36,103 nt of DNA from a virus. The stretch lies in the IMG/VR virus record IMGVR_UViG_3300045999_001935, positions 1 to 36,103 of that record. One strand, given 5' to 3'. Positions 1-36,103 of the stretch are shown here, one piece after another; position 1 is the first letter of the stretch, and each line of letters begins with the position of its first letter. Below the pieces are notes generated by a model. It was not told where the DNA came from and did not search any database. It worked only from the letters and a program-made list of their open reading frames with translations. The translations under genes were made by a program, and so were the position numbers.

Positions 1-1
1 G

Positions 2-688
2 ACTGCTCGATACAACCACGAAACCATCGCTCTGGGTTTCTCGCTGACCGAAGAGGCCATCGAAGATAACCTGTATGACAGCCTGTCGGCTCGTTATACC
101 AAGGCGCTGGCTCGTGCTATGGCTTATACCAAGCAGGTTAAGGCGGCTTCGGTTCTGAACAACGGCTTCTCCAACAGCTACCCTGGTGGCGACGGCGTTG
201 CTCTGTTCTCGGACGCACACCCACTGGTATCTGGCGGCACTAACTCGAACGAACCTGCCACTGCGGCAGATTTGAACGAAACCTCGTTGGAAAACGCTGT
301 GATTCAAATCGCAGGCTGGACCGACGAACGTGGTCTGCTGATCGCAGCCAAGCCCCGCAAGCTGATTGTCCCGCCTGCATTGCAGTTCGTGGCAACCCGC
401 CTGTTGGAAACTGAACTGCGTGTCGGCACCAATGACAACGACGTGAACGCATTGAAGAACAATGGTTCGATCCCAGAAGGCTATACGATCAACCACTTCT
501 TGACTGACACGAACGCATGGTTCCTGACCACCGACGTGCCTAACGGTATGAAGCACTTTGTGCGTACTCCGTTGCAGCAGTCGATGGACGGCGACTTCGA
601 TACTGGTAACGTTCGTTACAAGTCTCGTGAGCGTTATTCGTTCGGCTGGTCTGACCCGCTCGGCATGTACGGTTCGCCAGGCGCGTAA
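2..688 (+). CDS. Major capsid protein, C-terminal part (5' end outside window)
   Basis: The reading frame is open from base 2, so the gene enters from the left and its start is not visible; 228 residues remain. The first visible stretch contains ALGFSLTEEAIEDN, followed by a long helix and a segment containing DAHPLVSGGTNSN. The protein ends in GWSDPLGMYGSPGA. This pattern (polar helix, loop with a DAHPL-type motif, then a beta-rich C-terminal domain) resembles the major head subunits of the Mu gpT-like group, which form the icosahedral shell. An intrinsic terminator directly follows the stop codon and small virion genes come next, as expected for a highly expressed capsid gene. The capsid role is fairly secure; the exact subfamily is inferred. 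The internal ATG at 119 is an ordinary Met codon. Confidence 0.8.
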   Translation, partial: TARYNHETIALGFSLTEEAIEDNLYDSLSARYTKALARAMAYTKQVKAASVLNNGFSNSYPGGDGVALFSDAHPLVSGGTNSNEPATAADLNETSLENAVIQIAGWTDERGLLIAAKPRKLIVPPALQFVATRLLETELRVGTNDNDVNALKNNGSIPEGYTINHFLTDTNAWFLTTDVPNGMKHFVRTPLQQSMDGDFDTGNVRYKSRERYSFGWSDPLGMYGSPGA

Positions 689-693
689 GAAGA

Positions 694-719
694 AGAGGGG
701 GCTTTACGCCCCCTTTTTT
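694..719 (+). terminator. Rho-independent terminator after the capsid gene
   Basis: A perfect GC stem lies 8 bases after the capsid stop. GGGGGC at 697-702 pairs with GCCCCC at 708-713 around a five-base loop (703-707), and an A-T pair extends it at 696/714. Six T residues follow. It would end most transcripts coming from the head genes and separate their dosage from the genes downstream. It is the only convincing intrinsic terminator I can find in the window. Confidence 0.9.
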
Positions 720-731
720 GTAGTATATAAA
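703..731 (+). promoter_or_regulatory. Possible sigma70-type promoter overlapping the terminator
   Basis: TTTACG (703-708, four of six matches to TTGACA) is followed after 17 bases by TATAAA (726-731, five of six matches to TATAAT). Placed just after a terminator, it could restart transcription of the late genes from 827 onward. The -35 element lies in the terminator loop and stem, and the match is modest. It may equally be chance in an AT-rich stretch, or the operon may be fed by terminator read-through. Confidence 0.35.
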
Positions 732-741
732 GGCAGTAATT

Positions 742-803
742 CCGGGATTTATCCGGTGCGATCGAACAGGCTCCCGGCCTGACTTCATGCAGATCGTCGC
801 ACC
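742..803 (+). promoter_or_regulatory. Structured 5' leader of the gene at 827
   Basis: This non-coding stretch can fold in two ways. A small hairpin pairs CCGG at 742-745 with CCGG at 753-756. A larger stem pairs GGTGCGATC at 755-763 with GATCGTCGCACC at 792-803, where three bases bulge out. The two stems share bases 755-756 and so are partly exclusive. It could stabilise the mRNA or control translation of the abundant small virion protein encoded next. Function is inferred only from the pairing. Confidence 0.4.
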
Positions 804-826
804 TAACCGCATGAGGGAAAATTCAA

Positions 827-1282
827 ATGGCACTTTCCACTACCCAAAGTATTTGGCGTTCGGGCGGCGGCGATCAGACTCGCACCGCGTACTGTGGCTC
901 CGGCTTGATGGCTGCACAGTTCTTCGTCTCTAACGCAGCTGCTACTGGCGCTAACGTTGTTGTATCTTCTGCTGCTGGCGCTCCTGCGCTGATCCTACCT
1001 GCTGGCGCAACGGTTGTTTCGGTTGCTATCAATGACGCAGGCGGCGGCACTATTGACCTTGGCACTACTGGCTACACCTCTGGCACCACTGCCGGCGACA
1101 TCGCGCTTGGCCTGACGGCTTCGTCGGTTGGCACAACTTCGATTGGTTCTGTTGTGACCGGTTCTGCAACCACTTCGATGGCGTATGTGACCGCATCAAG
1201 CAATAACAGCGGCAGCGGTAATGTTGGTGGCTATCTAATTTATTTCGTAGCAGATCCGCTGGTAGGCCAGCAGAACGTCTAA
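827..1282 (+). CDS. Small virion protein, possible head decoration protein
   Basis: 151 residues, not assigned to a named family. The N-terminus (MALSTTQSIWRSGGGDQTRT) is polar. The rest is rich in Ala, Gly, Ser, Thr and Val, with alternating hydrophobic positions (ANVVVSSAAGAPALILPAGATVVSVAIND) typical of an all-beta virion protein. There is no membrane segment or catalytic motif. The start is supported by GAGGG at 813-817, ten bases upstream. Its place straight after the major capsid gene, behind its own leader, suggests an abundant head-associated protein such as a decoration or stabilising subunit. That role is inferred from position and composition; a fibre or collar role is also possible. 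Confidence 0.5.
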   Translation: MALSTTQSIWRSGGGDQTRTAYCGSGLMAAQFFVSNAAATGANVVVSSAAGAPALILPAGATVVSVAINDAGGGTIDLGTTGYTSGTTAGDIALGLTASSVGTTSIGSVVTGSATTSMAYVTASSNNSGSGNVGGYLIYFVADPLVGQQNV

Positions 1283-1295
1283 TTGAGGAGGCCGT

Positions 1296-1772
1296 ATGGC
1301 TATGCAATATGACGTTAAGTCGAAGCACGCTTCTGTAAGTGGGCTGATGATTGGTGCGCGCACGCGTATCAAAGGCGCGGTTATGTTCCCGCTTTCAGCG
1401 ACTACTGGGTATGCAACCTTTGTAGACAATGTAAGCATTGCTGGTACGTACGCACGTGCTACAACCACCGCAACCATAACTGCGGTAAACCACGGTCTTG
1501 CTGTAGGTGACTGGGCGTATCTTGACTGGGATTTGACGGATAACCCCTATCAAGTGCAAACAGTGGCGGACGCAAACACATTTACCGTCACGGTTGCCAA
1601 CAGCGATGCTACTAGCGGAAACGTAACTGTTTGGAACGATGTACTACTTCAGGCAGATGCTTCTGATCCTATAGCGTACAACGTCATTGTCCCCGGCGAA
1701 GGTATTTTGGCTGAGACCGGTATACGTGTGTTCTTACCCGCCAACTTCCACACAACGGTGTTCTATGGCTAA
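1296..1772 (+). CDS. Virion protein with an NHGL-type beta domain
   Basis: 158 residues with a strong GAGGAG ribosome site at 1285-1290. Residues 50-110 contain an ITAVNHGLAVGDWAYLDW segment followed by VADANTFTVTVA. This is the same pattern (NH, small loop, GD, beta strand, then an ANTFTV-type strand) that recurs several times in the 979-residue tail protein encoded at 16567. The pattern is typical of small beta domains in phage fibres and tail proteins. No catalytic or membrane features are visible. It sits between the first small head protein and the DUF6321-like gene and overlaps the latter by eight bases. It is probably a head or neck accessory protein exposed on the virion; the precise role is unknown. 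Confidence 0.5.
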   Translation: MAMQYDVKSKHASVSGLMIGARTRIKGAVMFPLSATTGYATFVDNVSIAGTYARATTTATITAVNHGLAVGDWAYLDWDLTDNPYQVQTVADANTFTVTVANSDATSGNVTVWNDVLLQADASDPIAYNVIVPGEGILAETGIRVFLPANFHTTVFYG

Positions 1773-2010
1773 GTCCCCGGCATGGCAGAGGAAAGAGGGA
1801 AAGAATCCCAAAGGTGGATTGAACGCCAAGGGACGGGCCTCCGCGAAAGCGCAAGGCATGAACTTGAAACCTCCCCAGCCGGAAGGCGGCTCAAGGAAAA
1901 AGTCGTTTTGCGCTCGTATGTCAGGTATGAAGAAAAAGCTGACATCTGCAAAGACCGCGAACGATCCGAATAGCCGGATTAACAAATCATTGAGAGCTTG
2001 GAAGTGTTGA
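1765..2010 (+). CDS. DUF6321-like small basic protein
   Basis: 81 residues beginning MAKSPAWQRKEGKNPKGG. The start at 1765 overlaps the previous stop by eight bases and gives the family-like N-terminus; an upstream in-frame TTG at 1687 would add residues encoded by the preceding gene and is unlikely. The conserved-looking elements are WQRKEGKNPKGGLN, a basic helix KGRASAKAQG, a SFCARMSGMKK block and the ending SLRAW. These are what I remember of DUF6321, a family found mainly in tailed phages and of unknown function. The high Lys/Arg content suggests nucleic-acid contact. Family assignment is from memory of motifs, not from a search. Confidence 0.65.
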   Translation: MAKSPAWQRKEGKNPKGGLNAKGRASAKAQGMNLKPPQPEGGSRKKSFCARMSGMKKKLTSAKTANDPNSRINKSLRAWKC

Positions 2011-2012
2011 GC

Positions 2013-2261
2013 ATGGAAATGGCATACGTTTGGACTGGCGGCCTGACGCTGTTCACCGGTCTTTTTGCTTACATTGCGCATGAGAAGTTTTCTGAGTTGG
2101 CGCGTATCACGATTCTTTTGAACAGGACTCGTGAGGAGATTGCGCGAGATAACGTGACCAAGGCAGAAGTAGACCGTATTACTGACCATATTGACCAAAG
2201 ATTCAACCGACTTGAGACAAAGATAGATCAGTTGATTGAGTCGCAGCGGAGGGTGTTATGA
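2013..2261 (+). CDS. Small membrane-anchored coiled-coil protein
   Basis: 82 residues. The ATG at 2013 is chosen over the TTG at 1998 because GGAAG (2000-2004) lies eight bases upstream. Residues 4-22 (AYVWTGGLTLFTGLFAYIA) form one membrane segment. The remainder is a charged helix with heptad-like spacing (ITDHIDQRFNRLETKIDQLI). One membrane span plus a short coiled coil recalls haemolysin XhlA-type or holin-accessory proteins, but the gene lies in the head region, far from the lysis cassette. It may be a small membrane factor for assembly or entry. The function is unknown. Its stop overlaps the next gene's start by four bases. Confidence 0.55.
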   Translation: MEMAYVWTGGLTLFTGLFAYIAHEKFSELARITILLNRTREEIARDNVTKAEVDRITDHIDQRFNRLETKIDQLIESQRRVL

Positions 2262-3079
2262 AGAAAAAGGCCAAACGATATCAAGAGGGTGGCGTTTTGC
2301 GTGACCGTTACGGCAATCCAGTGAAATCTGGTTCCGGCGAAACGGTAAGAACTAGCTATCCAGAGCGCTCTTACAATGAGCAGTCTACTGCCGACATGAC
2401 TGAGAGCAGCGACTATAGCGGGCGTCGCAGGAAGTCGCCTGAGCGCAGCACGTCTGACGCGGACTCTGACAGCACCTACATGCCAAGCGGTCGTGCGCCG
2501 AACATTGGCTACGGCAACGATTCTGAAGCGTCAAGCTTAACAGAGCGTTTGCGCCGCGCGTCTTCTGGCTCAAATATTTCTAAAGCTGATGGCGAAGGTG
2601 GCGGGTATACCTCCCCTGTAAAAGAAGTAAAAGAAGACGTTAAACCAAAAAGACCTAAGGTATCAAAGCCAAAAGCAAGCAAGCCTTCTGCGCCAGATGA
2701 GTCGGCTAAAGTGCCGCAAGCTTCTAAAGAAGAGATGGATCGTCGTTCTCGTATGGAACGTGAGCAGGCGTTGGAAACTGTTGCGCCAGAATCTGGGTTA
2801 ATTGGCGGCGGCGGCTTACGTTTAATGAAGGCACTGGCAGAGCGTTTGGCTGGCAAGCAGGCTGTCAAAGCAATGGGCAGACGGATGGAAAAAGACATCA
2901 CGCCTCGTCCACCGCAGCTAACTAATGAGCCGCTCAAGATTGGCCGTGAGTCATTAAAGCTTGGTATGAAGAAGGGCGGCGCAGTTAAGAAGTATTCGTC
3001 TGGCGGTTCGGTTTCATCTGCTTCCAAGCGGGCAGACGGTATTGCCACCAAAGGCAAGACACGCGGGAGAATTTGCTAA
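2258..3079 (+). CDS. Lys/Gly-rich basic protein with recurrent C-terminal peptide, copy 1
   Basis: 273 residues, low-complexity and mostly disordered: Ser/Asp/Arg-rich at 40-110, then a Lys/Pro segment around residues 125-145, a short more ordered region (SGLIGGGGLRLMKALAERLAG), and a basic tail KKGGAVKKYSSGGSV. It ends with the 20-residue element at 3011-3070 (SSASKRADGIATKGKTRGR) followed by IC. The same element closes the next two genes and a relative lies near the end of the third. The first residues (KRYQEGGVLRDRYGNPV) carry another GG pattern. No enzyme motif is visible. Placement among head genes and strong positive charge suggest a protein packaged in or bound to the capsid, possibly touching DNA; that is inference. 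Confidence 0.6.
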   Translation: MKKKAKRYQEGGVLRDRYGNPVKSGSGETVRTSYPERSYNEQSTADMTESSDYSGRRRKSPERSTSDADSDSTYMPSGRAPNIGYGNDSEASSLTERLRRASSGSNISKADGEGGGYTSPVKEVKEDVKPKRPKVSKPKASKPSAPDESAKVPQASKEEMDRRSRMEREQALETVAPESGLIGGGGLRLMKALAERLAGKQAVKAMGRRMEKDITPRPPQLTNEPLKIGRESLKLGMKKGGAVKKYSSGGSVSSASKRADGIATKGKTRGRIC

Positions 3080-3504
3080 TGGACATGTCCCAACTTCAAG
3101 CTCGCATTCAAAATCTTGAGGCGCGTAGGGCGCGGGGCGAATCCGTGCCAGAGTTGGACGCTCTGTACAAGAAGATGGATGCGATGACCGATCAGGGCTA
3201 TCGCACTGCGACTGGCGAAAGCAAGCCGAAAGAGGAAAAGAAGGCTCGCGGTGGCAAGATTGCAGTAAAGAAAAAGCGATATGCAGAAGGCGGAGAAATA
3301 GCTGCCCAGCAGCCTACGTATCCGTTCTATGGCAATCAGCCTGCTGCAAGCACTACCCAGCCAGGTGAAGGGGTAAACCAAACTTTTAATATCCAGCCTG
3401 GCATGTCCCCTACTGATATGGGCTTTAAAAAAGGCGGACAGGTTCGTACTGCATCTCAACGTGCTGATGGCTGTGCCATTCGCGGAAAGACGAGGGCAAG
3501 ATGA
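3079..3504 (+). CDS. Lys/Gly-rich basic protein with recurrent C-terminal peptide, copy 2
   Basis: 141 residues. The start is taken as ATG 3079, which shares its A with the preceding TAA (TAATG) and has GGGAG at 3064-3068; a TTG at 3073 is less likely. Residues 1-45 form a charged helix (MSQLQARIQNLEARRARG) that could make a coiled coil. A basic stretch (KARGGKIAVKKKRYAEGG) follows, then a Pro/Gln-rich linker. The C-terminus is FKKGGQV plus the element at 3442-3501 (RTASQRADGCAIRGKTRAR). Compared with copy 1 the element keeps RADG, GKTR and the Ala positions but has Cys for Ile. It is translationally coupled to both neighbours. Function is unknown. Confidence 0.6.
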   Translation: MDMSQLQARIQNLEARRARGESVPELDALYKKMDAMTDQGYRTATGESKPKEEKKARGGKIAVKKKRYAEGGEIAAQQPTYPFYGNQPAASTTQPGEGVNQTFNIQPGMSPTDMGFKKGGQVRTASQRADGCAIRGKTRAR

Positions 3505-3929
3505 AGAGCATTAAAAAGCTGGCAGCTGGCGGTGCTTTTACTTCCGCGCCGCGTACGTTTGTATCTCAGCCAACTGTAGCCCCACCCCCAACTCCGACAG
3601 TAACTCCGGAACCGCCTAAAGCGGGTACCTACGGGAGTAACTACAAAGGACTGAATAAAAGAATTGTAAATTATTTGAATTCTCAACAGGTTGGCGGTGC
3701 TCCTCGATTTGGTTACGACCCGGTGGGTAAGAACTTCCGTACGATGGACGGCACCCCCGTATTTGCAAATATGAAGCAAATGCGTGAGGCGGCTCAAGGC
3801 TGGAGAAAAGCCCAACGCACCGGCGGGCAATTTAATCCTAACTTCAAAGAAGGCGGCAAAGTATCGTCTGCTTCTAAGAGGGGTGATGGGATTGCCACAA
3901 AGGGTAAGACTAAAGGTAGGTTTGTATGA
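3501..3929 (+). CDS. Lys/Gly-rich basic protein with recurrent C-terminal peptide, copy 3
   Basis: 142 residues starting in an ATGA overlap. Residues 1-12 are basic (MKSIKKLAAGGA) and 13-45 are a Pro/Thr-rich linker. Residues 46-105 look folded, with aromatic residues (YKGLNKRIVNYLNSQQ, FGYDPVGKNFRTMDG, ANMKQMREAAQGWRKAQ). The end is FKEGGKV plus the element at 3861-3920 (SSASKRGDGIATKGKTKGR) and FV. Against copy 1 the element differs by two conservative residues, while twelve of twenty codons differ synonymously. The central region is not shared with copies 1 or 2, so the C-terminal peptide behaves as a module attached to unrelated bodies. No known function. Confidence 0.6.
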   Translation: MKSIKKLAAGGAFTSAPRTFVSQPTVAPPPTPTVTPEPPKAGTYGSNYKGLNKRIVNYLNSQQVGGAPRFGYDPVGKNFRTMDGTPVFANMKQMREAAQGWRKAQRTGGQFNPNFKEGGKVSSASKRGDGIATKGKTKGRFV

Positions 3930-4840
3930 AAAACCCACAAGCTAAAGTTGGCCGCGTGATGCGCGAGTTTAAATCTGGCGAGCTAAAGTCTTCGTCCGGT
4001 CAGAAGGTAACAAACCCCAAGCAGGCCATCGCTATTGGCCTATCAGAAGCTGGTATATCCAAGAAAGCAAAAGGTGGCGATATGAAAGAGTCAAAAGCAA
4101 TGGTTAAAAAGGAAGTGTCGTTCATGAAGAAGAAGGGCGCTCCTAAGTCAATGATCAAGCATGAAATGAAAGAAGCCGGCATGAAGAAGGGTGGCGTGGC
4201 TAAATATGCTGAAGGCGGCATGACTAAGAAAGAATTTGATCTTATTAAAAAGATCTATGAACGCTCTGGCGCAAATGTTGGTCCTCGTCAGCCTATGTCT
4301 GAGGACATGAAGCGTCGCATCAACGCTGAAATGGACAAAATGGGTATTGGCGGCAAGAAAACATCCGGCGGCGGTTCGGGCGGATCGTCTTCTGATACCC
4401 GTGAAATGCAGTTAGGTTCAGAGCTTGACCCAAAAGCGATGATGAAACGTGAGGGTATGAAGCGCGGTGGTAGCGTCAAGAAGATGGCGATGGGCGGTAT
4501 GGGTCAAAGACCACTAGCCACGCCCGGCAAGCCAAGTCCTCGTCCTCGCATCGGACCTCGTGATATAGGGACTGGGACAGGTCCTCGCCCTACCATGGGT
4601 CCCCGCCCTCGTGATATAGGAACTGGAACGGGTCCTCGTCCTACCATGCCTCGTGGGCCACTGGCACAGGCATTAAATAAGCCTGCCGGCATGATGAAAA
4701 AAGGCGGCAGTGTTAAGAAAATGGCTGGTGGTGGTTTGGCTGCTGGTCACAAATCTGCTGATGGCGTTGCTCGCAAAGGCAAGACCAAAGCAGAGCAGGT
4801 CAAAATGGCAGGCGGCGGCAAGACAAAGAAGTATTGCTGA
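3926..4840 (+). CDS. DUF6496-like basic repeat protein carrying the recurrent peptide, copy 4
   Basis: 304 residues starting in an ATGA overlap. Residues 5-48 (VGRVMREFKSGELKSSSG, then KVTNPKQAIAIGLSEAG) match my memory of DUF6496, a short family of unknown function common in phages. Residues 60-90 contain a FMKKKGAPKSMIKHEMKEAG helix. Several K-GG cassettes follow (MKKGGVAKYAEGG, MKRGGSVKKMAMGG, MKKGGSVKKMAGGG). Between them is a Pro/Arg region with two copies of PRDIGTGTGPRPTM. The recurrent element at 4736-4795 (AAGHKSADGVARKGKTK) sits 15 residues from the end rather than at the terminus. The charge is very basic. It is probably virion-associated or DNA-binding by inference. Confidence 0.65.
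   Translation: MKNPQAKVGRVMREFKSGELKSSSGQKVTNPKQAIAIGLSEAGISKKAKGGDMKESKAMVKKEVSFMKKKGAPKSMIKHEMKEAGMKKGGVAKYAEGGMTKKEFDLIKKIYERSGANVGPRQPMSEDMKRRINAEMDKMGIGGKKTSGGGSGGSSSDTREMQLGSELDPKAMMKREGMKRGGSVKKMAMGGMGQRPLATPGKPSPRPRIGPRDIGTGTGPRPTMGPRPRDIGTGTGPRPTMPRGPLAQALNKPAGMMKKGGSVKKMAGGGLAAGHKSADGVARKGKTKAEQVKMAGGGKTKKYC
4556..4648 (+). repeat. Two imperfect 42-base direct repeats inside the DUF6496-like gene
   Basis: Units at 4556-4597 and 4607-4648 start 51 bases apart and each encode PRDIGTGTGPRPTM. They differ at a handful of positions, most of them synonymous, so the duplication is not fresh and the peptide has been kept. The in-frame 17-residue period suggests expansion of a disordered Pro/Arg linker. 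Confidence 0.8.
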
Positions 4841-4852
4841 TAGAGGCTAGAC

Positions 4853-5104
4853 ATGATGCCATCACGCGGGATGGGCGCCGTACGCCCAGCAGTCATTAGG
4901 AAGATTAAGAAACGGGACGGAAACGAACCGGTGACCGTTTACAAGAAGGGCGGCGAGGTGTGGGATAAGCCTCGCCCCAAAGGTCTTGGTAAGCCTAAGA
5001 AGCTGAGTTCCGCGAAGAAGGCTAGTGCTAAAGCAATGGCTAAGGCTGCTGGTAGGCCTTATCCAAATTTAGTGGACAACATGCGAGCAGCAAAAAATGG
5101 CTGA
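4853..5104 (+). CDS. Small basic phage protein, unknown function
   Basis: 83 residues starting MMPSRGMGAVRPAVIRKIKKRDG; the second ATG at 4856 is an equally possible start. The body contains another Lys-Gly-Gly cassette (VYKKGGEVW), a Lys/Ala helix (KLSSAKKASAKAMAKAAG) and the ending RPYPNLVDNMRAAKNG. I recall similar small proteins from phage metagenomes but no function. The Ala/Lys helix resembles histone H1-type tails in composition, which would fit DNA or RNA binding. It overlaps the connector gene by eight bases, so the two are translationally coupled. Confidence 0.6.
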   Translation: MMPSRGMGAVRPAVIRKIKKRDGNEPVTVYKKGGEVWDKPRPKGLGKPKKLSSAKKASAKAMAKAAGRPYPNLVDNMRAAKNG

Positions 5105-5828
5105 AACAACCACCACTACTAGCTTTAACCCAACTCTCAATGACCTGATTGAAGAGGCGTTCGAGCGTTGCGGGCTTGAGCTGCGTAGTGGCTATGATTT
5201 CCGTACTGCTCGTCGCAGCCTGAACTTCATGCTGACGGAGTGGGCGAACCGTGGCATCAATCTGTGGACGATTGAGCAGGGTCAAATCACGCTGGTACAA
5301 GGGACAACTACCTATGATCTACCTGTCGATACCGTTGATCTTCTTGAGCACGTTATTCGTACTTTCCCTGGCTCTGTTGCCAACCAGACTGATATCAACA
5401 TTAACCGGATCTCGGTATCCACTTACTCCACAATCCCAAACAAGCTGACGCAAGGACGCCCGATTCAGGTGTGGGTGAACCGCCAGTCGGGGCAGACTAC
5501 GGACGGCCAAATCCAGTACCCACAGATTAACGTCTGGCCTTCGCCGGATCAGGGAACGGAAGAGTCTCCGTACTACTACTTTGTGTACTGGCGGTTGCGC
5601 AGGATGTATGACGCTGGCAACGGCGCGAACGTGGAAGATATTCCATTTCGCTTCCAGAATGCGCTGGTGGCTGGGCTGGCATACATGCTGTCAGTCAAGC
5701 TGCCAGATGCGTTGCAGCGCGTACCAATGTTGAAACAGCAGTATGACGAGGCTTGGGAGATGGCAGCGGGCGAGGATCGTGAGAAGGCGCCGGATCGTTT
5801 GGTGCCACGGATGATTACTTACAGGTAA
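5097..5828 (+). CDS. Head-tail connector (gp4/gp11-like adaptor candidate)
   Basis: 243 residues. The N-terminus (FNPTLNDLIEEAFERCGLE) leads into a helical region (FRTARRSLNFMLTEWANRG), then strands (QITLVQGTTTYDLPVDTVDL), a beta-rich middle (INVWPSPDQG, YYYFVYWRLRRM), and a C-terminal helical pair (PFRFQNALVAGLAYMLSVKLPDALQRVPMLKQQYDEAWEMA). This helix-beta-helix layout, with a YDLP-type loop and a final Leu-rich helix, is the pattern of podoviral adaptor proteins (P22 gp4, T7 gp11 and relatives). These form the ring beneath the portal and seat the tail. A second protein of the same general class is encoded at 6706. The class is well supported; which ring each makes is not. Confidence 0.7.
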   Translation: MAETTTTTSFNPTLNDLIEEAFERCGLELRSGYDFRTARRSLNFMLTEWANRGINLWTIEQGQITLVQGTTTYDLPVDTVDLLEHVIRTFPGSVANQTDININRISVSTYSTIPNKLTQGRPIQVWVNRQSGQTTDGQIQYPQINVWPSPDQGTEESPYYYFVYWRLRRMYDAGNGANVEDIPFRFQNALVAGLAYMLSVKLPDALQRVPMLKQQYDEAWEMAAGEDREKAPDRLVPRMITYR

Positions 5829-5831
5829 GGT

Positions 5832-6263
5832 ATGCCAAGTAAATACGCTGCCGGTAAGAAATCGATTGCGGAATGTGATCGATGCGGCTTTAGATACTTG
5901 CTGAAAGAGCTTAAAACTCTGACAATCAAGACGAAGAACGTCAAGATTAAGGTGTGTCAGAGCTGCTGGGAACCTGACCAGCCGCAGTTAAGTCTTGGTA
6001 TGTACCCGGTCAATGATCCTCAAGCTGTACGGGAACCTCGGCCAGATGTCAGTTACATTCAGTCTGGATACACAGGCATACAGACGAAGTTTAATACTGG
6101 GCCTGCTGAGGATGAGACAGGGTATCCAGGCGGCGGTAGCAGGATTATTCAGTGGGGATGGAATCCGATTGGCGGGGCGAGTGCAAACGATGCAGGACTA
6201 ACCCCTAACAACTTAGTAGCCACAACGGTAGTGGGTAGCGTAACAGTAACAAACACTGTATAG
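5832..6263 (+). CDS. Zinc-ribbon virion-region protein
   Basis: 143 residues. Cys15-x2-Cys18 and Cys42-x2-Cys45 form a four-cysteine zinc ribbon separated by a basic strand-rich stretch (LKELKTLTIKTKNVKIKV). A conserved-looking segment with SLGMYPVNDPQAVREPRPD follows, then a Gly-rich C-terminus with Trp and Val strands. I recall similar proteins with the same AECDRCGF start in phage structural regions. The function is not known; a structural zinc site in a small virion or assembly protein is more likely than catalysis. It begins three bases after the connector gene, indicating co-translation. Confidence 0.65.
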   Translation: MPSKYAAGKKSIAECDRCGFRYLLKELKTLTIKTKNVKIKVCQSCWEPDQPQLSLGMYPVNDPQAVREPRPDVSYIQSGYTGIQTKFNTGPAEDETGYPGGGSRIIQWGWNPIGGASANDAGLTPNNLVATTVVGSVTVTNTV

Positions 6264-6272
6264 GAGTAGAAA

Positions 6273-6437
6273 ATGGATACCAGCAAGATGAAGTCTATCG
6301 CTTCCAAGGCGGTAAAAACCCATGAAAAGCGTATGCACAACATGGCAAAAGGTGGCGTTACAGGCGAAGCCATGAAAAAATACGGGCGCAATATGGCTCG
6401 CGCTATGAATCAGCGTGGCAATTCAAGGGGCAAATAA
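6273..6437 (+). CDS. 54-residue basic protein
   Basis: A short gene with GGAG (6263-6266) six bases before its ATG and a TAATG overlap with the next gene, which makes it credible despite its size. The product starts MDTSKMKSIASKAVKTHEKR, continues with MHNMAKGGVTGEAMKKYG and ends NMARAMNQRGNSRGK. It is strongly basic, rich in Met, Lys and Arg, and contains the same Lys-Gly-Gly element as the neighbouring proteins. Similar short proteins ending in NQRG recur near head genes in phage metagenomes, as I recall. A DNA- or capsid-binding role is possible; nothing catalytic is visible. Confidence 0.7.
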   Translation: MDTSKMKSIASKAVKTHEKRMHNMAKGGVTGEAMKKYGRNMARAMNQRGNSRGK

Positions 6438-6703
6438 TGGCTAAGTTCTCAATGAAAAAACAGGGCAAGGAAGTTGGCCCTGCTTCGACGTATGCCCAGC
6501 CGCACACGATGGAAGGCGGCAAGACCAACATTGATACGTACAGCAAGTACACGCCTGGCGCGAACGTGATGAACGAAATGAATATGTCGGTTGGTGGGAT
6601 TAGCAAAGGCAACTACAAGCCTATTAATCCTTATGGCGTTGGTGAGATGCGCGGCTATGGAGCGGCCACCAAGGGTCGTAAGATCAGCGGCAAGATGGGT
6701 TAA
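6437..6703 (+). CDS. Small Gly/Met-rich basic protein
   Basis: 88 residues starting in a TAATG overlap with the 54-residue gene. No recognised domain. The visible features are a basic start (MAKFSMKKQGKEVGPAS), a Met/Asn segment (GANVMNEMNMSVGG) and a basic Gly-rich end (RGYGAATKGRKISGKMG). The last contains GAATKGRK, which resembles the core of the recurrent peptide in the genes at 2258-4840 (GIATKGKT). It appears to be a further member of the basic cassette placed between the zinc-ribbon and adaptor genes. Function unknown. Confidence 0.6.
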   Translation: MAKFSMKKQGKEVGPASTYAQPHTMEGGKTNIDTYSKYTPGANVMNEMNMSVGGISKGNYKPINPYGVGEMRGYGAATKGRKISGKMG

Positions 6704-6705
6704 AC

Positions 6706-7377
6706 ATGACGTACACCGAGTTAGTCAATGCCATAAAGGCGTACACGGAGAACTACGATTCAGACTTTGAGTCGTACATCGACACGTTCATACGTCAGGC
6801 CGAGACGCGCATCTACAACTCGGTGCAGATTCCTGCGTTGCGTAGGAATCAGACAGGCGTTATCACATCGGGCAATCAGTATCTCTCTGCCCCAAATGAC
6901 TTCCTAGCAGTGTACTCAATGGCGGTTATTAAAGATAACAACGAGTACGTGTATCTGCTAGACAAGGATGTGAACTTTATCCGTGAAGCGTATCCCAACC
7001 CCAGTGATCAAGGGCTTCCGCTTTACTACGGCATCTTTGGCCCGACCGTGTCTGCTGGAATAATCAGCAACGAATTGAGCTTTATCTTGGGGCCAACGCC
7101 AGATGAGTCATATACGGTTGAGATGCACTATTACTACTACCCTCAATCAATCGTAGACGCTGCGAGCGGGACTACATGGCTCAGTGATAACTACGACCCG
7201 GCGCTTTTGTATGGCTCCTTGCGTGAGGCGTACCTGTTCATGAAGGGTGAGGTCGATCTCATCCAGAATGTTGATGCCAAGTACAACGAGGCTATGGGTG
7301 AACTGAAACGTCTGGGCGATGGCTTGGAGCGCCAGGATGCTTACAGGTCTGGTCAGGTTAGAGTTAAGGTGACGTAA
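6706..7377 (+). CDS. Head-tail adaptor, SU10-like
   Basis: 223 residues. The N-terminus is helical (TYTELVNAIKAYTENYD, then FIRQAETRIYNSVQIPALRRNQ). A beta core follows (ISAPNDFLAVYSM-like strand, LDKDVNFIREAYPNP, LSFILGPTPDESYTVEMHYYYYP), then a C-terminal helical segment (NYDPALLYGSLREAYLFMKGE, YNEAMGELKRL). The FIRQAE helix, the P-x-DF loop and the late LLYGSL helix are what I know from the adaptor family of phage SU10 and related podoviruses. These bind the portal and link it to the nozzle. It pairs logically with the connector at 5097. The exact ring is inferred. Confidence 0.75.
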   Translation: MTYTELVNAIKAYTENYDSDFESYIDTFIRQAETRIYNSVQIPALRRNQTGVITSGNQYLSAPNDFLAVYSMAVIKDNNEYVYLLDKDVNFIREAYPNPSDQGLPLYYGIFGPTVSAGIISNELSFILGPTPDESYTVEMHYYYYPQSIVDAASGTTWLSDNYDPALLYGSLREAYLFMKGEVDLIQNVDAKYNEAMGELKRLGDGLERQDAYRSGQVRVKVT

Positions 7378-7793
7378 TGACTATTCGTCAGGGACTAACT
7401 ACCAGCTTCAAGCAGCAGATGCTGACCGGGGCGCAAGATTTATCGACGGATACGTTGAAGATTGCGCTTTATACCGCGCTCGCTTCGATTGATGAAACGA
7501 CCACCGCGTACACCACGACCAACGAAATTACCGGCACAGGGTATACGGAAGGTGGCGTTACCTTGTCCAACGTAACTATTTCGACTTCCCAGTTTTCTGC
7601 GTACGTTACGTTCGACAACCCTACGTGGGACCCAGCTTCACTTACCGCTCGTGGTGCGTTGATCTACAACAATAGCCAGTCAAATGCCTCGATAGCAGTG
7701 ATTGACTTTGGTAGCGATAAAACGATGTCCCCAGCTTTCGTAATTCAAATGCCAGCTAACACAGCGTCCACGGCGCTAATTCGTATTGAATAA
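7377..7793 (+). CDS. Beta-rich phage structural protein
   Basis: 138 residues starting in a TAATG overlap with the adaptor gene. Motifs I recall from phage structural proteins are SFKQQMLTGAQDLSTDTLKIALYTA near the N-terminus (quoted here only as LSTDTLKIALYTA for the core strand), then TTNEITGTGYTEGG, and the closing strands ALIYNNSQSNASIAVIDFG. It is all-beta with no membrane or enzyme features. It opens the fibre/adhesin region, and such proteins are usually found in virions near the tail. The role, possibly a tail or fibre base component, is inferred from context. Confidence 0.6.
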   Translation: MTIRQGLTTSFKQQMLTGAQDLSTDTLKIALYTALASIDETTTAYTTTNEITGTGYTEGGVTLSNVTISTSQFSAYVTFDNPTWDPASLTARGALIYNNSQSNASIAVIDFGSDKTMSPAFVIQMPANTASTALIRIE

Positions 7794-7802
7794 GGAGTAA
7801 TC

Positions 7803-8399
7803 ATGTCTATTAAGCCTCAAGTAGCTAAACTTGGTGATGCCGTTGATGCAGGTGTTGTTCGCGGTGGAACTATTGATGGGCGCGTCCAGTTTGGCGGGGT
7901 GTTCAAAGTCACCTGCTACGGCGCTGATGGTCAACTCAAATGGGAAGATGAGTTCCCTAATCTTGTGGTCAATGAAGGCCTGCAAGACCTGAACAACAAG
8001 TATTTTAAAGGCTCAAACTACACCGCTGCTTGGTATCTTGGTTTGGTAACCGGTCCGGGGTCTAGCACCACATACACAGCCACAGACACCTTGGCTTCGC
8101 ACGGATCGACTGGTGCTGGCGGTTGGACTGAATACACTGACTACAGCGGTAACCGTAAAGCAGTGACTTTTGGTACGCCGACGCTTGCAGACCCATCTGT
8201 TATCAGCAACAGCGCCTCCCCTGCTGTGTTCTCTATTACTGGTTCAGGCGGCACAATTGCTGGCGCATTTCTGGCGAGCGTAGCTACTGGCACTTCAGGC
8301 ATCCTGTTCTCTGAGGGTGACTTCACTGGCGGCGACAAGATCGTTGCCTCTGGCGATACGCTGAACGTGACCTACACATTCAACGCCGATGCGGCTTAA
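7803..8399 (+). CDS. Phage structural protein, tail/fibre region
   Basis: 198 residues with GGAG (7795-7798) before the ATG. The N-terminus carries GGVFKVTCYGADGQLKWED, then FPNLVVNEGLQDLNNKYF and WYLGLVTGPG. The second half (SASPAVFSITGSGGTIAGAF, GILFSEGDF, DKIVASGDTLNVTYTF) is strongly beta. I recognise this layout from a family frequent in tailed-phage tail regions, without an established function. It lies between two other small beta-rich virion genes. There is no protease or hydrolase motif, so it is best read as a minor tail or fibre-attachment component. Confidence 0.6.
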   Translation: MSIKPQVAKLGDAVDAGVVRGGTIDGRVQFGGVFKVTCYGADGQLKWEDEFPNLVVNEGLQDLNNKYFKGSNYTAAWYLGLVTGPGSSTTYTATDTLASHGSTGAGGWTEYTDYSGNRKAVTFGTPTLADPSVISNSASPAVFSITGSGGTIAGAFLASVATGTSGILFSEGDFTGGDKIVASGDTLNVTYTFNADAA

Positions 8400-8409
8400 T
8401 GGAGGAGTT

Positions 8410-8589
8410 ATGGCTACCGCATTTCAAAAAGATCAAGTAGTTAAACTGAACTCTACCGTACCGCAAGGCCCAGTGCAGGCGCTGCGCATGTTGGAGGACG
8501 GCACCATTCAGTATCTAGTAGGTTGGACTGATGATGCTGGTGTTGCGCAAGAACGCTGGTTTGATGAGGGGCAGCTTACGGCTGCTTGA
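8410..8589 (+). CDS. Small SH3-like protein, possibly DUF2158-like
   Basis: 59 residues. The start at 8410 is chosen because GGAGGAG (8401-8407) is ideally placed; an upstream in-frame ATG at 8389 lies inside the previous gene. The sequence has a KDQVVKLNSTVPQGPVQALR start, a strand GTIQYLVGWTDDAG, and a final WFDEGQLTA. This resembles small beta-barrel proteins of the DUF2158 type, which begin with a GDxVxLK-like strand and end in W-F-x-x-x-x-L. The resemblance is weak and from memory. Its function in the virion region is unknown. Confidence 0.6.
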   Translation: MATAFQKDQVVKLNSTVPQGPVQALRMLEDGTIQYLVGWTDDAGVAQERWFDEGQLTAA

Positions 8590-8595
8590 TAAGTT

Positions 8596-9501
8596 ATGTT
8601 TGGTTTTGGCCCTATAGCGAGTGCTCCATTTGCGGCTTTACCAAACGTCACTTTATTAGCTGATATATCTGAGACAATAGCCCTACAAGATTTTGTTGAC
8701 GCGGCTCCGGTAATACTAGGAGATATTTCTGAGTCGGTAAGTGCGGCTGATGCGGTAAGCGCAGCTGTAACATTTGTCAGCAGTGTATCTGAGACAGGGG
8801 CGTTTGATAGTAATGTTTCTGTAGCAACGACGTTTTCTACAAATATTAGTGAGACTGTAAACGCTTCGCAAAATGTTTCTGCTACTTATGAAACATCAAG
8901 CCTTGTTTCTGAGTCAGCGAGCTTTTCTGCAACAAACGCTTGCACGGTAGATTTTGCTGTTTCTGTAAGTGAGTCAGGGTCGTTTAGCTCTAATGTTTCG
9001 GTTACAACAACCTTTGCTGGGGATATTTCTGAAACAGCGTCTTTTGTTGAAGCTATAGATGCTCAAGCACCACAGCAAGCAAGTATCAGTGAGTCAGCGA
9101 ATTTAACAGGAACATCAAGCGCGGTATTTACTACAAGCTCATCTGTAAGTGAAAGTGCCTCGTTTACGGCAACAAGTTCTGTAACGGTAGATTTTAGCTG
9201 TAATATTTCTGAGTCCGGATCGTTTAGCAGTAACGTAAATACAACGGCGGTGTTTGTTGCGTTTATTCAGGAGCAAGCCAACCTAGCTGCAATCTTTACT
9301 AGCAGATTGTTGTGGGAGCCAATAGACGATGATTCTGTAAGCGATTGGGAAGATATTGACTCTAACAATACCCCATCATGGTCGTTGATGAATGTAGGTG
9401 AGACACCAAACTGGACTAACATAACCTCAAATAATTCTCCTAGTTGGGGGAACATAAATACCCCTGAGTCTGGCGATTGGGAAGATATAGAGACGGTGTA
9501 A
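8596..9501 (+). CDS. Tail fibre or adhesin with about ten SES repeats
   Basis: 301 residues. Residues 21-230 are built of ten to eleven units of about 20 residues. Each starts with a [DSN][IV]SE[ST] turn and alternates Ser/Thr/Ala with hydrophobic positions, for example SVSESGSFSSNVSVTTTF. Residues 232-301 hold shorter Trp repeats (DSVSDWEDI, TPSWSLMN, TPNWTNI, SPSWGNI, GDWEDI). There is no signal peptide. This is a repetitive beta structure typical of extended fibres or exposed adhesins. It is visibly richer in A and T than the neighbouring genes. Receptor contact is inferred; the Trp-rich end could bind sugars. Confidence 0.6.
   Translation: MFGFGPIASAPFAALPNVTLLADISETIALQDFVDAAPVILGDISESVSAADAVSAAVTFVSSVSETGAFDSNVSVATTFSTNISETVNASQNVSATYETSSLVSESASFSATNACTVDFAVSVSESGSFSSNVSVTTTFAGDISETASFVEAIDAQAPQQASISESANLTGTSSAVFTTSSSVSESASFTATSSVTVDFSCNISESGSFSSNVNTTAVFVAFIQEQANLAAIFTSRLLWEPIDDDSVSDWEDIDSNNTPSWSLMNVGETPNWTNITSNNSPSWGNINTPESGDWEDIETV
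8656..9270 (+). repeat. Degenerate tandem repeats (about 60 bases) coding SES modules
   Basis: The period is visible mainly in protein (about 20 residues, each beginning SE[ST]). At DNA level the units have diverged except for recurring TCTGAGTC and TCTGAGAC words. Some non-adjacent units resemble each other more than their neighbours: the unit at about 8961-9020 and that at about 9201-9260 both read SESGSFSSNV. This suggests duplication of larger blocks or recombination between repeats. Confidence 0.65.
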
Positions 9502-9504
9502 ATC

Positions 9505-9855
9505 ATGGCGCTTGTATTAGCAGATCGCGTAAAAGAAACCTCCAGCACGACTGGTACAGGCACGTTTGTGCTTGCTGGCGCAGCCACTGGGTTTCAATCT
9601 TTTGCTGTTATTGGCGATACCAACATCACTTACTACACAATCCAAAACCCCGGCACGACTGAGTGGGAAGTAGGTATTGGCACCTATACCTCTGCCAACA
9701 CCACCATAGCAAGAACTACAGTTTTATCTTCTTCCAACGCCAACGCGGTAGTTAATTTCTCTGCCGGAGTAAAGGATGTGTTTGTAACCTATCCCGCTGA
9801 GAACTCAGTTACCACTGGTAAAGCAATCGTTATAAATATGGTGTTTGGAGGATAA
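9505..9855 (+). CDS. Small fibre-associated virion protein
   Basis: 116 residues with the recognisable pattern VLADRVKETSSTTGTGTF, AGAATGFQSFAVIGDTN, EWEVGIGTY and DVFVTYPAEN. This set of motifs recurs in many tailed-phage tail-fibre proteins or as free-standing small proteins in fibre clusters. It probably forms a beta-sandwich module at the base or shaft of a fibre. It has no enzyme motif. The gene starts three bases after the SES-repeat gene and two bases before the next, so the three are probably made together. The exact function is not established. Confidence 0.65.
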   Translation: MALVLADRVKETSSTTGTGTFVLAGAATGFQSFAVIGDTNITYYTIQNPGTTEWEVGIGTYTSANTTIARTTVLSSSNANAVVNFSAGVKDVFVTYPAENSVTTGKAIVINMVFGG

Positions 9856-9857
9856 GC

Positions 9858-10232
9858 ATGGCAAACCCGAATCTTGTCAATGTCGCTTCTATTTTGGGCG
9901 AAAATTCTTTGACTTCATTAACTAGTACAAACGCTACTTCAATACTTAGCAATGCAGCGTCTAGCAATAAGGTCTATAAGGTCAACAGCATTATTGTATC
10001 TAACGTGGACGGAGCCGTTCCTGCTGATATTACGATTAATGTCTACAGCGCCGCTGCTTTGGGTGGTAGTGCGTTTCCTATTGTGTCTACGCTATCTGTA
10101 CCCGCAGATGCTTCGGTAATTGTGGTGGACAAGTCAACAGGCATTTACATCAAAGAGAATCAATCAATTGGCGCAACCGCTAATGCAGCAAATGATCTTG
10201 TAGTTGTTGCTTCTTGGGAAGAGATTACATGA
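9858..10232 (+). CDS. Small beta-rich virion protein in fibre cluster
   Basis: 124 residues. The N-terminus (MANPNLVNVASILGEN) leads into a beta-sandwich-like sequence: VYKVNSIIVSNVDGAVPADITINVY (central core SIIVSNVDG), then VSTLSVPADASVIVVDKS and IYIKENQSIGATA. Proteins of this layout are common in marine and freshwater phage genomes next to fibre genes, as I recall. They look like small trimeric beta domains. No ligand motif is visible. Its stop overlaps the start of the Gly-rich fibre (ATGA), so it may be a fibre adaptor or cap made in matched amounts; that is inference. Confidence 0.6.
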   Translation: MANPNLVNVASILGENSLTSLTSTNATSILSNAASSNKVYKVNSIIVSNVDGAVPADITINVYSAAALGGSAFPIVSTLSVPADASVIVVDKSTGIYIKENQSIGATANAANDLVVVASWEEIT

Positions 10233-11206
10233 GTCTTCGTTATATTGGTGGTCGTCTTGTTGGTAGTGTTGATACCAATACGTCTGGGATAAAAATCCCA
10301 TCAGGCATTTTTACGCCTAACCAATTAACTGAAGCAGATATTCCAGCAGCCGGTCAACAGGAATACACCACCGCAGGTACTTTCTCTTGGGTAGCGCCAA
10401 CTAATGTCACAAACGTCTGTGCTGTTTGCGTTGGTGGGGGTGCAGGCGGTAACTACTCAACTGGGGGTAACGGTGGTTCGGGCGGGGGTGGTGGTGGATT
10501 AGGCTGGAAAAATAACATCGCAGTTGTCCCCGGAACTTCTTATACCGTCGTAGTGGGCGCTGGCGGTACCAGCTCTTCAACTTCTAACATTTCTGTTACT
10601 GGCGCGGGGGGAGATAGCTCTTTTATCAACACCTCTACTGTTAGGGGTGGTGGTGGAGCAGGCCCTTCTACCTTCCTTGTTGGTGGTACGGGCGGAACCT
10701 TTACTGGCGATGGTGGAGGAAATGGTGGTGCAGGTGCAGGTGCTACAACTACTTCTAGTGGAGGAGGCGGCGGCGCGGGAGGTTACTCAGGCACAGGCGG
10801 CGCGGCTGGCACAGGCGGGGCAGGAGACGGTAGTAACGGGGCTGGTGGTGGCGGTGGTGGAGGTGGTGGTGGGGGCACTGGGGATACTGCTGGTGGTGGT
10901 GGGGGCACTGGAATATATGGGGAAGGCGCTAGTGGTAGTGGTGGCGGAACGTCTGGAGGAGACGGGTTTGGGGGTTTTGGTGGCTCTGCGGGGGGAAATG
11001 CAGTACTCCCCGTAATACCGGGTATTTGGGGGACATCTAACATGTATGGCACCACAGCTCTTTCTTCCCCCGGTGCTCCGGGAGGCGGCGCGGCTGGCTC
11101 CGATTCTACTAACCTTGAAACAACAAACGGGGCAGTAGGCGCAGTGCGTATTATCTGGGGTAAAAATAGAGCGTTCCCTTCAACTAACACGGCAAATATA
11201 ACGTGA
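10229..11206 (+). CDS. Glycine-rich tail fibre, likely receptor-binding
   Basis: 325 residues; ATG 10229 is chosen for its ATGA overlap, while a TTG at 10214 lies inside the previous gene. Residues 1-40 form a short shaft region (SLRYIGGRLVGSVDTN). Residues 45-65 hold a QEYTTAGTFSWVAP strand. Residues 70-290 are glycine-dominated with many GGxGG and GGGGG runs, and the end is GAVGAVRIIWG. Gly-rich domains of this sort in phage fibres (for example the gp38-type adhesin of phage S16) pack as polyglycine-II helices and display variable loops that bind receptors. A similar fold and role here is a reasonable inference. It is followed by a small chaperone-like gene. Confidence 0.7.
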   Translation: MSLRYIGGRLVGSVDTNTSGIKIPSGIFTPNQLTEADIPAAGQQEYTTAGTFSWVAPTNVTNVCAVCVGGGAGGNYSTGGNGGSGGGGGGLGWKNNIAVVPGTSYTVVVGAGGTSSSTSNISVTGAGGDSSFINTSTVRGGGGAGPSTFLVGGTGGTFTGDGGGNGGAGAGATTTSSGGGGGAGGYSGTGGAAGTGGAGDGSNGAGGGGGGGGGGGTGDTAGGGGGTGIYGEGASGSGGGTSGGDGFGGFGGSAGGNAVLPVIPGIWGTSNMYGTTALSSPGAPGGGAAGSDSTNLETTNGAVGAVRIIWGKNRAFPSTNTANIT

Positions 11207-11460
11207 TGGAACTGTATATTCGTATCATTGACGGACAGCCTTTTGAACACCCGATCATGGGCGACAATTTTCATCAGGCGTTTCCGCATGTTGACGTGAA
11301 CAACTTGCCGCCTGAGTTTGCTCGGTTTGAGCGCATCCAATGCCCTATGGCCGATGATGGCTTCATGATTACGAGCGCTACTTGCACATACCAATGGGTA
11401 GACGGCATAGTTAAAGATGTGTGGGAGATTGTGCAAGAGCCAGTACCTGTTATTGAATAA
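11206..11460 (+). CDS. Tail-fibre assembly chaperone-like protein, short form
   Basis: 84 residues; ATG 11206 overlaps the fibre stop (TGATG), and GTG 11203 is an alternative. The sequence (MELYIRIIDGQPFEHPIMG, FPHVDVNNLPPEFARFER, YQWVDGIVKDVWEI) has the same opening logic as the 154-residue chaperone at 13712: a strand, an N-G/D-G turn, a loop, then an [IL]P-[DP]E-[FW] element. It lacks that protein's C-terminal helical part. Small proteins directly after a fibre gene are often fibre-assembly chaperones. The assignment as a chaperone for the Gly-rich fibre is inferred from position and this similarity. Confidence 0.55.
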   Translation: MELYIRIIDGQPFEHPIMGDNFHQAFPHVDVNNLPPEFARFERIQCPMADDGFMITSATCTYQWVDGIVKDVWEIVQEPVPVIE

Positions 11461-11493
11461 AAAGCGGTTTTATAGATTTTAAGGACATAGATC

Positions 11494-12339
11494 ATGGCAA
11501 GTACATACAGCAGCCTAAAGATTGAGCTGATTGGTACAGGCGACCAGTCTGGCACATGGGGAAATACAACAAACAATAACTTTCAGTACGCTATTGAAGA
11601 GGCGATTACTGGGACTGCTGATGTCACGTTTGCCAGTGCAGATGTCACGCTCACCCTGACTGATTCCAACTTAGCGCAGACTGCTCGTAACCTGCGACTT
11701 AATCTGACCGGCACGTCTGGCGCGGCGCGGATTCTTACCGTGCCAGCTATCGAGAAGCAGTACATCATCAATAACGGGTTGGCGCACCAGGTAACGGTGC
11801 AAAACTCAAGCGGCACGGGTGTTGTTATCCCAGCGGGTAAGACAGCGGTTGTGTTCAACAACGCTACAAACGTCTTGCCAGTTAGTACAGCAATTCCTGT
11901 AAGCAGTACCGTGACGTTTTCTTTGCCTACTGCTGATGGCACAGCTGGTAAGCCTGTTATTACGGATGGCTCTGGAAACTTGTCATTCCCAGCAAACGGC
12001 GCGTTTGTAATTACTGGTGAACGCGAGCGGGCGGTTGATCTTGGTGCGGGCAATACAGCACCAATTGATCTTAACCTTGGCAACTACTTCTACAAGACTG
12101 TCACCGCCAATACAACGATCAGCCTGTCAAATGTACCGGCTAACTTGGTTGCTCAATCTTTTGTGCTTGAGCTGACAAACGGTGCATCATTTGCTGTCAC
12201 TTACTTTTCTAACCTCACTTTCCCAAGTGGAGTGCCGCCAACACTAACAAGCGGTCGAGATGTGCTTGGGTTCTTTACCCGTGATGGTGGTACGACATGG
12301 AGCGGGTTTACCGTTGGCCTAAATATGCAGGGGCCGTAA
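11494..12339 (+). CDS. Tail fibre-like structural protein
   Basis: 281 residues beginning MASTYSSLKIELIGTGDQSG. The IELIGTGDQSGTWG opening, the EEAITGTADVTFASADVTL segment and the TARNLRLNLTGTSG, then IEKQYIINNGLAHQVTVQNS motifs form a pattern I recognise from tail-fibre proteins of many aquatic phages. The C-terminal half (NLGNYFYKTVTANTTISLSN, FVLELTNGASFAVTYFSNL, DVLGFFTRDGGTTWSG) resembles a beta-sandwich tip with Trp in the final strand. There is no enzymatic motif. It is separated from the previous gene by 33 bases with AAGGAC as ribosome site. It is likely part of the host-recognition apparatus; the receptor is unknown. Confidence 0.7.
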   Translation: MASTYSSLKIELIGTGDQSGTWGNTTNNNFQYAIEEAITGTADVTFASADVTLTLTDSNLAQTARNLRLNLTGTSGAARILTVPAIEKQYIINNGLAHQVTVQNSSGTGVVIPAGKTAVVFNNATNVLPVSTAIPVSSTVTFSLPTADGTAGKPVITDGSGNLSFPANGAFVITGERERAVDLGAGNTAPIDLNLGNYFYKTVTANTTISLSNVPANLVAQSFVLELTNGASFAVTYFSNLTFPSGVPPTLTSGRDVLGFFTRDGGTTWSGFTVGLNMQGP

Positions 12340-12340
12340 T

Positions 12341-13702
12341 ATGAGTTCTAAAGATATCGTTATTGCTTCTGCTGGCGGAGTCCAAACAACTACGAGTATT
12401 GAGTATGTTGGTGGTAAAACTGTTTCTATTACCCCATCAACATCAACCAACACAACAATATCGTTGACAGGTTTAACTGGAAGTCCAGACCCTACGATTT
12501 TACCGGGGGATGTTGTTATTGTTTCTTATGTTATTGGAGCTGGTTCAGGCAACCAAAACCCAAGAATCATTTCTCCTACTGATTACACAACAATAGCAGA
12601 TTTATACGCCGAAGATTCTTCGACCACATCTTTATTTTCCGCTTATAAAGTAATGGGAGCAACCCCCGATGCGTCTGTTGAGGTGTCCCCCACTGAAGCT
12701 ACTAACCAAGGCGGCGTTGTTGTTATACAAGCATTTCGTTATGTAGATGAAGTTTATCCGCTACAAGCGCCTGCAAATACAGTAACAATCCTTAATACGG
12801 TTAAACCAACGCCACCTACTATTACGCCTTGGGACCCGAATACTGTTGCAGTTATTGTTGGCGCAGGTGCGCATTCAAGAGGAAATGTTGCTTACACTAC
12901 TACGGGGCTATTAAGTTTTATATCATCGGGAAGTACTAATGTAGCGGCGGACGCTTCTATCGGCGCTGGGTATAGAGAAATAACAACTGGAAGTTATTCC
13001 CCAAATCAATTTGGGTTCCCACAAGCAGATTCTACAGCCTATTCTTGCGCTGCTTTAAGTTTAGCGTTGAAGACAAAGCCGGATACAGTTATCCCATCGT
13101 TTATTTCTTATCGATCTGGAGTTTCCAGTGGTACCAGCTTAACTATTACTGCCCCTACAGATATTCAAGTGGGCGATCTACTTCTTTTATTTATTGGTGA
13201 TAATACTGATCCGCCACCTACTTTTACTCCGCCATCAGGATTTTCTTTGTCAGCGACTATTGAAAATGCTAGTTACGACGTGCAATCTTATATTTATAAA
13301 AAAATTGCAACCGTTACTGAGCCAGCTTCTTACACAATCACAAAAAGCACAACTTCAGGAAATTTTTCTGCAATGTTAGTGGTGGTGAGAAACGGAAATA
13401 CTATTAATACTGTTGGCACACCTTTTTTTCGAAGTACTAGAACTCCGAATGCTCCGGGAATGACGCCAACGCGAGGCGGTCTGCGCCTTTCATATTTTGT
13501 TAATGTAGGGAGCAAAACTGTAGTAGGGCCCCCAACCGGAGTTACTTTGTTAGGTACTGCTGGGTCAATTCCCGGAACTGCTATGTATTACACAAATGGT
13601 GGCCCTTACGTCCCAACAGCTAATCAAAATCTTACGTGGAGCGGAGACGCTGGGACCGCAAACCAGACGCTTTCATATCAGCTGCAAATTACTCAGGAAT
13701 AA
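12341..13702 (+). CDS. Adhesin-like fibre protein with duplicated beta domain
   Basis: 453 residues. Two halves look related. Residues about 40-243 contain GDVVIVSYVIGAG, a variable stretch, SVEVSPTEATNQGGVVVIQAF and a final AALSLALKT strand. Residues about 250-453 contain GDLLLLFIGDNTD, ASYTITKSTTSGNFSAMLVVV and LSYQLQITQ. Both follow the order GD + hydrophobic strand, aromatic strand, Thr/Ser turn, VVV strand. This points to internal duplication of one beta-sandwich domain. The DNA is markedly AT-rich: I hand-count 23 G+C in the 60 bases from 12421, against 37 in the 60 from 11701. That suggests recent exchange of a host-range module. A chaperone gene follows nine bases later. Receptor binding is inferred. 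Confidence 0.6.
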   Translation: MSSKDIVIASAGGVQTTTSIEYVGGKTVSITPSTSTNTTISLTGLTGSPDPTILPGDVVIVSYVIGAGSGNQNPRIISPTDYTTIADLYAEDSSTTSLFSAYKVMGATPDASVEVSPTEATNQGGVVVIQAFRYVDEVYPLQAPANTVTILNTVKPTPPTITPWDPNTVAVIVGAGAHSRGNVAYTTTGLLSFISSGSTNVAADASIGAGYREITTGSYSPNQFGFPQADSTAYSCAALSLALKTKPDTVIPSFISYRSGVSSGTSLTITAPTDIQVGDLLLLFIGDNTDPPPTFTPPSGFSLSATIENASYDVQSYIYKKIATVTEPASYTITKSTTSGNFSAMLVVVRNGNTINTVGTPFFRSTRTPNAPGMTPTRGGLRLSYFVNVGSKTVVGPPTGVTLLGTAGSIPGTAMYYTNGGPYVPTANQNLTWSGDAGTANQTLSYQLQITQE

Positions 13703-13711
13703 GGATTAACC

Positions 13712-14176
13712 ATGTACGCAAAGATTAACAACGGCGTTGTCGAGAAATTTCCTTACTCAATCGGCGAACTCCGGAAAGATCATTCGAACAAGTCACTGCC
13801 ACGCAATATCCCTGATGAGTGGTTGCCTGACCTTGGCATGGTGCCGGTACATAACACGCAGTTTCCTAGCGTTGACCACACTAAGAACGTAGCCGAAGGC
13901 ACACCGATATTTAACGATGCCGCCCAAAGATGGGAGCGCGTATGGAATGTTACCGACGCTACAGCAGAAGAAGTTGCCGAGCGCGTTGCAAGACAGGCGA
14001 ATGAAATTAGAGCGGAGCGCAATCAGAAACTTACTAGTAGTGATTGGACTCAGTTGCCAGACTCAGCTACGCGGTGCGACCAAGCGGCATGGGCGACTTA
14101 CCGCCAGCAGTTGGCAGACATTACTCAGCAAGAAGGCTTTCCTTGGAATGTAACTTGGCCCGCACAGCCAGCATAA
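13712..14176 (+). CDS. Tail-fibre assembly chaperone (Phage_tail_APC-like)
   Basis: 154 residues. The N-terminus (MYAKINNGVVEKFPYSIGEL) and the LPRNIPDEWLPDLGM element form the first domain. Residues about 90-154 are helical and include RNQKLTSSDWTQLPDS, then WATYRQQLADITQQEGFPW and a final VTWPAQP. The SDWTQLPD and YRQ-L-x-x-x-T-x-Q-x-G-F-P-x-x-V-x-W-P signature is the one I know for phage tail assembly chaperones (PF16778-like), which help fibres trimerise. It follows the adhesin at 12341 by nine bases and is likely dedicated to it. This is among the more secure assignments in the fibre region. Confidence 0.75.
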   Translation: MYAKINNGVVEKFPYSIGELRKDHSNKSLPRNIPDEWLPDLGMVPVHNTQFPSVDHTKNVAEGTPIFNDAAQRWERVWNVTDATAEEVAERVARQANEIRAERNQKLTSSDWTQLPDSATRCDQAAWATYRQQLADITQQEGFPWNVTWPAQPA

Positions 14177-14187
14177 GGTGAACCAAA

Positions 14188-14874
14188 ATTGATCCACTGA
14201 CACTTTTAGCTGCGGCGAACGCGGCGGTAGCAGCGGTTAAAAAAGGGTGTGAGCTTTACAAGGAAATAAAGGGCGCGGCTGGGGAAGTCAAAGAAGTACT
14301 AGATGATCTGAAAGAGCAGTACAACAAGATCGTCGATCCGACCCCGGTGCAGAAGCAGCAGTACCACGCGGAAGTCCAGCGTGTTCAGGAGATAGCGAAA
14401 GCCGATCCGAACGATGTTTACACCCAGATTGGGGATCAGCTGGGTGTGTTGATGGACAGCTATGACGCACTGAGTAAAGCGTTGCTGGCGGAGCAGGTGG
14501 CAGGCAGCAAGGTTTATAAGGGCGAGGAAAGTATTGGTAGACGGGCATTACGGCGCATCATCATAACGACCAGGTTGGATGCAATGCTGACTGAGATACG
14601 GGAAACCATGGTGTACCGAGCGCCGCCTGAATTGGGATCGCTGTGGAGCAAGTTCGAGGAGATGTGGCAGACAATCGTTGCCGAACAGGAACAAGCCCAT
14701 GCCGAGGAACTTAAACTGATACAGATCGCAAGATGGCGACGCAGAAAAAGAATAGCGGAAATCAAAGCAAAGCTGGCGTGGGTCTCGGCAGTGGTGTTCG
14801 TAGTTATATGGGCAGTGGGTCTAATGTGGCTGACGACAAGAAGCGCGATGATGAAAACGTCCCTTGGTCACTAA
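14188..14874 (+). CDS. Membrane protein of lysis region, apparent ATT start
   Basis: 228 residues if read from ATT at 14188. The frame opens after TGA at 14179 and offers no ATG, GTG or TTG before GTG 14347, yet the codons between encode a sensible helix (DPLTLLAAANAAVAAVKKG). AAGGTG at 14175-14180 lies seven bases before ATT. A start there would give fMet-Asp-Pro-Leu-Thr, like MDPLTLL starts I recall in related phage proteins. CTG at 14197 is the alternative. The middle is a long charged helical region; residues about 195-215 form one membrane span (LAWVSAVVFVVIWAVGLMW). It opens the lysis cassette and overlaps the next gene by 142 bases. Function unknown; a holin accessory or regulator is possible. 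Confidence 0.65.
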   Translation: MDPLTLLAAANAAVAAVKKGCELYKEIKGAAGEVKEVLDDLKEQYNKIVDPTPVQKQQYHAEVQRVQEIAKADPNDVYTQIGDQLGVLMDSYDALSKALLAEQVAGSKVYKGEESIGRRALRRIIITTRLDAMLTEIRETMVYRAPPELGSLWSKFEEMWQTIVAEQEQAHAEELKLIQIARWRRRKRIAEIKAKLAWVSAVVFVVIWAVGLMWLTTRSAMMKTSLGH

Positions 14875-15038
14875 TCGTCGTGGTGCTGGCGGTGCTGTTG
14901 ACGTTCTTTATTGTGATGCCGGTATTGGCGTTTATGTACTACGACATGTATTTTGCAACACAAGCAGCAGTACAAGAAGTTAAGAAGATGAAAGAGTTGC
15001 GAAGAGAGATTTTGGAAGAACGACTTTACGGAAGGTAA
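14733..15038 (+). CDS. Single-span membrane protein, holin-region, overlapping its neighbour
   Basis: 101 residues in a different frame from the preceding gene, sharing 142 bases with it. Residues 1-42 are polar and Gly/Ser-rich (MATQKKNSGNQSKAGVGLGS). Residues 45-70 (SLIVVVLAVLLTFFIVMPVLAFMYY) make a clear membrane span. The rest is a charged helix (VQEVKKMKELRREILEERL). The non-overlapping part encodes the span and helix with good hydrophobic patterning, so the gene is real. I recall proteins with a VPWSLIVVVL opening to the span in similar phages. An N-out or N-in holin or antiholin partner is plausible, inferred from its place before a holin-like gene and the endolysin. Confidence 0.65.
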   Translation: MATQKKNSGNQSKAGVGLGSGVRSYMGSGSNVADDKKRDDENVPWSLIVVVLAVLLTFFIVMPVLAFMYYDMYFATQAAVQEVKKMKELRREILEERLYGR

Positions 15039-15041
15039 ATC

Positions 15042-15554
15042 ATGCTAACTCTGATCTCTACTATTGGCGGTTACATCGTAGCCCTGTTCCCAAGACTTTT
15101 TGACATTCTGCAAGACCGTGCGGACAAGAAGCACGAGCTGGATATCATGCACATGCAGATGCGCCAGCAATTAGCGCTGACCGAGCGTGGCTATTCACCG
15201 GCAGATAAGACGGAAGAAGTCCGCGAGAACGATCAGCAAGATCACCAGCAGTACATGGCTCAGATGGGCATGATCTACAACAACCAGGAGAAGCTGCTGG
15301 AATCTTCTTCTCAGTGGGTCAAAGACATGACCGCGGCTACCCGCCCATTTGTCACGTTCATCTTCGTGTTTGAGCTGGTGCTGATCAACCTGCTGACGAT
15401 GTTGTGGATCTTCCTGCACGGCGACAAGGTGACATCCATCGGCGAACTGATCCAGATCATGGAGATTGTGTTCGACGCTGACGAGATGGCGCTGCTCGGC
15501 ACGATCATCGCTATGTGGTTTGGTTCCCGTGGTAACTCGAAGGCTGGCAAGTGA
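15042..15554 (+). CDS. Holin-like membrane protein (GTA-holin/3TM-type)
   Basis: 170 residues. Residues 3-22 (TLISTIGGYIVALFPRLFDI) are hydrophobic or amphipathic. Residues 28-95 form a charged helical region. Residues about 103-127 (PFVTFIFVFELVLINLLTMLW) are a membrane span, and 148-162 (EMALLGTIIAMWFGS) are a third hydrophobic helix ending in WFGSRG. This three-hydrophobic-segment layout with an RP-[FI]-[VI]-T entry and a W-F-G-x-R exit is like the GTA_holin_3TM family. It sits three bases after the previous membrane gene and close to the endolysin, as a holin should. Holin activity is inferred from family resemblance and place. Confidence 0.65.
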   Translation: MLTLISTIGGYIVALFPRLFDILQDRADKKHELDIMHMQMRQQLALTERGYSPADKTEEVRENDQQDHQQYMAQMGMIYNNQEKLLESSSQWVKDMTAATRPFVTFIFVFELVLINLLTMLWIFLHGDKVTSIGELIQIMEIVFDADEMALLGTIIAMWFGSRGNSKAGK

Positions 15555-15625
15555 TCTATCTGATCTACGCCAAGTTAGTCATCACGGTATTAACGTGCGC
15601 TTATTTCATTATTAATTTGCCATGA
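15551..15625 (+). CDS. 24-residue single-span membrane peptide between holin and endolysin
   Basis: A tiny frame starting GTG at 15551, inside a GTGA overlap with the holin-like stop, and ending TGA at 15623-15625, inside an ATGA overlap with the endolysin start. It exactly bridges the gap in its own frame. The product begins MIYLIYAKLVITVLTC and ends YFIINLP: almost the whole chain is one membrane helix with a single Lys and a Cys. Four-base overlaps on both sides are how genuine genes in this genome are joined. It could be a minimal antiholin or pinholin-like modulator, or a translation-coupling peptide. Size and the GTG start keep confidence moderate. Confidence 0.5.
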   Translation: MIYLIYAKLVITVLTCAYFIINLP

Positions 15626-16107
15626 AACTACCACTTGCCACAATTGCAATGATCAAGCACCACGAGGGTGTGAGATACAAGCCGTACAAGTGTCCGGCGA
15701 AGCTATGGACTATCGGGGTGGGGCATGTGCTTTACCCCGAGCAGGGCAAGATGCCGATTGATCAACGAGACAAGTTTGCCTTAAAGCCGGAGGACTTCCG
15801 TGTATTTAGCAAAGACGAAGTGGATACGATCCTTGAGAAAGACTTACAGCGTTTTATCGCTGGTGTTCTTCGCTACTGCCCTGACCATCTTAACGAGAAT
15901 CGCATGGGCGCGTTGGTCAGCTTTGCATTCAATGTTGGGCTAGGCACTCTTCAGAGATCTACCCTGCGGCAGAAGCATAACCGTGGCGACTTTGAGGGGG
16001 TCAAGCAGGAGTTCCTGAAATTCACGAAGGCTGGCGGCAAGGTGTTGCCGGGTCTGGTGAAGCGCCGGAACGATGAGATTTCCCTCTACTTTATGGAACC
16101 GAAATGA
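15622..16107 (+). CDS. Endolysin, GH24 lysozyme
   Basis: 161 residues, the usual size of T4-type lysozymes, which cut the MurNAc-GlcNAc bond of peptidoglycan. The catalytic-site region reads HHEGVRYKPYKCPAKLWTIG. Glu15 is the general acid, Thr30 matches T4 Thr26, and Cys24 stands where T4 has Asp20, with exactly the T4 spacing (+9 and +15). The GVGH turn follows. Residues 93-120 (NRMGALVSFAFNVGLGTL) and GLVKRRNDEISLYF match the C-terminal lobe. There is no signal or SAR sequence, so export needs a holin. It overlaps its neighbours by four bases on each side, placing it in a classic holin-endolysin-spanin order. Confidence 0.92.
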   Translation: MKLPLATIAMIKHHEGVRYKPYKCPAKLWTIGVGHVLYPEQGKMPIDQRDKFALKPEDFRVFSKDEVDTILEKDLQRFIAGVLRYCPDHLNENRMGALVSFAFNVGLGTLQRSTLRQKHNRGDFEGVKQEFLKFTKAGGKVLPGLVKRRNDEISLYFMEPK

Positions 16108-16565
16108 ATCCTTGGCTGATACTTGGCGCGGTGTTGGCTGTTGGCGCGGCGGCAGTAGGGGGATATCATACGGGCAAGGATAGTGGCATGGCAGAGGTGC
16201 AGCAAGCTTGGGATAACGAGAAGACTGCTCAGTACGCTCAGTATGCCAAGGCGATGGAAGAATCTGTGGAAGCGCAGCAGCAGCTTCAGATGGGCGCGGA
16301 CAAATTAAGACAGGAGAAGGATCGTGAGATTCGGGATATTACTGCTAGGAATACCGCTCTTGCTAACAGCTTGCGCGACCGCCAAAGTCGCCCCGCCCCC
16401 AATACAAGTGCCATGCCCAGTACCGCCAGCGCTGGACCAAGTTCCTGTACCGGAAAAGACCTTTACCGAGAGGATGGCGAATTTCTTGTCAGGATCGCTA
16501 GAGAAGCAGACGAACTCCGAGCAGCCCTCAAGCAATGCTACAAACAATACGAATCGGTGAGATGA
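16104..16565 (+). CDS. Rz: Inner-membrane spanin (Rz-like)
   Basis: 153 residues. Residues 4-21 (WLILGAVLAVGAAAVGGY) form one N-terminal membrane anchor. Residues 30-100 are a long Gln/Glu/Ala/Lys-rich periplasmic coiled coil. The C-terminal part contains ARNTALANSLRDRQSRP, a Pro/Ser stretch, and a helical end with two of its Cys (SCTGKDLY, ALKQCYKQ). This is the Rz architecture. It joins the Rz1 lipoprotein across the periplasm to fuse inner and outer membranes in the last step of lysis. The Rz1 frame is embedded at 16324-16560, a known arrangement in many phages. The start overlaps the endolysin stop. Confidence 0.88.
   Translation: MNPWLILGAVLAVGAAAVGGYHTGKDSGMAEVQQAWDNEKTAQYAQYAKAMEESVEAQQQLQMGADKLRQEKDREIRDITARNTALANSLRDRQSRPAPNTSAMPSTASAGPSSCTGKDLYREDGEFLVRIAREADELRAALKQCYKQYESVR
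16324..16560 (+). CDS. Rz1: Outer-membrane spanin (Rz1-like lipoprotein), embedded in Rz
   Basis: 78 residues, wholly inside Rz in another frame. The start is GTG 16324 with AGGAG at 16313-16317, seven bases upstream. Residues 1-16 are a lipoprotein signal (MRFGILLLGIPLLLTA) and Cys17 follows in a canonical LTAC lipobox. The mature part is Pro-rich (PPPIQVPCPVPPALDQVPVP), then a short polar tail. Signal peptidase II and lipidation would place it in the outer membrane, where Pro-rich Rz1 proteins bind Rz. This pair is the strongest evidence that the host has an outer membrane. Confidence 0.88.
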   Translation: MRFGILLLGIPLLLTACATAKVAPPPIQVPCPVPPALDQVPVPEKTFTERMANFLSGSLEKQTNSEQPSSNATNNTNR

Positions 16566-16566
16566 A

Positions 16567-19506
16567 ATGCCACTACAGCAACTTCAGTTTCGCGCTGGGA
16601 TAAACAGAGAAGGCACTACGCTTGCCAACGAAGGCGGTTGGTTTGAGTGCAATAAGGTGCGCTTTCGCTCTGGCTACCCTGAAAAGATTGGCGGGTGGAC
16701 GCCACTTACAAACCAAACGTTTACTGGCATTTGCCGGTCTATCTGGAACTGGGTGACGTTGAAGGGCAATAACCTTCTTGGCCTTGGCACGAACGAAAAG
16801 TTCTATATTGAAAACGGTAGTGTCTACTACGACATCACACCTTATCGGCTTTTTACCAACTCTGGCTCAGTAACAAACCCATATCGAATTACTGCCAACA
16901 GCGCTGTTGTAACGGTTGTTATTGCCAACCATAGTGTTGTTGCTGGTGACATGGTGACATTTGCTAACTCCAGCACGGTTAGTTTTATTCCCGGTACATT
17001 TTTTGATGGGACGTTCTATGTTGATTCGGTAGTCAACGCCAACGCATTTACTATTACGATTGGCGCGACTACCATTCCTTCTGGCACGTTGGGTACAAAC
17101 CCAATTACGACGCTGACGAATTCTTCCAACGTCACTGTGACTGCTATTGCTCACGGCATGATTGCCAACAACTCGGTATCGCTTGCTAACGTAACCGGCA
17201 ACTCTGGCACTCTAGGAACTAACCCGTTTGCTACTACTAGCGGGTCAAGGATCGTTACGGTTACATCTACAGCGCACGGGTTGAGTAACACGTTTACAGT
17301 ATCGTTTACCGGCTCAACGGCTGTTGGTGGCATCCCGGCGGTTGACTTTAACACCACGCATACAATTTCAAACGCAACCGCCAACACTTACACAATTATT
17401 ACTAGCAATGCCGCTTCTTCCACTACAACTGGCGGGGGCGCAGCAGTTGCATTTACATACCCGTATATTGGTGGGGTGCCGATTTCGCAACTAAACACCA
17501 TCCATACCATTCAGTCTATTACTAACGCTAATGCGTATGTAATTACGGTCGCTGCTACGGCAACAGCCAACGTATCTGGTGGTGGCTCAAACGTATCGTT
17601 TGTTTATTCAAACATCGCTGGTGGCGGCAACGTAACCTATGATCTCTATGAGTTTCAGCAGCGATTAATTGACCCATTTTCTACTATTAACGGCAGCAGC
17701 ACGGTTACTGTGACTGATACAAATCACGGTGCTAGCGATGGGTCTTATGTAACCTTTGCTGACGCAACACCGGTTGCTGGTTTGACCATCAATGGCGAGT
17801 ACAAGATTACTTACATTGATTCGAATACCTACACGATTGATGCCGGAAGTAACGCGAACGCCACTACGACAGGGGGCGGGACGGTTATTGCTGAGTACCA
17901 GATCAATATTGGGTTTCCAATTTATACAACGACTGTTGGTTGGGGGTCTGGCACATGGGGCGGCTTTAGCTTTAACGCTACGGTTGACTACCTAGATGGT
18001 GGTATCAACGCTGCGGTAACCACAGTCACAGTTGATGATACTGCTGGCTTCCCTGCAACTGGCCTTATCTTAATTGACAATGAACTAATTACTTATACCG
18101 GCATTACAACTACTACATTCACCGGTTGCACTCGTGGGGCTGAAGGCACTATAGCCGCCTCTCATAGCAATAACGCTACTGTCTATGCTGCGGGCGACTT
18201 TAATGGTTGGGGTGAGGACGCATCTAACGCGCAAGGTGCGCAGTTACGGCTGTGGAGCCAAGCCACGTACGGCGAGTACCTAATGTTTAATCCGCGTAAC
18301 GAAGGCATTTACATGTGGGTGCCTACGTATAACGCATCTAATCAGCTGATCGTAGGTGGGACGTACGGCGAGCTTCTGTCTCCATACAACACGGGTATCT
18401 ACCAGACCGAGAACACTTGTCCGGTGGTATCTACACTGGTCATGGTGTCTGATTCATCGCGCTTCTTGATTTCCTTCGGCTGCAACGATTACGGGTCTAC
18501 GGTACAGAATCCCATGCTGGTGCGTTGGTCTGACCAAGAAGATTACCGAGTATGGACTCCGGCAGTTACCAACCAAGCGGGCAGCTTCCAGCTAAGTAGT
18601 GGCTCTTATATCGTTACAGCGGTGCAGACTAGACAAGAGATTCTGGTCTTTACTGATGCTGGCGTATGGTCGATGAAGTATCTTGGCCCGCCCTACGTAT
18701 GGGGCTTTGACATCATGTCCCACAACATTTCGATTGCTGGGCCAAATGTGGTGGCGGCAGCAAACAACATTGTGTACTGGATGGGCATTGATAAGTTTTA
18801 TGTCTACAGCGGTCGCGTAGAGACTTTGCCATCTTCGTTGCGTCAGTATGTTTTCAATGACATCAACATGGAACAGAGCTTCCAGTTTTTTGCTGGAACC
18901 AATGAAGGCTTCAGTGAGATTTGGTGGTTCTATTGCTCTGCTAACAGCACAGCCATTGACCGCTACGTGATCTACAACTACTTGGATAAAGTCTGGTACT
19001 ACGGCACTCTTGCTAGAAGTGCTTGGCTTGATTCGCCGCTACGTCGGTATCCGATGGGTGCTTCGTACGCCGACACGATTGTGTACCATGAGAATGGTGC
19101 GGATGACGTTGAGTCGACTGGCCAGGTATTACCGATTGAAGCGTATGTCCAGTCTTCAGACTTCGATATTGGTGACGGTCATAACTTTGGTTTTGTGTGG
19201 CGCATCATCCCTGACCTCACATTTGATGGTTCGACAACGCCAGACCCAAATAAACCAGAGGTTACGTTTACGGTTCGTCCACGACAGAACCCAGGCTCTG
19301 CCTATGGAACGAGTGCTACGCCGACGGTTGAGTCCGCTCAATCGTATGCAAACCAGAAAAACTATACGGTTCAGGAGTTCACAGAGATTGTCTACACGCG
19401 AGTACGCGGCAGGCAGATGGCGTTCAGAGTGAGTTCCAATACGATTGGTACGCAGTGGCAGCTGGGTGTCCCGAGAATCGATGTGCGTCCTGACGGGCGG
19501 AGATAA
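16567..19506 (+). CDS. Large tail protein, nozzle/tubular-B-like candidate
   Basis: 979 residues. The N-terminus (PLQQLQFRAGINREGTTLAN, then GGWFECNKVRFRSGYPEKIGG and LLGLGTNEKFYI) is a pattern I know from large tail proteins of podovirus-like aquatic phages. Residues about 110-460 hold several beta modules with [VT]TxxxH[GS] turns (TAIAHGM, TSTAHGL, TDTNHGA), and near residue 475-540 a DDTAGFPATGLILIDNELITYTG module. The C-terminal 430 residues are a beta-propeller-like sequence rich in W, Y and G (QLRLWSQATYGEYLMFNPRN, VYWMGIDKFYVYSG, SEIWWFYC). T7 gp12-like nozzle proteins are propeller-based and of similar size. Nozzle identity is an inference; a host-contact role is the alternative. Confidence 0.65.
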   Translation: MPLQQLQFRAGINREGTTLANEGGWFECNKVRFRSGYPEKIGGWTPLTNQTFTGICRSIWNWVTLKGNNLLGLGTNEKFYIENGSVYYDITPYRLFTNSGSVTNPYRITANSAVVTVVIANHSVVAGDMVTFANSSTVSFIPGTFFDGTFYVDSVVNANAFTITIGATTIPSGTLGTNPITTLTNSSNVTVTAIAHGMIANNSVSLANVTGNSGTLGTNPFATTSGSRIVTVTSTAHGLSNTFTVSFTGSTAVGGIPAVDFNTTHTISNATANTYTIITSNAASSTTTGGGAAVAFTYPYIGGVPISQLNTIHTIQSITNANAYVITVAATATANVSGGGSNVSFVYSNIAGGGNVTYDLYEFQQRLIDPFSTINGSSTVTVTDTNHGASDGSYVTFADATPVAGLTINGEYKITYIDSNTYTIDAGSNANATTTGGGTVIAEYQINIGFPIYTTTVGWGSGTWGGFSFNATVDYLDGGINAAVTTVTVDDTAGFPATGLILIDNELITYTGITTTTFTGCTRGAEGTIAASHSNNATVYAAGDFNGWGEDASNAQGAQLRLWSQATYGEYLMFNPRNEGIYMWVPTYNASNQLIVGGTYGELLSPYNTGIYQTENTCPVVSTLVMVSDSSRFLISFGCNDYGSTVQNPMLVRWSDQEDYRVWTPAVTNQAGSFQLSSGSYIVTAVQTRQEILVFTDAGVWSMKYLGPPYVWGFDIMSHNISIAGPNVVAAANNIVYWMGIDKFYVYSGRVETLPSSLRQYVFNDINMEQSFQFFAGTNEGFSEIWWFYCSANSTAIDRYVIYNYLDKVWYYGTLARSAWLDSPLRRYPMGASYADTIVYHENGADDVESTGQVLPIEAYVQSSDFDIGDGHNFGFVWRIIPDLTFDGSTTPDPNKPEVTFTVRPRQNPGSAYGTSATPTVESAQSYANQKNYTVQEFTEIVYTRVRGRQMAFRVSSNTIGTQWQLGVPRIDVRPDGRR

Positions 19507-19508
19507 GC

Positions 19509-20159
19509 ATGGCGGGTACACCAAACAGGCTTATACCCATCAAATCGCCAGCCTTGCCGCTGGCACCAACGGACTACGCGCGGCAGTATGTTGACCAAGT
19601 AAACAACATCAGCCGTATCTTTTATAAGCAGATTGATAACTTAACCAATGCCCTGTTAAGTAACACGGGCGGTCGGTTTTTTGGGATGCCTTACGGGTCT
19701 TTCTACGACATCTCAACACAAAACGTTGCAAGTACCACAACAGCATATGTTGTCGGCATTGCCAGTACGCAAGACAATAACAGTATCAGCCTAGCAACTA
19801 ACCAAATATCCTTTGAGTTTCCTGGAATCTACAACGTGCATTTTTCCGTGCAGCTTCAGAACACGGTGGATACTGTTCAAGACGTTGATATTTGGCTGCG
19901 GAAAAGCGGTACCGACATTGCTAACTCCAATAACAAGTTTGGGCTTGCGCCGAGGAAGTCGGTAGGCGAACCGTTTAACCTGACCGCAACGTCAGATTTG
20001 ATTGTTGAAATACCGGGCGAGGATTATTTGGAGCTGGTATGGCGGTCTTCCAATACAGGAACTGGCATCGTAGCTTATGGGGCAAACACATCCCCAACAC
20101 GCCCTGCAATTCCTAGCGTATCAGTCACAGTAACCTTTGTTTCCGCGATACCCGCGTGA
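19509..20159 (+). CDS. Beta-sandwich virion protein (C1q/TNF-like C-terminal domain candidate)
   Basis: 216 residues starting three bases after the previous gene. Residues 1-55 include YARQYVDQVNNISRIFYKQIDNL, here a helix likely to trimerise (core VDQVNNISRIFYKQI). Residues 58-216 are beta-rich: MPYGSFYDISTQNVAST, ISFEFPGIYNVHFSVQLQN, VDIWLRKSGTDIANS, DYLELVWRSSNTG, SVTVTFVSAIPA. A helix followed by a domain with FPGIYNVHFSVQL and W-x-[RK]-x-x-x-x-x-I-x-x-S elements is typical of C1q/TNF-like heads seen in some phage fibres and bacterial spore hairs. It is likely displayed on the tail next to the nozzle candidate. The fold is inferred by eye. Confidence 0.6.
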   Translation: MAGTPNRLIPIKSPALPLAPTDYARQYVDQVNNISRIFYKQIDNLTNALLSNTGGRFFGMPYGSFYDISTQNVASTTTAYVVGIASTQDNNSISLATNQISFEFPGIYNVHFSVQLQNTVDTVQDVDIWLRKSGTDIANSNNKFGLAPRKSVGEPFNLTATSDLIVEIPGEDYLELVWRSSNTGTGIVAYGANTSPTRPAIPSVSVTVTFVSAIPA

Positions 20160-20190
20160 TACCATTGACAAAATTCTCTAAAGGTGCGTT

Positions 20191-22371
20191 ATGAGCCTGC
20201 ATACATTAGCTAATCATCTTCAAAGCGCCGGCAGAAATGGCGACTCCATGCTGGTTCACATGACGCCTGGAGAGGTTGGCGGCTTACAAGCCTTGGCCAT
20301 GGCGAACGGTGGCAGCCTAACAATCAACCCAAAAACTGGTTTGCCGGAAGCCTTTTTCCTAGCTGCCCTGCTGCCAACAATTGCAGGTATGGGATTAAAA
20401 GCTGCTGGGATGTCAGCCTTGGGAGCGGCCTTGACTGTAGGCGCGGCTGGCACACTAACATCGGGCAGCCTTAGAAAAGGCTTGATGGCAGGGCTTGGCG
20501 CATTTGGTGGCGCTAACTTTGGGGGAGCGTTAGCGGCTAAAGGTGCAGTAGCGGCAGCGCCTACTGCGGCAGGCACCGCAATCAATCAAATGCAATCAGG
20601 CATTTTGTCATCGCCAATGCTTACCCAGGGTACTAATCTGGCAGCTGCTCCAGCGCAGGCAGCATCTACGGCAGCGGCGGCGGGCGGGAATGCTTTGTTG
20701 CCTGCTGGTGCGGGGCAAATGAATTTAGCATCTGGTGTGGGTAGCCCGCTAACAGTGCCTGTCTCTCAGCCAACATTTAGTTCTGAGTTGGGTGCTATGG
20801 GGCGTGGGTTTAAGAAAATTGTTTCCGATCCTAAAGAGCTTGGAGACTTTGTAAAAGAAAACCCATTTGAATCAATGTCCGTATTAAGTGCGCTGTCCCA
20901 AAGCACGCGCAGAAGATCATCTGGTCCTGAAGATGAAGATGTAAAACCACTGGAGAAGTATCGTTATGTGTATGACTCGCGGCCAATAGGTGTAGCGGCA
21001 TCCCGGTCTTCCGAGCGCGATTACTTCCCGAACGCAAGATATGAACCGACAGGTGAGTACTACGCTGGCGGCGGGTTGGCAGCGCTGGCAAACGGCGGTA
21101 CGGTTGAGGACATGTCCCGCATGAATGTTGTCGGGGCTAATACTGGGTATCCGATGGCTAACCAAATGTCATCTACGTATGCAACCCCAGCAGAACGTCC
21201 AATCTCAGAAAACATCATCCACCCGCAAGGCGATGCAAATATTGATCCGTACACGGGCGAACAGAAGTTTGCTGACGGTGGGTATACACGCTACACCGGC
21301 GACGACTTTTATGGTGAGTATGACCCAAAGACAGACGATTATTACTACGTGCCGGGAACGAGAGCAGGGTCTGGCTATTTCATGGCTCGTGACAGCGGAC
21401 AGGGCGGCGGTTCTGGTAGTGGTAATTGGGGCCTGCCTGGTTACGAAATGGCTAAAGGCAGTGAACAGGGTGGCGCAGGTGGTGTAGGTGGCTCAGGGAA
21501 ATCTGGCTCATCAGCAGGGTTCTTTGATCCAAGTTATTACAACCCAAAAACCGGAATGTATGGCGAGGAGAAGCCAGCTGGCCCAAAACCGTTGTCAACT
21601 AAAGCGGTAGATCAGACGCGAGAGACGCTCAACCCAATGTATCAAAAATACTTTGGGCGGGATATTGATGAAGCAGGTCTTGCAACGTATACGGCCAAAC
21701 CTTTCTCAGAAGCTAATCTAGATACTATTTTTAAAAACGCTCCTGAATATCAAACGGCTGAACCTTTGCGAGCTGCGAAAGCACAAGAGTTGGCTGCCAA
21801 AGAACGTGAAGCAAATCTTGCATCAGCAGAGCAAGTTTCAGATGCTTACCAACGTGTGATGGGCCGCGCCCCAGATCTTGGTGGGCTTGAGTACTACGCA
21901 AAAACAAACCGCATGACTCCAGAGGAAGTTGAGAAGTCGCTGCGCGGGTCTGATGAATATTTTAAGAACTTGGCAAAACCGTTTGTCCCAGCAATCACGT
22001 ATGGTGACAAGGGCATGGCTTCAATAGAAGGCGCTCCAAAATATGATCCGTCACAGTATGGGTTTGCGATGGGCGGCGGCGTGTCTGACTTGGGCGCATA
22101 TTCTGACGGCGGCAGACTACTGAAAGGACCGGGAGATGGAGTATCTGATTCTATCCCTGCTGTCATTGGCCAGCGTCAGCCTGCTCGTCTTGCTGATGGT
22201 GAGTTTGTAATCCCAGCCCGTATCGTGTCTGAGCTTGGCAACGGATCTACAGATGCCGGCGCTCGCAAGTTGTACGCGATGATGAACAGAATCCAGAGCG
22301 CACGTAAGAAGTCTGTAGGCAAAGGCAAGGTTGCAGCAAACACTAAGTCTGAGAAATACTTGCCCGCATGA
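20191..22371 (+). CDS. Virion/ejection protein with two DUF4214-like repeats and GG motifs
   Basis: 726 residues. Residues 20-50 read HMTPGEVGGLQALAMANGG. Residues 51-125 are hydrophobic and Gly/Ala-rich (FFLAALLPTIAGMGLKAAG and similar), able to insert in membranes. The middle carries GGG/NGG/DGG motifs (YAGGGLAALANGG, KFADGGYTR). Residues about 480-530 and 550-595 look like DUF4214 units: YQKYFGRDIDEAGLATY and YQRVMGRAPDLGGLEYY. Residues 645-700 hold GPGDGVSDSIPAVIG and RLADGEFVIPARIVSELG. The last two blocks are familiar to me from viral metagenome proteins. It stands first in a block of ejection-type proteins; a membrane-crossing or internal virion role is inferred. Confidence 0.6.
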   Translation: MSLHTLANHLQSAGRNGDSMLVHMTPGEVGGLQALAMANGGSLTINPKTGLPEAFFLAALLPTIAGMGLKAAGMSALGAALTVGAAGTLTSGSLRKGLMAGLGAFGGANFGGALAAKGAVAAAPTAAGTAINQMQSGILSSPMLTQGTNLAAAPAQAASTAAAAGGNALLPAGAGQMNLASGVGSPLTVPVSQPTFSSELGAMGRGFKKIVSDPKELGDFVKENPFESMSVLSALSQSTRRRSSGPEDEDVKPLEKYRYVYDSRPIGVAASRSSERDYFPNARYEPTGEYYAGGGLAALANGGTVEDMSRMNVVGANTGYPMANQMSSTYATPAERPISENIIHPQGDANIDPYTGEQKFADGGYTRYTGDDFYGEYDPKTDDYYYVPGTRAGSGYFMARDSGQGGGSGSGNWGLPGYEMAKGSEQGGAGGVGGSGKSGSSAGFFDPSYYNPKTGMYGEEKPAGPKPLSTKAVDQTRETLNPMYQKYFGRDIDEAGLATYTAKPFSEANLDTIFKNAPEYQTAEPLRAAKAQELAAKEREANLASAEQVSDAYQRVMGRAPDLGGLEYYAKTNRMTPEEVEKSLRGSDEYFKNLAKPFVPAITYGDKGMASIEGAPKYDPSQYGFAMGGGVSDLGAYSDGGRLLKGPGDGVSDSIPAVIGQRQPARLADGEFVIPARIVSELGNGSTDAGARKLYAMMNRIQSARKKSVGKGKVAANTKSEKYLPA

Positions 22372-22814
22372 ATACACTAATGAAATTGGAGTGGTTTGGC
22401 GGCAATGAAGACGCATTAGCCTTGTGCTACATGTTTAGGGATTTGCTGCATACGTGGGACGATTTGGTTGATAAGGATAAAGAAGTATCAGAACAAGCCA
22501 TAAATAATGCTTTTTCTATCTGCCTCGTATACATGCCGATGAACAGGTTTTACCAAGCTATCCAGCCCGCGATATTGCCGATGTGGGTTACTGTTGTATC
22601 TGCGTATCAAACTGCAAACAAATTTGAAAAAGACAAAGATGAACATGGTGTAGAGATAGCACATGGTCTTAGATATGCTGCGGGGCATATCATTGCTTAC
22701 GCTATGCACGTATGCGTAGGGCCAGAAAAAGCGGCTGAGTATCTTCCAGAGGCATGGAAACAGATTATGTGTGAACGATATGATGAGTATCGTAAGGAGC
22801 ATTTAAATGTTTAA
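22368..22814 (+). CDS. Helical phage protein of unknown function
   Basis: 148 residues starting in an ATGA overlap and ending eight bases into the next gene. The sequence is helical throughout. MFRDLLHTWDDLVDKDKEVS, NNAFSICLVYMPMNRFYQAI and GLRYAAGHIIAYAMHVCVG are the most distinctive blocks; the HTWDDLVD element recurs in hypothetical proteins of aquatic phages, as I recall. There is no clear membrane span, though residues 108-122 are fairly hydrophobic. The DDLVD acidic motif superficially resembles metal-binding helices, but a matching second motif is missing. Lying between two large ejection-type genes, it may be an assembly factor for them. Function unknown. Confidence 0.6.
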   Translation: MNTLMKLEWFGGNEDALALCYMFRDLLHTWDDLVDKDKEVSEQAINNAFSICLVYMPMNRFYQAIQPAILPMWVTVVSAYQTANKFEKDKDEHGVEIAHGLRYAAGHIIAYAMHVCVGPEKAAEYLPEAWKQIMCERYDEYRKEHLNV

Positions 22815-23925
22815 TTTTCTAAAATTTTTATTTAACCCGTCGTGGTTTTCTTTCTCTGTGCTGCCGGAAAGTGGCGGACAGCCATCCTCGCAGACGGTAT
22901 CTCAACTGAGCTATGGCCCAAAGTTACAGGGATTTGCTGATGAGCTGATGCGCCGAACAGGAGCGCTGGCAAGTCAGCCTTATGAGAAATACCAGTACGA
23001 CCGTATCGCTGGGTTTGACCCTATGCAGCTGCAAGCCCAGCAGGCGGCAGCAAACATGCGAGTGTCCCCTTATATTGGGCAGTCGGGAGGCATAGCTGGC
23101 AACGTTGCCAACCGCGCGATGAACATGAATTACGACCCCACTCGATTCATGGAAGAGCGGGTAAGAACTGGGCAGTTTACAGATCCAGGTATAGCTGGCG
23201 CGTACATGTCGCCATATATGCAAAACGTGGTGGATATTGGTAAGAGAGAAGCTGCACGACAAGATGCTATTGCTGGTGGGCAACGCGCTGCTCAAGCGGT
23301 GGGCGCCGGTGCTTTTGGTGGCTCGCGTCAAGCAATTATGGAAGCGGAAGCTAACCGCAACCTGATGCAGCAGATGGGCGACATCCAAGCCAAAGGATCA
23401 CAGGCTGCGTACGAGCAGGCGGCACAGCAGTTCCAGACAGATCAGGCCCGCAGGTTGCAGGCATCTATGGCCAACCAAGCCAAAAACTTAGAGGCCCAGC
23501 AGCTATCAGAACAGTCACGTCAGTACGGCGCTGATCTTGGGTTGCGTGGATTGCAGACAGCACTACAGGCATCAAACCAGTTAGGGCAGTTGGCTGGCAC
23601 GCAGTTTGGTCAGGCCAAAGATATTATGGGTATGCAAGCCCAGTTTGGCGCAGAAAGACAAGCCCAACAGCAGCGCAAGTACACTCAAGATTACCAAGAC
23701 TTCTTGAATCAAAAAATGCACCCATACCAACAGGCTCAGTTTGCTAATGAGATGTTGCGTGGTATGCCGATGCAATCTATTGAGAAGATGTATCGAGCGG
23801 ATCCGGATGCGGCTGCGCAGATATTTGGTACGTATGCCATGTATCAAGGCGCCAAAAACTCCGGTTACTTTAACCGTGCAAATGGCGGCTTGTTAGATCT
23901 TGGCTTGTACAACATGACAAAGTAA
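22807..23925 (+). CDS. Internal virion/ejection protein, Gln/Ala-rich
   Basis: 372 residues with GGAG at 22796-22799. Residues 1-15 are hydrophobic and aromatic (MFNFLKFLFNPSWFSF). Residues 105-190 hold AYMSPYMQNVVDIGKREAAR, then QAVGAGAFGGSRQAIMEAE and an MGDIQAKGSQAAYEQA helix. Residues 190-300 are long Gln/Ala helices. The end is NRANGGLLDLGLYN. I recognise the MSPY-QNVVD and GAFGGSRQAI motifs from uncharacterised virion-region proteins of aquatic phages. Long Ala/Gln helices next to the giant LPD38-type protein fit the pattern of podoviral ejection proteins (as gp14/gp15 sit beside gp16 in T7). The role is inferred by analogy. Confidence 0.6.
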   Translation: MFNFLKFLFNPSWFSFSVLPESGGQPSSQTVSQLSYGPKLQGFADELMRRTGALASQPYEKYQYDRIAGFDPMQLQAQQAAANMRVSPYIGQSGGIAGNVANRAMNMNYDPTRFMEERVRTGQFTDPGIAGAYMSPYMQNVVDIGKREAARQDAIAGGQRAAQAVGAGAFGGSRQAIMEAEANRNLMQQMGDIQAKGSQAAYEQAAQQFQTDQARRLQASMANQAKNLEAQQLSEQSRQYGADLGLRGLQTALQASNQLGQLAGTQFGQAKDIMGMQAQFGAERQAQQQRKYTQDYQDFLNQKMHPYQQAQFANEMLRGMPMQSIEKMYRADPDAAAQIFGTYAMYQGAKNSGYFNRANGGLLDLGLYNMTK

Positions 23926-23934
23926 GAGGCGGAA

Positions 23935-25719
23935 ATGGCTATCCCAGGCATTCAGGAAATACAGGCGCTGGCAACCAAGTACAGCAAGCCTCAGTTGCAG
24001 AAGATGGCGCAGATGGGTCTAGTAGATCCCACCAAGGCTGTGATGGCCGGGATGATGATTGACCGCATCCAGCAACAGAACATGCAGCCTCCGCAGCAGA
24101 CTGTAGCGGAAGAGGTTATGGGCGGCCCGCCTCCTATGCCTGCTGGCGCTCCTCCTGGCGCTCCTCCCCCAGCCCCACCTGAAGCTGGTGGCGGTATTGC
24201 AGGATTGCCTTCTAATCTTCCTCCGCAGATGGCGGGTGGCGGGATCGTTGCGTTTGCTGACGGCGGGGATACTGATAGCTATGCAGACGGTGGCGTAGTT
24301 GCGATGGCCGGTGGCGGCGACGCTGGAATTACTGGCGTTGTAGATCCAAACTGGGCAAGTGCCAAATCATTCAAGCGCAACTACAGTTCTGATGACAAGT
24401 TTGCCATTCTTGCTGAACAGTTAGCGCAGCTGACAGCAGCAGAACGTCAAGCACAGGGCGTGGACAAGATTCGTATTCAGAAGGATATGGATGAGCTTCG
24501 GGCCACCATGCGCAGCTTGAAAGCAAGCCCAAGAGCGAGAAGCTTGGTAGATGAAATTCCTTTGGCTGCGGCAGGGGCGGCAGAGGCAAGGCCAGCAGCG
24601 TCTAAGGCAGCGGCACCTAGCCGGGCTGGTGGTGATGCGGTGTATTCGCCAGAAGGTGTGCTGCTATATGGCGAGCCGGATACCGTGCCAGCACAACGCA
24701 AGATAGAACCTGGCCAGCCTTACGAGGGCAACCTGTTGCGTGACATTCTTGAGGGCAGGCCGAATGCGCCGTTGCCTGAGATTAAGCGTCCTACACCTGC
24801 GCCTGCTCCGCCGCCGGCTACTGAAGCGCCTCCCAAGGTTGCAGAGAAGCCGGCAGAAAAGCCTGCGGCAAAAGCAGAAATGGGGCCGTCCAAGCCAGAC
24901 ATAATTACTTCGCTGCGTAACATTGGCATCGAAGAGCCAGAAGCACTGTCGCTGGATAGGGCGCTACAAGAACAAGATAAAGCTTACGAAAAGATGGGCG
25001 TGAGCAAAGATTTGTTCTCGCAAATTCGGCAGGATTATGAAAGCAAGCGTGGCAAGTTTAAAGACCGTGCAGACAAAGCTGCTGGCCATGCGTTGATGAT
25101 GTTTGGTGCGGGCTTGATTGGCGCTAGGGAGGGCGAGCTATTCTCAACGGCAAGTAAGTCTGCGCAACAATCTTTGATGATGTACATGGGTACGATGGAT
25201 AAGCTTGCGGAGCAGGATGACAAGCTGGATCAGACCTTGCGCGATCTGACGGTAGCAGAGGATCAGTACAAGCGTACTCGTGCAGACTCTGCGCTAGGCC
25301 GTATACAGAAGCAGCAAGAGAAGATTGATGCTATCCGCTTAGAGAATGCCAAGCTAGAGTTGAATGCGCAAAAAAGCGCAGCGGATTTTGTGCTGAAGGA
25401 AATGGAAATAAGAAATCCACCACAGCTCACTTTAATTAAAAGCATTGCACTAGACAGCGGCAAAACTCCGACTGAGGTCTTCATGATGGCCAACGGTGTC
25501 GCCAAGACTGGTGGTCTGACATTGAATCAGGCGCTAGAAGCTGTGCAACGTAATACACAGTTTATGGGTAAATCACCTAAAGAACAGTTAGAGATGGCGC
25601 AGAGTATGGTTGGCGGTGGTGGCGGCGGGTCATCGTTAACTATTGGTCAAGTGGTTGACGGCTATAAGTACAAGGGCGGCGATCCTAATTCACAAAGCAG
25701 CTGGGAAAAAGCTAAATAA
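23935..25719 (+). CDS. Internal virion/ejection protein with Pro-rich and FADGG segments
   Basis: 594 residues. Residues 1-45 are helical (QEIQALATKYSKPQLQKMAQ, MGLVDPTKAVMAGMMIDRI). Residues 50-95 are Pro/Ala-rich. Residues 98-140 carry MAGGGIVAFADGG, SYADGGVVAMAGGG. Residues 220-320 are a second Pro/Ala linker (PTPAPAPPPATEAPPKVAEK). Residues 360-500 contain a helix-rich part (ADKAAGHALMMFGAGLIGA, TMDKLAEQDDKLDQTLRDL). The KYSKPQLQKMAQMGLVDPTKAV opening (core SKPQLQKMAQMGLVDP) is familiar from aquatic phage virion proteins. The short hydrophobic AGHALMMFGAGLIGA segment might insert in a membrane. It is followed 11 bases later by the giant gene. Ejection role inferred. Confidence 0.6.
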   Translation: MAIPGIQEIQALATKYSKPQLQKMAQMGLVDPTKAVMAGMMIDRIQQQNMQPPQQTVAEEVMGGPPPMPAGAPPGAPPPAPPEAGGGIAGLPSNLPPQMAGGGIVAFADGGDTDSYADGGVVAMAGGGDAGITGVVDPNWASAKSFKRNYSSDDKFAILAEQLAQLTAAERQAQGVDKIRIQKDMDELRATMRSLKASPRARSLVDEIPLAAAGAAEARPAASKAAAPSRAGGDAVYSPEGVLLYGEPDTVPAQRKIEPGQPYEGNLLRDILEGRPNAPLPEIKRPTPAPAPPPATEAPPKVAEKPAEKPAAKAEMGPSKPDIITSLRNIGIEEPEALSLDRALQEQDKAYEKMGVSKDLFSQIRQDYESKRGKFKDRADKAAGHALMMFGAGLIGAREGELFSTASKSAQQSLMMYMGTMDKLAEQDDKLDQTLRDLTVAEDQYKRTRADSALGRIQKQQEKIDAIRLENAKLELNAQKSAADFVLKEMEIRNPPQLTLIKSIALDSGKTPTEVFMMANGVAKTGGLTLNQALEAVQRNTQFMGKSPKEQLEMAQSMVGGGGGGSSLTIGQVVDGYKYKGGDPNSQSSWEKAK

Positions 25720-25730
25720 TTGGAGCGGCT

Positions 25731-28700
25731 ATGCCTCAACCATGGGAAAGAGATTGGTCTGGCAAGACTGGTGGCGCTCCGTGGGAGCGTCAGTGGGATG
25801 TAACTAAACCAGAACCCAGCAAAGAACGCACGTTCGGCGAGGCTGCAACTGACGTTTATGCCGGCCTGAAAGGCGGCGTCGGTTCTCTGCTGCAACTACC
25901 AACACAGCTTGCTGGTGTAGTGGGTGGTGCGTATGAGAAGCCGGGCGAAGAGACTGGCCTATCAGCGATTGGCAAAGAGCTTCGTGAAGAAGCAGAGGCG
26001 ATGAAGTCTCCAGGGCTGAAAGCCCGTGAGGCTAGTCGTGCAGCTAAGATTGCAGAGGCAGAGAAGAAGGGGCAGCTGGATGCCTTCTTTACCGCCTTCT
26101 CAGAGACGATCAGAGATCCTGGTCTGCTGACCAACTTCCTAGCAGAGCAAGCACCACAGCTTATTCCTTCTCTCGGGGCGGCCAGACTGGTTGCTCCGCT
26201 GGCTGGCACGTCGGCTGCGGTCAGAGCGGCAGTAGGTACAGGCGCAGTCCAGCAAGGCGCGGATATCGCGGCTGGCACGTACGAGCAGGTCTATAAAGAA
26301 CTTACAAAGCAGGGCGTATCCGAGACAGAAGCGGCTGGTCAGGCGCTGGGATTGGCACGTCTAAACGGCGTTGGGGCGGTGGGCTTATCTATCTTGGCAC
26401 AGAGACTGCCGGGCGCGCGATCTTTGGAAGAAGCATTTGCCGGCAAGAAGGGTGATCTTGGCCGGATCCTTGGTGGTGTCAAAGGTGCGCTTGGCGAGAG
26501 CGTTAGTGAAGTTGCAGAAGAAACGCCGGCACGATTCCTACAGAACCTTGCGATGGCGCAGGTTGCTCCTGAGACATCTCTGACGGCAGGGCTGGGTGAG
26601 ACTGCTGGCATGGCTGCGGTAGGCGGGGCTGGATTGGGTGGTGCGACAGGTCTGTTACAACGACAAGCCCGTCCGGAAGAAGCGCCTCCGGCAACTAACA
26701 TCCCATCACAATTTGCTGCCACTCCCGAGTCGGAAATGGAGCCATCAGTGGCAACGTTGCCACGGGCGTTGCCAGCACCAGAGCTAGAAACTGAGGGTGC
26801 AGGTGAGCCACCGCTGGCATTGCCTGCGCCTCCCGTCGGAGTTGCTCCACCTGTAGAGCAGGGCGTGTCGCCAGAAGCTGTTGCTTCAGAAGATGCGTTA
26901 CGCGCTCGCGCAGAAGCGCCGCCGATAACAGAAGCCGAGTTTGTTCAAGGCGAACCGTTGCCACGCCCACCAGAGCTTGCAGAGATGGAGCAAGACATGG
27001 AAGCGCTGGGCAAAGAGGTAAAACGCTTGGAGCGCGGCGAACCCGGTAAGAGTCTATGGTCAGCGATCAAAGGCAATCTCACGCCATCTGACTTAAGCGA
27101 ATTAGGGGATAAGAAATTTAGGTCGCTGCGCGCACCCAAGGGAATGAGAGGCGTATCAATCGCTGACCTGACTGCCAGCGGACAGTTAAACGACTGGCTT
27201 CCAGAGCAATATCACGGCTCACCAGATCAGCTTGAGTTTGGCCGTCTAGAAGGCGATGAACTAACCAAAGCCAAGGACGCTGAAGAGTACATCAAGAATC
27301 AACTACGCCAAGGAAATTACTTAACGCATGCAACCAATATGCGGTTGCAGCAGATCGGTGTTGAATTATCAAATATAGAAGAAGCTTACAGGGAGTACGC
27401 AGATGCAGAAACGTTCAACACCCTTGTCCAAGAAGCGATTGATGAGCAAAGAGGACTTTATGAAAGTGTTGCGGGCGCACCCGCCGAAACAGAGGCTGGA
27501 ATTACTGAGCCACCTGCGCGAGTTCTCGAACAAATTCCAGAAGAACAAGTAGAGGAAGAGTACTTCCCGGATCAGGAAGAGGTAAAGCAAAAATCACAGT
27601 CCGGCAAAACAAATCAAATACCTTATGACACCGTATCGCAGAGTGCAGAGGGTCAGCCACTACGCCGCAGTAGCGGCTCATCGGAAATTATTAACTACGC
27701 TGGGCGCATGATAGTTATGCGCAACGTAAACGGTGTGATGGTTCCGTTTTACCTTAGCACTGGCGGCGGCGGCAAGGTAGACGTTCCTGTTGGCAAGTGG
27801 TATCCATTTTTTGGCATCGGTGCTGACGGTTGGATTAATAAAACCACCGGCAAGGAGATGGTTAATTACTATGGAAGCGAGGCATTAAAACAAGCAGCCC
27901 AAGAATTGGACGCTACGATTGGAGATATTCGTAACGATTCGTCTATTCCTAGAGTTCCTGGAAAGGGCCGTCATATTGATTTTATTAATCGAGGCCTAGC
28001 GCCAGCGGAGAGCGAAAGGCCTGACACGCTTGCCAGAGTAAGAGAAAACATAAATCGTATTGTTGATGCCGTAGAAATAAAAGGCTCACTTTCCGAACAA
28101 TCTGGAAAGCTTGAAGAGCGCGAAGCTTTTGTTATCAACAAAGACAAAGAGCATGAGCGCATAGAAAAAGAGCTGACCGGCAAGACCATGCTCGAGGCAG
28201 CGCAGTGGGCGGTGGATAACGCGCCTAATCAGTTTGCTAAAGTGTTTGCGCAGAAGGTGCTGAACCGCTTGAATGGTATGGCCAAGCGCGGCATCAAGCT
28301 GGAGTTCAATGTCTACGGTGGGCAGCGCCGCCGTAAAGATATGTATCGAGCCAGAGGCAGAACGGATTTTGACTTTGGCAAAGCAGGCGAGCAGAAGCTG
28401 GTGTCGATTTCTATCAGCCTAAATGGTGCTGCTGCGCTGGATAATCAGAATGGCTACCCGCCCGGCACACGGTATATCACCGTCCTGCATGAGTTGCTTC
28501 ATGCTGCAACGGTTGGTCAGACACGCATCCTCAAAAGTTCAGATCCGATAGTAAAAGAGCTGCGCGATCTGTTTAACCAAGTTGTTAGCCACTTCAACAC
28601 CGAAGCCCGTGCTGGCCGGCTAACGCCGTTCATGGAAAAGATCTTTGCCCAAGAGATCAACGCGCTGGAATCGCCAGATGAATTGCTGGCTTGGGGTATC

Positions 28701-31700
28701 GCTGACGAGGACATGCAGCGGTTCTTGAGCGACATCAAGGTGGGCGAAAAGACCATCATGGACAAGCTTGTGGAGTTGATCCGCAAGATCCTGAATGTCA
28801 CCAAGCCATACCTGACCGCGTTAGATCAGCTGGTGCGCACAACAGAGTCTATCCTTGACGAAGATGTTGATGTCGTGGGCGACAAGATTATTGCCAAACA
28901 GTACAGCTTTGGCGTGAAGCCTGGACGCGGTGAGGCGATACAAGGTTCGCTGTTTGAGCAGTCTGGCGTAGGCAAAAAGATATCAGAGGCTGGTAAGAAG
29001 GTTGTAGAGAAGATTGAAAGCGTAGGCAAGAAGCCCGGCATCACGCCAGACCAAGGCTTTGCGCACGTTGATCCAGAGTTCTTAGAAAAGCTTGGCCCAA
29101 TCTTCGCCCCTGAAGGAAAGACGTTTGCAGACAAGATGGATACGTACAAAGACCGTACGTTCCAGCGGCTAGCGCAGGGTATTGCAGACCAGTACCGCAC
29201 CATCAAAGACTACAGCCCGCTGGCCTATATCAAAGCCCGCATGTCCAAGACTGTCGACGGCGCGTTAGAGGGGCTGACGTTCTACGGGCAGGTCAAGCTG
29301 ACAGACGGTGCGCTGGATATCAAGCCAGACACCAAGGGATTGATTGAGACACTGAAGCCAATAGGCAACGAGGTCAACAGCTTCCTAATCTGGCGGGCGA
29401 TGAGCCGCGACTCCAGCATCGTTGAAAAGTCTAAGCGCACCCAAGAAGAAATAGCTGACATCGAAAATAGAATTGAGCAGCTTTACAACTCAAAGAGCGT
29501 AGCCAACAAAGCGTTTGAAAAAGAACTTAATAGACTTATCAAAGATCAAACGTTATCCGATAAGGAAAAGCGTGAGGATATTTCAAAGTTCAAAAAGGAA
29601 ACAGACAAGTACAAGAAAGAAGTTGACCAGCAGGTTGCTGTTGAGCGGGCAACGATTGCTAGGTTAAAAGAAACAATCAAGCTTCCATCTATTAGCCCTG
29701 AAGTAGTAGAGCAAAGAGACAAGCTTGCATCTGGCAAGATCGGCAACGAGTCGAGGCTTGAGGTTTACAACCGCGTTAGCCGCGAGTTGAACAAACTGAA
29801 CCAATCGGTTCTGGATGTTGCTCTGGCAAAAGGACAGATAGACAAGCGTTCCTACGAAACCTTCTTGCAGGATGTTTACTACATCCCGTTCTACAAGATG
29901 GTGGAAGAGGGACAGGTAGCTGACATCCGTACCGCATCTGGTCTGGCCAATCAGTATTTCTCCAAGGCTTTGAAGGGTGGAGAGAAGCCGTTTGGCGATC
30001 TGATGGAAAACCTGCTGCGCAACTGGAACCATATCCTGTCTGCGTCCATGAAGAATGACGCGGCGGTAGAAACCTTGAAGGGGGCGACAGAAGCAGGCGC
30101 TGCTTACCCCAATCTCAAAGCACAGTACGACTGGCGAGATGGCAAGGTTTACAAGGGCGAGGCGATGTTGGCGGCGCAAGAGATTGATGGTGTCCAGTAC
30201 AAGGCTGGTGAGCTGCGGCCTGGCATCTTCTCCTCTGACGGCAAGGGTCTGGTCAAGGTCATGATGAATGGCTACCCTGCCTACTATGAGGTGATAGATC
30301 CTCTGCTGGTGGAATCCATCATGTCCATCGGGTACATGGGGCCGAAGTCTAAGTTCCTCGACATGGCGCGAGACTTCAAGAACATCTTGCAGTATGGCGT
30401 CACACTCAGCCCAGCGTTTAAGGTGCGCAACCTTGTGCGGGATTCCGTGCAGTCTGCCGCTGTGTCTGGCATCGGGTTGAATATTGCTAAGAACGTGACG
30501 GATGGTTTGGCTGCTAGTAAGAAGGGCAATCCTGATTACATCTCTGCACTAGCGGGCGGCGCGATCTTTAACTTTGGTTCCTCGATGGAAGGGGATCAGG
30601 CCAGACTGGTGAAGCGATTAATCCAGAATGGCGTGAGCGGCGAAAACATCCTGAACACTGAGTCCAAGATCAAGAACGGGCTGAAGAAGATGTACGACGC
30701 CTATCAAGAGTTGGGCAACCGTTCAGAAGCGGCCAACCGTATGGCGCTGTACAAGCAGCTGCGGGCAAAAGGTCTAAGCCATCTCGAGGCTTCCTTCCAA
30801 GCGCGTGATCTGTTGGACTTCTCTATGCAGGGCGCGTGGCCAGCGGTGCGTCTGGTGACACAGGTGATCCCGTTCTTGAATGCCCGTGTGCAAGGCCTGT
30901 ATAAACTTGGCCGTGACGGCATCATCCCTACTAGCCGGGTGTTGTACAACTCTGTCACTGGTAAGGAAAGCGACCTCACCGACAAGCAGAAAGCCCAGCA
31001 GTTCTCGATCGTCACCGGTGCTGTGGTGTTGGCGTCCTTGATGCTGTACATGGCATTCAAAGATGATGATGAGTACAAGAAGCGCGAGCAGTGGGACCGT
31101 GACAACTTCTGGTGGTTCCGCCTGCCGGGCATGGATTCAGCTGTGCGGATTCCTAAACCGTTTGAGATCGGTGCGTTTGGCACACTGGCCGAGCGTATTG
31201 CTGAACAGATGTTTGACGAAGGCGCAGAGGGCCGGGTGCTTGAGCAGAGCATGAAGCGTATGCTGACTGACACGTTTGCTATCAACCCGATCCCGCAGAT
31301 GATCAAGCCGCTGGTGGACTTGTACGCTAACAAGGACAGCTTCACGGGTGCGCCGATTGAGACTGCCGGCATGGAGCGTCTGTCTAAGGCAGAGCGTGTA
31401 GCTACAAACACTAGCCCGCTGGCAAAGGTGCTGAGTCAGGTAGCTAACGTCTTCCTGCCAGAAGCCACAGAGGTATCTCCAGTACAGACAGACTATGCGA
31501 TCAAAGCGTATCTGGGCTGGATGGGGGCAACGATTACCGCAACATCACACTACGCGGTAATGCCGTTCTCGAAGAGTGCCTACCCTGACCACAACTGGCA
31601 GGACACAATCTCGCTAGGATTTGTGAAGTCTCTGCCAGCCAATCAGTCTGGCTACGTCACCAGCTTCTACGAGAACATGAAGATCGTCGAGCAGGCGTAT

Positions 31701-31964
31701 GCGGATATGCGTCACTACGCCGAGCTGGGTCAGTCTGATAAGGTGCAACAGATTCTGGAAGAGAAGGGCGACAAGATCCAGCTGGCCAAGTTCTACGACA
31801 AGACCAGCAAGGACATGTCAAAGATCCGGCAGGCGATCCAGGTTATCAAGAACGATGAGACGATGGACGGCGCTCAGAAGAAGGAAGAGATTGACCGCTT
31901 GAAGCAGTTGATTGGTGACCTGGCCAAGCAGGCAGAGGATGTGCGGAAGTCACTCCGCAAGTGA
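25731..31964 (+). CDS. Giant polyvalent ejection protein with zinc-protease motif and LPD38-like domain
   Basis: 2077 residues. The N-terminus is PWERDWSGKTGGAPWERQW. Residues 40-300 are Gly/Ala-rich helices (SLLQLPTQLAGVVGGAYE, GVGAVGLSILAQRLPG). Residues 310-400 are a Pro/Glu linker. Residues 430-780 hold mixed small domains. Residues 860-970 form a metallopeptidase-like region with HELLH at 920-924, giving two His ligands and a catalytic Glu. Residues about 1345-1760 resemble LPD38 of polyvalent proteins: YIPFYKMVEEG, GVTLSPAFKVRNLVRDSVQS, RDLLDFSMQGAWPAVRLVTQ. A membrane span lies near 1758-1778. Polyvalent proteins enter the cell with phage or plasmid DNA. It probably plays the part of T7 gp16, but no transglycosylase motif is visible. 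Confidence 0.75.
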   Translation: MPQPWERDWSGKTGGAPWERQWDVTKPEPSKERTFGEAATDVYAGLKGGVGSLLQLPTQLAGVVGGAYEKPGEETGLSAIGKELREEAEAMKSPGLKAREASRAAKIAEAEKKGQLDAFFTAFSETIRDPGLLTNFLAEQAPQLIPSLGAARLVAPLAGTSAAVRAAVGTGAVQQGADIAAGTYEQVYKELTKQGVSETEAAGQALGLARLNGVGAVGLSILAQRLPGARSLEEAFAGKKGDLGRILGGVKGALGESVSEVAEETPARFLQNLAMAQVAPETSLTAGLGETAGMAAVGGAGLGGATGLLQRQARPEEAPPATNIPSQFAATPESEMEPSVATLPRALPAPELETEGAGEPPLALPAPPVGVAPPVEQGVSPEAVASEDALRARAEAPPITEAEFVQGEPLPRPPELAEMEQDMEALGKEVKRLERGEPGKSLWSAIKGNLTPSDLSELGDKKFRSLRAPKGMRGVSIADLTASGQLNDWLPEQYHGSPDQLEFGRLEGDELTKAKDAEEYIKNQLRQGNYLTHATNMRLQQIGVELSNIEEAYREYADAETFNTLVQEAIDEQRGLYESVAGAPAETEAGITEPPARVLEQIPEEQVEEEYFPDQEEVKQKSQSGKTNQIPYDTVSQSAEGQPLRRSSGSSEIINYAGRMIVMRNVNGVMVPFYLSTGGGGKVDVPVGKWYPFFGIGADGWINKTTGKEMVNYYGSEALKQAAQELDATIGDIRNDSSIPRVPGKGRHIDFINRGLAPAESERPDTLARVRENINRIVDAVEIKGSLSEQSGKLEEREAFVINKDKEHERIEKELTGKTMLEAAQWAVDNAPNQFAKVFAQKVLNRLNGMAKRGIKLEFNVYGGQRRRKDMYRARGRTDFDFGKAGEQKLVSISISLNGAAALDNQNGYPPGTRYITVLHELLHAATVGQTRILKSSDPIVKELRDLFNQVVSHFNTEARAGRLTPFMEKIFAQEINALESPDELLAWGIADEDMQRFLSDIKVGEKTIMDKLVELIRKILNVTKPYLTALDQLVRTTESILDEDVDVVGDKIIAKQYSFGVKPGRGEAIQGSLFEQSGVGKKISEAGKKVVEKIESVGKKPGITPDQGFAHVDPEFLEKLGPIFAPEGKTFADKMDTYKDRTFQRLAQGIADQYRTIKDYSPLAYIKARMSKTVDGALEGLTFYGQVKLTDGALDIKPDTKGLIETLKPIGNEVNSFLIWRAMSRDSSIVEKSKRTQEEIADIENRIEQLYNSKSVANKAFEKELNRLIKDQTLSDKEKREDISKFKKETDKYKKEVDQQVAVERATIARLKETIKLPSISPEVVEQRDKLASGKIGNESRLEVYNRVSRELNKLNQSVLDVALAKGQIDKRSYETFLQDVYYIPFYKMVEEGQVADIRTASGLANQYFSKALKGGEKPFGDLMENLLRNWNHILSASMKNDAAVETLKGATEAGAAYPNLKAQYDWRDGKVYKGEAMLAAQEIDGVQYKAGELRPGIFSSDGKGLVKVMMNGYPAYYEVIDPLLVESIMSIGYMGPKSKFLDMARDFKNILQYGVTLSPAFKVRNLVRDSVQSAAVSGIGLNIAKNVTDGLAASKKGNPDYISALAGGAIFNFGSSMEGDQARLVKRLIQNGVSGENILNTESKIKNGLKKMYDAYQELGNRSEAANRMALYKQLRAKGLSHLEASFQARDLLDFSMQGAWPAVRLVTQVIPFLNARVQGLYKLGRDGIIPTSRVLYNSVTGKESDLTDKQKAQQFSIVTGAVVLASLMLYMAFKDDDEYKKREQWDRDNFWWFRLPGMDSAVRIPKPFEIGAFGTLAERIAEQMFDEGAEGRVLEQSMKRMLTDTFAINPIPQMIKPLVDLYANKDSFTGAPIETAGMERLSKAERVATNTSPLAKVLSQVANVFLPEATEVSPVQTDYAIKAYLGWMGATITATSHYAVMPFSKSAYPDHNWQDTISLGFVKSLPANQSGYVTSFYENMKIVEQAYADMRHYAELGQSDKVQQILEEKGDKIQLAKFYDKTSKDMSKIRQAIQVIKNDETMDGAQKKEEIDRLKQLIGDLAKQAEDVRKSLRK

Positions 31965-32240
31965 TTTGTGATGAAGCTCGATCGTCATGGCCATCAGATC
32001 CCACTCTGTGAGTCTGTACCGTGTATAAAAGCCTCTGCTTCCTAGTCCGTGGTAGCCACTCTTCCCAACGTGATGTTCAGGGCAGAGAGGAATTACCAGC
32101 CAGTCAGAAGCCCGCTGCGCTCCACCAACCGCATCTCGCGGGTGGTGAAGTACAGCAGGGGTATAGCCTTGGTCTAGGTGATGACAGAGTACGCAGCCCA
32201 GCCCTGCTACTTCGTCCATATACTTCTTAACTGTTTTCAT
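31950..32240 (-). CDS. Ref-like HNH nuclease (RecA-dependent nuclease family)
   Basis: 96 residues. Cys16-x2-Cys19, His32-His33-x-Arg35, then IPLCPEHH with Cys53, His56 and His57, followed by GYHGLGSRGFYTRY. This Cys-pair plus HH-R and C-x2-HH pattern is that of Ref (recombination enhancement function) from phage P1 and its relatives, RecA-dependent HNH nucleases. The GGAQRAS loop before the third block is also typical. P1 Ref cuts single-stranded DNA at RecA-made D-loops. Here it may aid recombination or degrade host DNA. It is the last gene of the minus-strand operon, overlapping the gene before it by 14 bases and running 15 bases into the opposing late gene. Confidence 0.75.
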   Translation of the reverse strand: MKTVKKYMDEVAGLGCVLCHHLDQGYTPAVLHHPRDAVGGAQRASDWLVIPLCPEHHVGKSGYHGLGSRGFYTRYRLTEWDLMAMTIELHHKSLAE

Positions 32241-32415
32241 CTTCTAACCTTACGTACTGCCGCCAGATATCGTACGGTATCTCCAGAGAAGCAAACCGTT
32301 CTTTACAGGACAAGCACTCACGTTTGCGGTCAAGGTAATAGAATCCAACATCCTTATCGTAAAACTGTCTGGTTTCTAAAACTTTAGTTCTTTCTTCACA
32401 CGACGGACAGAGCAT
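32227..32415 (-). CDS. NrdR-like zinc-ribbon protein, ribbon only
   Basis: 62 residues: MLCPSCEERTKVLETR, then YYLDRKRECLSCKERFASLE. Cys3/Cys6 and Cys34/Cys37 make a zinc ribbon. The spacing and the RKRECLSCKERF block match the N-terminal domain of NrdR, the repressor of bacterial ribonucleotide reductase genes. The ATP-cone that senses dATP in NrdR is absent; the chain ends soon after the ribbon. It may bind DNA or RNA polymerase as a small phage regulator, or act on host nrd promoters. The similarity is clear; the role is inferred. It overlaps the neighbouring small zinc protein gene by 20 bases. Confidence 0.7.
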   Translation of the reverse strand: MLCPSCEERTKVLETRQFYDKDVGFYYLDRKRECLSCKERFASLEIPYDIWRQYVRLEDENS

Positions 32416-32572
32416 TCTGTTTTCTCTTTTTAGAATATTGGCTCATGGTTGTTCTGGCGGCACAGGCTTTGCAGATCCATCTAGGTAAACCTCTGGTCTG
32501 CTTCATCATCCCGCCATCAAGCGGCTTGTGCATCTGACAGCTGCCGCAAAACTTCCGGTCGTATTCGCTCAT
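32396..32572 (-). CDS. Small four-cysteine zinc-binding protein
   Basis: 58 residues. ATG at 32572 is preferred because it forms an ATGA overlap with the upstream gene; an in-frame ATG at 32590 would add six residues. Cys9-x2-Cys12 and Cys34-x2-Cys37 (FCGSCQMHK and WICKACAAR) make a zinc ribbon. The linker LDGGMMKQTRGLPR is basic, and the tail SQYSKKRKQNA is strongly basic. Such C-G-x-C-x-x-x-K-P starts are common in short phage proteins near HNH nucleases. Nucleic-acid binding is likely; the specific job is not known. Confidence 0.65.
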   Translation of the reverse strand: MSEYDRKFCGSCQMHKPLDGGMMKQTRGLPRWICKACAARTTMSQYSKKRKQNALSVV

Positions 32573-32832
32573 GATCTGGCTGCATCCCATCCGGCTTCAA
32601 AGACTTCGCGGGTAACAGGTGTATCTGGCCAGTCTTTGCTAGCAAGAAACTCTTGATAGAGTTCATTAAAGCTGGGCAGTACGCGGTTAACCCACTGCAT
32701 ATTCAACACCTTACCACTGGCATCATAGTCTACCCGCAGGTTGGTTTCTGGAGATGGGGCGCTTGGCAGTGGGCGCAGGTCATCCCAAGTAATTGTGTAA
32801 TGCCGTGAACGTATCCAGTTGATGTTATCCAT
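32569..32832 (-). CDS. Hypothetical protein, 87 residues
   Basis: No family recognised. The protein starts MDNINWIRSRHYTITWDDLR, has a Pro-rich stretch (PLPSAPSPETN), and ends in a helix-turn pattern with LYQEFLASKDWPDT and REVFEAGWDAA. The last block, with FEAGWDAA, resembles short C-terminal tails on small phage proteins of unknown function. An excellent GGAGG ribosome site lies just upstream (plus-strand 32836-32840). It overlaps the next gene of the operon by four bases. Confidence 0.65.
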   Translation of the reverse strand: MDNINWIRSRHYTITWDDLRPLPSAPSPETNLRVDYDASGKVLNMQWVNRVLPSFNELYQEFLASKDWPDTPVTREVFEAGWDAARS

Positions 32833-32841
32833 GTTCCCTCC

Positions 32842-33144
32842 TTATTCTTTAACGAAGACGCCTTCTTTGGTTAGGTAGCCTTTGCGGTCTTTGATCTGAT
32901 CGTAGGCGTGTTTCAGGCATCCGGTCATGCTCATGTCCTCTATAGTGGCTACGTTGATCAGGCAGACCAGCACGTCGCCCAGCGCATCCTTGATAGCCTC
33001 TCTGTCTTTCTTCAGTAGCGCGTCGCCAAGCTCGCCCATCTCGCTGACAGTCTTGATGAACTGCGCATGGCTGGTGCTGTTCTTAATAATCCCACGGGCT
33101 TCTGACCATCTCACTACGTCCAGCTCTACGATATTCCAACTCAT
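32842..33144 (-). CDS. MazG-like nucleotide pyrophosphohydrolase
   Basis: 100 residues, all-helical. The metal-binding pattern of the MazG/all-alpha NTP-PPase superfamily is visible: Glu35, Glu38 and Asp41 in SEMGELGDALLKKD, and Asp53 and Asp57 in DALGDVLVCLINVA. These enzymes hydrolyse (d)NTPs to monophosphates and pyrophosphate. Phage versions may clean the nucleotide pool or alter alarmone levels during infection. The length fits single-domain phage MazG proteins. It begins in an ATGA overlap with the upstream gene. Substrate cannot be told from sequence. Confidence 0.8.
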   Translation of the reverse strand: MSWNIVELDVVRWSEARGIIKNSTSHAQFIKTVSEMGELGDALLKKDREAIKDALGDVLVCLINVATIEDMSMTGCLKHAYDQIKDRKGYLTKEGVFVKE

Positions 33145-33335
33145 TTGCGCTCCCTTATTTTCTTAGCGGCTTCTGGTAAGCCCATATCTTCACAGATCTG
33201 GGCGCATTTCTCACGCTCGCCGATGGAAATGATCTCGGAGAATCTATTCATCCACTGAACGGCTAGCTCATCAGGGGCATAGATCAGATCAAATTCCATG
33301 GCGGCGTCTTCTGCTACTTTTAACGGACGACTCAT
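33141..33335 (-). CDS. Small helical protein, 64 residues
   Basis: ATG at 33335 is chosen because it shares one base with the upstream stop (TGATG); longer in-frame starts up to 33419 would run back into that gene. The sequence is acidic at first (SRPLKVAEDAAMEFDLIY) and ends with the helix GEREKCAQICEDMGLPEAAK, then KIRERK. A closing EREKCAxxCED...A..IR pattern is common at the end of small phage proteins of unknown function. No catalytic motif. Confidence 0.6.
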   Translation of the reverse strand: MSRPLKVAEDAAMEFDLIYAPDELAVQWMNRFSEIISIGEREKCAQICEDMGLPEAAKKIRERK

Positions 33336-33592
33336 CAAACAAGATGATCCGCAATGACCTTTAGTACCGGCACCAAAGTACCAACACCCAGCCAGACTAA
33401 TAGGATAAACAGAATCCAATCCATGATCTTGGCTGCACGGGTGCTAGCAAACCCTTTAGGCTGGATGCCGCTGGCTAGGATCAGATCCTGCACAAACTCA
33501 TCTTCTGGTGAGATTGGTTGTGGCGGCTGCGGCACGTAGTACGCGCCAATTCTGATCGGTGGCTCCTTAATAAATTTTCCATCTCGCAACAT
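33335..33592 (-). CDS. Small single-span membrane protein
   Basis: 85 residues. Residues 1-50 are polar and Pro-rich (KEPPIRIGAYYVPQPPQPIS, then EDEFVQDLILASG). Residues 58-80 (MDWILFILLVWLGVGTLVPVLKV) form one membrane helix near the C-terminus. The layout is a tail-anchored cytoplasmic protein. It begins two bases after the DUF5672-like gene ends. The function is unknown; possible roles are superinfection exclusion or membrane anchoring of a partner. Confidence 0.65.
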   Translation of the reverse strand: MLRDGKFIKEPPIRIGAYYVPQPPQPISPEDEFVQDLILASGIQPKGFASTRAAKIMDWILFILLVWLGVGTLVPVLKVIADHLV

Positions 33593-33594
33593 GG

Positions 33595-34392
33595 CTAATC
33601 TCCATTAGATTGATGAACCATTTGATAACCGTAATGATCGGAAAAGAGATCGTAAACCTTAAGTTCCCAAGGTATCAATCTAGTATTTTTGATATCTATT
33701 TTCCACGCTATTACGTTTGGCTCTACTAATTCTCTAAGTCTGCTGTGATGTCCAAAGATTTTGGTGACGTCTACATCTTTGTGAGCATCTGGCGATAAAT
33801 GTTCAAATGCAAATATCTTGGCTTCTTCGTCGGGCGCAAACTTAATGCCGACTTTCTCCAGTGTTGGGCGCAGGATGCCGGTCAGCTGGACATCCTCGTT
33901 GTTTAGCATTGGGGTGTCGTGGAATCTTGGGATGATCCCGTGCTGCACTGGCGCCTTCATAAACTTCTGGGATCGCAGACTAAATCCTCCGTTCTGGATG
34001 ACTATCGGATTAGGTTTCCCAAACCACTGGAACCCAGTAAGTAGCTGATCCCCTACTACGCCGGCATGGGTAAGCCCGCCTATGTAGTCATAGTTCAGCC
34101 AATCATCCTTCCAGTTATCTGCTGACAGCGCCCAGCCATCGTGCTGAACAATAAAGGCATAGTCAGTCTCGATGAAGTTATGCAGGGCGTATATACAGAA
34201 ACTGCTGTAGCCAGAGTAATCCAGCGGTGCGGCAATCAGCTTCTGCGGTATGTCTGTCGCCAAGTGCTGATTGGTAATGATCAGCTTGCGGCAACCTGGC
34301 AGGCAGGCAGCGGTCTGCTCTAATGCTGGAACAGCCCGCATACCTTGCCCGTGACCGTAGATAGCGACAACCGTTATCTGGTCATAGTTCAT
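33595..34392 (-). CDS. DUF5672-like putative glycosyltransferase
   Basis: 265 residues. Key blocks are VVAIYGHGQG near the start, AFIVQHDGWALSADNWKDDW in the middle, YDYIGGLTHAG, IVIQNGGFSLRSQKFM, NNEDVQLTGILRPTLEK, IKFAPDEEAKIFAFEH and a closing FGHHSRLRELV. QHDGW, IQNGGFSLRS and NEDV are the hallmark motifs I know for DUF5672, a family thought to be sugar transferases. QNGG-S-R and the ED pair resemble acceptor and metal-binding elements of GT-A enzymes. It sits beside a second glycosyltransferase and a methyltransferase, suggesting one glycan pathway. Substrate unknown. Confidence 0.75.
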   Translation of the reverse strand: MNYDQITVVAIYGHGQGMRAVPALEQTAACLPGCRKLIITNQHLATDIPQKLIAAPLDYSGYSSFCIYALHNFIETDYAFIVQHDGWALSADNWKDDWLNYDYIGGLTHAGVVGDQLLTGFQWFGKPNPIVIQNGGFSLRSQKFMKAPVQHGIIPRFHDTPMLNNEDVQLTGILRPTLEKVGIKFAPDEEAKIFAFEHLSPDAHKDVDVTKIFGHHSRLRELVEPNVIAWKIDIKNTRLIPWELKVYDLFSDHYGYQMVHQSNGD

Positions 34393-35138
34393 TATTTCTC
34401 CGGGAACTTAGGTGCCAAAGAACCATCAAACAGGTACGTACCTACGTGGCCCAGCTGTACCCACGGCGCGGCATAAATCTTCCCGCCGTTGTCTCTCCAT
34501 GTACGGCAGAAGTGGTAGTCCTCAGACAGCAGGTGCTGTGTCTCTGGCTCGATACTGGTGGTGAAGAACTCCTTGATCTCGTCGTTGACGATGACCTGAT
34601 TCAAGTCGTGCATGTTGTTGATGTAGCTATTAACGTGCGGGGCAAGCTTGTCGAAAACCTCGCGCTTGATCATCATGAAACCAGTACCACCATTCCAGAT
34701 TTCAGCGGGCTCGGCTACGTTGAACTCAGCATGGCCAGCATGATCTGCCAGGTTGACAACATGGCTACCAGAGTAAAGCTTCAGATGCTCTGCTGGGATA
34801 CCTGCGTCTGACGCCTGCTTGACCAGCCCCCAGTTGATTTCCTTTTTGGGGTAGATGCCGCAGATAACGTCCTTGTCAGCCAACAGCATGGACACTACAT
34901 CCTGCGGGTTGAACTTGATGTCAGCGTCGATAAACATCAGGTGGCTAAACCCAGACTTCAGGAAGTTGTGGGTCAGTGCGTTACGCGCGCGAGTGATCAG
35001 GCTCTCGTTAAACATGAAGCTTGCTGCCATGTCGATACGGTTCTGCTGGCAGATTGCTTGCAGTTGCAGAATAGCCTGCGTGTAGAAACCTGCACACATG
35101 CCGCCATACATAGGTGTTGCAATAAAAAGTTTAGCCAT
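34392..35138 (-). CDS. Glycosyltransferase, GT-A type
   Basis: 248 residues. It starts KLFIATPMYGG, continues with ESLITRARNALTHNFL, and then has HLMFIDADIKFNPQDV with the DxD pair Asp71/Asp73 that binds metal and nucleotide-sugar in GT-A enzymes. VICGIYPKK, IWNGGTGFMMIKREVF and SEDYHFCRTWRDNGG are the other typical blocks; the last holds an ED-like catalytic segment. It resembles small phage transferases related to GT62/Anp1-like folds. The start shares a base with the next gene's region, and GGAGAG precedes it. It may modify host surface glycans, the virion or DNA. Confidence 0.8.
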   Translation of the reverse strand: MAKLFIATPMYGGMCAGFYTQAILQLQAICQQNRIDMAASFMFNESLITRARNALTHNFLKSGFSHLMFIDADIKFNPQDVVSMLLADKDVICGIYPKKEINWGLVKQASDAGIPAEHLKLYSGSHVVNLADHAGHAEFNVAEPAEIWNGGTGFMMIKREVFDKLAPHVNSYINNMHDLNQVIVNDEIKEFFTTSIEPETQHLLSEDYHFCRTWRDNGGKIYAAPWVQLGHVGTYLFDGSLAPKFPEK

Positions 35139-35147
35139 GCTTCTCTC

Positions 35148-35666
35148 CTAGAGTTTTTTAAGACCGATGAAATACAAATCGTGCGACGCTTTGTTTACTA
35201 AAAACCTGTACCCGATATACGGATCCATGTTGCACTTCTCAATAAAGTCAGATGCTTTTAAGTTTTGGTAATAGTCTCCACAGAAGGGGGCGTCCCACGG
35301 CGTTGTTCTCTTAGTGCCATGCTCCGGTCGCCCAGTCGTAGCGCATGAGAAAAACACCAGACACTTAGACATTCTTGTCATGTTGTCAAATGTTCTAACC
35401 CACTCAGGATTGTGTTCAAAGCATTCGCAAGAGCACACGATGTCGAACGTCTTATCAGGGAAGTCCAAGTCTTCGCCTTTGGCTACAAGGTCAACGTCTC
35501 GGCCTGAGTCAAGATCGACGCCCGTGTAGTCGCAGGAATCAAAGAACTGACGGATAGATCCGTTGATGTTTAAGCTGCCAATCTCAAGAATCTTCTTGCG
35601 AGAAAAGAGAATGGGATAGCTTTGCTTCACGGCCTCCACGAATTCCATTTGTGCTGGGTGGCTCAT
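35148..35666 (-). CDS. SAM-dependent methyltransferase, class I
   Basis: 172 residues. Motif I is ILEIGSLNINGS (residues 26-37), the acidic residue after strand 2 is Asp51 in YTGVDLDSG, and LDFPDKTFDIVCSCECFEHN carries motif III/IV with the usual FDxV and E-x-x-E-H elements. The short form, with a final strand DLYFIGLKKL, is that of methyltransferase_11-type small-molecule or sugar methyltransferases rather than DNA methylases, which would need a DPPY- or PCQ-type motif not seen here. Linked to two sugar transferases, it may methylate a glycan. It overlaps the regulator gene by four bases. Confidence 0.8.
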   Translation of the reverse strand: MSHPAQMEFVEAVKQSYPILFSRKKILEIGSLNINGSIRQFFDSCDYTGVDLDSGRDVDLVAKGEDLDFPDKTFDIVCSCECFEHNPEWVRTFDNMTRMSKCLVFFSCATTGRPEHGTKRTTPWDAPFCGDYYQNLKASDFIEKCNMDPYIGYRFLVNKASHDLYFIGLKKL

Positions 35667-35944
35667 TCCAGTTCCTTGATCTTCTTGCCCAGCCCGTCTG
35701 CCAGGTTCTCGCCTTTGTAAGACAGATCCCTGATAACTTCGTGAGACTGAATGACATTGATGGCGTCCTTCAATCCTTGCTTGTAGCCTGCGGTGTACGG
35801 CTCATGATCTTCTGTGAGAACCATGTCGATAGCAGCGCGGACAATAGTGGATGCCTGCCGTCGCTTGGCGTGTTTCTTCAGCGCGGCGTAAGTTGATTCC
35901 GTCAGGTAGACCTGATACGGGATCATCCTCTTTGCAGTTTCCAT
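35663..35944 (-). CDS. Ribbon-helix-helix DNA-binding protein
   Basis: 93 residues. MIPYQVYLTESTYAALKKHA forms the beta strand (residues 8-13) and first helix. QASTIVRAAIDMVL forms the second helix, as in CopG/Arc/MetJ-type repressors, which dimerise and insert a two-stranded sheet into the major groove. Residues 45-93 are an added helical tail (KQGLKDAINVIQSHEVIRDL). The ATG at 35944 has GGAGGAG about nine bases upstream. An ATG at 35926, in an ATGA overlap, has poor spacing. It is likely the regulator of this minus-strand operon, possibly of its own promoter, which would lie outside the window. Confidence 0.75.
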   Translation of the reverse strand: METAKRMIPYQVYLTESTYAALKKHAKRRQASTIVRAAIDMVLTEDHEPYTAGYKQGLKDAINVIQSHEVIRDLSYKGENLADGLGKKIKELE

Positions 35945-36103
35945 AACTTAAACTCCTCCTTCATTCCTAAAAGTTTCTCAATCGCTTGCTGGCTATTGGG
36001 GATCTCAGATCGGCTGGAAACTTTCAGGTATCTGTACATCCACTCTGTTGCTTCTTTCTCTGACTTCTCGTAGATCTGGTTGGAGTCTTCGAGAAAATCC
36101 CAG
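35923..36103 (-). CDS. Unidentified protein, C-terminal part (5' end outside window)
   Basis: An open frame enters from the right edge and stops at 35923-35925, leaving 59 residues: WDFLEDSNQIYEKSEKEATE, then WMYRYLKVSSRSEIPNSQQA, then a charged helix LLGMKEEFKLWKLQRG. It overlaps the regulator gene by 22 bases, as expected for operon genes here. The amino-acid pattern (alternating charged and aromatic residues, helical) looks like real coding sequence. No family recognised. Confidence 0.65.
   Translation of the reverse strand, partial: WDFLEDSNQIYEKSEKEATEWMYRYLKVSSRSEIPNSQQAIEKLLGMKEEFKLWKLQRG

Follow-up and report, generated by a model that had tools for sequence, protein, structure and literature searches.

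Between a holin-like gene and the endolysin gene of a viral contig (IMG/VR record IMGVR_UViG_3300045999_001935), a frame of 24 codons is fitted so tightly that it overlaps both neighbours. This arrangement raises the question of whether so short a frame is a gene and, if it is, what its product contributes to lysis. The window analysed is the whole stretch of 36,103 nucleotides, and all features of the cassette described here are encoded on the plus strand.

The frame (15551 to 15625; VIYLIYAKLVITVLTCAYFIINLP) starts with GTG at 15551 and ends with TGA at 15623 to 15625. The TGA of the holin-like gene occupies 15552 to 15554 and the ATG of the endolysin begins at 15622, giving a GTGA stop-start overlap upstream (15551 to 15554) and an ATGA overlap downstream (15622 to 15625). 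Both overlaps had been noted in an earlier, sequence-only reading of this DNA and were found at exactly these positions. The further point of that reading, that the frame is joined in the way of the certain genes of the operon, holds as well: the endolysin/Rz junction has the same ATGA overlap.

The holin-like gene (15042 to 15554, 170 amino acids) matches phrog_6637. The "holin" profile phrog_3427 is matched by seven of 24 holin-like members (best E-value 4e-4), and the Pfam family GTA_holin_3TM (PF11351) was matched weakly by two of eight relatives (E about 0.1), none of them above the curated cut-off. The structure model of the protein is too poor (mean pLDDT 57) to add to this assignment. 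The gene appears holin-like by profile, position and several hydrophobic segments, the profile matches being weak. The endolysin (15622 to 16107, 161 amino acids) is a Phage_lysozyme (E 9e-37, domain covering residues 12 to 152) without SAR or signal segment. It is followed by an Rz-like inner-membrane spanin (DUF2514, 16104 to 16565), and wholly inside the Rz-like gene, in another frame, lies an Rz1-like outer-membrane spanin lipoprotein (16324 to 16560), assigned by weak profile matches and a lipobox, LLLTAC, read directly. Just upstream of the holin-like gene, P0004 (14733 to 15038) encodes a protein of 101 amino acids with one transmembrane segment and a charged C-terminal helix. It has weak matches only, and nearly all of the close relatives that were examined carry it, whether or not they have the peptide. 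Elsewhere in the window, 25731 to 31964 form a single frame of 2077 amino acids, which is unusually large for a 36-kb phage contig.

Coding evidence for the 24-codon frame

The single sequence proves little about the frame, since 35% of composition-matched 67-nt spacers are also open in the peptide frame. No match was found in Pfam or PHROGs, a search with little power at 24 residues, nor in named phage records by tblastn (E 10), which is weak evidence with so short a query. The IMG/VR collection was compared at the level of the locus: several hundred loci were collected with the lysozyme, the holin-like protein, two distant holins and an alignment of holins as queries, and near-duplicate contigs were merged by identical holin and junction sequence. 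The best 80 loci per scan were considered, which makes frequencies beyond the close clade approximate.

A homologue of the peptide with 24 to 25 codons was found in 49 distinct loci, without indels or stops. The upstream overlap is GTGA or ATGA and the downstream overlap is ATGA in 49 of 49. The closest clade contributes 24 distinct DNA versions and the distant clades contribute 13, all with 24 or 25 codons and all ending in ATGA; among the distant 25-codon members are MIYALYARMAFTVAASVYMILHLPR, MIYLIYTKMALTLLISGYLILNLPK and MIYVIYFRMLVTLIASVYLILHLSK. The frame is intact in every one of these versions. Stops or frameshifts in relatives that keep both neighbours, which would speak against a gene, were not seen, the interval being either intact or wholly absent.

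Purifying selection was detected in the proposed frame alone. In the close clade dN/dS is 0.15 (bootstrap 0.05 to 0.32, 24 DNA versions), compared to 1.06 and 2.2 when the two alternative frames are read. In the distant clades it is 0.14 (0.08 to 0.33, 13 DNA versions), compared to 0.74 and 0.98, and the other two frames contain stops in every sequence. With dN/dS values of 0.04 for both the holin-like gene and the lysozyme, the peptide is constrained less tightly than its neighbours. Across 28 distinct peptides, I2, Y3, Y6, T12, Y18 and L23 are invariant, and R/K8, C/S16, I20 and P24 nearly so, giving the family pattern M/V-I-Y-x-[IVL]-Y-x-[RK]-x3-T-[VLM]-x2-[CS]-x-Y-x-[IV]-x-[NHY]-L-P. The invariant residues hold across clades with a holin identity of only about 35%. 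Periodicity of conservation along a helical face was not significant (p 0.15).

The sequence-only reading had described nearly the whole peptide as one hydrophobic helix. On the Kyte-Doolittle scale this is broadly correct (mean 1.87, best 19-residue window 1.97), with the qualification that residue 8 is a conserved Lys or Arg and that polar residues close to the C-terminus are conserved too. Some distant members are borderline in hydrophobicity for a full transmembrane span (best 19-mer 1.4).

Judged from the substitution pattern, 15551 to 15625 is a real protein-coding gene, and there is strong support, from the conserved frame and the purifying selection acting on it, for the proposal that the lysis cassette includes it as a genuine, coupled gene for a membrane peptide. 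A chance frame, which the window sequence taken singly would have allowed, is ruled out by dN/dS and the invariant residues. Several other candidates were rejected. A structured RNA element does not fit z-scores of -1.1 to 0.8, compensatory change in two of 17 pairs and the lack of an Rfam match. For a fusion of holin and peptide by -1 frameshifting, the window clade reads C AAG TGA, which from its sequence is no slippery site. A fusion to the endolysin does not fit either, since the peptide is read in a different frame and has a separate stop. A remnant of a GIY-YIG gene was considered as well, since such a gene in one relative (L052) starts with MTYAVY at the same place; it is unlikely, as the peptide keeps a constant length of 24 to 25 codons and, in several clades, a conserved sequence of its own.

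To examine the association with the holin, 2.9 million viral contigs were searched with a nucleotide pattern of the peptide only (RTG ATH TAY ... TAY NTN ATH), whatever its neighbours. The pattern demands M/V-I-Y...Y...R/K...Y..I, so more divergent peptides would escape. It returned 108 stretches. Every 24- to 25-residue peptide of this type among them immediately follows the stop codon of a gene of the same holin family and ends in ATGA; the remaining matches are short or unrelated frames. The hydrophobic peptide is linked in this way to one holin-like family throughout, a trait shared with antiholins, which are phage membrane or periplasmic proteins tied to a holin. Within the record of the window itself, the N-terminal pattern of the peptide has one match, at the 15551 site.

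Presence, absence and other occupants of the junction

In the close clade (holins 87 to 99% identical) the junction is, with two exceptions, either a direct ATGA overlap of holin and lysozyme or exactly 71 nt with the 24-codon frame. Contigs selected by the holin alone contained the peptide in 32 cases, an empty junction in 37 and larger inserts in two; in about half of the close relatives the peptide is exactly absent and the holin stop overlaps the endolysin start. Four sets of identical holin proteins occur both with and without the peptide. Two loci (L226 and L376) have the same DNA for 100 nt to the left and right of the junction; what sets them apart there is 74 nt with an AAAATGA repeat at either end. 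In the distant clades, with holins about 30 to 40% identical to that of the window, most junctions are empty among the loci listed. A coupled junction can thus gain or lose a cistron with its neighbours undisturbed, and the half-and-half polymorphism of the close clade raises the question of whether selection on lysis timing fluctuates in nature.

The state of the junction was mapped onto gene trees. In the close clade, the holin DNA tree requires at least 13 state changes, nine of them forced by well-supported branches (18.4 when states are shuffled), and the lysozyme tree five, two of them forced (shuffled 17.6). For the whole family, no fewer than 11 changes follow from well-supported branches of the holin tree. 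In matched sets of 43 loci, six changes were counted for Rz, seven to nine for the lysozyme and eight for P0004, compared to 11 to 13 for the holin (shuffled about 14.5) and 11 to 12 for DNA further upstream (shuffled about 13.3). The change counts are compatible with gain or loss. Since homologues occur in clades with about 35% holin identity, the distribution suggests an old cistron that was repeatedly lost. Recombination would both remove and restore this optional cistron, in part at the short overlap repeats that contain TGA.

The simplest reason for the better fit to the Rz, lysozyme and P0004 trees would be recombination around the holin. The same fit may reflect a functional tie of the peptide to the lysozyme, Rz or P0004, and it is the main point in favour of a peptide that serves the endolysin, a spanin or P0004, for example as a releasin-like helper, rather than the holin. 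Such a partnership is quite improbable. A releasin would find no SAR domain in this endolysin, and the same endolysin family works without the peptide. Moreover, a frame of 217 amino acids, or a cut part of it, takes the usual place of the lysozyme behind the peptide in six loci (L303, L315, L319, L323, L324 and L336); in L323 the order is peptide, 217-amino-acid frame, lysozyme. The peptide thereby keeps its place beside the holin.

The 217-amino-acid (or shorter, cut) frame, MKTFVVRPELMFVGQVHGKK..., has no Pfam match and precedes the lysozyme in these six loci and in L477, where a relative is located at the junction and the 24-codon frame is lacking. GIY-YIG homing endonuclease genes are found at the same junction in L052 (2469 to 2999) and L077 (429 to 905), both confirmed by Pfam (for L052, GIY-YIG 6e-7 and NUMOD3 7e-8), and by similar sequence in L471, L474, L483 and L507; they are joined to the holin by ATGA-type coupling. 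Further occupants are coupled frames of 51 amino acids (MIWTLVL...; L243, L252 and L258), of 61 amino acids with lipoprotein-like character (L188 and L527) and of 48 amino acids (MIKDYSD or MMKDYSD...; L253 and L460). These three small frames are unrelated and gave no Pfam match where tested. In two loci, L451 and L457, whose holin is very close to the peptide-bearing ones, the holin gene ends in TAA and is followed by a spacer of 104 nt that contains no coupled frame, which makes this a junction of a different, uncoupled kind. For small optional cistrons, the holin/lysozyme junction is a hot spot.

From the homing endonuclease genes and the several unrelated small coupled frames, the peptide might be regarded as one more accessory insert without a role in lysis, acting in host or superinfection interactions or occupying a site attacked by homing endonucleases. 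This is very improbable for a peptide that is conserved as a protein and occurs at one junction only, beside one holin family.

Translation signals at the junction

An AAGG Shine-Dalgarno-like site lies inside the holin-like gene (15540 to 15543), 7 nt before the peptide start, and in relatives without the peptide the matching region precedes the endolysin start. The 20 nt before the endolysin start (15602 to 15621) contain no Shine-Dalgarno site when the peptide is present. Duplex energies with the 16S tail were calculated with ViennaRNA, using a general bacterial anti-Shine-Dalgarno tail that may not be that of the host. Where the peptide is absent, the endolysin has mean energies of -6.7 (close clade) and -7.9 kcal/mol (distant clades). 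Where it is present, the peptide has -5.5 and -7.0 kcal/mol, and the endolysin just -1.7 and -0.5 kcal/mol, respectively. The ribosome-binding site that the endolysin has in phages without the peptide is thus taken up by the peptide, and the endolysin is left with none of its own. Translation of the peptide is strongly implied, since the endolysin behind it loses its own site. The endolysin, if it is needed, is probably reached by termination-reinitiation through the peptide, to judge from these signals, and the cistron, to which the site of the endolysin is given over, would also alter endolysin translation.

These observations could be taken to mean that the frame is a translational throttle: by seizing the ribosome-binding site it would make endolysin synthesis dependent on reinitiation, and the peptide would be incidental. 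The loss of the endolysin site with the frame in both clades and the exact GTGA/ATGA coupling everywhere are what a throttle predicts. However, the residues are conserved and not the frame alone (dN/dS 0.15, six invariant residues across clades), and no conserved RNA structure was detected. Because the residues are conserved, a pure throttle is unlikely as the whole story; a throttle effect probably accompanies the peptide.

A putative role in lysis timing

A lysis-timing or antiholin-like role fits the evidence. The preferred reading, to which a probability of about one half is given, is that of an optional membrane peptide with a single helix, whose synthesis keeps pace with that of holin and endolysin and which modulates the holin and the timing of lysis. 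The peptide would insert into the inner membrane at a constant ratio to the holin and would modulate assembly or triggering of the latter, so that carriers would differ from kin lacking it in the time of lysis or in the holin:endolysin ratio. Of the two predicted effects, antiholin action is given a slight preference over acceleration. Several points speak against this reading. The state of the junction tracks the endolysin, Rz and P0004 trees better than the holin tree and so does not mark out the holin as the partner, holins of identical sequence occur in both states, and the holin assignment itself is based on weak profile matches and gene order.

Acceleration is part of another explanation, according to which a small depolarising peptide, like type I toxins or pinholins, hastens holin triggering by lowering the membrane potential. 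Holins trigger when the membrane potential collapses, and the size, the hydrophobicity and the one conserved basic residue of the peptide suit such an activity. It is nevertheless rather unlikely, as early depolarisation would cut the burst and such a peptide alone cannot release this endolysin, which has no SAR segment.

Phage 21-type pinholins have two transmembrane segments and work with SAR endolysins. They resemble the peptide as small hydrophobic lysis peptides; here, however, there is one short helix, 24 residues leaving room for no second one, and the N-terminus of the lysozyme has neither a signal nor a SAR segment. Lacking these, the endolysin needs large holes, and a pinholin acting alone is unlikely. 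The pinholin-like peptide offered in the sequence-only reading is disfavoured by this full-length Phage_lysozyme and by the many near-identical phages that do without the peptide.

The antiholins S107 of lambda and S71 of phage 21 are longer, dual-start forms of the holin itself. They share with the preferred reading the control of lysis timing from the holin locus in a fixed ratio, whereas the peptide is a separate coupled cistron in another frame. Ibs, ShoB and TisB, small hydrophobic type I toxin peptides, are similar in size class and hydrophobic character and differ in being encoded in chromosomal toxin-antitoxin loci. Accessory lysis regulators of 60 to 100 residues are known; a conserved regulator of 24 residues would be near the lower size limit for a gene and easily missed by annotation. 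ORF52 of phage BSPM4, a single-transmembrane antiholin of 64 amino acids, binds and restrains a holin (PMC11657625). Like the peptide it is a very small membrane protein of a phage with one helix, and it is reported to adjust the timing of the holin, but it is longer than the 24-residue peptide and is encoded away from the cassette. Pfam and PHROG profiles gave no sequence relation of the peptide to a described antiholin family, with little power at this length. The releasin gp25 of phage Mu (DUF2730; 99 amino acids, one transmembrane segment, a cytoplasmic domain) acts on SAR endolysins (PMC9239132). It is an accessory single-transmembrane lysis protein, as is proposed for the peptide, the cytoplasmic domain and the SAR endolysin target being features of the Mu protein; the peptide, with 24 amino acids, no Pfam match and a non-SAR endolysin beside it, does not have the characteristics of a Mu-type releasin.

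A more far-reaching possibility, held only tentatively, is that this ultra-short cistron is switched by exchange of the whole cistron at the overlap repeats, which would reset holin behaviour and endolysin translation together and amount to a phase-variation-like polymorphism of lysis timing in environmental phages. Since near-identical phages exist with and without the peptide, an effect on lysis timing is testable by a single clean comparison.
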